Source of the DNA: Nibricoccus aquaticus
Lineage (GTDB): Bacteria > Verrucomicrobiota > Verrucomicrobiia > Opitutales > Opitutaceae
Direction: 5' to 3'
DNA: 64,000 nucleotides
NCBI RefSeq assembly: GCF_002310495.1
Contig: NZ_CP023344.1
Location: 2,745,501 to 2,809,500 of the forward strand
The position numbers and the translations under genes are program-made. The notes below the pieces were generated by a model. The model did no database searches and had not been told where the DNA came from. It saw nothing but the letters and a program-made list of their open reading frames with translations. Position 1 is the first letter of the stretch. Each line of letters begins with the position of its first letter. Below, piece after piece: positions 1 through 64,000 of this stretch.

Positions 1-1
1 T

Positions 2-679
2 CCCCGGTTTTTTGCGCTACGGCGCAAAGACCGGACATTTGTGGATATAGCGCCCCCGGTCATGAAGCTGAAAGGCCTTACGACGATGCATGGCGATGAT
101 GTGGTTGGTGTCGGTGTCTTGGTATCTTACGATGAGCCGTCGCTTCAGGTAGAATGGGCGCTAACCCCTGATGGGGAAATTCACTTAAATTATGCCTATC
201 TCTTAGAGGGTGAGTTCGACGTCGCCGGCATCCGCTTCGACCTCGCGGATAGCACGCTCAAATCAAAGCGCTGGCTCGGCCGTGGCCCGTACCGCGTCTG
301 GCAAAACCGCCAGGAAGGCGGTGTCTTCGATCTTCACGAAGTGGCGTTCAATAATCCGATTCCCGGACAAACCTACGCGTATCCAGAATTCAAAGGCTTC
401 TTCCGCGACTGGCGCTGGCTCACGCTTGAAACCACCGCCGGCCGCATCACCGTCGAAAACGCTAGCGACACAGTCCCCTTCTTCGCCCTCGGCAAAATCA
501 AGAGCGGCGAAAAAGACCTCATCACTGACTGGCCCGACATGGGCCTCGCGTTCCTCCACGCGATTCCCGCCATCGGCACCAAGTTCGACTTCCCCGAACT
601 ACTCGGCCCGCAATCCCAGCCCGCGAAACTCAACGGCGTCCAACGCGGCACCCTGATCTTCCGCTTCGAGACCGAGTAG
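2..679 (+). CDS. C-terminal part of a GH2-like beta-galactosidase (partial at left edge)
   Basis: The frame is open to the left edge, so this is the 3' end of a gene starting outside the window; the first start-like codon inside is GTG at 41 and the first ATG is at 62. The segment with WLGRGPYRVWQNRQ resembles the C-terminal beta-sandwich (small chain) of LacZ-type GH2 enzymes, where a W-x-GRGP-x-x-x-W/Y-x-x-R motif is typical. No catalytic TIM barrel is visible because it would lie upstream. The first 200 bases are visibly less GC-rich and use TTA and GTA codons, unlike the C-ending codons that follow. A near-perfect hairpin occupies 3-34 inside the open frame. It could be the tail of an intact gene or a remnant brought to this place by a repeat. 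The family call rests on a short motif and is moderate. Confidence 0.5.
   Translation, partial: PRFFALRRKDRTFVDIAPPVMKLKGLTTMHGDDVVGVGVLVSYDEPSLQVEWALTPDGEIHLNYAYLLEGEFDVAGIRFDLADSTLKSKRWLGRGPYRVWQNRQEGGVFDLHEVAFNNPIPGQTYAYPEFKGFFRDWRWLTLETTAGRITVENASDTVPFFALGKIKSGEKDLITDWPDMGLAFLHAIPAIGTKFDFPELLGPQSQPAKLNGVQRGTLIFRFETE
3..34. repeat. Hairpin repeat, GCGC type
   Basis: An inverted repeat with arms CCGGTTTTTTGCGC and GCGCAAAGACCGG around a short loop lies at the left edge. Its form (short stem, tiny loop, GC-rich) matches the other palindromes scattered between genes of this window. It lies inside the open frame of the GH2-like fragment, so it is either translated or marks an insertion or rearrangement point. 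Confidence 0.45.
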
Positions 680-807
680 CCGCGAGCGCGCAGCGAGCGG
701 AGCCTTTGCGAGTGAAACCTCTATGGGGGTGGAACGTGCCGTCCCGCCGCGTTGTTCGGCGGCGATACCCGATTGCCCGCCTATCGCGCCTCTCCCTCCG
801 CCCGACC

Positions 808-824
808 GGCACTTATCAAGTGCC
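808..824. repeat. Hairpin repeat, GGCACTT type
   Basis: Perfect 7-bp arms GGCACTT and AAGTGCC with a 3-base loop sit in the 283-base gap between the GH2-like fragment and the DUF4450 gene. The reverse complement of the element and its flanks (GGAGCGGCACTTGATAAGTG) is nearly identical to the element at 48991-49007, so the two are copies in opposite orientation. Nothing else was recognised in 680-962. Confidence 0.6.
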
Positions 825-962
825 GCTCCCGCACCGCTCACTGCCAGCGCGGCCCGCTCCACCTCAACCCACGTTCGCCCTTTTTCTCAGCCACGCTCCA
901 TGACTGTCCGGCGCTTGCCAGCCGCGCATGACACGTGAGCGTTCGTCTAGCTCCTCCTCCCC

Positions 963-3900
963 ATGAAAACCCTCGCGCACCGCTGCCTCTCCGTCGCCAC
1001 CTTGGTCTGCTTCGCGAGCCTCCCGGTTTTCTCCCTCGCCGCCATACCTGACCCAGCACCTGCGACGACCACCGCCCCCAAACCTACCGACGACTTTCCC
1101 GCGACCACCGCGACTTCCCCCGGCGCTCCCGTAGCTTCGCCCAATCTCGTCTCCAACATCGAGCGCCCGCTCCGTTACCGCCCTGATGCCAACGGCGACT
1201 TCGTCATCGAAAACGGCACCGCTCGCTTCAACCGCCCGCTCTACGGCTTCCAGACCGCCTTCCGCGTCGAAGCCAGCGACCGCCCCGAATTCGGTTTCGC
1301 CACCCCGCGCAAAGGCGGTGTCCTGCGTATCGGCATTTCCACGCCATCAGGCAGCCGCTGGCTCAACGGCGCGGCTAAAATCACCGCACGCTACCGCCCG
1401 GGCTCCATGATCTACGAAGTCCGCGATCCGCTCCTCGGCGCCGTCACCATCAACCTCACCGCGCTTCCGACCAAAGACGCCGAAGGTCTCATCCTCCGCG
1501 CCGAACTCTCCGGAAAAACTTCTTCACCCGTCGAACTCGTCCTCCTCTTCGGCGGAGCCAGCAACGAAGCCATCAACAATCGCGGTGGCGACATCCTCGG
1601 CGGTCGCGACAACGCATCGAAATGGGAACTCCTCCCCGCCGATTGTGCCGGGCAAAAAATCACCCTCTCCACGGCTTCCGCCGCCAACACATTCACCCTC
1701 GAAAGCAAAGCCGGCACCTTCGTCGGCACGCTCTCCGCGCCCGGCCGCTGGTCCGTCGGCGACGCCACTGTAGCCACCGGCCTCGATAAACTCCTCACCT
1801 CCGTTTCTCACGACGCGCACCCCGTCGCCATCGGTCGCATCGCGCTCTCGCCGTCCACTCCGTCGTTCATCGCCATCCAGCGCAGTGCCAAAGAAACCCC
1901 GCTCGCCCGCACGGCTGCCGGACTCCCCGCCGTCTTCTCCGACGCCGAAACGTACCGTCTCTCCGTGGTCAGCCGTGTCATCGTCGATACGCCCGACCCC
2001 TTCGTAAACGCCATCCCCGCCGCCATCGCCATCTCCGGCGACGCGCTCTGGACGCAGTCCACCGTCATGCACGGCAACATCGCCTGGCGCATGCCGCTCC
2101 TCGGCTGGCGCGGCCAGTACGTGTTCGACGCCTTCGGCTGGCACGATCGCGCGCGCGAACATTTCCGGATGTGGGCCGCCAAACAAAACACCGACCCCGC
2201 CAGCATCCCGCCCGCCCCGCGCGCCGACCCCGCCAAAAACCTCGCGACCGACGACTGGAAGACCCTCCACAGCTACGGCGGCATCCCCGCGCGCCACTAC
2301 GACATGGCGCTCGTCTTCGTGGACACGCTCCTCCGCCACCTCATCGCCACCGGCGACAAAGAGTTCGCGAAAGAAATGTGGCCGTACCTTACCCGCCACC
2401 TCGCGTGGGAAAAACGCCTCTTCGACCGGGGCGGCCTCTACGAAGCCTACGCCGCCATCTGGGCGAGCGACGCCCTCACCTACAACGGCGGCGGTGCCGC
2501 TCACTCGACCGCCTACAACTATTTCCACAACGCCACCGCCGCCCGCATCGCCCGCCTCATCGGCGAAGATCCCGCGCCCTACGACGCCGAGGCGAAACGC
2601 ATCCACGAAGCCATGCACCGCGAACTCTGGCTCTCCGACCGCGGATGGTACGCCGAGTACAAAGAGCTCCACGGCCTCAAACGCGTCCACCCCGCCGCCG
2701 CGCTCTGGACGGTTTACCACACGATCGATTCCCGCGTCCCCGATCCGTTCCAAGCCTACCAGACGCTCCGCTACGTGGACACGCACCTCCCGCGTATCCC
2801 CGTCCGCGGCCCCGGCGTCCCCGCTGGCGACTGGTTCACACTCCCCTCAACCAATTGGGTTCCCTACGAGTGGAGCCTCAACAACGTCTACCTCGGCGAA
2901 ACCGCCCACACCGCGCTTGCCTACTGGCAGGGCGGCCGCCCCGACGTCGCCTGGCAACTCTGGAAAGGCACGCTCCTCGACTCGATGTTCATGGGCCTCA
3001 ACCCCGGCAGCCTGCCCAACCTTTCGCAATACGACGTCTACCGCCGCGAAACGTATCGCGACTTCGGCGACTCCACCGGCATCACCTCCCGCAGCCTGAT
3101 CGAAGGCCTCTTCGGCATCTCTCCCGATGGCATCGATGGCGTCCTCACCATTCGGCCCGGTTTTCCGACCGAATGGGACCACGCCTCCATCAAGACGCCC
3201 GACGTGACTTACGCCTACAAACGCACCGGCGATCTAGAAACATTCAAAGTCGAACCGCGCTTCGCCAAACTACTCTCGCTCCACCTCAATCTTCCGGCAC
3301 GCTCGGAAAAAATTCTCTCCGTCGAATCCAACGGAAAACCCGTTGCTTGGAAAAACGACGACACCGCCATCGGTGCTCCACGCATCGTGATCGATGCTCC
3401 GGCCGCCCAACTCACGGAGGTCGTCATTCGCTGGAGCGGCTCCCCATTCAAGCACGTGAAGGCTAGTTCATCGGGCGTGCCGCTTCGTTTTGGAAAAATC
3501 ATGCAAGGTGACTTCACGTGGTCACAACCTGTCGGCGCCTCCGCTTCGCCTGCGGCCTCACCTGAATCGCCCACCTTCGCCGACTACACCGCTCCCGCCG
3601 ACGCCCGCTTCGATCCCGTCGATCTCTCGCCGCTCTTCAACGACAAGCTCACTCAGATCTTCAAAAACGAATATCTCTCGCCCCGCTCGCCGCACGTTTC
3701 GCTCAGCATGCCCAAGCAAGGCATCGGCAGCTGGTCCGGCTTTTCTCACACTGCCGAGATCGACGACACCGGCCTCCGCTCACTCGCCGCGAAATCTCAA
3801 AACACCATCCAACTCCCTTCCGGCCTCCCACTCCGCACGCCGTCCGATCCCGCCGCGAAAAACACCGCCTTCGTTTCCCTCTGGGACAATTACCCCGACG

Positions 3901-4307
3901 AACTCACCGCCCCGCTCACTGGCCGCGCACGCAGCGTCACGGTGCTAGTCGCCGGTTCGACCAGCCCGATGCAGTCGCAGATCGACAACGGCGAAATCGT
4001 CATCACTTACACCGACGGCACGACCTCGCGTCTCGCCCTGCACAACCCAACCACGTGGTGGCCCATCGAGCAGGATTACATGGTGGACGACTACGCCTTC
4101 CGCCGCACCGCACCCGTCCCGCTCCGCCTCGAACTCAAGAGCGGCAAATTTTACACGCCGACCTCCATGCATCTCGAACGCAAAGGCGGCGCCGCCACCG
4201 TCCTCGCGCTCCCGCTCGATCCATCCAAAGAACTCCGCTCGCTCACCATCCGCGCGCTTTCGACCGAAAGTGTCATCGGCCTTCTCAGTGCGACACTCGT
4301 GCGTTGA
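963..4307 (+). CDS. Secreted DUF4450-type six-hairpin glycosidase-like protein
   Basis: The 1,114-residue protein starts with a clear signal peptide (MKTLAHRCLSVATLVCFASL) followed by a Pro/Thr/Ala-rich linker. Residues about 75-310 resemble the DUF4450 domain of Bacteroidota and Verrucomicrobia (RPLRYRPDANGDFVIENGTA, then NRPLYGFQTAFRVE). Residues about 370-760 look like an (alpha/alpha)6 six-hairpin fold of the kind seen in GH78- and GH63-type enzymes, with ARHYDMALVFVDTLLRHL and NWVPYEWSLNNVYLGETAHT. The tail is a beta-rich region. Catalytic residues cannot be named. It is followed 84 bases later by a CE12 acetylesterase on the same strand, which points to a role in rhamnogalacturonan breakdown, by inference only. 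The ATG at 963 follows a CU-rich tract with no Shine-Dalgarno. DUF4450 is recalled from family appearance, and the activity is unknown. Confidence 0.7.
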   Translation: MKTLAHRCLSVATLVCFASLPVFSLAAIPDPAPATTTAPKPTDDFPATTATSPGAPVASPNLVSNIERPLRYRPDANGDFVIENGTARFNRPLYGFQTAFRVEASDRPEFGFATPRKGGVLRIGISTPSGSRWLNGAAKITARYRPGSMIYEVRDPLLGAVTINLTALPTKDAEGLILRAELSGKTSSPVELVLLFGGASNEAINNRGGDILGGRDNASKWELLPADCAGQKITLSTASAANTFTLESKAGTFVGTLSAPGRWSVGDATVATGLDKLLTSVSHDAHPVAIGRIALSPSTPSFIAIQRSAKETPLARTAAGLPAVFSDAETYRLSVVSRVIVDTPDPFVNAIPAAIAISGDALWTQSTVMHGNIAWRMPLLGWRGQYVFDAFGWHDRAREHFRMWAAKQNTDPASIPPAPRADPAKNLATDDWKTLHSYGGIPARHYDMALVFVDTLLRHLIATGDKEFAKEMWPYLTRHLAWEKRLFDRGGLYEAYAAIWASDALTYNGGGAAHSTAYNYFHNATAARIARLIGEDPAPYDAEAKRIHEAMHRELWLSDRGWYAEYKELHGLKRVHPAAALWTVYHTIDSRVPDPFQAYQTLRYVDTHLPRIPVRGPGVPAGDWFTLPSTNWVPYEWSLNNVYLGETAHTALAYWQGGRPDVAWQLWKGTLLDSMFMGLNPGSLPNLSQYDVYRRETYRDFGDSTGITSRSLIEGLFGISPDGIDGVLTIRPGFPTEWDHASIKTPDVTYAYKRTGDLETFKVEPRFAKLLSLHLNLPARSEKILSVESNGKPVAWKNDDTAIGAPRIVIDAPAAQLTEVVIRWSGSPFKHVKASSSGVPLRFGKIMQGDFTWSQPVGASASPAASPESPTFADYTAPADARFDPVDLSPLFNDKLTQIFKNEYLSPRSPHVSLSMPKQGIGSWSGFSHTAEIDDTGLRSLAAKSQNTIQLPSGLPLRTPSDPAAKNTAFVSLWDNYPDELTAPLTGRARSVTVLVAGSTSPMQSQIDNGEIVITYTDGTTSRLALHNPTTWWPIEQDYMVDDYAFRRTAPVPLRLELKSGKFYTPTSMHLERKGGAATVLALPLDPSKELRSLTIRALSTESVIGLLSATLVR

Positions 4308-4391
4308 TCCATCCTGAACAGTAAGAGCACCCGACTTGGCATTTGAGCGTTGGATTATCGCTGGCAGCGTGATGCTCCTGCTATTGTTCCT

Positions 4392-5651
4392 ATGAAAAAA
4401 CTCCCCTGTTTCGCAGGCTGCCTCGTCTTGCCCGCCTTGCTGGTGGCGCAAGATCTTAGTTTCATGCTCGGCACGGAGAAGGCTTATGGCGGCTGGCAGG
4501 CGGTGCCGGCTGAAATCATTTATTCCTCTGAACGTGGCTACGGTTTTGAGCCGGGTGGCGAGGTGAGAAAGGGAGATCCGTTGGTTGCGCCGTTCGTGCA
4601 GTCCGTCCGGCCGTTCTATTTTTCAGTGGCGGTTCCCGAGGGAAATTATCGCGTCGTGATCTGTTTCGCGGAGACTGCGTCCTCTCACGAATATACGGTC
4701 AAAGCTGAGCTCCGCCGCCTCATGGTTGAGAAGCTCGTGGCCGGTGGAGAAAGCGGCTGCGTCCGAAACGCTGCGGAGTTTGTGGTGAACGTCCGGCGTG
4801 CTCAAATTGCCGGTGGGGGAGAAGTTCGTTTGAAGCCCCGCGAACGCGCCGAGGAAGCGTGGGCGTGGGACGAGAAGCTCACGCTCGAGTTCAACGGCCC
4901 GCATCCCACCGCCAGCTATGTCATGATCAAACGCATGGATGACGTTCCCACGGTTTTTCTCCTGGGTGATTCTACGGTCGCCGACCAGCCGCGCGAGCCG
5001 TTCGCGAGCTGGGGACAGATGATCACTCGCTTCTTCGCGCCGACGGTCGCCATCGCCAATCACTCCGAATCCGGCGAGTCGCTCGCCTCAGCGCTCTCCG
5101 AACGCCGCGTCGAAAAAATCCTCAGCATCGTCCGCCCCGGCGACTGGGTGCTCCTCCAGTTCGGTCACAACGACATGAAGAAAGACTCGGTGGAAACCTA
5201 CACGGCCAACCTCAAAAAAGTCACCGCCGCACTCGCCGCGAAAAATGCCCGCGTCGTCCTCGTCACCCAGATGCACCGACACAGCTTCGGGCCCGACGGT
5301 AAAATCCAGAACTCGCACAAAGATTATCCCGACGCCGTGCGCACCGTCGCCCGCGAAGAAAATCTTCCGCTCATCGATCTCCATGCGATGAGCCAGGTGC
5401 TCTACGAGTCGCTCGGCGCCGAGAAAGCCCTACTCGCGTTCAAAGCCGGCGACGCCACTCACCACAATCCCTACGGCGCCTACGAACTCGCGAAGTGCGT
5501 CGTCGAAGGCGTCCGCCAGCAAGTGCCTGAACTCGCGAAGCATATTATCACCGATCTCCCGCGCTTCGATCCGGCTAAACCGGATGCACCCGAGACGTTC
5601 TCGCTTCCGCCAAGTCCGACAGTCGTGGCGGCGAAACCTGACGGCAGCTGA
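4392..5651 (+). CDS. Rhamnogalacturonan acetylesterase (CE12, SGNH fold) with N-terminal binding domain
   Basis: This 419-residue enzyme should remove acetyl groups from rhamnogalacturonan. The start is set at ATG 4392, where a signal peptide begins (MKKLPCFAGCLVLPALLVAQ); an upstream in-frame start at 4350 would put 14 charged residues before it. Residues about 20-175 form a beta-rich, carbohydrate-binding-like domain common at the front of bacterial CE12 proteins. The SGNH blocks follow: GDSTVADQP with the nucleophile Ser, QFGHND with the oxyanion Asn, and DATHHNPYGA with the Asp-His pair. The usual GGRSS block II is replaced by SGESLAS, so the oxyanion glycine is less clear. It probably forms a transcription unit with the DUF4450 gene. 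A second, tandem CE12 gene lies at 36588. Confidence 0.88.
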   Translation: MKKLPCFAGCLVLPALLVAQDLSFMLGTEKAYGGWQAVPAEIIYSSERGYGFEPGGEVRKGDPLVAPFVQSVRPFYFSVAVPEGNYRVVICFAETASSHEYTVKAELRRLMVEKLVAGGESGCVRNAAEFVVNVRRAQIAGGGEVRLKPRERAEEAWAWDEKLTLEFNGPHPTASYVMIKRMDDVPTVFLLGDSTVADQPREPFASWGQMITRFFAPTVAIANHSESGESLASALSERRVEKILSIVRPGDWVLLQFGHNDMKKDSVETYTANLKKVTAALAAKNARVVLVTQMHRHSFGPDGKIQNSHKDYPDAVRTVAREENLPLIDLHAMSQVLYESLGAEKALLAFKAGDATHHNPYGAYELAKCVVEGVRQQVPELAKHIITDLPRFDPAKPDAPETFSLPPSPTVVAAKPDGS

Positions 5652-5671
5652 TCACCACGTGGCGATCAGCT
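5646..5671. terminator. Possible bidirectional terminator between convergent genes
   Basis: Eight-base arms AGCTGATC and GATCAGCT around a 10-base loop overlap the stop codon of the CE12 gene and lie just before the convergent end of the next minus-strand gene. There is no convincing T-tract, so the call is weak. Confidence 0.35.
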
Positions 5672-5684
5672 CGCTGACGAGCGG

Positions 5685-7055
5685 TTAACCGATCATCTTC
5701 AGATCTAGCCAACCATGGCAGTTACGGCAGTAGTCGGCGATGCGTGCGAGTGTTTCGGTTTTCTCTTCGGCGCTCATGAGCACTGTGGGTTCTGAACCCA
5801 ACCCGATCCAATCGCTCAGTGTGTTCGTGCGAATTTCTCTGCGGCCTTTCTTGCGACTGGCAACGTATGCGACCGTCGCGCGGCGTCCGGGTTCGCGATA
5901 GATCAGCCGCTCGTGCGCCGCATCGATCTCGACCGCGAAGACCGGCACGAGCGCGATCGCAGCGATGGCCTGAGCCTTTTCTTCCTCGACGATTTTCTCC
6001 CGGGCACCGCGGACTTTTTGCGCAAACGGCTCCGCTCGCGCGCCGATCTTCTCGCACAACTCCAGAAACACCGCTTCACGTTCGTCGCGCTGCGTAGCGT
6101 TGAAGCGCAGAAAAAACGGCCGCTGCGACCAGTCGAAAGCGCTTTCCGCCTTGCCGTGGAGGAACATCAGCATCGCCGCGAAGTGAACGCCGACGCCGCC
6201 TTCGCGCTCCAGCGCTCCGTGGAAAAGTTCTTCGATGATCGCGGGCGGATGAAAGGTCTCCACTTGTTCCAACGCTCTGCTCAGCCCGCCGTAGAAATTC
6301 GCTTTGCGGAGCGCCGAGACGAGTGTGCGGATGCGCGTGGCTTCCGGCACCAGCTCCGGCGCGTAGTTCATGACGGCGACGGCGATTTCGGGTTTGGACG
6401 AGTTGAGAGCTTCCGTGAGTGCTTTCTGTGCAGCCGTCGAATTGAGCGCCGCGAGCGCCTCGACATCGCGCCAGTCGCTCGCGTCGCGACCGATCAAGAT
6501 GCGCTCAATCTCTGCGCGTTCATCGCGCGAAGCTGCTTTGATTAAATCGAGATCGTAGCCGACGCCGTCGTGCCACTTCTCGTAGTCGATCACCATGCTT
6601 CGCCGGAAACGCCCCACGAGCGTGTCGTCGTGCGCGCCATCCTCCGTTTTCGTCTGCGCAATCGGCAGTAGGATTTTTTTCAGCGCTCGTGTGCGCTCCT
6701 GTTCGTGATCCGGAATCTGATCGTCAGGCGTGTGCGCTGCGCGGATGTCGTCCATATTCGGCTCCGGCGGCGGAGGCGCGGCTGGTTCGAGTAGGAAGAA
6801 GAACCGTTTCGAATCCGTGATCTCGCCCGAGTACAGCGAGCTGTTGCGGTTGTAGTAAGTGAAGCCCTCGCCGGAGGCGCGCGGGCGCGAGAGCAGTGGC
6901 TGCGCGAGTTTGAAAAACGCGCCGACCGGAGGTGCGGGAAAACCGTGGCCGATCTCAGCGATGCTGTTCCCGGCGGCGAGTTCGGCATCGAGCAACGCGC
7001 GCAGCACCGGCGGCAGGGCGTCCATTTCTTTGCGTGTGGAGTCGGGGAGTGTCAT
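5685..7055 (-). CDS. Protein of unknown function, HEAT-like helical C-terminal half
   Basis: The start is placed at ATG 7055 (MTLPDSTRKEMDALPPVLRA, 456 residues) because this ATG overlaps the TGA of the upstream gene as ATGA, a sign of translational coupling. Extending the frame to 7181 would give an Arg-rich leader that is really shadow of the neighbour. No signal peptide is present. The first 150 residues include an acidic, Pro-rich segment (LEPAAPPPPEPNMDD). Residues about 190-340 are helical and Ala/Leu-rich with a HEAT-like rhythm, including FDWSQRPFFLRF. The C-terminus contains two Cys (DYCRNCHGW), which might bind metal. I do not recognise the family. It is the last gene of a three-gene minus-strand operon that has no evident sugar role. 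Confidence 0.7.
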   Translation of the reverse strand: MTLPDSTRKEMDALPPVLRALLDAELAAGNSIAEIGHGFPAPPVGAFFKLAQPLLSRPRASGEGFTYYNRNSSLYSGEITDSKRFFFLLEPAAPPPPEPNMDDIRAAHTPDDQIPDHEQERTRALKKILLPIAQTKTEDGAHDDTLVGRFRRSMVIDYEKWHDGVGYDLDLIKAASRDERAEIERILIGRDASDWRDVEALAALNSTAAQKALTEALNSSKPEIAVAVMNYAPELVPEATRIRTLVSALRKANFYGGLSRALEQVETFHPPAIIEELFHGALEREGGVGVHFAAMLMFLHGKAESAFDWSQRPFFLRFNATQRDEREAVFLELCEKIGARAEPFAQKVRGAREKIVEEEKAQAIAAIALVPVFAVEIDAAHERLIYREPGRRATVAYVASRKKGRREIRTNTLSDWIGLGSEPTVLMSAEEKTETLARIADYCRNCHGWLDLKMIG

Positions 7056-8134
7056 CGGCGGGAAGTGGCGCGAGCGGGACTTTTTTCGGTGGCTGCACGA
7101 CTGGCGAGCCACTCGTCGATCAAGCGCGGGGCCATGAGCCGGGCCTCTTTCGTATTCGGGTGATTGAACGCGGCGCGCCATGCTTTCACGGCGGCAACGT
7201 AGTCGATGCCGTAGGGCGAGAATTTATCGGCGACAGCCAGCGCCATCTGCGTTTCCGATGCGTAGGTTTCGGGCCAGAAATGATTGCTGTTCGAAACTTC
7301 ACGCGCGATCCACGGCGCCAGACTTTCGAGCGCGGTGCGCACGGGAAGCGCGAGCGCGGCGTTGTCGGGCGCGTCATTGAGCTCCAGATAACCGAGGGCT
7401 TCGAGCGACCACTCGTTGGTGAGCTTGAGCGCGAGTTCCTCCTGAAGCGTTGGGTTTGTCTGAATCTTCGTCGTCGCGAGCGAGCGCGGGGCGTCGAAGC
7501 GGTTCGACGCAGCGTGACCGAGCAGTCGGCCGAGGTCTTTGATCGGATCGAGAGCCTCCACTTCCGCGACGAGGCTGCGGACGTTCTGGTCCTCAAAGGC
7601 AACGCGCGCCTCGGCCGCTTCCACGGCGCGCTTCTCCTGCCAAACGAGCCACTGCACACCCATGCCGAGCGATGGAATCAACGCTACGACACCGCAGAAG
7701 GAGAGTGTCCAGCGCGCGACCGAAGTGGGGACTTCAAGTGATGGATTGAGAAGTGCGAATGAGGCCAGGATCGCGAGAGGCGGCAGCACGTAAATACCCC
7801 AAGTCATCACTGGACGCAGCGCCCAGGGAATCTGCGGATCTTCGCGCAACATCGCCGCCAGCGACGTCACGAATGTGAGCGCGAGAAAGGTCACAAAGAG
7901 AACTAGGGACTGCCACCCACGTCCGCCGCCCAGCCAGTCGAATTGACCGCGAGAGAGCGGGACGCACCACGCCAGGAAGATCGTTACCCAGAGCGGGATC
8001 GTCACGAAGACGAACGCGATCACCCCGCCCGCCGCGTGTCCGCTGTGGACGATGGGCTGGCGCAGAAAAATCTGGAGCGGCACGAGGTAGAGAAACGCGG
8101 CGAGGCCGAGGAGGATGTTTGCAAGAATGGTCAT
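7052..8134 (-). CDS. Multi-pass membrane protein of unknown function
   Basis: The 360-residue protein has about five hydrophobic segments in its first 170 residues (for example ILANILLGLAAFLYLVPLQI, IAFVFVTIPLWVTIFLAWCV and SLVLFVTFLALTFVTSLAAM), then a soluble, mostly helical region of about 190 residues that starts with a charged, coiled-coil-like stretch (EKRAVEAAEARVAFEDQNV). The layout suggests a membrane anchor with a cytoplasmic helical domain. Its stop overlaps the start of the downstream gene by four bases, and the upstream gene ends 19 bases before its ATG, so the three are co-transcribed. The leader is pyrimidine-rich (CTCCCTCCTTTCCCC) without Shine-Dalgarno. Family unknown. Confidence 0.7.
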   Translation of the reverse strand: MTILANILLGLAAFLYLVPLQIFLRQPIVHSGHAAGGVIAFVFVTIPLWVTIFLAWCVPLSRGQFDWLGGGRGWQSLVLFVTFLALTFVTSLAAMLREDPQIPWALRPVMTWGIYVLPPLAILASFALLNPSLEVPTSVARWTLSFCGVVALIPSLGMGVQWLVWQEKRAVEAAEARVAFEDQNVRSLVAEVEALDPIKDLGRLLGHAASNRFDAPRSLATTKIQTNPTLQEELALKLTNEWSLEALGYLELNDAPDNAALALPVRTALESLAPWIAREVSNSNHFWPETYASETQMALAVADKFSPYGIDYVAAVKAWRAAFNHPNTKEARLMAPRLIDEWLASRAATEKSPARATSRR

Positions 8135-8153
8135 GGGGAAAGGAGGGAGTGGT

Positions 8154-8816
8154 TTACGAATCGATCTGAGCGAAGCGGCGTTTCCACGCGTCTATTTCAA
8201 CCGCAAGGGCCGCGCCTTCGCCGCCACTCGTGGCGCAAGAACCCCAGGAGTGCAGGAAATCGATGGCGCGGTCGCGCAGCCATGCGTAGATCTCGCGATC
8301 AAATGGCGCGGCGGATACGGCCAGCCCACCGAGGTCGTCGGCCATTTGCTTGTAGCGCCAGGCGGTCGGGCCGCTTTCGCGTGTGACTGCGGCAATCTGA
8401 TCGTTGGCTTCCTGGAAGCGGTGTCGTGCGGCGAGCGAGCCGATGCGTGCGATGGCCGCGCCCCATTGTTCGGGATCGCGGATGACCTGCGCGGACGGCT
8501 CCGGCATCTGGGTCCATTGGACGGCGGCTTTCTCTTTCGCGGAAGGACGCGGCACGGGACGATATTCACCGGCGTCGAAGTAGTCGCGCATCTTGCCGTT
8601 GCACGGACCGTCTTTGGCCGAGAGCGCGAAGGCCATCTCCTCGCGGCGTCCATCGCGGTCCCACGTGAGCACGATCTGCTGCGCCTTCCAGTCGAGATCG
8701 AGCGTCCGCAATATGCCGCTCTCGCCCGTGCGATGACGTTTTCCCCGGACGTCTTTGAACTCTTGAATGATGCGGATCTCGAGATCCGAGCGGAGGTGAT
8801 CGATGGTGCAGCCCAT
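8154..8816 (-). CDS. Protein of unknown function, first gene of a three-gene operon
   Basis: This 220-residue protein (MGCTIDHLRSDLEIRIIQEF) lacks a signal peptide and membrane segments. The first 80 residues look beta-rich, with a segment describing alternating strands (RTLDLDWKAQQIVLTWDRDG); the rest is helical with several Trp residues. It begins 162 bases from the divergent GH43 gene and ends 19 bases before the membrane protein gene. No family is recognised. Its position suggests it works with the membrane protein and the HEAT-like protein rather than with the flanking glycosidases. Confidence 0.65.
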   Translation of the reverse strand: MGCTIDHLRSDLEIRIIQEFKDVRGKRHRTGESGILRTLDLDWKAQQIVLTWDRDGRREEMAFALSAKDGPCNGKMRDYFDAGEYRPVPRPSAKEKAAVQWTQMPEPSAQVIRDPEQWGAAIARIGSLAARHRFQEANDQIAAVTRESGPTAWRYKQMADDLGGLAVSAAPFDREIYAWLRDRAIDFLHSWGSCATSGGEGAALAVEIDAWKRRFAQIDS

Positions 8817-8978
8817 GCGACCACTCTAGCGATTGCGGAGTCTGGCCGGTATGGGCCATCCGGGGTGGGCCGAATGGCTAGTGCCGGTGCGGACGGTTCA
8901 ATCAATCTGGTTGAAAGGATTGCCCTTCACGCTCGGTGCTGTGCCCTAGAACGTTCACGCCCAACCCCTCGCGCTGAC

Positions 8979-9914
8979 ATGAAAAATACCCTCGTCGCTC
9001 TTGCATTTGCACTCGGTCTGATCACTGCGGCTGCTTCTGCGGAAACCCCGAAGACGGCATACCTGTTCACCTACTTCATCGGCAACGGCGCCGACGGTCT
9101 GCACCTCGCGTGGAGTAAGGACGGTTTGAAGTGGGAGGCGCTTGGCGACGGGAAAAGTTATCTCACGCCGACGGTCGGCAAATCCAAGCTCATGCGCGAT
9201 CCGTGTGCTGCGCTCGGGCCCGACGGCGCTTATCATATGGTTTGGACCTCCGGGTGGTGGGAAAACAATATCGGCTACGCCTCGACCAAAGACTTCATCA
9301 CGTGGACGCCGCAGCGCGAAATCCCCGTGATGGGGCACGAGCCCGCTGTGCGAAACACGTGGGCTCCCGAACTCATCTGGGATAAAAAGCGCGAGCAGTT
9401 CCTGATCTTCTGGGCCTCAACGATCCCAGGGAAATTCCCCGAGACCGCAGGCGCGTCCGAGGACGATCTCAATCACCGCATGTACGCCACGACGACGAAG
9501 GACTGGCAGGCGTTTTCGCCGACAAAACTTTGGTACGACCCCGGGTTTTCCGTGATCGACGCTACCGTGATTTCCGAAGGCGACAGCTATCGCCTGATCG
9601 TGAAAGACGAGACGAAGACGCCCGTGAAGAAACACCTGCGTCACGCCTCAGCCACGGATGTCGAAGGTCCGTGGAGTCCACTGAGCGCGCCGTTCACGCG
9701 CGACTGGGTCGAAGGTCCGACCGTCCTCAAAACCGGCGACGCTTGGATCGTTTTTTTCGATGTCTACAAAGAGAAACATTACGGCGCACTCCGCACCCGC
9801 GACTGGAAAACATTCGAAGACATCACCGCCCATATATCCCTCCCCAAGGGCATCCGCCACGGCACCGTGATCGAAGTCCCGTACGCCCTGATCGAGCGCC
9901 TGCTGCAGAACTGA
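8979..9914 (+). CDS. Secreted GH43-type glycosidase (arabinosidase/xylosidase-like)
   Basis: The start is placed at ATG 8979, which gives a 311-residue protein with a signal peptide (MKNTLVALAFALGLITAAAS); the frame is open far upstream but that part is antisense to 8154-8816. The mature part is a five-bladed beta-propeller. Three acidic positions fit the GH43 scheme: Asp in KLMRDPCAA (base), Asp in FSVIDATVI (pKa modulator) and Glu in WVEGPTVL (acid). The repeated TSGWWENNIGYASTKDF-like blades are typical. Substrate cannot be fixed; GH43 members usually release arabinose, xylose or galactose. The downstream GH2 gene starts after 89 bases. No Shine-Dalgarno is visible. Confidence 0.82.
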   Translation: MKNTLVALAFALGLITAAASAETPKTAYLFTYFIGNGADGLHLAWSKDGLKWEALGDGKSYLTPTVGKSKLMRDPCAALGPDGAYHMVWTSGWWENNIGYASTKDFITWTPQREIPVMGHEPAVRNTWAPELIWDKKREQFLIFWASTIPGKFPETAGASEDDLNHRMYATTTKDWQAFSPTKLWYDPGFSVIDATVISEGDSYRLIVKDETKTPVKKHLRHASATDVEGPWSPLSAPFTRDWVEGPTVLKTGDAWIVFFDVYKEKHYGALRTRDWKTFEDITAHISLPKGIRHGTVIEVPYALIERLLQN

Positions 9915-9997
9915 TTTTGTTTGGAAGTCGCGATTAACAGGGTCAACGCGACGGCACTTTCAACCCCGGCTATCCTTCCGATACTGTCCAAAAATAA

Positions 9998-13279
<3,282 letters not shown>

Positions 13280-13290
13280 ATTGGGGGTAG

Positions 13291-13312
13291 GGCGGGTAAT
13301 CCCTAACCCGCC
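13291..13312. repeat. Hairpin repeat, GGCGGGT type
   Basis: Arms GGCGGGT and ACCCGCC enclose AATCCCTA just after the GH2 stop. The reverse complement is nearly identical to the element at 49041-49066 (shared core CCGGCGGGTTAGGGAT). It is an intergenic repeat, not an obvious terminator, since no T-tract follows. Confidence 0.6.
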
Positions 13313-13363
13313 GGTTGGATGGCATTCGCTGAAATGAGATCGCATAGCCGAAAGCAGCACTCA

Positions 13364-13467
13364 GAGGTAGGGGCAATGCTCTGCATTGCCCGCGCGATGG
13401 CGCAGACGTTCTGCATCGAAATAAATACCGTCCCGAACCGGACAATGCGGAGCATTGTCCCTACCTC
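13364..13467. repeat. 104-bp inverted repeat element with two internal hairpins
   Basis: Terminal arms of about 28 bases pair almost perfectly: GAGGTAGGGGCAATGCTCTG on the left and the complement of ACAATGCGGAGCATTGTCCC on the right. Each arm is itself a hairpin (GGGCAATGC/GCATTGCCC and GGACAATGC/GCATTGTCC). The centre holds no gene. The right outer flank CCCTACCTCGGAGG recurs at 49151-49164. The shape is that of a paired (REPIN- or MITE-like) repeat. It separates the GH2 and GH95 genes. Confidence 0.6.
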
Positions 13468-13544
13468 GGAGGCTCTCGCTCAACTCTAACGTCGCCTGCA
13501 TCCTAATCCTGTCGTTCCTGTTCACCCGTCCCCTAATTCCCCGC

Positions 13545-15992
13545 ATGAACTTCCGTTTCGCCGCCACCGCACTCGGCCTTGTCCTGACACTCACTGTCTC
13601 CGCCTCGACGATCTGGTTCGATACGCCCGCGCGGCACTTCACCGAATCGCTCCCGCTCGGCAACGGCCGCCTCGGCGCGATGGTTTTTGGCGGCGTCGAT
13701 GAAGAGCGGATCATTCTCAACGAAACCGGCATGTGGTCCGGCTCGCCACAGGATGCCGATCGGCCCGATGCCGCGAAGGCGTTGCCCGAAATCCGCCGCC
13801 TGCTCCTCGAAGGAAAAAACCTCGAAGCCGAGGCGTTGATCGCGGCTAATTTTACCTGCGCAGGCAAAGGCTCCGGCTACGGCAACGGAGCAAATGTGCC
13901 GTACGGCTCGTATCAGGTTCTTGGTGAACTGAAGATCCGCGTGGACTATCCGAAGCGTCGCCCTCTCGACGCAACCAAGTCCGACACGGAAAAATCGAAG
14001 GAGCCCGAAGTCACCGAGTACCGCCGCGAACTCGATCTCGCGACAGGCATCGCTCGCACGAGATACCAACGCGACGGCGTCGTTTTCACCCGCGAAGTGT
14101 TCGTCAGCAAAGCAGCCGAAGCCGTGATCATCCGTTTGAAGGCAAGCGAACGCCCCGGGTTCAGCGGCACGGTGACGCTCGATCGTCTGGAGAACGCGGT
14201 GACCGATTTTGTGGACAGAGATCTTCGCATGACCGGCCAGCTCCCGGACGGATTTGGCGGAAAAAAGGGCGTGAAGTTCGCCGTCCAGGTGGGCGCTCAG
14301 AGCCGGGGTGGCAGCGTCGCGATCAAGTACAACACGCTCGTGATGACCAATGTCTCCGAGCTGGTGCTGTTCGTCACCGCCGCGACCGACATACAGACCT
14401 TCGCTGGAAGAAAACTCGCCAATGATCCGATGAAGACAGCCGCGCTCGATTTGAAGAGCGCGCAACGGACGCCCTACGAAGATCTGCGCTCCGAGCACAT
14501 CGCCGACCACCAAAAATACTTCGACCGGGTCGCGCTCACCCTCGGCGGTGGCGACGCTGAAGCCGCCGAGAAACCCACGCCCGAACGGCTCCGCGCGTTT
14601 GCCGAGGGCGCCAACGATCCCGGACTCATCGCGACGTATTTCGATTTTGGCCGTTACCTGCTCATCGCCTCTTCACGCCCCGGCGGCCTGCCCGCAAACC
14701 TCCAAGGGCTCTGGGCCGACGGCGTGCAGACACCGTGGAACGGCGACTGGCACCTCAACATCAACGTGCAGATGAATTATTGGCCGGCAGAGATCTGCAA
14801 CCTCTCGGAGCTCGCCGATCCGCTCTTCGCGTTCATCCACTCGCTCCGCGAACCCGGCGCAAAAACCGCCAAGGCTTACTATAACGCGCGCGGCTGGGTC
14901 GCCCACGTGCTCGGCAATCCGTGGGGTTTCACCTCGCCCGGCGAGGGCGCGAGCTGGGGCGCGACGACCACCGGCTCCGCGTGGCTGTGTCATCATCTGT
15001 GGGAGCACTATCTCTTCACCGGCGACCGCGATTTCTTGAAAAAAGCTTATCCTGTGCTGCGCGAATCGTCGCAGTTCTACCTCGATATGCTGATCGAGGA
15101 GCCAAAGCAAAAATGGCTCGTCACCGCGCCGTCGAATTCGCCGGAGAACGCGTTTCTCACCGCCGACGGAAAACCGGCGCACATCACGCTCGGCGCGACG
15201 ATGGACATGCAGCTGCTGCGGTTCCTGTTCACCGCAACCGCCGAGTCGGCGAAAATTCTCGGGGTCGATCCAGAGCTGCAAAAAGAACTCGCCGAAAAAA
15301 CGGCCCGCCTCATTCCGACGCGCATCGCGAAAGACGGCCGCGTGATGGAATGGATCGAGGAATATGCCGAAGCCGACCCGCAGCACCGCCACATCTCGCA
15401 TCTCTGGGGACTTTATCCCGGCGACGAAATTTCCGCCACGCGCACGCCCGAACTCGCCGCCGCCGCACGCAAGACTCTCGATGTCCGCGGCGACGCGGGC
15501 ACGGGCTGGTGCATCGCACACAAGCTCAACCTCTGGGCGCGCCTCGGTGACGGCGACCGCGCCCTCGCGCTCATCCGCTCGTTGCTCAAACCCGCCAGCG
15601 CGGTCGAAGGCATCAGCACGAAAGGCGGCGGCACTTACCCTAATCTCTTCGATGCCCATCCGCCGTTCCAGATCGATGGCAATTTCGGCGGCACCGCTGG
15701 CATCGCGGAGATGCTCGTGCAAAGCATCGCGAGCAAGGACGGCAAGGTCGCCGAGATCCATCTGCTCCCCGCGCTGCCGTCGTCCTGGAAAGACGGCGAT
15801 GTTCGCGGACTGCGCACGCGTGGCGGCTTCGAAGTAGATGTCGCGTGGAAGGACGGAAAATTGGCGTCGGCGTTGGTTCGGAACTATTCCGGCGAGGAGT
15901 TCACCGTGCGTTACGGCGGCAAAGTGGAAGAGATGCGCATACCCGCCAGCCGGGAAATCAAACTGGACGGCGCGCTGCGGAGCGTCCGCTAA
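13545..15992 (+). CDS. Secreted GH95 alpha-L-fucosidase / alpha-L-galactosidase
   Basis: The start at ATG 13545 gives 815 residues with a signal peptide ([20 protein letters not shown]). The N-terminal beta-sandwich has the GH95 hallmark [16 protein letters not shown], and the (alpha/alpha)6 barrel follows. Catalytic positions known from bifidobacterial AfcA can be matched: Asn pair in [12 protein letters not shown], Glu in [10 protein letters not shown] and Asp in [19 protein letters not shown]95 enzymes invert alpha-1,2-L-fucosides, and some act on L-galactose in xylan or RG-II. The second GH95 at 20404 differs near the catalytic Glu. The enzyme lies 75 bases before a GH2 gene on the same strand. 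Confidence 0.92.
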
Positions 15993-16067
15993 ATCTACAT
16001 GACGGGACGATGAATCCTGTCGTGCGCTCGCTGCGTCCTGCCTGAAGCTTTCTTTCCCTTTTTGCTT

Positions 16068-18692
16068 ATGATGAAACCAATCCGCCTCCTCCTGGCGTGG
16101 ATCGTGTCGATTGCGGCCGTCTCGGCCGCCGACACGTCGCCGCGCGAACGCATCTCTTTCAACAACGGCTGGCGCTTCACCAAAGACGACCCGCTCGCAG
16201 TCGGCGAGGCGCTCAACTACGAGCGCATTAAAGACTGGGTGCTCCCGACCGGCGACGAGCTTCTCAATTACAAGCATCCGGCGCAGCGCGTCCGCCGTCC
16301 TGACGGCAATCCCGCGGGGGACGTCACCTACACGCGAGCCGCGTTCGACGACTCGAAATGGCGCTCGCTCGATCTCCCGCACGACTGGGGTATCGAAGGA
16401 CCGTTCCAGCAGAACCTCGACGGCGAGACCGGCAAACTCCCGTGGTTCGGCACGGCGTGGTACCGCAAAAAATTCGACGTTCCCGCGTCGGATGCGGGGC
16501 GCAATGTGTATCTGGAAATCGATGGCGCGATGTCGTACGCGATGGTCTGGATCAACGGCCAGTTCGTCGGTGGCTGGCCTTACGGCTATTCGTCGTGGCG
16601 CGTGGATCTCACGCCGCATTTGAAACCTGGCGCGGAAAACGTCGTCGCGATCCGCCTCGATAACCCGCGCGAATCCTCCCGCTGGTATCCCGGCGGCGGT
16701 ATTTATCGCAATGTCTGGCTCCTCAAAACCTCGCCGATCCAGGTCGCGCAGTGGGGCGTCTTCGTGACGACACCAACGATCACGAGAGACGCGGCGTCCG
16801 TAGATGTCGGGGTAACGCTCGACAACAAGACGGCCGCGCGCGCCGAGGTGAAAGTGGGCGTGAAATTGTTCGCTGCGGATGCCTACGGCAAACCTGTCGG
16901 TGATGCGGTTGTTTCTGGCGAAGAGCGTCAGGTTCGAGTCGAGCCTGCGCGTCAGGCGAATGTCTCGCACACGCTCAGGGTGGCGTCGCCGAAGCTCTGG
17001 GGATTGAAGGAGCGCAATCGCTACGTCGCGGAAACGACCGTGTCGCATGAGGGCAAAGTCGTGGACCGCGTGCTCACGCCTTTCGGCATCCGCAGCATCG
17101 AGCACACGGCGGATGACGGTTTCCTCCTCAACGGCGAACGCGTGCAGCTCTACGGCGTGTGCAATCACCACGATCTCGGAGCGCTCGGCGCGGCGATCAA
17201 CACACGCGCGCTCGAACGCCAGCTGGAGATTCTCCGCGAGATGGGCGGCAACGCGATCCGCACATCGCACAACCCTCCCGCGCCCGAGCTGCTCGAGCTT
17301 TGCGATCGCATGGGCTTCCTCGTGATGGACGAGCCGTTCGATTGCTGGGCGATGGGCAAGAAGCGCGACGACTACGGTCGCGTTTTTCACGACTGGCACG
17401 AGAAGGATCTGCGTGCGATGATGCGTCGCGACCGCAATCACCCGAGCGTGATTCAGTGGAGCATTGGCAACGAAGTGCGCGAACAGTTCGAGCCCGATGG
17501 CTGGAAACTCGCCGCGCATCTTGCGGCGATCGTTCGCGAAGAAGACAGCTCCCGTCCGGTCGTCGGTGGCTTCAACAACATCCAGTCCGGCTTCAACGGC
17601 TTCCAGCGCGTCGTCGATGTGGTCGGCTATAATTACAAGCCGAGCGAGTACGCGCCGCTGCGCAAACGTCACCCGCACGTGATGCAGATGGGCGCTGAAA
17701 CCGCGTCCACGCTCAGCACGCGCGGTGAGTATTTCTTCCCGATCTCTGACGATAAACTTGAAGGCCGCTCGGATTTCCAGATGAGCAGCCACGATCTCTC
17801 CGCGGCACGCTGGGCGCACACGCCCGACACCGAATGGCGCGGACTCGACGAGAATCCTTTCGTCATGGGCGAGTTCGTGTGGACGGGTTTCGATTACCTT
17901 GGCGAGCCGACGCCGTACAACGCGGATGCGACCAACTTGATGAACTACGCGAATCCGGTGGATCGCGAACGCGCCGCGAAGGAACTGGCTGAGCTTGGAA
18001 AGATTCTGGTGCCGTCTCGCAGCTCATACTTCGGCATCATCGACATCGCGGGTTTCCCGAAGGATCGCTATTACCTCTATCAGGCACGCTGGCGTCCGGA
18101 GTTGAAGATGGCGTACATTCTCCCGCATTGGAACTGGCCGGACAGGGTTGGCGAAATCACTCCGGTCTTCGTGTACTCGTCGGGTGACGAGGCGGAGTTG
18201 TTCCTCAACGGAAAATCCCAAGGCCGTCGCAAACGCGGTGCCCTGGAATATCGCTTCCGTTGGAACGAGGTAAAGTATGAGCCAGGTGAACTCAAAGTCG
18301 TCGTCTATAAAAACGGTGCCGTCTGGGCCGAGAACGTGAAGCGCACGACGGGCGCTGCGGCTAAGCTCACGCTCACGCCTGATCGCGCAACGCTGCGCGC
18401 CGATGGGCAGGATCTGTCGTTCGTGACGGTCACGGTTGCCGACAAAGACGGCTTGATGATCCCGCGCGCGAAGAACGCGTTGAAGTTCACGCTCACGGGT
18501 CCGGGAGAAATCCTCGCGACCGACAACGGCGATCCGACGAGCTTCGAGTCGTTCCAGTCGCCTGAGCGCAAGGCCTTCAATGGACTGGCGCTTGTGATCG
18601 TGCGCACGAAAGCGGGCGAAGCGGGAGCGATCACTCTCAAGGCGACGGGCGAAGGACTGGCTCCAGCTGAAGTCGCGCTGAAGAGCGAGTAA
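16068..18692 (+). CDS. Secreted GH2 beta-galactosidase-type enzyme with DUF4982-like and Ig-like tail
   Basis: Two adjacent ATGs (16068, 16071) precede a signal peptide (KPIRLLLAWIVSIAAVSA); 16068 is used, giving 874 residues. The jelly roll (about 55-215), Ig domain and TIM barrel are of the shorter GH2 type (LPHDWGIEGPF, YGVCNHHDLGALG, GGNAIRTSHNPP). The acid/base is Glu in QWSIGNEVREQF, and the likely nucleophile is Glu in MQMGAETASTLSTRGEY. After the barrel comes a DUF4982-like sandwich and an invasin-like Ig domain (ATLRADGQDLSFVTVTVADK). Members act mainly as beta-galactosidases, but beta-glucuronidase or other activities are possible. Base use is more G-balanced than in the C-rich genes upstream. 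It ends at a strong palindrome shared with the convergent GH28 gene. Confidence 0.88.
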   Translation: MMKPIRLLLAWIVSIAAVSAADTSPRERISFNNGWRFTKDDPLAVGEALNYERIKDWVLPTGDELLNYKHPAQRVRRPDGNPAGDVTYTRAAFDDSKWRSLDLPHDWGIEGPFQQNLDGETGKLPWFGTAWYRKKFDVPASDAGRNVYLEIDGAMSYAMVWINGQFVGGWPYGYSSWRVDLTPHLKPGAENVVAIRLDNPRESSRWYPGGGIYRNVWLLKTSPIQVAQWGVFVTTPTITRDAASVDVGVTLDNKTAARAEVKVGVKLFAADAYGKPVGDAVVSGEERQVRVEPARQANVSHTLRVASPKLWGLKERNRYVAETTVSHEGKVVDRVLTPFGIRSIEHTADDGFLLNGERVQLYGVCNHHDLGALGAAINTRALERQLEILREMGGNAIRTSHNPPAPELLELCDRMGFLVMDEPFDCWAMGKKRDDYGRVFHDWHEKDLRAMMRRDRNHPSVIQWSIGNEVREQFEPDGWKLAAHLAAIVREEDSSRPVVGGFNNIQSGFNGFQRVVDVVGYNYKPSEYAPLRKRHPHVMQMGAETASTLSTRGEYFFPISDDKLEGRSDFQMSSHDLSAARWAHTPDTEWRGLDENPFVMGEFVWTGFDYLGEPTPYNADATNLMNYANPVDRERAAKELAELGKILVPSRSSYFGIIDIAGFPKDRYYLYQARWRPELKMAYILPHWNWPDRVGEITPVFVYSSGDEAELFLNGKSQGRRKRGALEYRFRWNEVKYEPGELKVVVYKNGAVWAENVKRTTGAAAKLTLTPDRATLRADGQDLSFVTVTVADKDGLMIPRAKNALKFTLTGPGEILATDNGDPTSFESFQSPERKAFNGLALVIVRTKAGEAGAITLKATGEGLAPAEVALKSE

Positions 18693-18707
18693 GCGGGAAT
18701 ATCTATG

Positions 18708-18741
18708 CGAACGAAGCGCGTCGTTTGGCGCGCTTCGTTCG
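18708..18741. terminator. Bidirectional hairpin terminator between convergent GH2 and GH28 genes
   Basis: A perfect 13-bp inverted repeat, CGAACGAAGCGCG and its complement around an 8-base loop, lies in the 84-base gap between two converging genes. The stem is strong but the T-tracts are poor, so the termination role is inferred from place and shape. Confidence 0.6.
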
Positions 18742-18776
18742 GGGGTGGGAGTAACGAGACTTCGGAGACGACGGCT

Positions 18777-20258
18777 TTAGCGGGCGAGCTCGAGTTTGGA
18801 ATTGGTTACGGCTGTGGTAGTGAGGGCGTCGCCGGTTTTGTTTTCGATGCGGACGTTTTCGAAGACGATCTTGTCGCTGTTGGCGATGTCGGCGCCTTTG
18901 CCCCCGGCGAGGGTGACGTTGCGGAAGGTGAGGTTGTTGATGGGCATCTCGGGGAGACCGCGGAGGACGAGCGTGCCGGAGCCGTCGCGGGCGGTGATGT
19001 CTTCGAAGAGCATGTTGCGGAATTGCGGCGTGCCTTCGTCGACGGCGGGCGCGGTGGGCTGGGGCTGGCCCTGGACCCAGTAGAAGAAATTGAAATCGAT
19101 GGCGTTGCCCTCGATGTGAGTCATGCGGATGCCGCGCATGTGGATATTTTCGACGAGGCCGCCGCGGCCGCGGGAGGTTTTGAAGCGGAGGCCGAGCGCG
19201 GTGCCGATGAAGGTGCAGTTTTGCACGAGGATGTTGCGGACGCCGCCGGACATCTCGCTGCCGATGGTGAAGCCGCCGTGGCCTTCGTACACTACGCAGT
19301 CTTCGACGAGCACGTCCTCGGTGGGAACGCCGATGCGGCGGCCGGATTCGTTGATGCCGGACTTGATGCAGATGCCGTCGTCGCCCGTGTCGACGATGCA
19401 GCCCTTGATGTGCACGCGGCGGCACGAATCGATGTCCATCGCGTCGGAGTTTTGCGCCCAGCGGTTGTTGAAGATTTTCACGTCGCGGATGGCGAGGTCT
19501 TCGCAGAGCCAGGGGTGGAGCGTCCAGTTGGGGGCGTTGCGGACGGTGACGCCTTCGATGAGGACGCGTTTGCAGTCGAGCAGGCGGACCATGCGGGGGC
19601 GGAGGAAGATTTGGTAAGGCGCGTAGTCGGCGATTTCGATGGAGCCTTTCTTTTCGAGCGTGGCGATGGCGGCTCCGCCTTCGAGCGCGGCCTGGCTGGG
19701 CCACCATTCGTTTTTCTTGTCGTTGAGGACGCCGCCGGACTTCACGAGGGCGTTCCAGGCGCCTTCGGTCATCTTGGCTTTTTTCACGAGACGCCAGGCA
19801 TCGCCGCCGCCGTCGATCACGCCGGAGCCGGTGATGGCAATGTCTTCGAGGTTGTCGCCGGAAAGTGGCGACGTGGAGTCGACGAAGGTTTCGCTGCGGG
19901 CTTTGAAGTGTCGGAGCGGGTAGAGCGTGGTGTCGCGGGAGAACTGGACGAGCGCGCCGGCCTCGAGGTGGAGATTGATGCGGCTCTTGAGTGCGATCGG
20001 GCCGGTGTGCCAGATGCCGGGCGGGACGAAGAGGGTGCCGCCGCCTTTCTCGGAGAGCGCGGCGATGGCGCGGGCGAAGGCGTCAGTGTTGAGCGTGATG
20101 CCGTCGGGTTTGCCACCGAAGTCGGCGAGGCTGACGCGGGTGGAGGGGATTTTGGGCGCGGCGGGGGCGATGGGGGAGACGGGCTTGGTGAGCGCGGCGT
20201 GAAGCGGCGCGGCGCTGAGGAAGGCGAGTGCGAGGAAAACGGAGAAGAGGCGCGGCAT
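18777..20258 (-). CDS. Secreted polygalacturonase-type enzyme, GH28
   Basis: The 493-residue protein starts with a signal peptide (MPRLFSVFLALAFLSAAPLH). A pectin-lyase-like opening (VSLADFGGKPDGITLNTDAF) leads into the right-handed beta-helix. The GH28 signature residues are present in order: Asp in NSDAMDID, the Asp pair in VDTGDDGICIK, His in GHGGFTIGSE and the RFK variant of the usual RIK. The reaction is inverting hydrolysis of galacturonide bonds; exo-acting, rhamnogalacturonan- or xylogalacturonan-specific forms exist and cannot be told apart here. The leader is CU-rich (CTCTCTCGTTCCTACC). The upstream GH95 gene ends 145 bases away and the gap contains two dispersed repeats. Confidence 0.92.
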   Translation of the reverse strand: MPRLFSVFLALAFLSAAPLHAALTKPVSPIAPAAPKIPSTRVSLADFGGKPDGITLNTDAFARAIAALSEKGGGTLFVPPGIWHTGPIALKSRINLHLEAGALVQFSRDTTLYPLRHFKARSETFVDSTSPLSGDNLEDIAITGSGVIDGGGDAWRLVKKAKMTEGAWNALVKSGGVLNDKKNEWWPSQAALEGGAAIATLEKKGSIEIADYAPYQIFLRPRMVRLLDCKRVLIEGVTVRNAPNWTLHPWLCEDLAIRDVKIFNNRWAQNSDAMDIDSCRRVHIKGCIVDTGDDGICIKSGINESGRRIGVPTEDVLVEDCVVYEGHGGFTIGSEMSGGVRNILVQNCTFIGTALGLRFKTSRGRGGLVENIHMRGIRMTHIEGNAIDFNFFYWVQGQPQPTAPAVDEGTPQFRNMLFEDITARDGSGTLVLRGLPEMPINNLTFRNVTLAGGKGADIANSDKIVFENVRIENKTGDALTTTAVTNSKLELAR

Positions 20259-20296
20259 GGTAGGAACGAGAGAGATGGAGTGAGTTGAGTCGGAGA

Positions 20297-20374
20297 GATC
20301 GCGGAAACGCGGAAGAGCGGAGGCGCGGAGAGACGGAATTTTTGGACAGGATTAAGAGGATTAACAGGATTCGG
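20297..20374. repeat. Composite dispersed repeat (GCGGAAG block plus ACAGGATTAA block)
   Basis: The plus strand reads ATCGCGGAAACGCGGAAGAG and further GCGGAGG units, then GAATTTTTGGACAGGATTAA continuing to AGAGGATTAACAGGATTCGG. The same composite, in the same order, occurs at 24484-24553, and even the next bases (GGAGGACG, GTGCGAG) agree. It lies between the GH95 stop and the GH28 start. Confidence 0.75.
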
Positions 20375-20403
20375 ATGGAGGACGAAGCACGTGCGAGTAG
20401 GGG

Positions 20404-23343
20404 TTAGCGGCCGTTCCACGTGGTGGAGGTGTCTTTGCTGAGCGTGAGTTCTTTAATAGTCCCGGCGTGGCGGAGTTTGACTGGATTGCCGAGAAGTGAG
20501 CGGACGGTGGCGGAGGTGAGCTTGCCGTCTTTCCAGGCGATATCGACTTCGAAGCCGCCGCGGGCGCGGAGGCCTTTGACGGAGCCGGTGGGCCAGGCGG
20601 CGGGGAGTGCGGGCAGCAGATCGATGAAGCCGTCGCGGTGGGATTGGAGGAGCATCTCGGCGATGCCTGAGGTCGTGCCGAAGTTGCCGTCGATCTGGAA
20701 AGGCGGGTGGGCGTCGAAGAGGTTCGGATACGCGCCGCCGCCTTGCGTGCCGCCCTTGGGTGGAGTCAGCAGGAGGACGAGGACTTGGTGGGCGGTGTCG
20801 CCGTCGAGTGCGCGGGCCCAGAGGTTGACGCGCCAGGCCATGCCCCAGCCGGTGCTTTGGAGGCCGCGGCCATCGAGGGATTTTTTGGCGGCGGCGAAGA
20901 GCTCGGGCGTTTCGGGAGTGATCAGCGCGGACGGATAAAGCGGGTAGAGATGCGAGGTGTGGCGGTGGTTGTTTTTCTCACGGTCGCGGTCGTCGAGCCA
21001 TTCCTGAAGCTGGCCGTATCTTCCAATCTGGAAGGGTGCGAGCTTGGCGGACGTGGCGAGGACTTGGGCGCGGAACTCGGGATCGAGTCCGAGGATTTCG
21101 GAGGACTTGGCGGCTTGGTTGAAGACGTCGCGGACGATGCCGAGATCCATCGTCGGGCCGGGAACGGTACCTTCGTGTTCGGGCGAGTGGGACGGATTGG
21201 TGACGAGCCAGCCGGTTTTTGGCTGTGGGACGAGCGTGTCGATGAAGAACTCGGCGGCGCCTTTGAAGATCGGATACACGTCGGCGAGGAATTTTTTGTC
21301 GCCGGTGAAGAGGTAGTGTTCCCAGAGGTGCGTAGAGAGCCACGCGCCGCCGGTCGGCCACACGCCGGTGCCTGCGGAATCGACGGGAGCGGTGGCGCGC
21401 CAGAGGTCGGTGTTGTGGTGGGTGACCCAGCCGCGGGCCTGATACATGACCTTGGCGGTGTGCGCTCCGGTGACGGAGATGTCGCGGATGAGTTGGAAGA
21501 GGGGCTCGGCGGTTTCGGAGAGATTGGTGACCTCGGCGGGCCAGTAATTCATCTCGGTGTTGATATTGATCGTGTACTTGCCGCCCCAGGCGGCGGTGAG
21601 GGCGTCGTTCCACATGCCCTGGAGATTCGCGGGTTGGTTGCCGGGGCGGGAGCAGGCGATGAGGAGGTAGCGGCCGTATTGAAACTGGAGCGCGGGCAAC
21701 GCGGGGTCGTTGGCGCCGGTGAATTTTTTGATGCGTTCGTCGGTCGGCAGAGCGGAGTCGGCGGTGCGGCCGAGGTCGAGCGAGACGCGGCGGAAGAGCG
21801 ATTGGTGGTCGGCGATATGGCGTGCGCGGAGATCGGCGTAGGATTGTGTTTCGGCGCCGGAGAGATCGCGCGTGGCACGAGCGACGGGATCGGCGGAGAG
21901 GTCTTGGTAGTTGATGAAGTTGGTACCGCTGGAGGCGAGGAGTGTGACGGAGTTGGCGGCGGTGACGGTGATTTTGCCATCGGCGACTTTGACGGAGCCG
22001 CCGTCGTTGAGCGCACGGAGAAGGCCTTTGAAGCGGATGGCGCCGGGCTTGCTGTTCCACTCACTGCCCTGGCCGGAGAGCGTGAGCAGGTTGTTTTCGA
22101 CGGCGACGACGGCGTCGGGGAAGGGCGTGGCCCATGTGGCGGAGAAATTGAGGCTGCCGGGTTTGTCGGCGGTGAGGCGGATGGCGACGACCTGGTCGGG
22201 TGCGCTGGAGAACACCTCGCGCGTATAGGTGACGCTGCCGCGGGTGAAGGTTGTTGTTGCGACGGCGGAATCGAGATCGAGCGAGCGGCGGTAGTTAGTG
22301 ACGGCGCGGTCTTTCTCGTCGGCGAAGTCGATCATCACGGAACCCAGTGTCTGGTATTGAACCATTCGAGATGGGAGACCGAGGGCGTGTTTGGTGAGGA
22401 GGGCTTCGGTTTCTTCGCGTTTGCCGGCGAAAACGAGTTCGCGGGCTTTGCGGATGGCGTCGGGGGCTTCGGGGTTGGCGGGATCGTAGGGCGCGCCGGA
22501 CCAGATGGTGTCGTCGTTGAGCTGGATGCGTTCGCGTTCGATGCCGCCATAAACCATCGCGCCGAGTCGGCCATTGCCGAGCGGGAGAGCCTCGACCCAT
22601 TCGCGGGCGGGGCGGCGGTACCAGAGATTCAGGTCACCGGCGGGGGCTTGGGCGGTGGAGGCGGTGAGGGCGGGTGGAGCGACGAGCGTGAAGAGATTGT
22701 CGCGGGAGGGGATGCGATTAGTGGCGGCGGACGGGAAATCCCAGGCGGCGGCGAGGCCGGTGGCGGGTGTGGTGCCGTTGAAGGCTTGGGCGACTTCGTC
22801 GTCGGTCAGGACGCGGCGGTAAACGGCGAGCGAGTGGATTTTTCCCTGGAAGCGGTTGTTGCCGTCCTGGTCGGCGCCGACGCGGAGGGGCATGCCCTCG
22901 GTGGGGGCGAGGACTTTGTCTTTGGTCGGAGTGAAGGCGGCGACGCGTTTGCCGTTGATGTAGAGCGCGGCGACTTTGTCGGGAGAACTGAAGACGCCGA
23001 CGACGTGCGTGGGGCGATCGGTGGGCAGCGGTTCGGGTGAGGTGCAGACGAGTGGGGCGGACGTGTGGTATTCGATTTTTCCCTGCGCGCCCATGCGGAG
23101 GCTGGGGCCGAGCAAGGTGGCGGGGCCGAAGAGATCGATGACGAAGGCACCGGCGGGGTTGTCGGCGGCGGGGGTGAGCCAGAGTTCGATGGATTGGGCG
23201 CGGGCGAAGCGGAGTTCGGTCGTGCTGATTTCGTAGAAGGGCGTATCGTCGCCGAAGCGGAGGCCGGGGGTGGTGGTAACGGCGGCGTGGGTGGATGCGA
23301 ACAGGAGGGAGGCGAGGAAGGCTAAGAGCGGGAGACGTCGCAT
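20404..23343 (-). CDS. Secreted LamG-like domain fused to GH95 alpha-L-fucosidase / alpha-L-galactosidase
   Basis: The 979-residue protein begins with a signal peptide ([20 protein letters not shown]). Residues about 25-230 look like a concanavalin A/LamG jelly roll ([17 protein letters not shown] is the typical closing helix of such domains). A GH95 enzyme follows from about 240 ([20 protein letters not shown]). Catalytic matches are Asn in [12 protein letters not shown], Glu in PSHSPEHEG and Asp in [17 protein letters not shown]. Compared with the GH95 at 13545, the region around the catalytic Glu is SHSPEHE instead of SNSPENA, which could mean a different sugar. The LamG part probably binds glycan. 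It is in a minus-strand series with GH28 downstream and CE8 upstream. Confidence 0.9.
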
Positions 23344-23355
23344 GGCGGTAGACGC

Positions 23356-23394
23356 GAATTTTTTAGACAGGATTACGGGATTAACAGGATTCGG
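23356..23394. repeat. ACAGGATTAA-type dispersed repeat
   Basis: The plus strand reads GAATTTTTTAGACAGGATTA and then CGGGATTAACAGGATTCGG, a diverged copy of the repeat at 20336, 24515 and 33938. It lies 12 bases upstream of the LamG-GH95 start codon, within the leader of that gene. Confidence 0.7.
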
Positions 23395-23427
23395 CAGAGA
23401 GGCCTCTCCGGGAGCAGTACCAGGATC

Positions 23428-24471
23428 TTATTGGGTGGGATTCCATGAGTCGGTGCCGCCGAGGATGTTTTCGAGGGTGTAGGCGGCGGCTTCGGTGTCG
23501 GTGAGTTGTTTCGACCACGAGACACGGGCTGCTGGATTGGCACCGGGGCCGGTGGATTTGTATTCGGCGTAGCGGGCGGTCTTTTCGTTGTCGGCGCGGC
23601 CCCAGTTATTCCAGCCGGTAGGGGCGATGTGGTCGCCCATCTCGCATTCGATGAAGGCGACCGCGCCGTATGGCCGCCATGGACGGCCGAGGGTGGCGAG
23701 GGGACGGGATTTTTTCGCGGGATCGGCGGGCTCCCAGGGTGTGTCGTCGCCAGTGAGGCGGCAGCGAAGGAAAACGTAGCCGAAGGGTTTTTCCTGGGGG
23801 GGGCTGGCGGCGGTGACGTGGCCGCCTGCCTTGCTGCGGAGTTCGCAGTTTTCGAAGACGGCGGTGGCGCCTCCGAAGATGAAATCGACGCGGCCTTCGA
23901 TGTAACAGTCGCGGAAATACTGGCGGCCGTTGTTCGCCATCAGCGTGTCCTGCCAGCCGAGGAGGCGGCAGTTGCGGACTACGGCGCGGTCACCGTCGAG
24001 GCGGAGGGCGAGGGCCTGGCCGCGGTCACCGGCGATGTTTTCGATGGTGAGGTTGGTGGCGGAGAAGTCGTCGCCTTGGGCGATGAGCGTGATGCCTTCG
24101 TTTTTTTCGAGGCGGCGCTCTTTCAGCGTTTCGTAGACGTTGAGATGGAAGCTGAGGACGGTGGTGTTTGCGTCTTCGCCGACGAGGTGGATGAAGCGTT
24201 TGGACTTCGGGATGAGCGTCTGCTGCCAGCGGTAGCGGCCGGGTTTGATGAGGATGACGTAGGGCTTCTCGGCGTTGTCAGGGGAGGCGTCGATCGCGGC
24301 TTGGAGGGTTTTGAATTGGGCGTCCTTGGCGGGGGAGACGACGGCGTCGTAGGTGGCGGGGATCGGGAGTGACGGGAGCGTGGGGACGGAGGACGGCTCG
24401 GCGGAGATTGCGGCGGGGGTGATGGCGAGTAGTGAGAGCGCAATGAAGGCGAAGGGCGGAATGCGTGACAT
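23428..24471 (-). CDS. Secreted pectinesterase, CE8
   Basis: ATG 24471 is chosen because it opens a signal peptide (MSRIPPFAFIALSLLAITPA); the longer frame to 24579 merely translates a dispersed repeat. The 347-residue enzyme folds as a right-handed beta-helix. CE8 residues are visible: Gln in LLGWQDTLM, catalytic Asp in YIEGRVDFIFGGA (with the second Asp region before it) and Arg-Trp in LGRPWRPYGAV. It removes methyl esters from homogalacturonan and so prepares pectin for the GH28 enzyme encoded two genes downstream. The 84-base gap to the LamG-GH95 gene suggests shared transcription. Confidence 0.94.
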   Translation of the reverse strand: MSRIPPFAFIALSLLAITPAAISAEPSSVPTLPSLPIPATYDAVVSPAKDAQFKTLQAAIDASPDNAEKPYVILIKPGRYRWQQTLIPKSKRFIHLVGEDANTTVLSFHLNVYETLKERRLEKNEGITLIAQGDDFSATNLTIENIAGDRGQALALRLDGDRAVVRNCRLLGWQDTLMANNGRQYFRDCYIEGRVDFIFGGATAVFENCELRSKAGGHVTAASPPQEKPFGYVFLRCRLTGDDTPWEPADPAKKSRPLATLGRPWRPYGAVAFIECEMGDHIAPTGWNNWGRADNEKTARYAEYKSTGPGANPAARVSWSKQLTDTEAAAYTLENILGGTDSWNPTQ

Positions 24472-24483
24472 GGGGAGACGGAG

Positions 24484-24553
24484 GGATCGCGGAAGGGCGG
24501 AGGCGCGGAGGCCCGAATTTTTGGACAGGATTAAGAGGATTAACAGGATTTGG
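24484..24553. repeat. Composite dispersed repeat, second copy
   Basis: ATCGCGGAAGGGCGGAGGCG followed by GAATTTTTGGACAGGATTAA and AGAGGATTAACAGGATTTGG repeats the arrangement at 20297-20374. It fills the gap between the GH3 stop and the CE8 start, so two different gene junctions of this run carry homologous spacers. Confidence 0.75.
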
Positions 24554-24585
24554 AGGGAGGACGGAGCGCGTGCGAGCACGCTGGC

Positions 24586-27273
24586 CTACGGGGTGATGCG
24601 GAGCTCGGTTTTTTGGAGGGGTTTGTCGGAGGAGGAGCTGGCAGCGAGGGACCAGGTGATGGGATCGGTGACGTAGCGGCTCGTGGATTCGTCCCAGCGG
24701 CGGAGGCGCTGGAGGGGGATTTCGATGGCGACGGTTTTGGTTTCGCCTGCCTTGAAATGAACGCGGGAGAAGCCGATGAGCTGACGCAGCGGCATGGATA
24801 CGGGAGGATTTTGGGCGGTGGCGTAGAGTTGGATGACTTCGTCGCCGTCGCGCTGGCCGGTGTTTTTCACGGTGACGCGGGCGGTGATGGTTTCGGTGGC
24901 TTTGGCGATCGATTTGGAGAGCGCGATTTTTTCGTAGGAGAAAGTCGTGTAGCTCAGGCCGTGGCCGAAGGCGTAGAGGGGCTTGCCCTTGAAGTGGAGG
25001 TAGGTGCGGTTGGCGAAGCTGTAGTCTTCGAACGGAGGTAGATCGCTGTCGTCGCGGTAGAAGGTGAGCGGGAGGCGTCCAGCGGGGTTGTAGTCGCCGA
25101 GGATCGCGTCGGCCACGGCGTCGCCGCCGCGCTGGCCGTAGTACCAGGCTTCGAGGATGGCGTTGGGTTTGGCGGTGTCGAAGGAGAGCGGGCTGCCGTT
25201 GCAGAGGACGACGATGAAGGGTTTACCGAGGGCGGCTACGGCGTCGATGAGGTCGCGCTGGGATTTCGGGAGGAGGATGCTGGTGCGATCGCCGCCGGTG
25301 AAACCCTCGACGTTGACCTTCATCTCTTCGCCTTCGAGGGCGGGCGTGATGCCGAGCGTGAGGATGATGTGATCGGCGGCGCGGGCTTGCGCGAGGGCTT
25401 CGTCGAGTCCGCCGGGCGGGCGCCAGCCGAACTGGATGCGGCCGATCTGCGTGCCGGGGCGCTGCGTGTATTCGAGGCGGACTTTGTAAGCGCGGCCGGC
25501 TTCGAGCGTGAGCTTGGTGTTGGCGACGCGTTCGACGGCGGCGTTGTGAACGGATTTGGAATGCACGGGATCTCCGGCGACGGGCTTGTCGTCGATGAAG
25601 AGTTGGGCTGCGCCGATGTAGCTGATGCCGAGATCGTGTTCGCCGGATTTGGTAGGAACGAGGACGCCGGACCAGCGGAGGTTTACGTTTTCGACGGGGA
25701 GGCCGGGGACGGGTTGGGCGGGGTTCCAGTAGAAATCGATCTGGGCGTCGGTGCGTTTGTCGGCGGGCGAGGAAGTGAAATCGTTTTTGGCGAAGAGCTC
25801 GCGGGTGAGGCCGGTCGTGGCGCGTTGGTCGTCGGAGAAGAGGACGTTGTCAGCGAAAGGGCGGCCGCCTTCGCGGAAGCCGGTGACGAGCGGGACGGCG
25901 GGGTCGTAGGTGACTTTGATGCCAACGGACTCGAAGCGTGTGCGGAGGGCTTTGGCGAGCGTGACGGGTTTCGAGGGCGTGCCGGCGTAGTTGCCGAGGA
26001 GCGCGAGGTAGTCGTCGCCGGTGGGGCCGAGGATGGCGACGTGTTTGAGTTTCTTGGCGTCCCACGGGAGCGAGCCGTCGTTTTTGAGAAGAACGAGACT
26101 CTGACGCGCGGCTTCGAGAGCGAGGCGGTCGTGGGCGGGCGTGTCGTTGGCGGAGAGCGGTATCCGGGCGTAGGGTACGCGTTCGGCGGGGTCGAACATG
26201 CCGAGGCGGAAGCGGAGCGTGTAGAGGCGGCGGAGGGCGTTATCGACGTCGGCTTCGGTGAGGAGGCCGCGGTTGATGGCTTCGGGGATGTGTTTGAAGG
26301 TGCTGTCGGAGCAGAGCTCGTTGCCAGCCTTGATGGCGGCGGCGATGGCCTCGGCGCCGGTCTTCACGAATTTGTGGCCGCGCTCGTTGAACATGTCGTT
26401 CACGGTGCCGACGTCGCCGACCACGGCGCCGTCGAAGCCCCATTCGGTGCGGAGGATGTCGGTGAGCAGTTCGCGGTGGCCGGGAGCGGGGATGCCGTTG
26501 ACGGCGTTGTACGCGCTCATGACGGAGGTGGCGGCGGCTTCGCGGATGCCCATCTCAAAGGGCGGGAGTTCGATCTCGCGGAGATCGCGCGGCGAGATGA
26601 CGGCGTTGAAATGGTGGCGGGGCGTTTCGGGTCCGCTGTGGACGGCGTAGTGTTTGAGCGTGGCGACCGTCTTGAGGTAGCGCGGGTCGCTGCCTTGGAG
26701 GCCGCGCGTGAAGGCGACGCCGAGGACGCCGGAGAGGAGCGGGTCTTCGCCGTAGGTTTCCTGGCCGCGGCCCCAGCGTGGATCGCGGAAGATATTAATG
26801 TTGGGCGACCAGATGGTGATGCCTTCGTAGATCTTGGTGTCGCCGTTACCGGTGCGGAGGGTCTCGTGGTATTTGGCGCGGGCTTCGGTGGAGATGACGT
26901 CGGCGATTTCCTGGTGGAGCGTGGGATTCCAGGTGGCGGCGAGGCCGATGGCCTGCGGGAAAACAGTGGCGATGCCGTTACGGGCGACGCCGTGGAGGCC
27001 TTCGTTCCACCAGTGGTAGGACGGAATGCCGAGGCGTGGGATGGCGGTGTTTTCCATGCCGATCTGGGAGACTTTTTCCTCAAGGGTGAGATGGGAGATG
27101 AGGTCGTCGACGCGCTCGGCGAGCGGGAGGTCGGGGTTGCGGAATTTTTCGGGGAAGGCGGCTGTGGCGGAAGATGAAGCCGGGGCGGAAGGCGCGGCGG
27201 GCGGCTGGGCGTGGGCGGCGAGAAGCGCGGAAGCGGCGAGGGCGGCGGAAAGGACGAGGCGGGTAAGTTTCAT
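24586..27273 (-). CDS. Secreted GH3 beta-glycosidase with PA14 insert (beta-xylosidase/beta-glucosidase type)
   Basis: The 895-residue protein has a signal peptide (MKLTRLVLSAALAASALLAA). The GH3 barrel has IPSYHWWNEGLHGVARNG, the form seen in bacterial beta-xylosidase-like members, and LKHYAVHSGPE. The nucleophile is Asp in GFDGAVVGDVGTVNDM, where most relatives have SD. The (alpha/beta)6 domain follows (LALEAARQSLVLLKNDG, VAILGPTGDD), interrupted at about 480-620 by a PA14 carbohydrate-binding insert (FIDDKPVAGDPV). The protein ends with a fibronectin III-like domain (VTVKNTGQRDGDEVIQLY). A xylosidase role would fit the GH115 in the cluster, but glucosidase or arabinosidase activity is possible. 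The leader before the ATG is CCCCCCC with no Shine-Dalgarno. Confidence 0.9.
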   Translation of the reverse strand: MKLTRLVLSAALAASALLAAHAQPPAAPSAPASSSATAAFPEKFRNPDLPLAERVDDLISHLTLEEKVSQIGMENTAIPRLGIPSYHWWNEGLHGVARNGIATVFPQAIGLAATWNPTLHQEIADVISTEARAKYHETLRTGNGDTKIYEGITIWSPNINIFRDPRWGRGQETYGEDPLLSGVLGVAFTRGLQGSDPRYLKTVATLKHYAVHSGPETPRHHFNAVISPRDLREIELPPFEMGIREAAATSVMSAYNAVNGIPAPGHRELLTDILRTEWGFDGAVVGDVGTVNDMFNERGHKFVKTGAEAIAAAIKAGNELCSDSTFKHIPEAINRGLLTEADVDNALRRLYTLRFRLGMFDPAERVPYARIPLSANDTPAHDRLALEAARQSLVLLKNDGSLPWDAKKLKHVAILGPTGDDYLALLGNYAGTPSKPVTLAKALRTRFESVGIKVTYDPAVPLVTGFREGGRPFADNVLFSDDQRATTGLTRELFAKNDFTSSPADKRTDAQIDFYWNPAQPVPGLPVENVNLRWSGVLVPTKSGEHDLGISYIGAAQLFIDDKPVAGDPVHSKSVHNAAVERVANTKLTLEAGRAYKVRLEYTQRPGTQIGRIQFGWRPPGGLDEALAQARAADHIILTLGITPALEGEEMKVNVEGFTGGDRTSILLPKSQRDLIDAVAALGKPFIVVLCNGSPLSFDTAKPNAILEAWYYGQRGGDAVADAILGDYNPAGRLPLTFYRDDSDLPPFEDYSFANRTYLHFKGKPLYAFGHGLSYTTFSYEKIALSKSIAKATETITARVTVKNTGQRDGDEVIQLYATAQNPPVSMPLRQLIGFSRVHFKAGETKTVAIEIPLQRLRRWDESTSRYVTDPITWSLAASSSSDKPLQKTELRITP

Positions 27274-27415
27274 GGGGGGGACGCGAATCGTGCAAAGTCA
27301 GCGGCTGGCCGAAGTGACAGCTAGGGGCAGCCGGAGGGAGAGACGTTTGCGCTATCCGATGGATGCGCGAATGGTGGGATGCGCGCTTTGTTGCGCAGCG
27401 AAGGACGGGCGAAAG

Positions 27416-27455
27416 AGATCGCGGAAGCGCGGAAGGGCGGAAACGCGGAAAAAAC
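27416..27455. repeat. GCGGAAG-type dispersed repeat
   Basis: GAGATCGCGGAAGCGCGGAA continuing GGGCGGAAACGCGG lies in the 218-base gap between the GH127 stop and the GH3 start. It matches the first block of the composites at 20297 and 24484 and the copies at 48939 and 57004. Confidence 0.65.
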
Positions 27456-27491
27456 GAGCCGAGGCGGAACGGCGTCGCGCGAGCGCGAGCG

Positions 27492-30008
27492 TTACGGGCG
27501 GAGGAGGCGCAGGTCGTAGATGCTGGCGGTGCGGGATTTTTCGGCGGCGCGGAATTTGACCGTGAGCGTGCGGGCGTCAGAGGCGAGGGTTTCGCGGATC
27601 AGGTCGGCGGGGATGGGGTAGGCGACGTCGGTGAAGCGGTCGTGCTGGTGGCCGTCGAGGGAGACGGTGGCGATGACGCGGTCGTTGACGACGATGTCGA
27701 AGTGGCGGCCGCGTTCGGCGGCGAAGTAGGTGACGCGGAGTTCCAGCGTGGTGTCGGCTGTGAAGCCGGGAACGGCGGTGACGGTGGAGTCGGAGGAGGA
27801 GCGGGGGCGTGAAACGAGAGCGGACGCGGCGGGGATTTTGAGTTGGTAGCTGAACCACTTGCTTGCGTCGCGCCAGCGGCGGCCGAGGTGGGAGCCGGTG
27901 TTGGTGGCTTCGCCGGCGAAGGCGTGTTCGACTTCGGGTTGTTGTTCGCCGGGGATGACGCGGTCGAGGGTTCGGGTTTCGAGTTCGTTGCGGGCTTTTT
28001 CTTCGGCGGCGAGTTGGGCGGTGAGTTCAGTGTAGCGTTCGGGGGTGGCGACGCGGAAGTAGGTAAGGTAGCGGGCGTCGTGTATTCGGGAGAAGGGCAC
28101 GAGCTGGAGGTCGCGGTAGTTGTCGGGCCGGAGGAGTTCGCGGGCGGTGAAGGTGAGGGACTTGCCGGGAACGGGCGTGATTTTTGAGGCGAAGGTTTTT
28201 TCGTTGCCGACGAGTGTGGGGGCGGAGTCGAGCGGGAGGTAAGGTCCGGGGGCGACGTGGCCCATGCGGCTGTCGTCGGCGCGGAGACCGTCGAGAGACT
28301 CAGTGCCGGTTTTGGCGGCTAGGACGATGGGGCCGTGGAGGATGGCGGCGTAGTCGGAGCCGTCGGGGAGGCGTTCGAGAGTAGTGCGCATTGGCAGGAT
28401 AATTTCTACGCGATCACCATCGTGCCACTCACGGGTGATTTCTGAATAGGACTGAGAGTAGAATCCGAAGGAAGTGGGCCGTTTTAGGTCGCCCATGCTA
28501 ACGCTGAAGTCCTTTCGGTCTGCCCATGCGGGTATGCGGATGCGCAGCGAAAATCGGGTAGGCTTTTTAACACGGACGGTGAGAGTCGAGCGGCCTTCGT
28601 CGGGAAATTTTGTTTCCTGGGTCACTGTGACGCCCTTTGATTTCCAGTTGAGGCTTGAAGCGATGAAGAGGTTTACGAAGAGCGCCTCGCCTTGATGGGC
28701 GTAGATGAAGTGGGCGTATTTGCCGTGGCTTTCGAGGCCGGAGCCGACGCAGCACCAGAAGGAGGTCTCGGGCTGCGAGTAGACGCGGTAGTGGCGCGGG
28801 CGCATCGGCGTGAAGTAGACGAAGCCGCCGTGCTGCGGGTGTTGGGATGAGAGGATATGGTTGAAGAGGGCGCGTTCGTAGTAGTCGGCGTAGCGGGCGA
28901 GGGGATCGAGGCGGAAGAGTTGTTCGGAGAGGCGGAGGAGGTTGTAGGTGTTGCAGGTCTCGGGGCCTTCGCGCGACTCGATCATCGAGGAGAAATCGTC
29001 GGACGGGTGGAAGTGTTCGCGGACGCTGTCGCCGCCGATGGCGACGCTGCGGCGGGTGACGACGGTGTCCCAGAAGAAGCGGGAGGCATCGAGCCAAGCG
29101 GTGTCGTTATCCAGTTCGCCGATACGGGCGAAGCCGATGGCTTTGGGGATCTGGGTGTTGGCGTGGAGGCCGGTGAGTTTGTCCTCGTGGCGGAGGAGAG
29201 GGTCGAGGATTTCGCGGTGGGAGAAGCGGCGGGCGAGTTTCAGGTATTTCGTGTCGCCGGTGATGGCGGCGACGTCGGCGAGGACTTCGTTCATGCCGCC
29301 GTGTTCGCAGCGGAGCATGGTCTGGATCTGGTCGTCGGTGAGCGTGGTGAAGAGGGCGTCGCACCAATCGGAGAGGCGGATGAGGACGTCGCGGGCTTGT
29401 TCGTTTTTGGTGATGAGCCAGGCTTCGCGGAGGCCGGCGAAGAGTTTGTGGAGGTTGTACCAGGGAACCCAGCGGCCGTTGATGGAGAAGTTGGTGGCGT
29501 CGATTTTGCCGGCGCGGATTTCGTCCCAGAATTTTTTGCCGTCGGGAACGGCGCCTACGTAGCCATCGCCGGAGGCGGCCTGGCAGGCGGCGAACTCGGC
29601 GATCATGTAGTCGAGGCGGCGGCGGAGCTCGGTGTCGCCGGTGTCGGCGACCATTTGGGCGAGGGCGGTGACGACGTGGCCGGCGGTGTGGCCGTCGAGG
29701 CCGGTGCTTTCCCAGTTGGGGTATTTGGGGGCTTTGGGCTCGAGGCCGACGGAGGTGCGGAAAGGGGCGAGGAGACGGTCGGGGTCGAGGGCGAGGAGGT
29801 AGGCGCGGTTGAGGTCCTGCGCGTGTTTGAAAGGGCCGTCGAGGAGGCGGACGTCAGTGAGCGGGAAAAATTCGAGAGGTTTTCCGGTGTGTTGTTGCGA
29901 GAGATCGACGGACGTGGCGCGGGTGGGGGAAGGAAGGAGAGTGAGTGCGAATGCGGTGAGGGCGGCGAAGGTGGCGGCGCGGCGGGGTGAGCGGCGGGTG
30001 TGGGGCAT
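27492..30008 (-). CDS. Secreted GH127-type beta-L-arabinofuranosidase (DUF1680 family)
   Basis: ATG 30008 (MPHTRRSPRRAATFAALTAF) gives a signal peptide and 838 residues; the frame continues to 30794 only as antisense of the divergent gene. The (alpha/alpha)6 barrel carries the metal/nucleophile set known from bifidobacterial HypBA1: Glu and Cys in GPETCNTYNLLRL and the Cys pair in SFWCCVGSGLESHGKY, where the first of the pair is the usual nucleophile. Other family motifs are GLDGHTAGHVVTALA and WYNLHKLFAGL. A C-terminal beta-rich domain of about 180 residues follows. The enzyme should release beta-L-arabinofuranose or a related sugar from pectic side chains or glycoproteins; GH146 and other DUF1680 members are alternatives. 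It diverges from the double GH43 gene across 156 bases. Confidence 0.92.
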   Translation of the reverse strand: MPHTRRSPRRAATFAALTAFALTLLPSPTRATSVDLSQQHTGKPLEFFPLTDVRLLDGPFKHAQDLNRAYLLALDPDRLLAPFRTSVGLEPKAPKYPNWESTGLDGHTAGHVVTALAQMVADTGDTELRRRLDYMIAEFAACQAASGDGYVGAVPDGKKFWDEIRAGKIDATNFSINGRWVPWYNLHKLFAGLREAWLITKNEQARDVLIRLSDWCDALFTTLTDDQIQTMLRCEHGGMNEVLADVAAITGDTKYLKLARRFSHREILDPLLRHEDKLTGLHANTQIPKAIGFARIGELDNDTAWLDASRFFWDTVVTRRSVAIGGDSVREHFHPSDDFSSMIESREGPETCNTYNLLRLSEQLFRLDPLARYADYYERALFNHILSSQHPQHGGFVYFTPMRPRHYRVYSQPETSFWCCVGSGLESHGKYAHFIYAHQGEALFVNLFIASSLNWKSKGVTVTQETKFPDEGRSTLTVRVKKPTRFSLRIRIPAWADRKDFSVSMGDLKRPTSFGFYSQSYSEITREWHDGDRVEIILPMRTTLERLPDGSDYAAILHGPIVLAAKTGTESLDGLRADDSRMGHVAPGPYLPLDSAPTLVGNEKTFASKITPVPGKSLTFTARELLRPDNYRDLQLVPFSRIHDARYLTYFRVATPERYTELTAQLAAEEKARNELETRTLDRVIPGEQQPEVEHAFAGEATNTGSHLGRRWRDASKWFSYQLKIPAASALVSRPRSSSDSTVTAVPGFTADTTLELRVTYFAAERGRHFDIVVNDRVIATVSLDGHQHDRFTDVAYPIPADLIRETLASDARTLTVKFRAAEKSRTASIYDLRLLRP

Positions 30009-30164
30009 GAGGGGAGGGAAAGTGGGCGGGAGGGTTTCTCGATGTTGGCGCTGCTTGACGGTCGTGTGGCGCGGTGAGGGGCTGGACTGTAAGGGAGGAA
30101 AGTGTGGAAGCGAGCGTTGCGCCGGGGACGGCGGAGGGTTCTGTGGGCGGACATCGTTGTGAAA

Positions 30165-32183
30165 ATGTTCTACCCCGTGATTCGTGTCGTTGTGTGTGTG
30201 GCTGCGTTGATGTTTTGCGCGCGTGCGCAGGCGGAGACAGACGCTTTGCGTTGGAATAATCCTTTGGTGGAGCAGCGGGCTGATCCGCATGTGACTCTGG
30301 TGGATGGGCAATACCTGATGATCGCGACAGTGCCGGAGTATGATCGCATCGAGCTGCGGAAAGCGGCGACGCTCGATGGGCTCGGCAAGGCGGAGGAAAA
30401 GACGATCTGGAAGAAACACGCGAGCGGGCCGATGAGCGCGCACATCTGGGCGCCGGAGCTGCATCGCATCGGAGGGAAGTGGTACATCTATTTCGCGGCG
30501 GGGCGGGCGGAGAAGATTTGGGACATTCGCATCTATGTTTTGGAAAATGCGTCGGCAGATCCTTTCGCAGGCGAGTGGGTGGAGAAGGGGCAGATCAAGA
30601 CGCAGTTCGAGACGTTCTCGCTGGATGCGACGACGTTTGAGCATCGCGGGACGCGTTACCTCGTGTGGACGGATCGCGATCCGAAGATCAAGGGGACGAA
30701 CATCTATCTCGCGAAGATGGACACGCCGTGGTCGCTGACGGGACCGCAGGTGTTGATCTCGAAACCGGAGCTGCCGTGGGAGCAGATCCGGCATTGGGTG
30801 AATGAGGGGCCGGCGGTGTTGATGCGGAACGGGAAGATTTTCGTGACGTACTCGGCGAGCGGGACGGGGGCGGAGTATTGTCTGGGGCTGCTGACGGCGG
30901 AGGAAGGCGCGGATTTATTGGATGCGAAGTCGTGGAAGAAGGCGCAGTCGCCGGTGTTTGTGGCAAACGACGCGACGAGCCAGTTTGGGCCGGGGCATAA
31001 CAGCTTCACGACGTCGGTGGACGGGAAGACGGACATTTTGGTCTATCATGCGCGGAACTATCGGGAGATCGGTGGCGATCCGTTGAAGAATCCGGACCGG
31101 CACACGCGGGCGCAGGTGGTGCGCTGGAAGGCGGATGGATCGCCGGATTTTGGCGTGCCGGTTCCGGATGGGGCGTACGATGCGGCGACGGAGAAAACGG
31201 TTGTTGGGAAGCTGACGGCGAACGCGAAGCCGCGCGGGAAGGTGGCGGCGAAGCCGGTGTTTCGGGATCGTGTGCATGACGGCGCGGCGGACCCGGTTGT
31301 TATCTGGAATCGTGCGGAGAAAAAGTGGTTCATGTTTTATACGAACCGGCGGGCGAATGTGTCGGCGCTGGATGGCGTGACGTGGGTTCACGGGACGAAG
31401 ATCGGGATCGCGGAGTCGGTCGATGATGGGGCGACGTGGACCTATCGCGGGACGGCGAACATCCCGCATGGGGGCGAGGGGATGACGCATTGGGCTCCGG
31501 AGGTGATTGAGGCGGGCGGGAAGTATCACATGTACCTGACGTTCGTGCCGGGGATTTTCACGGACTGGAAACACCCGAGGGACATCGTGCATCTCACGAG
31601 CAAGAATCTGGTGGATTGGGAGTATCGCTCCACGTTGAAGCTGGCGTCGGATCGCGTGATCGATGCGTGTGTGATCGCGCTGCCGGAAGGCGGCTGGCGG
31701 ATGTGGTACAACAACGAGCGCGACGGGAAATCGATCTACTACGCGGACAGCGCGGATCTGGAAAACTGGACGGACAAAGGAAAGGCGGTGGGCGATCAGG
31801 CGGGCGAGGGGCCGAAGGTGTTTCGGTGGCGCGGGGCGTATTGGATGATCACGGACGTGTGGCGCGGGCTGGGGGTTTACCGCTCGGACGATTTGGTCAA
31901 TTGGGCGCGGCAGGGCGGCGATAATCTTCTCCAACATCCGGGCAAGGGTGAGGATGACGGTGTGAAGGGCGGGCATGCCGACGTCGTGATCAGTGCGGAC
32001 CGGGCGTACCTTTTCTACTTCACGCATCCGGATCGGAAACCGGAGCGCTCGAACACCGATGGAATCGGGCCGCGGCGGAGTTCGCTGCAAGTTGTAGAGC
32101 TTTTCGAGAAGGACGGTGTGCTGAGCTGCGATCGCGATCTGCCGACGTACGTGGAGTTGTTGTCGATAAATCCGAACAAGTGA
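30165..32183 (+). CDS. Secreted double beta-propeller protein: GH43 followed by a second GH43-like propeller
   Basis: The start at ATG 30165 gives 672 residues with a signal peptide (MFYPVIRVVVCVAALMFCAR); the frame reaches upstream to 30102 but that adds an Arg-rich stretch. The first propeller (about 25-345) is a GH43 of exo-arabinofuranosidase style, with Asp in RADPHVTLVDG, Asp in FSLDATTFEH, Glu in VNEGPAVLM and His in FGPGHNSF. The second propeller (about 375-670) has its own acidic set, Asp in HDGAADPVVI, Asp in RVIDACVIA and Glu in GEGPKVFRW, plus His in GGHADVV, so both halves may be active. Tandem GH43 fusions are known but the second half is only distantly like GH43. It probably strips arabinan side chains. 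Confidence 0.85.
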   Translation: MFYPVIRVVVCVAALMFCARAQAETDALRWNNPLVEQRADPHVTLVDGQYLMIATVPEYDRIELRKAATLDGLGKAEEKTIWKKHASGPMSAHIWAPELHRIGGKWYIYFAAGRAEKIWDIRIYVLENASADPFAGEWVEKGQIKTQFETFSLDATTFEHRGTRYLVWTDRDPKIKGTNIYLAKMDTPWSLTGPQVLISKPELPWEQIRHWVNEGPAVLMRNGKIFVTYSASGTGAEYCLGLLTAEEGADLLDAKSWKKAQSPVFVANDATSQFGPGHNSFTTSVDGKTDILVYHARNYREIGGDPLKNPDRHTRAQVVRWKADGSPDFGVPVPDGAYDAATEKTVVGKLTANAKPRGKVAAKPVFRDRVHDGAADPVVIWNRAEKKWFMFYTNRRANVSALDGVTWVHGTKIGIAESVDDGATWTYRGTANIPHGGEGMTHWAPEVIEAGGKYHMYLTFVPGIFTDWKHPRDIVHLTSKNLVDWEYRSTLKLASDRVIDACVIALPEGGWRMWYNNERDGKSIYYADSADLENWTDKGKAVGDQAGEGPKVFRWRGAYWMITDVWRGLGVYRSDDLVNWARQGGDNLLQHPGKGEDDGVKGGHADVVISADRAYLFYFTHPDRKPERSNTDGIGPRRSSLQVVELFEKDGVLSCDRDLPTYVELLSINPNK

Positions 32184-32283
32184 GCGGGCGGCGCTGCGAG
32201 AAGCACGCAGGTTGGTTGTCCCGCTACAGCCGTTCAGGGAAGACGAGGGCTCTTGCATGCAGGGTGAGTTCCGGGGCGAGCGT

Positions 32284-32303
32284 GGACGACACGGAGGTCG
32301 TCC
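32284..32303. repeat. Hairpin repeat, GGACGAC type
   Basis: Arms GGACGAC and GTCGTCC with a short spacer are followed by CTCCA. It lies in the 274-base gap before GH105, which also contains a partial copy of the GGCGGCGCTGCG element at about 32188. No gene is seen in 32184-32457. Confidence 0.5.
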
Positions 32304-32457
32304 CTCCACAGCCGGACATGACTTCATCTGGACGGCTCCAGGCGGACCGGGCGTGGGCGGTGCGTTTACTGTCAACATGACAAATCCAGGCTCTGGCGTC
32401 AGCGCAGGCTCGTCGGGGCGCAACCAATCGGGTCTTCGTTCGTCTCCGCACTGCGCC

Positions 32458-33903
32458 ATGCACTCTCTTACCCCACGGTTTCTTGCTGCGGCGCTGATGG
32501 GCGCTGCGTTCACGATTTCGTCGCAGGCCCAGCCTGCGGCTCAGGCAACGCCAGCGGTGGAGTCGCGGCCTGACGCGCAGACGTTGTCAGCGATCAACGC
32601 GGGGCGGAATCCGCCGGCGTATCCGGTTCCTTATGCGCCGGCGTCGGTCGCGGAGATCGCGGAGGTTTTGAATCGCGTTCATGGTTATCTGGCGGCGGTG
32701 ACGCCGGCGAAGTTGGTGGATCGGGCGACGCAGGCGGAGATCACGGATTTTTCGAAACCGCTGACGAACGCGGTGGTGGCGCGGGGGGATTTTCAGCTGA
32801 CGAGCTACGAGTGGGGCGTGACGTACTCAGGCATGTGGCTGGCGGCGGAGGTGACGGGGGAGGCGAAGTACCGGGAGTATGTGGCGGAGCGTTTTAAGTT
32901 TATCGCGGAAAAGGCGCCGTTGTTTGCGGCGGCGGTGGCGAATCTGCCGGAGGTGGCGGTGGGGGCGCGGGCTCCGGAGGCTTGGCGGACGCCGTTCCGG
33001 CAGGTGAATGCGCCGCACTCGCTCGATGACTCTGGCGCGATGGCGGCGGCGATGATCAAGGCCGCGCGCGGGGGCGTGCAGGCGGAGGCGTTGAGGCCTA
33101 TGATCGAGCGTTATCTGAACTGGATTTCGACCCAGCAGTTTCGTCTGCCGGACGGAACGCTGGCGCGGAATCGTCCGCTGGAGAATTCACTGTGGCTGGA
33201 CGATCTCTACATGAGCGTGCCGGCGCTGGCGCAGATGGGCGCGCTGACGGGGGACGGGAAGTATTTCGACGATGCGGTGAAGCAGATCGTGCAGTTTTCG
33301 GAGCGGATGTTTGTCGGGGAAAAGGGGCTCTACATGCACGGGTGGATTGGCGGGATGGAGCCGCATCCGGTGTTTCACTGGGGGCGGGCGAATGGGTGGG
33401 CGATCCTGGCGATGACGGAGCTGTTGAATGTGCTGCCGGTTGAACATCCGGGGCGGGAGAAGGTGCTGACGATTTACCGGGCGCATGTGCGCGGGATCGC
33501 AGCGACGCAGGGCGGGGCGGGGTTGTGGCATCAGTTGATGGACCGGACGGATTCTTATCTGGAGACGTCGGCGACGGCGATTTTTACCTACTGCATCGCG
33601 CGGGGGATCAACGAAGGCTGGCTCGATGCGCACGCATATACGCCGATGGTTTCGCTGGGATGGAATGCGGTTGCGAAGCAGGTGAATGCGAAGGGGCAGG
33701 TGGAGAATGTGTGCGTGGGGACGGGGATGGGGTTCGACCCGGCGTTTTATTATTACCGTCCGGTCAGCGTGTACGCGGCGCATGGGTACGGGCCGGTGTT
33801 GCTGGCGGGCGCGGAGATGATCGCGTTGCGGAAGGGCAAAGGAGCACAGGCGCTGGTGAGCGATGGGGCGGTGCAGAAGGAGCCGGCGAAGTCGCGGCAT
33901 TGA
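32458..33903 (+). CDS. Secreted unsaturated rhamnogalacturonyl hydrolase, GH105
   Basis: ATG 32458 opens a signal peptide (MHSLTPRFLAAALMGAAFTI), giving 481 residues; the upstream extension to 32212 is repeat DNA. The (alpha/alpha)6 barrel has the YteR-like motifs SLWLDDLYMSVPALAQMG, whose Asp pair contains the proposed catalytic Asp, HWGRANGWAILAMTEL, and GGAGLWHQLMDRTDSYLETS. GH105 removes the 4,5-unsaturated galacturonic acid left by rhamnogalacturonan or pectate lyases. No lyase gene is seen in the window. The presence of an export signal is notable because YteR-type enzymes are often cytoplasmic. GH115 follows 69 bases downstream. Confidence 0.93.
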   Translation: MHSLTPRFLAAALMGAAFTISSQAQPAAQATPAVESRPDAQTLSAINAGRNPPAYPVPYAPASVAEIAEVLNRVHGYLAAVTPAKLVDRATQAEITDFSKPLTNAVVARGDFQLTSYEWGVTYSGMWLAAEVTGEAKYREYVAERFKFIAEKAPLFAAAVANLPEVAVGARAPEAWRTPFRQVNAPHSLDDSGAMAAAMIKAARGGVQAEALRPMIERYLNWISTQQFRLPDGTLARNRPLENSLWLDDLYMSVPALAQMGALTGDGKYFDDAVKQIVQFSERMFVGEKGLYMHGWIGGMEPHPVFHWGRANGWAILAMTELLNVLPVEHPGREKVLTIYRAHVRGIAATQGGAGLWHQLMDRTDSYLETSATAIFTYCIARGINEGWLDAHAYTPMVSLGWNAVAKQVNAKGQVENVCVGTGMGFDPAFYYYRPVSVYAAHGYGPVLLAGAEMIALRKGKGAQALVSDGAVQKEPAKSRH

Positions 33904-33937
33904 GGGTGCGATGACGACGCGACGGAAAACGGAGTCG

Positions 33938-33975
33938 GAATTTTGGACAGGATTAAGAAGATTAACGGGATTATG
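33938..33975. repeat. ACAGGATTAA-type dispersed repeat overlapping a start codon
   Basis: GAATTTTGGACAGGATTAAG then AAGATTAACGGGATTATG runs up to and into the GH115 ATG at 33973. Here the repeat reads in the same direction as the gene, whereas at 20336, 23356 and 24515 it reads opposite to the genes. Confidence 0.65.
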
Positions 33976-36582
33976 AAGAACGCTCGAAGGACTTGGATGG
34001 CTGGTGTGGTCGTGTGGGTTGTTGTGTGCGCGCGTGTGCTCGCGGCGGATTGGGTGAGCGAGACGGCGACGGTGGGGAGTTTCGCGCTGGCGGGCGAGGG
34101 GCGGGCGGCGGTGGTTGTGGTGGCGGAGGGAGAGTTTCAGGCAGTGGCGCTGGCGGTGGCGGATTTTGCGGCGGATGTGGAGCGCGTGAGCGGTGTGAAG
34201 CCGGCGGTGAAGACGGTGAGCGCGGGGAAGGTGGACGCGGCCGAAGCGGCGGCGCTGACGAAGGCGGGTGGCGGGATGGTGTTGGTCGGGACGTTGGGGA
34301 AAAATCCGTGGATCGATGCGTTGGTAGCGGAGGGGAAGTTGGAGGTGTCGAAGGTGCGCGGGCATTGGGAGACGTTTTTGATCGCGACGGTGGAGAAGCC
34401 ATTCGCGGGTGTGGAGCGGGCGTTGGTGATTGTGGGGAGCGACCGGCGGGGGACGGCGTTTGGGGTTTATGAGTTGTCGCAGGCGATCGGGGTGTCGCCG
34501 TGGCATTGGTGGGCGGATGTGGTGCCGGAGAAAAAGACGGCGCTGCATGTGGCGGCGGGCGTGCGGAAGCTGGGGCCGCCGTCGGTGAAGTACCGGGGGA
34601 TTTTTATCAACGACGAGGACTGGGGCTTGCAGCCGTGGGCGGCACAGACGTTCGAGCCGGAGAATGGCGGGATCGGGCCGAAGACCTATGAGAAGGTTTT
34701 CGAGTTATTGCTGCGTTTGAAGGCGAACACGCTGTGGCCGGCGATGCATGCGTGTACGAAGCCGTTTAACGCGGATCCTCGGAATGCGGCGCTGGCGGAG
34801 GCGCGCGGGATCGTGATGGGGTCATCACACGTGGAGCCGATGTTGCGCAATAACGTGGGCGAGTGGACGGCAGCGAAGGACACGTATAACTACGCGACGA
34901 ACCGGGAGGGCGTGCTGGGTTATTGGGAGGAGCGGATGAAGACGAACGCGACGTATGAAAGTGTGTTCACGCTGGGGATGCGCGGTATCCATGATTCGGG
35001 GATGCAGGGCGGCGGGACGCCGGCAGAGCAGATCGCGCGGTTGGAGAAAATTTTCGCGGACCAACGTGCGTTGATCGCGAAGTACGTGAAGCCGGAGGTA
35101 GAGCAGGTGCCGCAGATGTTCTGTGCGTACAAGGAAGTGCTCGGGCTATTTCGGGGAGGGCTGAAAGTGCCGGATGACGTAACGGTGGTTTTTCCGGACG
35201 ATAATTTTGGGTATATCCGGGATTTTCCGTCGGAGACGGAGCGCGGGCGGAAAGGCGGGTTTGGGGTTTATTATCATATCTCGTATCTGGGGCGTCCGCT
35301 ATCGTATCTGTGGCTTAACACGACGCCGCCGGCGCTGATCTGGTCGGAGATGCGCAAGGCGTACGATCACGGTGCGGACCGGCTGTGGATCGTGAATGTG
35401 GGCGACATCAAGCCGGCGGAGATCGGGACGGAGTTTTTCCTGCAGATGGCGTGGGATATCGAGCGGTGGAATCGGGAGAACCTGCCGGAGTTTTTGGTCG
35501 AGTGGGCGGCGCGGGAGTTTGGGCGCGAGTATGCGAAAGAAATCGCGGCGATCATGGAGGAATACTACCGGCTTAATTTTGCGCGGAAGCCGGAGCATTT
35601 GCAGTGGTGGCTGCCGCGTGGGGAGGAGCCGCGGCCGAGTGGGTGGACGGAGGATGAGGTTCGTCAGCAGATAGAGGCTTTTGCTGCGATCAGCCCTCGC
35701 GCCTCCGAGATACATGAGAAGCTCGGACGCAACGCTGATGCGTTTTATCAACTCGTGGAATATCCTGTGATAGGGTCGACGTTGGCGAACATTCGCTACT
35801 TTTCAGGCGAGCTTCAGGCGATTTCACGGGCAGAGGTTGTTCCAGATGCGCGCGTTAACGGAAGCGATGGAGTCTGGCGTTTTTCTTTTTCGTCTCACGC
35901 AGCGGAAGATTCGGATAAGTCACTGATCGGGTTTACCGAGAAATTCGGGGAAATCGCCGGTGGCAAATGGCGCGGGTTCATGCGGCTGGAGCCGGCGGAT
36001 GATGATTGGAAGTCGATGCGGATCGCGCCGTGGAAGGTGCCGACCTTTTCGAAGGAAGCGGTGGCGAAGGTGAAAGAGGCGCGCGGAGCGGAGCCGTTGG
36101 CGGTGTTTGCAGCGAAAGAGTTTTCGGCGCGCAAAGTCGGGCGGGGCGAGGTGGCGTGGCAGGTGGTGCCGGGGTTGGGGCGGTCGGGCAATGCGGTGAC
36201 GTTGTTTCCGCTGAATGCTGCGAGTTTCGATTTGAGTCGGGATGCGGCGAGCGCGCCGTTCCTGGAGTATGCGGTGGAGTTTCCGGCGGCGGGGACGTTT
36301 TCGGTGCGGGTGCATTTGCTGCCGACTCATGCGCTGGTGAGCGGGCGTGGGTTGCGGTTTGGGCTCGGCGTGGACGATGCGGCACCGCAGGTGGTGACGC
36401 TGGATGTCGGCGATGGCGGGCCGACGTGGGCGCAAGGGGTGCTCGCGGGTGAACGCTTGGTGACGGCGTCGGTCGAAGTGAATGCGGCGGGAACGCGGGC
36501 GCTGCGTATTTACGGAGTTGATGCGGGGGTGGTGATTGATCGCATAGAGATCGGCGCCGTGGCCGCGCCGGCGATTCCCTGA
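33973..36582 (+). CDS. Secreted GH115 alpha-glucuronidase
   Basis: The start at ATG 33973 (MKNARRTWMAGVVVWVVVCA) gives 869 residues with a signal peptide; ten residues further up would translate a dispersed repeat. Conserved GH115 stretches include VGVSPWHWWADV-like text (AIGVSPWHWWADVVPEKKTA), KYRGIFINDEDWGLQPW, LLLRLKANTLWPAMH and FGVYYHISYLGRPLSYLW. GH115 enzymes release 1,2-linked (4-O-methyl)glucuronic acid from xylan and act on large polymers. A C-terminal beta-rich domain of about 200 residues is present, as is usual. Codons end strongly in G, unlike the C-ending genes at the left of the window. It is 5 bases upstream of the tandem CE12 gene and probably co-transcribed with it and GH105. 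Confidence 0.93.
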   Translation: MKNARRTWMAGVVVWVVVCARVLAADWVSETATVGSFALAGEGRAAVVVVAEGEFQAVALAVADFAADVERVSGVKPAVKTVSAGKVDAAEAAALTKAGGGMVLVGTLGKNPWIDALVAEGKLEVSKVRGHWETFLIATVEKPFAGVERALVIVGSDRRGTAFGVYELSQAIGVSPWHWWADVVPEKKTALHVAAGVRKLGPPSVKYRGIFINDEDWGLQPWAAQTFEPENGGIGPKTYEKVFELLLRLKANTLWPAMHACTKPFNADPRNAALAEARGIVMGSSHVEPMLRNNVGEWTAAKDTYNYATNREGVLGYWEERMKTNATYESVFTLGMRGIHDSGMQGGGTPAEQIARLEKIFADQRALIAKYVKPEVEQVPQMFCAYKEVLGLFRGGLKVPDDVTVVFPDDNFGYIRDFPSETERGRKGGFGVYYHISYLGRPLSYLWLNTTPPALIWSEMRKAYDHGADRLWIVNVGDIKPAEIGTEFFLQMAWDIERWNRENLPEFLVEWAAREFGREYAKEIAAIMEEYYRLNFARKPEHLQWWLPRGEEPRPSGWTEDEVRQQIEAFAAISPRASEIHEKLGRNADAFYQLVEYPVIGSTLANIRYFSGELQAISRAEVVPDARVNGSDGVWRFSFSSHAAEDSDKSLIGFTEKFGEIAGGKWRGFMRLEPADDDWKSMRIAPWKVPTFSKEAVAKVKEARGAEPLAVFAAKEFSARKVGRGEVAWQVVPGLGRSGNAVTLFPLNAASFDLSRDAASAPFLEYAVEFPAAGTFSVRVHLLPTHALVSGRGLRFGLGVDDAAPQVVTLDVGDGGPTWAQGVLAGERLVTASVEVNAAGTRALRIYGVDAGVVIDRIEIGAVAAPAIP

Positions 36583-36587
36583 ATTTT

Positions 36588-38287
36588 ATGATGAAGAAGA
36601 TACTGACGGCTTTGGGTTTTAATGCGCGTTTACTGGCCCTTGGGTTGGTGGCGTCCGTGTGTGCGTTCGCGAGCGAGGAGCAGCGTGTGGTGGAGAAGAT
36701 CGAGGCGGGGCCGGCGCAGGTGTTGAATGCGGCGCTGCCGACGTTGTGGGTGGCGGGTGACTCGACGGCGGCGAATGGGAATCCGAACGCGACGGGGTGG
36801 GGGAAACCGCTGCCGACGTTTTTTGACGCGACGAAGATCAATGTGGCGAACCGCGCGCGGGGGGGCGGAGCAGCAAGACGTTTGTCACGGAAGGTCTGTG
36901 GGATCAGATATTGCAGGAGCTGAAAGCGGGCGATGTGGTATTGATTCAGTTTGGACACAACGACAGCGGGGCGGTTTTTACCGGGAAGGCGCGGGCGTCG
37001 TTGCCGGGGCTGGGTGAAGAGACTCAGGAAGGGAGGTTGCCGGATGGGAAGGTGGAGACGGCGCGGACGTTTGGCTGGTACATGCGGAAGATGATTGGCG
37101 ACGTGAAGGCGAAGGGGGCTCGGCCGGTATTGTTGTCGCTGACGATCCGGCAGCGTTGGGAGAACGGAAAAGTGGAGCGGGCGAGCGGGAAGTATAGTCA
37201 GTGGACGGCGGAGCTGGCGAAGAGCGAGGGGGCGGCGTTCATCGATCTCTCGACGATGATCGCGGACCGGTATGACGAGCTCGGTGAGGAGAAGGTGAAG
37301 GCGTTTTTCCCGAAGGACTATGTTCACACGGGGCCGGAGGGGGCGGAGCTGTCGGCGTCACTGGTAGTGGCGGGGTTGAAGGGACTGCCGACGAACCCGT
37401 TTGGGACGGTGGAGCCGTATTCGGAAAAGGGGCACGCGGTGGAGGCATCGCCTTTGACGGTACTGGATGCGCCGAAACCGGCGGCGAGAGCGGCGCGTGA
37501 ACGGAAGCCGCTGCCGGTGCCGGCGAATGTGGCGTTGCCGTCGCTTTTCCTGATTGGCGATTCGACGGTGAGGAATGGGCAGGGCGATGGCGCAAACGGT
37601 CAGTGGGGTTGGGGCGAGCCGGTGGTGGCTTACTTTGATGCGACGAAGATCAATGTGGTGAATCGGGCGGTGGGCGGCTTGAGCAGCCGGACGTATTTGA
37701 CCGGCGGGCATTGGGAGAAGGTGCTCGGGATGATCAAGCCGGGGGATTTTGTGATCATGCAGTTTGGCCACAACGACAGCAGTGCGGTGAACGACAACAC
37801 GCGAGCGCGCGGGACGATCAAAGGCACGGGCGAGGAGACGGAGGAGATCGACAATGCGCTCACGAAGCAGCGCGAGGTGGTGCATACGTACGGCTGGTAC
37901 CTCAGGAAGTTCATCGCGGAGGCGCGGGCGAATGGGGCGACGGCGATCGTGTGTTCGCCGGTGCCTCGGAAGAAGTGGAGCGAGTCGGAGGCGGGGCTGA
38001 AGACGGTTGTGCGTGGGACGGGCAGTTATGCGACGTGGGCGGAAGTGGTCGCGACAGAGACGGGCGTGGCGTTTGTGCCGCTCAATGAGATCATCGCGCG
38101 CCGGTACGATTCGCTGGGAGTGGAGGCGGTGAACGGACTTTTCGGTGACGAACACACGCACACGAACCGGCTGGGAGCGGAATTGAACGCGGGGTGCGTG
38201 ATCGCGGGGTTGAAGGCGCTGAATGAAAATCCGCTGGCGGCGTTTCTGAGTGTGGAGGCGGCGAAGGTGGAGTCGTTTGTGCCGTGA
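36588..38287 (+). pseudogene. Tandem two-domain CE12 rhamnogalacturonan acetylesterase, frameshifted at a G7 run
   Basis: The gene begins with a signal peptide at 36588 (MMKKILTALGFNARLLALGL) and encodes two SGNH domains. The first has WVAGDSTAAN, then the frame breaks in the run of seven G at 36859-36865. Adding one G restores ARGGRSSKTFVTEGLWDQ, which is exactly the GGRSS block expected, and joins the rest (QFGHNDSG, DYVHTGPEGAELSA). The second domain, about 37540-38250, is complete: IGDSTVRNG, GGLSSRTYL, QFGHNDSS and DEHTHTNRLGAELNA. As written, the first frame stops at 36923, and the second could restart at 36911 but without signal peptide or catalytic Ser of domain one. Possible causes are a sequencing error, a real pseudogene or a slippage-switchable tract. 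It follows GH115 by 5 bases. Confidence 0.88.
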
Positions 38288-38596
38288 TCGGACTCTGTGT
38301 GGAGTCATACGTTAATGGGAAATTGATCCGTGTTTCACGCCGCGTCGGTGTGGATGTTTGTGAGATGTCTGAAAAATACGTCCTGTACGGTCCGATTCGT
38401 ACTGGATGATTCTAAGAGCACTCGCGGATGGGAATATTCGCTCTTCGTATGTCAGCCAAGTTCAGCCCCAACCCTGACTGCGTCCGCTAACAGGCGCATT
38501 TTCTTAAATCACGTTTCCCTGCGAACTGTTGCTGACCGAGCACTCCTCAGCCGTGTCGCTACGATTTTTCAGTCGTTAGTCCGATCCAAACAAACT
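38288..38596. other. 309-base leader before the TonB-dependent receptor gene
   Basis: No coding region is supported here. The stretch is less GC-rich than its surroundings and reads continuously in the receptor frame only by chance, with no signal-peptide-like start. A small palindrome (GACTC/GAGTC, 38291-38306) follows the CE12 stop. The promoter of the receptor should lie here, but no convincing -35/-10 pair could be picked. A regulatory leader is possible. Confidence 0.4.
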
Positions 38597-41500
38597 ATGA
38601 AAAACCGAACCCCCAACAGATACCTCGTCCGGTTGCTACTTGCGCAAATATGCGCGTTTAGTGCCGCGACTCCGGTCTTCTCTCAACAAGTCAAACCAGA
38701 GGCGGCTCCCGTCTCGCAACCTGCTGGTGGTGCACCGGCAGTGACCCCGGAAACGATGCCTTCAGAAGACGAGACGATTGTGCTCTCGCCGTTCACCGTG
38801 CAGTCGTCCCGAAAAGACATTGGTTATTATGCCTCGAATACGCTGGCTGGCAGCCGGTTGAATTCGAATGTAGGCGATCTCGCCGCTCCGATCACGGTCA
38901 TTACCAAGCAGCAACTAGAGGACACCGGCGCTCGCGATTTGAATGACGTCTTCCTATACGAGGCCAATACCGAGGGCGCGGGTAATTACACCCCCATCGA
39001 GGTGAACCGCTCCGGCCTGAAAGATCGTATCGGCGGTTCAGCGACAAACGGCATCGGCGCCAACACATCGGTCACGGCCAATCGCGTGCGCGGTCTTGGC
39101 AACGCCGATATGATGTGGAACTATTACAGGTCGATCAGCCGCGTGCGTGGCGATACCTATAACGCCTCATCTTTGGAATTGAGCCGCGGTCCCAACGCGA
39201 TTCTCGCCGGCATGGGTAGTCCCGCCGGCATTCTGAATCAAAGCATTAACATGGGACGGATCGGAGTGGATTCAAACGAAGTGAACTTCGCCGTTGGTAG
39301 TTTTGATTCTTATCGCGCCAGCGTGTCGGTAAATCGCACTCTGGTTCAGGACAAGTTAGCGATCAACTTTGCGGCTCTGTACGATAATCGTGAGTTTTCT
39401 CGGAAGCCCTCATACGATGTGTCTAAGCGTCAATCGGGTGGTTTCACTTACAAGCCGTTCAAGAAAACCACGATCAAGGGTTTCGTTGAGAACTATAATA
39501 ACTACAGCCGCACACCCAATCAGCTGACGCCTCGTGACGGTGTGACGCCATGGTTGCGGGCCGGGCGTCCGGTCTGGAATCCTCTCACACAACAAGTCAC
39601 GTATCTTGACACGGGTGCAGTCAGTGCTCCCTACCGGACTAACGACACCCAAGTGATCGTGTACAACGGTGCCAATGTCACGTTGACGGGAGATGCCGTG
39701 CTGACGGATCCCCGCTCACCGCGATATGTGGCTGGATTGGGGTTTCCGTCCTATGCGCGGCCCACACAGTTCATCAATCCGGATGGATCAAATTTCTGGA
39801 TGCAGGGCCGGGCCGGGGCATTTAACATCTACGGATTCACGCAAGCTCAGATCAATGCGGATCCGACGAGGTTTAATGCCTTCAACGCACGCATTGCCCA
39901 GTCATCCGTTTTTGCAGCGCCGATCGGCATCTACGACATCGTGGGTGGCGGTAATTTCGTCCCGAGCAGCGTGACGGATCAACGCATCTACGATTGGAAT
40001 GAGGTAAACATCGCGGCGACGAACTATGGAGAAATGCGGAACGCGACCTACAACTTGGAGTTTGAACAGCAGTTGCTGCCGAACCTATTTTTCTCCGCTG
40101 GCTGGTTTAAGCAGGATCTGGATACACTTGAACAGTACCCGATCTCCCAGCTCGCAACGACCACCTTGATGGTTGATGTGAACCAGTTTCTTCCCGATGG
40201 CCGGGCGAATCCCAACTATCTGCGGCCCTTCGTGGACGCGCAGGATCCGGATACGGCGAAAACACCTGAGACAAATGAAACCTATCGGGCCATGCTCGCC
40301 TACGATCTCGACTTCACGAAGAACGATGGGTGGAGCAAGTGGCTTGGCCGGCATCGTTTGCTGGGGTACGTTTCCCGTCAGGAGGGTAACGTCACGACCC
40401 AACGTTTCCGCCGGGCGTTCTCCGATCCAAGCGACCCGCGCTATGTCGTTCCGCTGACTGCGATGGGGCTGCAGACCGCGCGTGCGGCTGGTTATCGCTT
40501 CGCTGGAAATGCTAGCGGTTCCCGTCAGGTTTATTACGTTGGCGATGGCAGCAGTGTCGTCGGTTACGGACCTTCTGCGGTCGCTCGTAATCCTCTCCCC
40601 GGTGAATATATCTCCGATCAAATCACGTCGTATAACTGGGCGACAAATACGTGGGATCAGGCTAATGTCACGTATGGTACTGAGTGGTTCGATGCCGGCG
40701 GCGGCGTGAGTTCGAGCCAGACAATCGTCAACAGCATGAGCTTTGCGGCGCAGAGCTTTTGGTGGAATGATCGGATTGTGACGACCTATGGCGTCCGTGA
40801 GGACAAGTGGTCGGGACGTAACACCACGACGGCCGCCGTTCCTGAATTCGGCCTGCCCGCGCTGAACGATGCTGCGCTATATCCGAACTGGCGTCTCGCC
40901 GAGCATGAACTCGGTCTCTTGGATCGTTGGGGAAAGCGCGAGTACCTCAAGGGAAACACGGGTACTCTAGGTGCTGTGGTGAAGCCGACTCGTTGGTTCA
41001 GCGTGTTCGCGAACACCTCCGACAACTTCAATCCGCCGCCGAATGCCTCCACGGATATTTTTGGCAGGGCGCTGCCCAAGCCTACCGGCGAGAGCACTGA
41101 TTACGGTGTGTCGTTGAATCTCTTCGACAACAAGCTGGTGGCTCGCGTGACCCTATTCGAAACGACCAACGAGGCTGAACGCGCCCCGACGGCGAATACA
41201 TTGCTTGGTCGCCTCACGCGTATGGATAGCGCCAATCTGCGTGCCTGGGCTGACATGGTTATTCGCGTCCGTGGTGGAGCTGATCCCACTGCCAGCAATG
41301 ATTGGGCGAACAATACCATCAATCCGATGACTCCGACCCAGCAGGCTGCTGCTCAGCAACTGATGGGCGGTCTTCCCTATAACTGGCCCACTGGCACGAG
41401 CTTCTCCAGCACGCAGACCAATAAGGCGGAAGGTATGGAGTTTGAGGTTATCTATAACCCCAAACCTAACTGGAATATCAAGTTCACCGCCGCGAAACAG

Positions 41501-42184
41501 GAGACTTCATATGAGAATATCATTCCCGAGTACGATGCGTGGTATGCTAGCCGTCTTCCGATCTGGCAGGCGGCTGCCGCGCCCGATATGGCAGCGGAGT
41601 ATATCCAGCCTAATGGTACGCGCGTTAGTTTGCGCAACTTCTACACCGGGTATGGCTTTGGTGAGACTAACGTCGTCACCGGCGTGAATGGTTTCAACCC
41701 GCAGGACTGGTACGCTAAAGTTGTCGCCGGCGAAGTGGCGGCGGCCCGCCAGCTCGAAGGCGCTTCGCCTTATGGGCAGCGTAAATGGCGCGCGAACATC
41801 CTTTCCAATTACCTGTTCACAAATGGTATTTTGAAAGACTTCAGCGTGGGTGGTGCGGTTCGCTGGGAAGATCGTGCTGTCATCGGTTATTATGGCGTCA
41901 CCAATGCCAGTGGCCAGTACCTCCGCACTGACATCAGTCGTCCGATATACGATACCAACGTCGGTGCTGATCGCTGGAAGGATCTAACGCATTTCGACCT
42001 TTGGCTTTCGTATCGTTTCAAGATGCTCGGTGACCGTGTGCGCACCAAGGTGCAGCTGAACGTTGTGGATGTGCTCCAGTCCGGTGATATCATGCCCGTG
42101 TATGCCGGCTATGATGGAAATCCGGTTGGTTATCGCATTCTCGATTCCCGCCGCATCACGCTCAGCACGAAGATGGAGTTCTGA
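38597..42184 (+). CDS. TonB-dependent outer-membrane receptor, Opitutaceae type
   Basis: ATG 38597 starts a signal peptide (MKNRTPNRYLVRLLLAQICA) and yields 1,195 residues; the frame to 38330 is open but lacks a plausible start. After a Pro/Ala linker comes a TonB-box-like ETIVLSPFTVQSS, then the plug (APITVITKQQLEDTGARDLN, VRGLGNADMMWNYY, ELSRGPNAILAGMGSPAGIL). The remaining 950 residues form the beta-barrel, ending in the aromatic-terminated strand ITLSTKMEF. Large receptors of this group are abundant in Opitutaceae and take up glycans, peptides or siderophores. Its place beside the pectin enzymes suggests oligosaccharide import. There is no SusD partner. Base use is closer to balanced than in neighbours. 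A strong terminator follows. Confidence 0.93.
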   Translation: MKNRTPNRYLVRLLLAQICAFSAATPVFSQQVKPEAAPVSQPAGGAPAVTPETMPSEDETIVLSPFTVQSSRKDIGYYASNTLAGSRLNSNVGDLAAPITVITKQQLEDTGARDLNDVFLYEANTEGAGNYTPIEVNRSGLKDRIGGSATNGIGANTSVTANRVRGLGNADMMWNYYRSISRVRGDTYNASSLELSRGPNAILAGMGSPAGILNQSINMGRIGVDSNEVNFAVGSFDSYRASVSVNRTLVQDKLAINFAALYDNREFSRKPSYDVSKRQSGGFTYKPFKKTTIKGFVENYNNYSRTPNQLTPRDGVTPWLRAGRPVWNPLTQQVTYLDTGAVSAPYRTNDTQVIVYNGANVTLTGDAVLTDPRSPRYVAGLGFPSYARPTQFINPDGSNFWMQGRAGAFNIYGFTQAQINADPTRFNAFNARIAQSSVFAAPIGIYDIVGGGNFVPSSVTDQRIYDWNEVNIAATNYGEMRNATYNLEFEQQLLPNLFFSAGWFKQDLDTLEQYPISQLATTTLMVDVNQFLPDGRANPNYLRPFVDAQDPDTAKTPETNETYRAMLAYDLDFTKNDGWSKWLGRHRLLGYVSRQEGNVTTQRFRRAFSDPSDPRYVVPLTAMGLQTARAAGYRFAGNASGSRQVYYVGDGSSVVGYGPSAVARNPLPGEYISDQITSYNWATNTWDQANVTYGTEWFDAGGGVSSSQTIVNSMSFAAQSFWWNDRIVTTYGVREDKWSGRNTTTAAVPEFGLPALNDAALYPNWRLAEHELGLLDRWGKREYLKGNTGTLGAVVKPTRWFSVFANTSDNFNPPPNASTDIFGRALPKPTGESTDYGVSLNLFDNKLVARVTLFETTNEAERAPTANTLLGRLTRMDSANLRAWADMVIRVRGGADPTASNDWANNTINPMTPTQQAAAQQLMGGLPYNWPTGTSFSSTQTNKAEGMEFEVIYNPKPNWNIKFTAAKQETSYENIIPEYDAWYASRLPIWQAAAAPDMAAEYIQPNGTRVSLRNFYTGYGFGETNVVTGVNGFNPQDWYAKVVAGEVAAARQLEGASPYGQRKWRANILSNYLFTNGILKDFSVGGAVRWEDRAVIGYYGVTNASGQYLRTDISRPIYDTNVGADRWKDLTHFDLWLSYRFKMLGDRVRTKVQLNVVDVLQSGDIMPVYAGYDGNPVGYRILDSRRITLSTKMEF

Positions 42185-42211
42185 TCAGCCGTTCGAAGTT
42201 TATTTAGCGCG

Positions 42212-42243
42212 AATGCCCCCTCCAGATGGAGGGGGCATTTTTG
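42212..42243 (+). terminator. Rho-independent terminator after the TonB-dependent receptor gene
   Basis: Perfect 12-base arms AATGCCCCCTCC and GGAGGGGGCATT enclose AGAT and are followed by TTTTTG, a textbook intrinsic terminator 27 bases after the receptor stop. It makes the receptor an independent transcription unit from the GH43 gene beyond. Confidence 0.92.
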
Positions 42244-42332
42244 TAAACGCGGTATGCTCTTCGATTTTGATTTTGTCCCTTTTGGCGATGGCTACGTCTC
42301 TCCATTCATTTCTGGCCGGACCTGTCATGCTT

Positions 42333-43745
42333 ATGAAAAATCTACGCTCCTTTTTTTTAGTCCTAATCCCGCTATACGCATATGGTGCAGCGGCATTCGG
42401 CAAACAGGTGGAAGTCATCTGGGAGACGGCTCATGCGGGGAATCCGGTGTTGCCGGGGTATTTTGCCGATCCGTCGGTGCTGGTGCAAGACGGGAAGTTT
42501 TTCGTTTACGCGACCAACGATCCGTGGGGCGGGGAGACGCTCGGGTGCTGGGAGTCGGCGGACTTCAAGCAATGGACGTTTCGCGCGCTGAACTGGCCGA
42601 CGAAGGCGGCGTGCACGAGCGCGACGTCGAAGGGTGCGATGGTGTGGGCGCCGTCGGTCGTGCGGGCGAAGAGTGGGGAGTTTTTTATGTACGTTTCCGT
42701 CGGCAGCGAGGTGTGGGTGGGCGTCGCGGATGCGCCGCTCGGGCCGTGGAAAAATGCGTTGGGCGACAAGCCACTCATCGCGGGAAATTGGAAGCCGGAG
42801 TTTCACATGATCGATGCGGAGGCGTTCGTGGATGCGGATGGCAGCGCGTATCTCTACTGGGGCTCGGGGTGGAACTGGACGAACGGACGGTGCTTCGCGG
42901 TGAAGTTGAAGGCGGACATGGTGACGTTTGACGGCGAGCCGCGGGATGTGACGCCGGCGAATTATTTCGAGGCTCCGTTCATGGTGAAGCAGGGCGGAAA
43001 ATATTTTCTCACGTACTCGAATGGGAAAACGATCAGCGACACGTACGAAGTGCGCGCGGCGGTGGGGGATTCGCCGCTGGGACCGTTTGTCGAGATTGGC
43101 GAGAGTCCGATTCTGGCGAGCAACATGAGGAACGATCTGATCAGTCCTGGGCATCACGCGGTGTTCGCGCATGGCGGGAAGAGCTACATCGCATATCATC
43201 GGCACCGGCTGCCGTTCGAGGAGAACACGGCTTTCCGGCAGGTGTGTGTGGATGAACTGACGTTCACGGACTATGGGACGATCAACAAAGTCGTGGCGAC
43301 GCACAGCGGGCCGGCGTTCGTGCAGGGGAGGGCGATGGCGGGGAATCTCGCGACGACTGAGGCGGGCGCGGTGGCGACGGCGTCGAGTGTGGCACCGGGG
43401 CAATTTTCGGGCGCGGCGCGGGTGATCGATGATAATTATGCGACGCTCTGGACGGCCAGCGCCGAGGCGAAGGGCGGGTGGTTGCAGCTGGATCTGGGCG
43501 CGACGAAGGCGGTGAAGAAGAGCGTGCTGCGGTTTGAGTACGCGTGGAAAAAATATGCGTTCACGCTGGAGTCGTCGGCCGACGGCAAGACGTGGAAGAG
43601 GCTGTCGGATCAGCGGGCGGGCGGCGGCGTGAGCGGGTCGCCGGTCACGGTCGAGCACGCGGGGGAGGCGCGTTATTTGCGTATCGTGTTTCCGGGCACG
43701 GTGGCCGGGAAGGAGATCGGCGTGATCGAGTGGGCAGTCTTTTGA
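42333..43745 (+). CDS. Secreted GH43 glycosidase with C-terminal F5/8 (CBM32-like) domain
   Basis: ATG 42333 (MKNLRSFFLVLIPLYAYGAA) gives 470 residues with a signal peptide; ATG 42327 two codons earlier is equally possible. The propeller (about 25-320) has the GH43 residues Asp in PGYFADPSVLV, Asp in HMIDAEAFVD and Glu in NYFEAPFMVKQGG. Residues about 330-470 form a discoidin-like beta-sandwich (ARVIDDNYATLWTASAEAKG, LQLDLGATKAVKK, YLRIVFPGT), suited to binding galactose- or arabinose-type sugars. Arabinosidase or xylosidase/galactosidase activity cannot be decided. It sits after the receptor terminator, so it has its own promoter in the 90 bases between. Confidence 0.9.
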   Translation: MKNLRSFFLVLIPLYAYGAAAFGKQVEVIWETAHAGNPVLPGYFADPSVLVQDGKFFVYATNDPWGGETLGCWESADFKQWTFRALNWPTKAACTSATSKGAMVWAPSVVRAKSGEFFMYVSVGSEVWVGVADAPLGPWKNALGDKPLIAGNWKPEFHMIDAEAFVDADGSAYLYWGSGWNWTNGRCFAVKLKADMVTFDGEPRDVTPANYFEAPFMVKQGGKYFLTYSNGKTISDTYEVRAAVGDSPLGPFVEIGESPILASNMRNDLISPGHHAVFAHGGKSYIAYHRHRLPFEENTAFRQVCVDELTFTDYGTINKVVATHSGPAFVQGRAMAGNLATTEAGAVATASSVAPGQFSGAARVIDDNYATLWTASAEAKGGWLQLDLGATKAVKKSVLRFEYAWKKYAFTLESSADGKTWKRLSDQRAGGGVSGSPVTVEHAGEARYLRIVFPGTVAGKEIGVIEWAVF

Positions 43746-43784
43746 GCGGGCCGGCGCCGTCCGGAGCGCATGCGCGCTTGGAGT

Positions 43785-44291
43785 TTAATGCGGCGCGGCG
43801 GCTGGCGCGATCCCGGATGGAGCCGGAGCTGCGGCGGCGGTGAGGCGCTTGAGTTCGCGCACGAAAGTTTTTGCGCCGCCTTGCATGTAGCCGAGGCGGC
43901 CGAGCTCTTTGCCATCCGCGTCGAGGAGCAGGAGGGTGGGATAGCTGGTGACGCTGTATTTTTCCTTCAGCGCGGCGTGTTGTTTTTCCAGATCCGGGGG
44001 GAGTTTCGTCTGACGCGGGGAATCCACTTCGAGGAGCACGAGGTTGGCGGTGGCGTAGTCGAGGAAGTGTTTCTGGACGAAAATCTCGTCGCGCACGCGG
44101 TGGCACCAGATGCACCAGTCGGAGCCGGTGAAGTTGATGAAGAGCGGGCGGCGCAGTTCGGTGGCGCGCTGAAATGCGGTGTCAGGGCCGGTGATCCACG
44201 CGGGGCTGGTGGCGGGATTGCCGGTGCTTTCGGCGCGGATAATCGCGGAGGGAGCGGTGATAAAAAGCAGGAGTGCGAGGAGGGTTTTCAT
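43785..44291 (-). CDS. Periplasmic thioredoxin-like protein
   Basis: The 168-residue protein has a signal peptide (MKTLLALLLFITAPSAIIRA) and a thioredoxin fold with an active-site pair Cys60-Ile-Trp-Cys63 in FTGSDWCIWCHR. The cis-Pro is in SVTSYPTLLLL. This WCxWC form is that of DUF255/thiol-disulfide oxidoreductases that reduce or isomerise periplasmic disulfides. An Ala/Pro-rich tail ends the protein. It starts 18 bases after the Sel1-TonB gene ends, so the two are an operon; it may serve that protein or other exported Cys proteins. It converges with the GH43-CBM32 gene. Confidence 0.85.
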   Translation of the reverse strand: MKTLLALLLFITAPSAIIRAESTGNPATSPAWITGPDTAFQRATELRRPLFINFTGSDWCIWCHRVRDEIFVQKHFLDYATANLVLLEVDSPRQTKLPPDLEKQHAALKEKYSVTSYPTLLLLDADGKELGRLGYMQGGAKTFVRELKRLTAAAAPAPSGIAPAAAPH

Positions 44292-44309
44292 GGGGCGATG
44301 GGGGGCGGA

Positions 44310-46766
44310 TTATTGTTCGCGCAAATTAAAGATGAGGGGGATCTGCATGCGGATTTGCACGGGTTTCCCGCCGGTCATGGAAGGTAGGAAGCGCCATTGC
44401 TCCACGGTTTTTATCGCAGCGGTGGCGAACTCGGGATGCGTGGCTTTGATGATCTGGATATTTTGCGTGCGCCCTTCGACGGTGAGTTCGAAGCGAACGA
44501 CGGCTTCTCCGTTCTGGTCGAGGATGCGCATCCGCGAGGGATAAATGGGCGGCGGCTGCCAGAAGGGTGTGGCCCCGGAATCCGTCCGGGTAGTGAGATG
44601 GGTGGCGAGTTTGTTGGCGAAAAGGGCTTCGTCAAAAGCGGGGAACGCGGATCTGGCGCCGAACTGCTGGACGGCTTTATCGGGATCGTGGCCGGAGCGG
44701 TGAAGAAGTGAGCAGGCGAGTTGGAAGTTTAACTCGGCTGAACGAAGCAGGTATTGCCGGGCCTTGGGGAGATTCTCGGGGGTGGCGAAGCCTAGCGCGT
44801 GAAACTGCGCCAGCAGGTAATTCGCGAAACCGCTTTCGGGAGCGGCGGCTTCGAGGAGGGCGAGGCCGGCGGGTTCATCGGCTTCGCACGCGAAGCCGAC
44901 CGCCTGGTGAAACCCGAGCGCGGCAGCGGTGGCTTTTCCGGGGAGCGCGGCAGCTTGTTGGGCAAGCGCGTAGGAGGCTTTGTAGTCGTGGGGGACGTAG
45001 TGGTGTTGAACGTAGGCGAGGGTGAGCGTTTCCATCGCCCAGAGATTTTTCTCGTCGCAACGATGCTGGAGCCGGGCGATGGCCGCGGCCGGATCGCGCA
45101 GCCAGTCGGGGCCGTTGATCAACAGATCGACAAGCAGGCGCTCTTCGGCGGTTTCGGATTTGCCGGCGAGCGCGGCCCAGCGATCGAGCAGAAGGGCGCG
45201 CATTTCGGCCTGGCTGGCGACCGGGGTGGTGTAGAGCAGGCCAAAGATTTCCTCCCGGATCTGGCCCGGGGGATTTTTGTCGAGGACTCCCAATACCTGG
45301 TCGAGGGCGGCGGGAATGCTTTTCTCCACTCCGCGGCCTTCGAGGTAGTACCAGGCGAGATACACGCCGGCCTGGAGATCGCCCTGTTTCGCGGCGAGCG
45401 AGTGCCACGTGAAGGCTTCCTCGTCGTCGCGCTCGATGCCGGTGCCGTTGAGCAGGTACCAGGCGACGGTCTTCTGCGCCTCGATCCTTCCTTCGCGGGC
45501 GGCGCGTTCGTACCACATAAACGCGGTGGCGGGATCGGCCGGGACGCCGATGCCGTTTTGATAGATGGCCCCGAGCTGGACCATGGCGGAGGATTGTTCG
45601 TCGCGGGCGGCGGCTTCGAGCCAGCGGATGGCGGTGGCGTGGTCGGTTTTGCCGTCGACGGGATTTTCGAGGGCGATCATGCCAAGGCGATACTTGGCCC
45701 AAGCGCTTCCGCGGGCGGCGGATTTTTCGTAGAGAGTGCGGGCGTGGGCCAGATCCGGCGCGGTGCCCCGGCCGTACTCGTAAGCGTAGGCGACCTCGTC
45801 GATCGTGGTGGAGTCTTCTGCGTCAACGACGCTTTGGAAAACTTCCAATGCGCGGCGCTCGTCTTTGGGGATACCATCGCCGCCACGCAGGCGGCGACCG
45901 AAGTCGAGGCATGCAGCGGGGTGCTTTTTGATGGCGGCGAGTTCGAGCCAGCGCAGACCTTCGGCGGTGTCTTTGCTGTCGGATTCGAGGAGTTCTTCGC
46001 TGAGCGCGTACATGGCGCGAGGTACGCCTGCCTCGGCGGCAATGTGGAGGTAGTGCCGGGCCTGCGCGGCGTCTTTCTCCGTGAGGAGGCCGTGGCGATA
46101 ATAGAGCGACAGCTTGAGGGCAGCCGGGCCGAAATTTTTATCGGCTGACTGGCGGAGGAGGCGGATATGGAGACGGAAATCCGGAGCGGAGCAGCGACCG
46201 TCGAAATAATACTGGGCGAGGTTGAACTGGGCGATCCGGTCGCCTTCGGAGGCGGCGTCGCCCAACCAGAGGAAGGCGCGGGCGAGTTTGGGGATGAAGG
46301 TGCGGCCGCTCAGGCCGAGCCAGTCTTCGGGAATGGGAGCGGTGGAGAATCGGGCGTCGCCGGCGAGAGCGAGGAAGCGGGCGGCCTTTTGAAGATCACG
46401 TTTAGTGAGGAAGCCGTATTCGAATTTCCAGGCGAGATAGCCGGCGGCGGTTTTGTTTCCGCGTTCGGCGGCCTGGGTCATGGAGTGAAGCGACTGGTCT
46501 TCGTCGAGCGCGAGGCCGGCGCCCATTTCTTGAAGATAGCCGAGCGCAAAAAGCGCGGACGTGTCTCCCTGATCTGCGAGCGATTGAAGGCGGATGCAGG
46601 CTTCGACCGGGTCGCTGTTTTTCAGCAGCGATTCGATTTCGTGGAGGGTTGTGGAGACTGTTGTCTGGGGCGGTGCGGCGATAGGGGCGGGCGTCTCGGA
46701 GGAGGCGAAGAGGCCGATGCAGGAAAGCGAGGCGCAGGCGATGAGAGCGCGGGGTAGTTGGGCCAT
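44310..46766 (-). CDS. Exported Sel1-repeat protein with C-terminal TonB domain
   Basis: The 818-residue protein starts with an export signal or anchor (MAQLPRALIACASLSCIGLF). Residues about 45-480 contain around ten Sel1/TPR-like alpha-helical repeats (YAYEYGRGTAPDLAHARTLY, LGAIYQNGIGVPADPATAFM, YLLNGTGIERDDEEAFTWHS), and more degenerate helices reach to about 700. The last 85 residues are a TonB C-terminal domain (PIYPSRMRILDQNGEAVVRF, ending in WRFLPSMTGGKPVQ). TonB-C domains contact outer-membrane receptors, and Sel1 repeats bind proteins. The fusion without a clear Pro-rich spacer is unusual. Located near a TonB-dependent receptor but on the other strand; its link to sugar uptake is speculative. 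A pyrimidine-rich tract precedes the ATG. Confidence 0.85.
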   Translation of the reverse strand: MAQLPRALIACASLSCIGLFASSETPAPIAAPPQTTVSTTLHEIESLLKNSDPVEACIRLQSLADQGDTSALFALGYLQEMGAGLALDEDQSLHSMTQAAERGNKTAAGYLAWKFEYGFLTKRDLQKAARFLALAGDARFSTAPIPEDWLGLSGRTFIPKLARAFLWLGDAASEGDRIAQFNLAQYYFDGRCSAPDFRLHIRLLRQSADKNFGPAALKLSLYYRHGLLTEKDAAQARHYLHIAAEAGVPRAMYALSEELLESDSKDTAEGLRWLELAAIKKHPAACLDFGRRLRGGDGIPKDERRALEVFQSVVDAEDSTTIDEVAYAYEYGRGTAPDLAHARTLYEKSAARGSAWAKYRLGMIALENPVDGKTDHATAIRWLEAAARDEQSSAMVQLGAIYQNGIGVPADPATAFMWYERAAREGRIEAQKTVAWYLLNGTGIERDDEEAFTWHSLAAKQGDLQAGVYLAWYYLEGRGVEKSIPAALDQVLGVLDKNPPGQIREEIFGLLYTTPVASQAEMRALLLDRWAALAGKSETAEERLLVDLLINGPDWLRDPAAAIARLQHRCDEKNLWAMETLTLAYVQHHYVPHDYKASYALAQQAAALPGKATAAALGFHQAVGFACEADEPAGLALLEAAAPESGFANYLLAQFHALGFATPENLPKARQYLLRSAELNFQLACSLLHRSGHDPDKAVQQFGARSAFPAFDEALFANKLATHLTTRTDSGATPFWQPPPIYPSRMRILDQNGEAVVRFELTVEGRTQNIQIIKATHPEFATAAIKTVEQWRFLPSMTGGKPVQIRMQIPLIFNLREQ

Positions 46767-46892
46767 GGAAGGAGCTACGTTGGGAATCTGCGAAAGCGCG
46801 GCAAGCAGCGGGTTGCGACGCCGCTTCTTCGGACTGTAAACGTGGCGGGCGATTGGCTAGGGGTGTGCGTGCGCGAACGTCTTTCCCCTTCC

Positions 46893-48899
46893 ATGATTTC
46901 CTCCAAGTTCCCTTCCACGATCTTCTACGGCGGCGACTATAATCCCGAGCAGTGGCCGGAGTCGGTCTGGCCGGAGGATGTGCGGCTCATGAAGGAGGCG
47001 GGGGTGAATCTGGTGAGCGTGGGGATTTTCAGCTGGGCGCGGATTCAGCCGGATGAACACACGTTCGACTTTGGGTGGCTGGATCGCGTTTTCGATCTGC
47101 TGTGGGCGAACGGGATCTCGGTGTGTCTCGCTACTTGCACGGCATCGCCGCCAGCGTGGATGTGGCGGAAGTACCCGAATATTTTGCCGGAGGATGCGAG
47201 TGGCATTCCGTACAACCAGGGGGCGCGGCAGCATTATTCGCCGTCGAGCTCGAACTACCGGCGGCTGGCGGCGGTGTTTGTGCGGAAGCTGGCGGAGCGT
47301 TATGGGAAGCATCCGGCGCTGGTGACGTGGCATATCAACAACGAGTACGCGTGTCACATGAACGAGTGTCACAACGCGGAGAGCACGCTGGAGTTTCGCG
47401 CGTGGTTGAAGAGGAAATACGGAACGCTGGAGAAGCTGAACGAGGCGTGGGGCGCGGCGTTTTGGAGTCAGCTTTATCATCAATGGGACGAAGTACTGAC
47501 GCCGCGGCGGGCGCCTTATCACTGCAATCCGACGCAGCAGCTGGATTTCAAGCGGTTCACGAGCGATGAGTTTCTGGAGTGTTATCTGATCGAGCACCGG
47601 ATACTGCGGGAGATTTCGCCGGCGATTCCGATCACGACGAACTTCATCGGTTTTTTTAAGCCGCTGGATTATCACCGCTGGGCGCAGGAGATGGATTATG
47701 TGTCGTGGGACAATTATCCGGACCCGCTGCTTGGACACGGCGCGGAAGCATACGGTGCGGTGGGGCATGACCTGAAGCGGTCGCAGAAGAAGACGATGCC
47801 GTTTGTGTTGATGGAGCAGGCGCCGGCGGCGGTGAACTGGCGTCCGCTGAATCCGACGAAAAACCCAGGCGTGATGCGGCTGCAGAGTTTGCAGGCGGTG
47901 GCGCGCGGGGCGGATGGCGTGATGTTTTTCCAGTGGCGCGCGTCGAAGGCGGGCGCGGAGAAGTATCACAGCGCGATGATTCCGCACGCGGGTGTGGAGA
48001 CGCGGACGTTTAAGGAGATTTCACAGCTGGGCGCGGAGTTGAAGAAGCTCGGTGCGGTGGCGGGGACGCTGGTGAAGCCGACGGTGGCGATCACGTTCGA
48101 CTGGGATGCGTGGTGGGCTGTTGAGCTGGAATCGAAGGTGGCGCGGATCGATTACGTGGCGTGGACGCAGGAGATTCATCGCTGGTTTTATGAGCGGAAC
48201 ATCGCGGTGGATTTCGTTCATCCGGAAGAGAAGTTGGACGGGTATTCGCTGGTGGTGGCACCGGCGCTTTATCTGCTGACGAAGAAAAACGCGGACAACG
48301 TGACGGCGTATGTGCGAGGCGGCGGCACGTTACTCGCGACGTATTGCTCGGCGATCGTGGATGAGAACGAGCATGTGGTGCTCGGCGGGTATCCGGCGTG
48401 GTTGCGCGAGGCGCTCGGGCTTTGGATCGAGGAGTGGGCGGTGATGCCGGAGACGCAGAAGAATGTTTTGAAGTTCGCGGGCGGAGAGACGTGTGACGCG
48501 AAGCATTGGTGCGACGTGATCCATCTCGAAGGCGCGAAGGCGCTCGCGACGTTCGAGAGCGATTTCTTTGCGGGGCGCGCGGCGGTGACGGAGAATGCTT
48601 TTGGGAAGGGAGCGGCGTTTTATCTCGGGACGAAACCGGATGCGGTCGGGTTGACGCGTGTGCTGGAGGCGGCGGTGGCGCGTGCGAAGGTGTCGCCGGT
48701 TTTGAAGACGCCGGCGAACGTCGAAGTCACGGTGCGCGAAGGCGGCGGGAAACGGTTTTTGTTCGTGCTCAATCACGGCGAGGCAGCGGTGGAGATCGCG
48801 CTTGGCGGGATCGCTGGCGTAGAGTTGTTCAGCGGTATCCGCGCGACGGGCACGCTGAAGTTGGCGGCGCTCGGTGCGGCGGTGGTGTCCGTGGAGTAA
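46893..48899 (+). CDS. Cytoplasmic beta-galactosidase, GH42
   Basis: ATG 46893 (MISSKFPSTIFYGGDYNPEQ) gives 668 residues with no signal peptide, so the enzyme acts on imported oligosaccharides. The GH42 barrel has the acid/base Glu in TWHINNEYACHMNEC and the nucleophile Glu in FVLMEQAPAAVNW, as well as GIFSWARIQPDEHTFDFGWL and SSSNYRRL. The Cys residues in CLATCTA and ACHMNEC may bind zinc as in thermophilic relatives. The trimerisation domain and a C-terminal sandwich follow. Substrates are beta-galactosides or, in some members, alpha-L-arabinopyranosides. It diverges from the Sel1-TonB gene across 126 bases and converges with the LacI gene, which may be its regulator. Confidence 0.93.
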   Translation: MISSKFPSTIFYGGDYNPEQWPESVWPEDVRLMKEAGVNLVSVGIFSWARIQPDEHTFDFGWLDRVFDLLWANGISVCLATCTASPPAWMWRKYPNILPEDASGIPYNQGARQHYSPSSSNYRRLAAVFVRKLAERYGKHPALVTWHINNEYACHMNECHNAESTLEFRAWLKRKYGTLEKLNEAWGAAFWSQLYHQWDEVLTPRRAPYHCNPTQQLDFKRFTSDEFLECYLIEHRILREISPAIPITTNFIGFFKPLDYHRWAQEMDYVSWDNYPDPLLGHGAEAYGAVGHDLKRSQKKTMPFVLMEQAPAAVNWRPLNPTKNPGVMRLQSLQAVARGADGVMFFQWRASKAGAEKYHSAMIPHAGVETRTFKEISQLGAELKKLGAVAGTLVKPTVAITFDWDAWWAVELESKVARIDYVAWTQEIHRWFYERNIAVDFVHPEEKLDGYSLVVAPALYLLTKKNADNVTAYVRGGGTLLATYCSAIVDENEHVVLGGYPAWLREALGLWIEEWAVMPETQKNVLKFAGGETCDAKHWCDVIHLEGAKALATFESDFFAGRAAVTENAFGKGAAFYLGTKPDAVGLTRVLEAAVARAKVSPVLKTPANVEVTVREGGGKRFLFVLNHGEAAVEIALGGIAGVELFSGIRATGTLKLAALGAAVVSVE

Positions 48900-48938
48900 A
48901 TCCGAAGGTCGAATGCCGAAAGTAAGGCAGTCGGAATT

Positions 48939-48973
48939 GATCGCGGAAGGGCGGAGGGGCGGAAGCGCCGAAG
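48939..48973. repeat. GCGGAAG-type dispersed repeat
   Basis: GATCGCGGAAGGGCGGAGGG continuing GCGGAAGCGCCG is a copy of the same block found at 20297, 24484, 27416 and 57004. It opens a 280-base, repeat-filled gap between the GH42 and LacI genes. Confidence 0.65.
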
Positions 48974-48990
48974 TGATCTCGGAATGGGGC

Positions 48991-49007
48991 GGCACTTGCT
49001 AAGTGCC
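48991..49007. repeat. Hairpin repeat, GGCACTT type
   Basis: Arms GGCACTT and AAGTGCC around GCT; the flanks (GGGGCGGCACTTG, TAAGTGCCGGTC) match the inverted copy at 808-824. Confidence 0.6.
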
Positions 49008-49040
49008 GGTCCGGGGCGGACAGCGAGGGAGTGGGGGCGA

Positions 49041-49066
49041 ACCGGCGGGTTAGGGATGACCCGGCC
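49041..49066. repeat. Hairpin repeat, GGCGGGT type
   Basis: ACCGGCGGGTTAGGGATGAC followed by CCGGCC is the reverse-complement relative of the element at 13291-13312. It is followed by TATCTCGG, a variant of the CTACCTCGG flank. Confidence 0.6.
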
Positions 49067-49096
49067 TATCTCGGAGCCACGCGCGATGGCGCGTGG

Positions 49097-49164
49097 CGGC
49101 GCTGCGCAAGCGCAGGCCCTACAGTCGGGTGGCGGCGCACGGCGTGCGCGCCCTACCTCGGAGG
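49097..49164. repeat. Two adjacent hairpin repeats with CCCTAC flanks
   Basis: The first element, CGGCGCTGCGCAAGCGCAGG then CCCT (49097-49120), agrees at 23 of 24 bases with 56377-56400. The second has arms GCGCAC and GTGCGC (49135-49149) followed by GCCCTACCTCGGAGG, the flank also found after the inverted repeat at 13467. Stems differ, flanks stay. Confidence 0.65.
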
Positions 49165-49179
49165 CCGCGCGCGATGGCT

Positions 49180-50247
49180 TTATGCGAGGACCGCTTCAGC
49201 GGGTTCGCGGATGGGACGGGCGAGGGTTTTGTCGCGGATGGTGGGGCCATCGACCCAGCGGGCGGCGATGGTGGTGAGCGAGGCGGGCTGGGGGGCGCCG
49301 CGTTCGTTGCGGTGGAGTTTGGCGACCAGAATTTCGGCGGCACGGAGGCCGATATGCGCGGGTTGTTGATCGAGGCCGGCGCAGGGCGTGGTGGAGTTGA
49401 GAATGTTGAGGGAGACGAAGGCGTGGGTTTTGGGGACGGACGCGCCGCAGGCTTTCATCCACTCGAGGGCTTGGGAGTTATGGCCGAGGACGACGTCGGG
49501 CTGATGTTTTTTGAACCAGGCGGTGAAGTTTTTCTCGTTGATCTCATCGGCCATGAGCAGGGGGACCTGGCCGCAGTCGGGATTGTTTTGTTGAAAGGCG
49601 AAGAAGGCGCCCTGCCAGCGGTACTGTAGGCGTTCGTCGTGGTGGCGCTGGACGAACATGCCGGGGCGTTTGTAGCCGCGGGCGGTGATTTGCTGGAGGG
49701 CGGTGCTGAGGGAGCGGTGGTGGTCGGGGCAGATCGAGTGGAGGGCGGGTTTCTCGATCATGTAGTCGGCGTACACGCCGGCGTAGCGGCCCCAGTCGAG
49801 GGCGGTGAAATCGGGGGAGTGCCAGACGGGCATGAGGATGAGGCCCTGGATGCCGCGGGACTGAAGGATTTGATCGAGGCGGGAAAGGGAGACGCCGGTG
49901 TCGCCGCCGGCGGTGAAGAGTTCGATTTTGAAACCGAGGGCGCTGGCGCGGTCGGTGGCGCCGCGGAGAATTTCTTTGAAGAAGGGGCCGGCGTGGAGAG
50001 GGCGGTCGGACTCGGTGAGGGCGACGGCGGCGAGGACTCCGCGGAAGGCGTTGCCACGGGAGCGGCGGAGCTCGGACATGACGGCGCCGGCGAGAGGGTT
50101 GGGCTGGTAGCCGGCGGCTTTGGCGGCGAGCTTGATGCGCTCGGCGGTGGCGGGCTTCACGCAGGAGGAACCGCGCAGGGCTTCGGAGACGGTGGTGCGG
50201 GAGAGGCCGAGGGATTTCGCGAGCGTGCGCAGGGTCGGAGCGGGCAT
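49180..50247 (-). CDS. LacI-family transcriptional regulator
   Basis: The 355-residue protein begins with a LacI helix-turn-helix (TLRTLAKSLGLSRTTVSEAL, residues 5-24) and the hinge region with NPLAGAVMSELRRSR. A periplasmic-binding-protein-like sugar sensor follows (FFKEILRGATDRASALGFKI, GIQGLILMPVW, WVDGPTI near the end). It probably represses or activates sugar genes in response to a ligand; the convergent GH42 gene and the CAZyme block are the obvious candidates, by context only. It diverges from a membrane-anchored repeat protein across 185 bases, where a TGCAT/ATGCA palindrome could be its own operator. Confidence 0.9.
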   Translation of the reverse strand: MPAPTLRTLAKSLGLSRTTVSEALRGSSCVKPATAERIKLAAKAAGYQPNPLAGAVMSELRRSRGNAFRGVLAAVALTESDRPLHAGPFFKEILRGATDRASALGFKIELFTAGGDTGVSLSRLDQILQSRGIQGLILMPVWHSPDFTALDWGRYAGVYADYMIEKPALHSICPDHHRSLSTALQQITARGYKRPGMFVQRHHDERLQYRWQGAFFAFQQNNPDCGQVPLLMADEINEKNFTAWFKKHQPDVVLGHNSQALEWMKACGASVPKTHAFVSLNILNSTTPCAGLDQQPAHIGLRAAEILVAKLHRNERGAPQPASLTTIAARWVDGPTIRDKTLARPIREPAEAVLA

Positions 50248-50326
50248 GGGCGGAGTGAGCGGTTAAGAAAGTCCGGAGTGGCGGCCGGGTGGTTCGTGCG
50301 GCCTGACGGTGCGAATTCGGGAAAGT

Positions 50327-50342
50327 TGCATCAGAGAATGCA
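50327..50342. promoter_or_regulatory. Possible regulator binding palindrome in the LacI/repeat-protein intergenic region
   Basis: TGCATCAGAGAATGCA is a 5-bp inverted repeat with a 6-base spacer lying between the divergent LacI gene (start 50247) and the gene at 50433. Autoregulation is common in LacI regulators, but the site lacks the usual central CG and no second copy was found. Confidence 0.25.
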
Positions 50343-50432
50343 GGTTATCGAGCCGCAGCGTTAATTTATCCGGAGGAGGGAAAAGAGTTCACCTTGGCTT
50401 GTACGACGGGAGGGGGGTAGCGTCCTCAGAAA

Positions 50433-52064
50433 ATGATGAAGTCGTGGCTGGTTTTTCTAGGCGGCGGAGTGTGCGGGGCGGCGGTGGCGCTGGGGGTGGC
50501 GCGGATTTTTTTTGCGTGGGGCGTGGGGGTGTCGGTGGGTGCGACGGGCGGAGGCGTGCAGGCGGGCGCGGTGGCAGGGGTGGGCGGGCAGGTTAAATCA
50601 GAGGCGGAGAAGGCGGATGAGGTGGTGAAATTGGATGAGCGGATCGGGCAGTTGCGCGCGTGGACGGAAGGGCGCGGGACGGAGCCGGGCGGAGATGCGG
50701 TGTATGAGACGTTGTGGGAGTGGGCGGAGCGCGATCCGGCGGCGGCGCTGGCGTGGGTGCAGGGGGCGAAGCGGTTGCCGCAGCGGCTGCGGATGCTGTC
50801 GGTGCCGCTAGCGGCGCTGGCGAAAAAAAATCCGGCGGATGCGGCGGCATGGATGCGGCAGCAAGTGGGGGCGCACGACCGAGAGGAGGTGCTGGAGTCG
50901 GTGTTTCAACTGCTCGCGAGTGCATCGCCGAAGGTGGCTCTGGAGCTGGTGGCGGGGTTTCCAGGGAGCGAGCAGCCGGACGATCTGGGGGAGGCGTTGG
51001 GAGCGTTGATGACGGATTCGCCGCAGGAGGCGTTGGGGTATTTCAACCGGTTGAGCGGAGAGCGGAGGATTAATTCGGCGCGGTGGATGGTGGGTTCGTG
51101 GGCACGGAAGGATGCGGCGGCGGCGATGGAGTGGGTCGAGGGGCAGCCGGATGTGGCGGCGTCGCAATCGGTGCGGTGGTCGTTGCTGGAGGAGTGCGCG
51201 GAATCGCGGCCGGATCTGTGCGTGGAGTTTTTAAGAAAATTCCCGAACTCGGAGGATGTGTATAACGACAGCCGCTCCGTGAGCGTGATGCTGGAGAAAT
51301 CGCCGGAGCACGGGATGGCGGCGCTGGCGCTGGTGCCGGCGGCGACAGCGGAGTCGGCGTTGCAGATGTGGGCGCGGGAGAGTTTCGAGCGGTCGCCGGA
51401 GCGGGCGATCGAGCTTGTGCGGAAATGGGTTTCCGAAAAAGAGCGGGCGGGGGTGATCCGCAGCGGTTTTGAGGCGTGGCTGGATTCGGATCAGCGGGCG
51501 GCGATGGAGTGGCTGGGCGCGGTGACGGAGCCGCAGTTACAGGTGACGCTGCAGGCGGGCGTGATCGCGTGGCAGGCGCAACGCGATCCGGAGGCGGCGC
51601 TGGCGGTGCTCAACGGGCCTCAGGCGGCGGCTCCAGAACTTCAGGACGTGGTGGCGCAGGCGTTGTCGGGCTGGACGCAGCGCGATGTGGCGGGGGCGGC
51701 GGGCTGGGTGGTGGCGAATGCGGGGCTGGTGACAGCGGAGCAGGCGTCGGAGGTGGCGGGCGTTTTTCTCGCTCAGGATGAGGCGGCGGGGTCGGACTGG
51801 CTGGCGAAGCTGCCGGCGGGCGCGGCGCGCGATGCGGCAGTGGAGACGGCGGCGATGCACTGGGCGGGGCAGAGCGAGCCGGAGCTGGCGACGCAGGTGG
51901 CGGGGACGATCCGGGATGCGGAGAAACGGACGCGGGCGTTTTTCAGCATTTATGGGGTGTTGCGGTCCCGGGATGGCGCGGCGGCGGAGAAGTGGTTGGT
52001 GGAGGCTAAGGATCTTTCGGAGGAGACGAAGCAGAGCTGGCGGGCGCTGGCGGGGGACCGGTGA
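50433..52064 (+). CDS. Membrane-anchored helical repeat protein of unknown function
   Basis: The 543-residue protein has one N-terminal hydrophobic anchor (WLVFLGGGVCGAAVALGVAR), a Gly-rich linker and then a long helical solenoid. A loose repeat of about 35-40 residues recurs, with W-A-x-x-D/N-P-x-A-A-x-x-W-V: WAERDPAAALAWVQG, LAKKNPADAAAWMRQ, SWARKDAAAAMEWVEG, WLDSDQRAAMEWLGA, WTQRDVAGAAGWVV. Such proteins are common in Verrucomicrobia and have no known role; they resemble HEAT/TPR scaffolds. Third codon positions are overwhelmingly G. It is divergent from the LacI gene and convergent with the CorA pair. Confidence 0.75.
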   Translation: MMKSWLVFLGGGVCGAAVALGVARIFFAWGVGVSVGATGGGVQAGAVAGVGGQVKSEAEKADEVVKLDERIGQLRAWTEGRGTEPGGDAVYETLWEWAERDPAAALAWVQGAKRLPQRLRMLSVPLAALAKKNPADAAAWMRQQVGAHDREEVLESVFQLLASASPKVALELVAGFPGSEQPDDLGEALGALMTDSPQEALGYFNRLSGERRINSARWMVGSWARKDAAAAMEWVEGQPDVAASQSVRWSLLEECAESRPDLCVEFLRKFPNSEDVYNDSRSVSVMLEKSPEHGMAALALVPAATAESALQMWARESFERSPERAIELVRKWVSEKERAGVIRSGFEAWLDSDQRAAMEWLGAVTEPQLQVTLQAGVIAWQAQRDPEAALAVLNGPQAAAPELQDVVAQALSGWTQRDVAGAAGWVVANAGLVTAEQASEVAGVFLAQDEAAGSDWLAKLPAGAARDAAVETAAMHWAGQSEPELATQVAGTIRDAEKRTRAFFSIYGVLRSRDGAAAEKWLVEAKDLSEETKQSWRALAGDR

Positions 52065-52150
52065 TGTAGAGGCGCGCGCTTCGCGTGCGAATGACCAATG
52101 ACCAGAGGATGGAGGGACGCTGATAGCTGAAAGCGGGGGAGACGGGCAGG

Positions 52151-52166
52151 CTCGACCAAGGTCGAG
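52151..52166. repeat. Hairpin repeat, CTCGAC type
   Basis: Arms CTCGAC and GTCGAG around CAAG are followed by TCCTACAGG, a variant of the CCCTAC flank. It lies in the 130-base gap between convergent genes; a second small palindrome (GCGCGCTTCGCGTGCG) is at about 52072. Confidence 0.5.
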
Positions 52167-52194
52167 TCCTACAGGGGAAAGCGAGCGGTGAGTA

Positions 52195-53166
52195 TCAGAG
52201 CCACTTGCGGCGGCGCATGTAGAGGGCGGTCGCGAATGTGGCGGCGAGTGTGAGCGCGAAGGCGAGCGGGTAGCTGTAGCGGCCGGTGAGTTCGTGCATG
52301 TACTGGTAGTTCATGCCAAACCAGGTGGAGACGAGCGTGGCGGGGAAGGAGAGCGCGGTGATCGCGGTGAGGGCGCGGATACCGGCGTTGGCGCTGTGTT
52401 TGGATTTATTGAGGTAGATCTTAAAGGAAAGGATCAGCTGATCGGACCAGCTGCCGGCTTGTGTCTCGATCCGCGCGAGGTCTTCGCCGAGGTCGCGCAG
52501 GTAGGGGAGAATGACGCTGCGGATCAATTTGTGTTTGCCGCTGGAGAGATCGACGGCGATTTCGCGCTGGGGGCGCACGATCTGGCGGAGGCGCGCGAGT
52601 TGTTTGCGCAGGCCGACGACGCGGGGAAAAAGTTCGTCGGCAGAGATGCGGTGAAGGACGCCTTCTTCGAGTTGCTCGATTTGCTGGCGGATCAATTCCA
52701 GGGCGGGTTTGTAAGCCTCGACCATAGCATCGAGAATGGTGTGAGCGAAGCGGTCGGGGCCACGGACGATGAGCGCCGTATTTTTAATGAAGCGCTCGAG
52801 GGAGGCATCGACGGCTTTGAGCGGCTGGCGGTGGAACGTGACGAGAAAGTTTTTTCCAATGAAGATATCGAGCTCGGTGGTCGTGAAGGACTCGGTCTGG
52901 GTGTAGTCCACGGCGTGCATCACGAGGTAGAGGTAGTCGTCGTAAGGCTCGAGCTTCGGTAGTGGGGAATCGGCGACGCAGTCTTCGATGGCGAGGGGGT
53001 GAAAGCCGAAGGTGGCTTCGAGGATGAGCTTGATCTCGTCGTCGGTGGGTGTGGCGAGATCGACCCAGAGCATGACACCCGGCTCGTTGCGGAGGGTAGA
53101 GAGCGTTTCCGCGGGTGGATTTTGCGCGACGAACTTGTTGTCGCGATAAACGAGTGTCGTGATCAC
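52195..53166 (-). CDS. CorA-type divalent metal ion (Mg/Co) transporter, copy 2
   Basis: The start is set at GTG 53166, because the protein then begins VITTLVYRDNKF and aligns from residue one with MIHSFVFSEGKL of the upstream paralogue, giving the same length (323). An earlier run of GTG codons from 53208 overlaps the upstream gene. The cytoplasmic funnel (LWVDLATPTDDEIK, HPLAIEDCV, FVTFHRQP-like LVTFHRQPLKAV) precedes two C-terminal membrane helices with the signature WFGMNYQYM (GMN) and a basic tail (YMRRRKWL). CorA forms pentameric Mg2+ or Co2+ channels. The gene starts 8 bases after the stop of its paralogue. Confidence 0.92.
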   Translation of the reverse strand: MITTLVYRDNKFVAQNPPAETLSTLRNEPGVMLWVDLATPTDDEIKLILEATFGFHPLAIEDCVADSPLPKLEPYDDYLYLVMHAVDYTQTESFTTTELDIFIGKNFLVTFHRQPLKAVDASLERFIKNTALIVRGPDRFAHTILDAMVEAYKPALELIRQQIEQLEEGVLHRISADELFPRVVGLRKQLARLRQIVRPQREIAVDLSSGKHKLIRSVILPYLRDLGEDLARIETQAGSWSDQLILSFKIYLNKSKHSANAGIRALTAITALSFPATLVSTWFGMNYQYMHELTGRYSYPLAFALTLAATFATALYMRRRKWL

Positions 53167-53174
53167 GGTGCGCG

Positions 53175-54146
53175 CTAGATCCAGCGTTTGCGTTTGCACC
53201 ACCACCACATCGTCGCGGTGAGCAGCACGGTGGCGACAAAGGCGATGGGGTATCCGAACGGGGAATGCAGTTCTGGCATGTGATCGAAGTTCATGCCGTA
53301 CCAGGAACTGATCAAGGTGGCGGGGAGTGTCAGCGCGGTGAGGGCGGTGAGAACTTTGAGGCCGTCATTGGCGGCGACGTCGGATTTGCTGAGGTAGAGG
53401 TCGAAGGAGATGAAGAGCTGGTCGGCGTAGCTGGCGGCGGTTTCGTCGATGCGAATGAGGTTGTCGCGCAGGTCGCGGAAGTAGGGGAGCATGACGGCGC
53501 GGATGATCTTGCTGTCGCCGTGGGCGAGACGGCTGACGAGGTCGCGCTGGGGGCGGACGATCTGGCGGAGGTGGTTAATCTCGCCGCGGACTTCGAGGAG
53601 TTTGGGGATGAGGTCTTCGCCGGAATCGCCGGTGAGGACGTTTTCCTCGATCTCTTCGAGTTCGGCGCGGAGCTCGTCGGTGATGGGTTTGAAGTTATCG
53701 ACGAGGAGATCCATCACGAGATGGGCGAGGCGGTCGGGGCCGCGGGCGACGATGCCTGTGGCTTTGACGCAGCGGTCGATGGCGGCATCGACGGACTTGA
53801 GAGAGGTGCGGTGGAAAGTGACGAGGAATTCCTTGCCGAGGAAGAGGTCGAGCTCGGTGGTGTTGAACTTTTCGGTGCGGGTGAAATCGACGGCGTGGGT
53901 GACGATGAAGAGGTGGTCTTCGTAGTCCTCGGATTTTGGGAGCGAGCTGGGGGTGACGCAGTCTTCGATGGCGAGTGGGTGAAACTGGAAGACGCCTTCG
54001 AGAACGGTTTTGATTTCGTCGTCGGTGGGGTTGTCGAGATCGACCCAGAGGATGAGACCTTTATCGGCGCGGACGAGGCGTAGGGCTTCGACTTCGAGGT
54101 CGCGGCCGACGAGTTTTCCTTCACTGAAGACGAACGAGTGGATCAT
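53175..54146 (-). CDS. CorA-type divalent metal ion (Mg/Co) transporter, copy 1
   Basis: ATG 54146 (MIHSFVFSEGKLVGRDLEVE) gives 323 residues; the frame continues to 54227 without support. It shows the same layout as its neighbour: LWVDLDNPTDDEIK, FHPLAIEDCV, FLVTFHRTSL, a long helix, and the GMN motif in SWYGMNFDHMPEL near the membrane pair, then the basic tail CKRKRWI. The two proteins are clearly related along their whole length and arose by tandem duplication, but differ enough to suggest distinct ions or conditions. The 289-base gap upstream is shared with the divergent ferritin-like gene and contains a small CGGGC/GCCCG hairpin at 54373-54386. Confidence 0.92.
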   Translation of the reverse strand: MIHSFVFSEGKLVGRDLEVEALRLVRADKGLILWVDLDNPTDDEIKTVLEGVFQFHPLAIEDCVTPSSLPKSEDYEDHLFIVTHAVDFTRTEKFNTTELDLFLGKEFLVTFHRTSLKSVDAAIDRCVKATGIVARGPDRLAHLVMDLLVDNFKPITDELRAELEEIEENVLTGDSGEDLIPKLLEVRGEINHLRQIVRPQRDLVSRLAHGDSKIIRAVMLPYFRDLRDNLIRIDETAASYADQLFISFDLYLSKSDVAANDGLKVLTALTALTLPATLISSWYGMNFDHMPELHSPFGYPIAFVATVLLTATMWWWCKRKRWI

Positions 54147-54435
54147 GCAGGCTGGACGGCAGCATCGTGCGGCAAAGGAAGGCGGCAAGCCCGCGGTTGC
54201 AGACTTGGATGCATCATTGTTTCGCACGGGAGCCTGGGGTGCGTTACCGCACGGGCGTTAGTGGTTTCCTTCACGCGCGCCGGTTTCTCATAGGCGCGGT
54301 GCTTGAAGCTGCATTCGAAGTGCATCGGGCGTGAGCACGAATCGTCGAAGAGTATGCGTCGTTTGCGGACCGCGGGCCGTAGCCCGTGTTGCCCACCTCA
54401 ACTGACTGCAACCACAACCCAAAAACAAAAAGCAT

Positions 54436-55341
54436 ATGTCCGCATCATCGATGACAGCACCTCAGCAGGCAGTTCCTTCCCTCACACGCAGAGAAGTTTT
54501 GAAACGACTCGGTATCGGCGCCGCCAGTATTGGCGCAGCCACGCTCCTCAACAATCCGCTCATGGCTGCCAGTGGTCCCGGCCAGGATGTGGCCGTGCTT
54601 CAGTTTGCCCTTAATCTCGAATACCTCGAAGCGGAGTATTACACGTATGCCGTCTCGGGTGTGGGCATCGAGTCGTTTGGCATCGGTGTGAATGGTTCAG
54701 GCACGCCGGGCAGCGTCACAATTAAGCCAAATCCTGCGGTCCCATTCGTGACGCCCGCGTATCAGCAATACGCGGCGGAGATCGCCGCCGACGAACGCGC
54801 GCATGTGAAGTTCCTCCGCAATGCCCTCGCAGCCGCAGGCGTCCAGCCAGCCGCGCGTCCAGCGATCAACCTGCGCGAGAGCTTCGCCGCAGCGGCGCAG
54901 GCCGCCGGCCTGGGGCCCGGGTTCGATCCGTTCGCGAACGAAGTTAATTTTCTCCTCGGTTCGTTCATCTTCGAGGATGTCGGTGTCACGGCCTACAAGG
55001 GGGGGGCTCCATTGATCTCGAACAAAACTTATCTCGAAGCGGCCGCGGGTATCCTCGGCGTCGAGGCTTACCACGCAGGCATCATCCGTACGATTTTGTA
55101 TTCGCTCGGCGCGGACGCACAGAACGCAGCGCAGGCGATTTCGGATCTCCGCGACGCGGTGGATGGCGCGGACGACCGCGATCAAGGTGTCGTCGAAAAC
55201 GGCGTGGCCAATCTGGTGCCGACCGATGCCAACGGCATCGCGTTCAGCCGCACGACGCAGCAGATGCTGAACATCGTGTATCTCGGCGGCACGGGTGGAG
55301 GCGGTTTTTATCCGGCCGGTCTGAATGGCGCGATCAAGTGA
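54436..55341 (+). CDS. Tat-exported ferritin-like domain protein
   Basis: The 301-residue protein begins with a twin-arginine signal ([20 protein letters not shown]). The mature part is a four-helix bundle of the ferritin-like (PF13668) kind: [40 protein letters not shown] and [14 protein letters not shown] supply the Glu/His pairs that could bind a di-metal centre. A Gly-rich tail ([15 protein letters not shown]) follows. Related proteins are exported and linked to stress or desiccation, but the reaction is unknown. An A-rich leader (CCAAAAACAAAAAGC) precedes the ATG. It lies 42 bases before a PEP-CTERM gene, so the two probably share a transcript. Confidence 0.88.
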
Positions 55342-55383
55342 TGCATGGAAAAAATCTGAACAAAATCATCCGAATTTTTATCC

Positions 55384-56253
55384 ATGAACTTTTATTCCTC
55401 ACGGCTTCGCCGTTTGTTCGCAGCGGGCGCAGTGGCAGCCGGTCTCGGCTTCACGGCATCGTCCTCCCACGCTGAGACGCTTTATGGTCTCACATTTTTC
55501 GACAATCAGTTGATCAGCGTCGATACAACGACGGGCGCGGGCTCGTTGATCGCTCCATTGAGCGAGTCAGTGTCAGGCTACGGTTTGGCGTTTCGCGGCA
55601 GCAGTCTCTACACGTTCGATTCTGTAATGAATCGCGTTCGCGAGATCGACATCATGAACGGTCAGCTCACGAGCTCGATCGATGTCGGATTCAGCAATCT
55701 CATCGGCGAAGGAGACATCGCGTTTCGCAGCGACGGGATCGGGTTTCTTTCGTCGGCGCTGAACGCGACGACGTTTGAGCCGACCAACGATCTGTTCAGC
55801 TTCGATGTGACGCTCGGCACGTCCACGCGCATCGGTACGACGTCGGTGGTGCTCGATGGGATGGCGTTTAACGGCGGCAACCTTTACGGCATAGGCCAGG
55901 AGGGTGACGCAGGACTGTATCTCGTCAATCAGACGACGGCAGAGCTCACATTGATCGGTCTGCTCGGCATCAAGGCCGACAGCCCGTTTGGTGCGCTGGC
56001 TTTTGGAGCGGACGGCGCGCTCTACACATCGGTTAATGACCGCTTGTATATGGTCGATGCGATGACAGGCGTGGCGGCGGAGATCGATCCGCTGGTGCTC
56101 GATATCGGGTTCTCCAGTGTGAGCGGTCTGGCAGCGATGGCGGGTGCGAGTGGTGCGGTGCCGGAGCCTTCGACCTACGGGTTGATGAGTGCGGGCGCGT
56201 GTCTCGTGCTCGTTTATCTCAAGCGTCGGAAACAATCCAAAGCAGCTGCTTAG
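55384..56253 (+). CDS. PEP-CTERM sorted, beta-propeller-like exported protein
   Basis: The 289-residue protein has a signal peptide (MNFYSSRLRRLFAAGAVAAG) and repeated beta-strand blades (LYGLTFFDNQLISVDTTTGA, GMAFNGGNLYGIGQ, LAFGADGALYTSVNDRLYMV), resembling DUF4394-like propellers. It ends with a PEP-CTERM module: VPEPSTYG, a hydrophobic helix and the basic tail LKRRKQ. Such proteins are processed by an exosortase and sent to the surface or to extracellular polymer. No exosortase gene is in the window. A clear intrinsic terminator follows. Confidence 0.88.
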   Translation: MNFYSSRLRRLFAAGAVAAGLGFTASSSHAETLYGLTFFDNQLISVDTTTGAGSLIAPLSESVSGYGLAFRGSSLYTFDSVMNRVREIDIMNGQLTSSIDVGFSNLIGEGDIAFRSDGIGFLSSALNATTFEPTNDLFSFDVTLGTSTRIGTTSVVLDGMAFNGGNLYGIGQEGDAGLYLVNQTTAELTLIGLLGIKADSPFGALAFGADGALYTSVNDRLYMVDAMTGVAAEIDPLVLDIGFSSVSGLAAMAGASGAVPEPSTYGLMSAGACLVLVYLKRRKQSKAAA

Positions 56254-56273
56254 CTTAACGGTTAGTAAATAGG

Positions 56274-56324
56274 CTCTTCTTTTCGCGACGGTCTTCCCGA
56301 CGTCTGCGGAGAGAAGAGTTTTTT
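56274..56324 (+). terminator. Rho-independent terminator after the ferritin-like/PEP-CTERM pair
   Basis: Arms CTCTTCTTTTCGC and GCGGAGAGAAGAG pair over 13 positions with two G-U pairs, extend inwards through GACG/CGTC, and are followed by six T. It closes the plus-strand operon. Confidence 0.82.
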
Positions 56325-56376
56325 GCGTCCCGATGCCAGGCTGTCTCGCGACTGGCACCGGTGATTCGAGGTGCAA

Positions 56377-56400
56377 CGGCGCTGCGAAAGCGCAGGCCCT
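56377..56400. repeat. Hairpin repeat, CTGCG type
   Basis: This 24-base element has arms CTGCG and CGCAG around a short loop and ends in GGCCCT. It matches 49097-49120 at 23 of 24 bases although the sites are 7 kb apart. Confidence 0.6.
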
Positions 56401-56412
56401 GCGAGGAGGCGG

Positions 56413-56895
56413 TCAGGCGACGGCGGGGGCGAGGAGTTTATCCTCCGCGGCGGTGACGGCTTGGATGAAGGCCTCGGGCGTATCGGCGCGCATGAGTGCG
56501 TCACGATTGGCCGAGTCTTTCAAAATTTTGCAGAGGGCGCTGACGACGGTGAGGTAGTCGCCAGGATTCGATTTCGGAGTGCCGAGGACGAACATCAGGC
56601 GCACAGTCTGATTTCCGTTCTCGAAATGCACTCCTTGGTCGCTGCGGCCGACGGCGAGGACGATCTTATGGACGTGCTCGGTGCGGGCGTGGGGGAGGGC
56701 GATCTCGTTGCCGAGGCAGGTGGTGTCGAGACGTTCGCGGGCGAGGAGCTCGTTGTAGAAACCCTGGAAGTTCGTGACTTCGGGATGACCGTCAAGGAGA
56801 CGCGCGACCTCGTTGAGGGCGACGGTGCGTTTGCCGCTCTGGACGGAGAGCGAGATGCGAGCGGGATCGAGGAGCTTGGACAAACGGCCGGCCAT
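56413..56895 (-). CDS. PTS EIIA-Ntr-like (PtsN-type) phosphoacceptor domain protein
   Basis: ATG 56895 (MAGRLSKLLDPARISLSVQS) gives 160 residues, the normal length for a single EIIA-fructose/Ntr domain. The phosphorylatable His is in GNEIALPHARTEHV, and the motif MFVLGTPKSNPGDYL is typical. No permease or EIIB domain is attached, so a regulatory role (nitrogen, potassium or carbon signalling) is more likely than sugar transport. It lies downstream of gyrA but beyond an intrinsic terminator, so it has its own promoter. Confidence 0.88.
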   Translation of the reverse strand: MAGRLSKLLDPARISLSVQSGKRTVALNEVARLLDGHPEVTNFQGFYNELLARERLDTTCLGNEIALPHARTEHVHKIVLAVGRSDQGVHFENGNQTVRLMFVLGTPKSNPGDYLTVVSALCKILKDSANRDALMRADTPEAFIQAVTAAEDKLLAPAVA

Positions 56896-57003
56896 GACGC
56901 AAAAATTCAAAACGTGGACACAGGAAGAAGTGTGGAAGGAGACTTCGCCGCCAATTGTTGGCAAGGGCTGAATCGACACTTTTCGGAAAAATCTTTGCTC
57001 AAG

Positions 57004-57030
57004 AAATCGCGAAAACGCGGAAGCGCAAAG
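57004..57030. repeat. GCGGAAG-type dispersed repeat
   Basis: AAATCGCGAAAACGCGGAAG followed by CGCAAAG is a diverged copy of the block found at 20297, 24484, 27416 and 48939. It lies in the gap between gyrA and the EIIA-like gene. Confidence 0.5.
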
Positions 57031-57071
57031 TGAGGTGGAGAATTGAGCGATGAACGGGATTGGTTGGACGC

Positions 57072-57102
57072 AAAAAAGGCGAGCCGGTGAGGGCTCGCCT
57101 TT
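57072..57102 (-). terminator. Rho-independent terminator after gyrA
   Basis: Perfect 11-base arms AAAGGCGAGCC and GGCTCGCCTTT enclose six bases. On the minus strand the stem is followed by TTTTTTG, as expected for termination of gyrA 26 bases after its stop. Confidence 0.92.
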
Positions 57103-57127
57103 GAAGGAGTGATGATGATCAGATCGA

Positions 57128-59635
<2,508 letters not shown>

Positions 59636-59726
59636 TTAGGAAAAGAAGTGGGGAGCGAGGAGCAGGAGACGGGAGCCGAGGCGTTGAACTCTTCGCGAGA
59701 ATCAACGTGTAAGGCTCACCAGAAAA

Positions 59727-62276
<2,550 letters not shown>

Positions 62277-62390
62277 TTAAAGGGGAAATTGCATCGAAAA
62301 TTGGAGGATGCAGCAATGGGTTTTTTGTGGGCAAACGGCTTATTTTTTGGGCGCGTCTGGCAGGCGCGCGAAAAGCCGGTTTTACGAGGG

Positions 62391-62428
62391 AAAAAGAATC
62401 GGCCGGCCCCTTGGAGAGAGGCCGGCCG
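62391..62428 (-). terminator. Rho-independent terminator of the right-edge gene
   Basis: Arms CGGCCGGCC and GGCCGGCCG enclose 11 bases. On the minus strand the stem is followed by ATTCTTTTTCCC, a T-rich run, placing termination about 100 bases after the stop at 62531. The rest of 62253-62530 holds the gyrB promoter region and small GC palindromes; no gene is seen. Confidence 0.75.
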
Positions 62429-62530
62429 GAGAATGACGGGGAGGGTGGCAGGCGGGCTGTTTCCGGAGCTGGGCGCGGAGCTTGGGATTTTCGTCCAAGT
62501 TTGTTTTCCCGGAAGCGGGCCAGCGGTCGG

Positions 62531-64000
62531 CTACTTTGGCATAAAAAAGCCGTCGGCAATGAGCACGAGCTGGCGGTTGCCGTCGTTGAGCAGTGCGCCG
62601 TTGATCCACGTGATCGTTTTTGGAAATCCGGGAGTGACGACGTTTTTGTCCCCCTCCTGAACCCGTCGCGTCCCCATATAAGTATGGGTCATCATCCAGT
62701 GTTCCTGACAGCCGAACTGGATCACCAGCTCCACCTTTTGAATCCGCCATGCGTCGAGGAAGAAGTTCGGGGTGTAGTTGATTTCCACCCGCACTCCGTG
62801 TTGCTGGAAGGTCTCGATCGTGACGGTGCTGCCGTCGGCGTAACTGGTCTTGGGGCCCGGGGTGAGGAAGGCGTATTCGTACACGGAGTTGGCGGCCAGC
62901 TCCTGGTTTTTCACCACGGCTTCCGGTCCCAGTTTGGTCAGCTTGAGCGGATTCAAATCCTTAACCCCGGCGGGAATCGGGTCGTTGAGGCCGCCGTTGC
63001 GGTAGAAAGTCATTTTAACCTCGGAGGGCGCTTCCTTGCTATCGATGCCGGTGTAGATTCGCAGGAGCGCACCCGTGATCACGGTGGGGCTGGTGCGGGC
63101 AAGGACCGGCACGTCATCCTCGATTTTCGCGGGATCGCCGGATTCATCCGTGGTGCCAGATGAGGGTTTCGGCGCCGGGGTGGCGGGCGCGATTGGGACT
63201 ACGGGGGAGAGTTCTTTGCCGGTTACCAGCGGTGAGCCGGTGGCCGGTGGACGGCTGATCGGTGGCAAACCGCCCACCACTGCCGGGGTCTTCGCGGACG
63301 GCGGCAGTTCGATCGAGGGCGCGGTCTTGGCGGCGGTTCCGGCCGGCTGGGCTTGCGCGGCCAATCCTGTGGCCGCGAAGAGTGTTTGAAATGCGGGAGC
63401 GAGTTCGCTCTCGGCCAGTTTCTCGAACGTGAAGCCGACATAGATCATGCGGCCCTTGCCGTAGGGGAAGGCGGTGGCCACGGGCACGGGCGCATATCCG
63501 GGTTTGGGGGTTGTGAGCTGGGTGGTGTAGACGACGGCGGCACCATCGGGGTTGACCACGCTGAATTGCGATTCGACGCCGGAGCCGCCCTCGACGTGGA
63601 ACTCCGTACCTGTCGCGGAGACGACCGTGCCGGGGTTGAACCGCTGGGCCAGTCCGTTCGCGCCGCGCACGCCCATCACCTCGGAAAGGAACGGCCAGCT
63701 CGATTCGTCCCAGGTGCTGTAGGTGTCGAGCACCTTGCTCACATAGCCGGGTGAAATGAGCACGACGGTACCGCCTTTTTGCTCCAGGTAGCTGCGGACC
63801 GTTTTCTCGTCGTTCACGCCGAGGACGGCGGAGTTGTCCGCATTCCCGCCGTAGGAAGCGCCGGTGTACCAGATGACCAGTGAGAAGGGCAGCAGCCGCG
63901 CCAGCTCGGGGCCCTGTGCATACGAGCGGACGTGTTCAATCTCGACGGCGGCCGTGTCTTTGCCGACGAGTGACGTCGCCAGCCGGCGGAAGATGACGTC
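62531..64000 (-). CDS. C-terminal part of a large protein of unknown function (partial at right edge)
   Basis: The frame is open to the right edge, so the start lies beyond the window; 489 residues are visible. The first 180 residues look like a Rossmann/glutamine-amidotransferase-like region (LPFSLVIWYTGASYGG, GGTVVLISPGYVSKVL, GKGRMIYVGFTFEKLAESE). A Pro-rich linker full of PPSAKTP and PPISRPP repeats follows at about 220-290, then a beta-rich C-terminal domain (TFYRNGGLNDPIPAGVKDLN, YTPNFFLDAWRIQKVELVI). The low-complexity linker suggests an exported or surface protein. I do not recognise a family. Confidence 0.7.
   Translation of the reverse strand, partial: DVIFRRLATSLVGKDTAAVEIEHVRSYAQGPELARLLPFSLVIWYTGASYGGNADNSAVLGVNDEKTVRSYLEQKGGTVVLISPGYVSKVLDTYSTWDESSWPFLSEVMGVRGANGLAQRFNPGTVVSATGTEFHVEGGSGVESQFSVVNPDGAAVVYTTQLTTPKPGYAPVPVATAFPYGKGRMIYVGFTFEKLAESELAPAFQTLFAATGLAAQAQPAGTAAKTAPSIELPPSAKTPAVVGGLPPISRPPATGSPLVTGKELSPVVPIAPATPAPKPSSGTTDESGDPAKIEDDVPVLARTSPTVITGALLRIYTGIDSKEAPSEVKMTFYRNGGLNDPIPAGVKDLNPLKLTKLGPEAVVKNQELAANSVYEYAFLTPGPKTSYADGSTVTIETFQQHGVRVEINYTPNFFLDAWRIQKVELVIQFGCQEHWMMTHTYMGTRRVQEGDKNVVTPGFPKTITWINGALLNDGNRQLVLIADGFFMPK

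Follow-up and report, generated by a model that had tools for sequence, protein, structure and literature searches.

What is a TonB C-terminal domain doing at the end of an apparently exported protein built of Sel1 repeats? Its presence is normally read as the sign of an energy transducer, and the question is raised by a pair of genes on the minus strand of a 64,000-nucleotide stretch of the Nibricoccus aquaticus chromosome (contig NZ_CP023344.1), referred to here as the window. Gene 1 (44310..46766) was identified from the open reading frame list, from Pfam matches to Sel1 and TonB_C and from its homologues, and encodes a protein of 818 amino acids. Gene 2 (43785..44291) starts 18 bp past the gene 1 stop codon and encodes a DsbH-like thioredoxin-fold protein of 168 amino acids. 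On the other side, 126 bp (46767..46892) separate gene 1 from a divergently oriented gene encoding a GH42 beta-galactosidase (by Pfam), a stretch that is a possible shared regulatory region.

The body of the gene 1 product, from about residue 71 to residue 679 (44730..46556, minus strand), is a Sel1 solenoid. Pfam detects Sel1 in nine stretches (2e-50, 167.9 bits), whilst a profile trained on the gene 1 protein and three homologues counts 14 full or partial repeats, a generous figure as the protein itself was part of the training set. An AlphaFold2 model built from four sequences is of moderate quality over the full length (pLDDT 74.2, pTM 0.49) but shows the body as a helical solenoid, and Foldseek matches of the model include the Sel1 structures 6ok3, 4bwr, 3e4b and 1ouv. 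Proline makes up 5% of the protein overall, and nothing resembling a Pro-rich, periplasm-spanning spacer is seen.

The tail is a TonB domain by sequence and by modelled fold. Residues 739–815 (44322..44552, minus strand) match TonB_C in Pfam with 60.4 bits (2.4e-16) against a cut-off of 24.6, the NCBIfam tonB_Cterm model scores 47.9 against 27.1, and a sequence search aligns TonB chains from the PDB to the tail with a best E-value of 2.2e-9. Modelled in isolation, the tail has a pLDDT of 91.3 and its closest structural match is 6i97_D, a TonB chain from a receptor complex (TM 0.83, rmsd 1.6); scores against other TonB structures are 0.68 for 2gsk and 2grx and 0.60–0.80 for unbound TonB, with TolA domains well below the TonB matches at 0.39–0.46. 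The initial annotation had made its reading of the tail depend on both fold and contact residues. The fold is borne out by the model. The contact residues have been followed as far as a sequence comparison, in which the tail retains the YP motif and R745 aligns with an arginine of E. coli TonB; this end of the domain is the one that we take to contact the TonB box. The likeness to the TonB proteins of E. coli and P. aeruginosa (PF03544) thus covers the fold, the YP motif and a P. aeruginosa-like PPxYP start. It does not extend to the rest of the protein, where the N-terminal His segment and the Pro-rich spacer are missing, a Sel1 solenoid stands in their place and ExbD is not encoded nearby.

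How the protein is placed in the envelope depends on its N-terminus. Residues 1–21, MAQLPRALIACASLSCIGLFA (46704..46766, minus strand), form a putative export signal, with signal and cleavage site judged by eye. The best 15-residue mean hydropathy is 2.23 and no 19-residue window has a mean of 1.6, a limit that is weak when used alone since it also misses an anchored TonB protein (L069). Histidine is absent from residues 1–41 of the gene 1 product but present in or beside the hydrophobic segment of all six TonB_C proteins of this genome classed as anchored; the SHLS-type motif of the TonB anchor, described in PMC12204202, is missing. The homologue in Ca. Didemnitutus (G161) carries a lipobox, LSGC. 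The gene 1 product is therefore predicted, by eye, to be exported without a transmembrane anchor, and lacking one it should not draw energy from ExbB–ExbD.

Neither the missing anchor nor the fusion is peculiar to this protein. By eye, 12 of the genome's 20 TonB_C proteins are exported without an anchor versus six that are anchored, contrary to the rarity implied at the outset, and some of the anchor-less ones carry TonB_C as a tandem pair or triplet. A shorter Sel1–TonB_C paralogue of 451 amino acids is encoded at C1:3641844, so that uniqueness of the fusion within the genome can be rejected; the 8-kb locus of this paralogue gave no thioredoxin-like match. The genome also has 47 receptor Plug matches, anchored TonB genes that in three sets lie close to ExbD genes, and eight ExbD matches, which answers the ExbD part of the suggestion that ExbB/ExbD be sought elsewhere; none of the eight lies near gene 1. 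An unanchored TonB domain thus has receptors to meet and, with the anchored sets in place, is not needed as energiser. In this genome, then, TonB_C is found on exported proteins that by their predicted topology cannot be energy transducers.

Searches for relatives, in which the best two or three candidates per genome were scored and a TonB_C end was sought in up to 30 candidate loci per search, with about 1.5 kb of flank, identified at least four further Sel1–TonB_C homologues (at least five with the window protein). These are 25–30% identical, come from two families, and one is cut at its N-terminus. Order- and phylum-level searches returned mostly Sel1-only proteins among the candidates scored, and a single-protein scan of genome contigs found no relative. 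Because four divergent homologues carry the same combination of domains, a chance fusion, a frameshift or an assembly artefact can be rejected.

The thioredoxin-like neighbour pointed out by the initial annotation recurs as well: in four of the five homologues a DsbH-like gene lies immediately downstream on the same strand, with gaps of 18, 2, 25 and 17 bp, whilst the other neighbouring genes differ. Such adjacency at 25–30% identity across two families is, in our judgement rather than by calculation, hard to explain by chance, and its presence in most of these few relatives suggests that the two genes may form a small conserved unit. In the fifth genome (G005) the Sel1–TonB gene is present and a DsbH-like gene was not found at the limits used. 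One of the partners (G203) has WSVWC at its active site, having lost the first cysteine.

The partner itself contains the sequence GSDWCIWCH, with the CIWC active-site motif at residues 60–63 (44103..44114, minus strand), and combines a thioredoxin fold, as judged from sequence, and a WCxWC site with a putative export signal recognised by eye. Its Pfam scores are 36.8 for Thioredoxin_2, 34.0 for Thioredox_DsbH and 33.0 for Thioredoxin_7 against a cut-off of 27. Residues 39–149 align to residues 39–149 of 2ju5 (E 1.4e-24), a PDB entry labelled Thioredoxin Disulfide Isomerase that we take to be Chlamydia DsbH, and the WCxWC site is common to the two. It differs from DsbH in lying beside a Sel1–TonB gene, in the WSVWC of one relative and in scoring below the DsbH equivalog cut-off (NCBIfam NF043050; 116.3 against 190 bits), as do the partners in the relatives (128.7, 127.0 and 109.8 bits). 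All five genomes with a Sel1–TonB homologue encode a DsbD-type membrane electron carrier, a point in favour of the envelope unit proposed below. A plasmid search with the partner returned two Hymenobacter thioredoxins.

Two further proposals fared less well. The first tied the pair to the receptor encoded at 38597 of the window; however, Pfam found no receptor among 21 neighbouring genes of the four relatives, and tblastn with the window's receptor, a weak test with a single query, gave no match in their loci. One of these 21 neighbours, about 6 kb from the G203 copy and at the outer margin of that locus, is an amylase C-terminal fragment; a tie to the surrounding receptor or polysaccharide genes is unsupported. 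The other proposal was that gene 2 may keep the gene 1 product reduced. Of the cysteine positions in the mature Sel1–TonB protein, none is common to more than two of the five homologues, and this scarcity of shared cysteines, together with the WSVWC partner and the genome lacking one, leaves the idea without support.

Taking these results together, we tentatively prefer the view that the two genes form an envelope unit in which the gene 1 product is a periplasmic adaptor that docks through its TonB domain and is not energised. We infer that the protein would be exported to the periplasm, free in N. aquaticus and probably lipid-anchored in Ca. Didemnitutus, and that its tail would dock on a partner strand by beta-strand addition, the most likely target being the TonB box of one, or several, of the genome's many TonB-dependent receptors. 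It could then act as an adaptor that positions periplasmic proteins at receptors, or compete with anchored TonBs, with the gene 2 product serving the same complex or its clients as an exported DsbH-like thiol oxidoreductase. If such tails do bind receptor boxes, TonB domains would be used by these bacteria for docking or regulation as well as for force. A bolder version, which we consider distinctly unlikely, is that the adaptor occupies receptor TonB boxes and brings both a thiol reductase and other periplasmic clients to the receptor, allowing the gating or repair of uptake at the outer membrane independently of ExbB–ExbD, and that other anchor-less TonB_C proteins of this genome are likewise adaptors.

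The fold alone does not specify the target of the TonB domain, and the adaptor view has a rival that is somewhat doubtful but deserves real weight, namely that the domain is a general-purpose module for docking in the periplasm or close to peptidoglycan, on an AlgK- or CpoB-like envelope scaffold unrelated to TonB-dependent receptors. The 12 anchor-less proteins and the tandem TonB_C domains suggest wide co-option of the domain, receptors were not found beside the relatives' copies by Pfam or tblastn, Foldseek also matches the Sel1 scaffold AlgK, and Anabaena SjdR, which resembles TonB, has a role other than transport (PMC8597729). The retained YP motif and the closer match of the tail to TonB than to TolA structures count against this rival. 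By contrast, it is very improbable that gene 1 encodes a working energy transducer in which an uncleaved export signal serves as anchor and the Sel1 body replaces the Pro-rich spacer. The N-terminal stretch is hydrophobic and the hydropathy test is weak, but the missing histidine, the lipobox of the Ca. Didemnitutus homologue, the solenoid body and the lack of a nearby ExbD match all argue against this.

It may also be that gene 2 is simply a co-transcribed housekeeping redox gene, with no joint function for the two products. Among the 80 DsbH-like loci kept only one (L157) has a Sel1–TonB neighbour, which is in keeping with this, as are the G005 locus, the loss of CXXC in G203 and the partner phylogeny. 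A first tree, in which the pair label needs four changes and 500 of 500 shuffles do as well, included the window's own gene twice in partial form (L047, L051), which spoiled this count; in a second tree of 55 rows without them, three changes are needed and 27 of 500 shuffles are as low. In favour of a unit, the Opitutaceae pair thioredoxins and a cut-off gene from G032 stand apart from the 51 other rows of the 55-row tree with support of 98/92. The G387 partner falls outside the group of the other three. The pair partners form one group in 0% of bootstrap trees in either tree; a single clade is nevertheless not rejected (p-AU 0.458). Set against this is the same-strand adjacency in four of five divergent homologues with differing further neighbours, and we regard the housekeeping explanation as unlikely.

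Parts of this arrangement are familiar from other systems. AlgK, c5321/EsiB, HcpC, MotX and MerG are exported Sel1-repeat proteins that share the solenoid with gene 1 (4bwr, 3e4b, 1ouv), but the descriptions found for them do not include a TonB domain, and gene 1 scores far below the NCBIfam cut-offs for MerG (66.1 against 350 bits), MotX (57.8 against 330) and AlgK (41.2 against 700). HcpC is cysteine-rich by its PDB title, whereas conserved cysteines are absent from the Sel1–TonB homologues. Among the open-access papers listed, no title or abstract opening describes a Sel1–TonB fusion or an anchor-less TonB_C protein; here, the TonB domain is joined to a scaffold for interactions, and divergent relatives share its genetic pairing with a redox protein. 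In CciT/PiuA-type receptor/oxygenase neighbourhoods, a gene for a Sel1 protein can occur close to that of a TonB-dependent receptor (PMC6240677), which PMC12004943 puts at under 25% of genomes; the Sel1 protein is not described there as holding a TonB domain, and the receptor is nearby in those genomes.

The interval 43785–46766 of the window, which comes from a genome assembled as a single contig of 4.73 Mb, is filled by two minus-strand genes. Gene 1 (46766–44310) encodes an 818 amino acid protein with an N-terminal export signal, assigned by eye, followed by Sel1 repeats (167.9 bits, nine stretches in Pfam) and a TonB_C domain at residues 739–815 (60.4 bits against a cut-off of 24.6, Pfam). 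The 168 amino acid product of gene 2 (44291–43785) has an export signal, again by eye, and the motif GSDWCIWCH, and lies above the Pfam cut-offs for Thioredoxin_2, Thioredox_DsbH and Thioredoxin_7. As the two genes are separated by 18 bp, they are likely to share a single transcript. The pair sits within a polysaccharide locus (36588–50247), on the opposite strand, that holds esterase-like genes (by eye), a TonB-dependent receptor and a GH43 protein that also carries an F5/8-type domain, then GH42 and a LacI regulator.

The TonB fold proposed for the gene 1 tail in the initial annotation is confirmed by modelling. Twelve distinct PDB sequences match the last 99 residues at E ≤0.01, all twelve named TonB (best 6fip, 2.2e-9). 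Modelled separately from an alignment of 26 rows from its own and related genomes, the tail gave a pLDDT of 91.3 and a pTM of 0.79, and all twelve structural matches at E ≤0.001 were TonB-type C-terminal domains, FusB among them. The top match by TM was 6i97_D of the FoxA complex (0.83, rmsd 1.6), with 0.68 for two further receptor-complex chains, 2gsk_B and 2grx_C, and 0.39–0.46 for TolA domains. In the alignments, PPIYP of the tail lies opposite PPVYP of the best PDB chain and R745 opposite an arginine of the E. coli TonB chain, at the end of the domain located at the TonB box. The full-length model (pLDDT 74.2, pTM 0.49, four sequences) has a helical solenoid as its body, the best structural matches of which are the Sel1 proteins 6ok3, 4bwr and 8sxq, with AlgK lower down.

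Proteins of this architecture are found in related genomes. Within the family, 6 of 252 genomes match gene 1 at E ≤1e-25, four of them across the whole protein: N. aquaticus itself, G161 (a Candidatus Didemnitutus MAG of the same family, the genus being placed by NCBI in Opitutaceae, Verrucomicrobiota), G203, where the N-terminus is lost at a contig end, and G005, where we chose the protein start. The G197 and G205 matches align to the Sel1 part only, and no TonB_C was found in the G197 protein (Pfam) or the G205 loci (local profile). Searching the order (44/372 genomes at 1e-40) added one TonB_C-ended homologue, from another family (G387; 33.4 bits against 24.6), whilst searching the phylum (153/387 at 1e-40) added none among the best loci fetched. 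Counting gene 1, the total is at least five, since scoring was restricted to a small number of candidates in each genome and fetching to the top loci. Identities to gene 1 are 30, 28, 26 and 25%.

The pairing of the two genes recurs. A DsbH-like gene lies directly downstream on the same strand in four of the five cases, namely the window, G161 (gap 2 bp, measured from ATG), G387 (25 bp) and G203 (17 bp, TTG start); none was found in the 15-kb G005 locus or, at the limits used, in that genome. Other neighbours differ between the loci: GH43 and GH42 genes in the window, radical-SAM/TRAM and guanylate kinase genes in G161, NadA and an AraC-type regulator in G203 (with an amylase C-terminal fragment ~6 kb away), class-II aldolase, TetR and URO-D genes in G387, and RmlD and polyphosphate kinase genes in G005. 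DsbH-like genes are also common without such a neighbour (matches in 56/150 genomes at 1e-8 and 144/344 at 1e-25). Among 80 loci kept from 125 relatives, a TonB_C gene was seen only in that of G161 (L157), and L172 and L232 carry Sel1-like genes over 2 kb away; among the best 30 loci of the 344-genome search, only the window's own and that of G387 had one. In trees of 75 and 55 rows the Opitutaceae pair proteins group together (98/92 in each), in a clade that includes two partial copies of gene 2 in the former and a very long-branched contig-end gene from G032 in the latter. No bootstrap tree joined all four pair members, G387 included, as one group; such a clade is not rejected (p-AU 0.458). 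The G032 protein (L124:5646-6038, minus) is, at 53% identity, the closest in a 150-genome sample excluding G161. By eye its start is unlike that of the family, perhaps reflecting a chimeric contig end, and since the contig end cuts the gene, its upstream neighbour is out of sight.

Residues 39–149 of gene 2 match 2ju5 at 1.4e-24. As gene 2 scores 116.3 bits against the NCBIfam DsbH cut-off of 190, we class it on sequence grounds as DsbH-like, not as an established DsbH; all four pair members scored fall below this strict cut-off. PMC5193440 describes chlamydial DsbH as a dithiol oxidoreductase that acts as a reductant and is suggested to contribute to a reducing periplasm, with none reported outside chlamydial species as of 2016; the relatives found here form a wider group. 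The active-site motif is intact in three pair members, whereas in G203 (L121:5829-6290, minus) WSVWC replaces WCxWC in an otherwise open frame, pointing either to a non-redox role or to an error in this single draft genome (86% complete). A DsbD-type carrier is present in all five genomes. The proposal that gene 2 keeps gene 1 reduced fared less well: no mature-protein cysteine column is common to more than two of the five homologues, so gene 1 is not an evident substrate.

We take gene 1 to be a non-energised adaptor docking via its TonB domain, with gene 2 as redox helper. Computation shows the TonB fold and the recurrent pairing, whereas what the domain docks onto and what the helper does are inferences. 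Export without a membrane anchor is predicted. The N-terminal hydrophobic stretch of gene 1 peaks at a 15-residue mean of 2.23, residues 1–41 lack histidine, and no 19-residue window exceeds hydropathy 1.6, a limit that alone does not split the classes, since the anchored protein L069 also falls under it and several export signals over it. By the lipobox rule, the G161 homologue begins with a predicted lipoprotein signal, MTAVKRLCLVALCGPCWLLSGC.

Could gene 1 instead be an energy transducer? The topology makes this unlikely. A general scaffold of the envelope comes close to the adaptor in likelihood. The N. aquaticus genome has eight ExbD and 47 Plug matches. A scan of 21 neighbours in the four relatives gave no Plug match, and the window's receptor has no tblastn match in their loci. 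PMC6240677 and PMC12004943 record Sel1 genes close to genes for TonB-dependent receptors in other bacteria, which is slight external support for the receptor idea. The components (Sel1, TonB_C, DsbH-like) are all previously known; neither the Sel1-TonB_C combination nor its pairing was found in the open-access literature searched, and "Sel1" is absent from the main text of a TonB/TolA evolution study (PMC12204202).

The topology of gene 1 is common in its own genome, where 25 TonB_C matches, 24 above cut-off, were grouped manually into 20 proteins, one (L076, at 4508384) being a partial match. With classes assigned by eye and start codons chosen by us, 12 of the 20 are exported or lipidated without an anchor, six are anchored by a histidine-containing segment and two have internal segments. 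Adjoining genes at L068:2200-4539 (G000:C1:1358699-1361038, plus) encode proteins built mainly from three and two tandem TonB_C domains, both exported without an anchor (by eye). At L065:2026-3354 (G000:C1:1393525-1394853, minus), a 443 amino acid protein with sigma-70 regions 2 and 4 and two hydrophobic segments ends in TonB_C (67.9 bits); it looks like a fusion of sigma factor and TonB domain. A 914 amino acid protein at L074:1218-3959 (G000:C1:366717-369458, plus) combines a C-terminal TonB_C with three PEGA matches and a strongly hydrophobic segment around residue 504. The genome also encodes another Sel1-TonB_C protein, shorter than gene 1 (451 amino acids from TTG), at L071:3309-4664 (G000:C1:3641808-3643163, minus), directly downstream of a gene for a 654 amino acid protein with two cNMP-binding matches.
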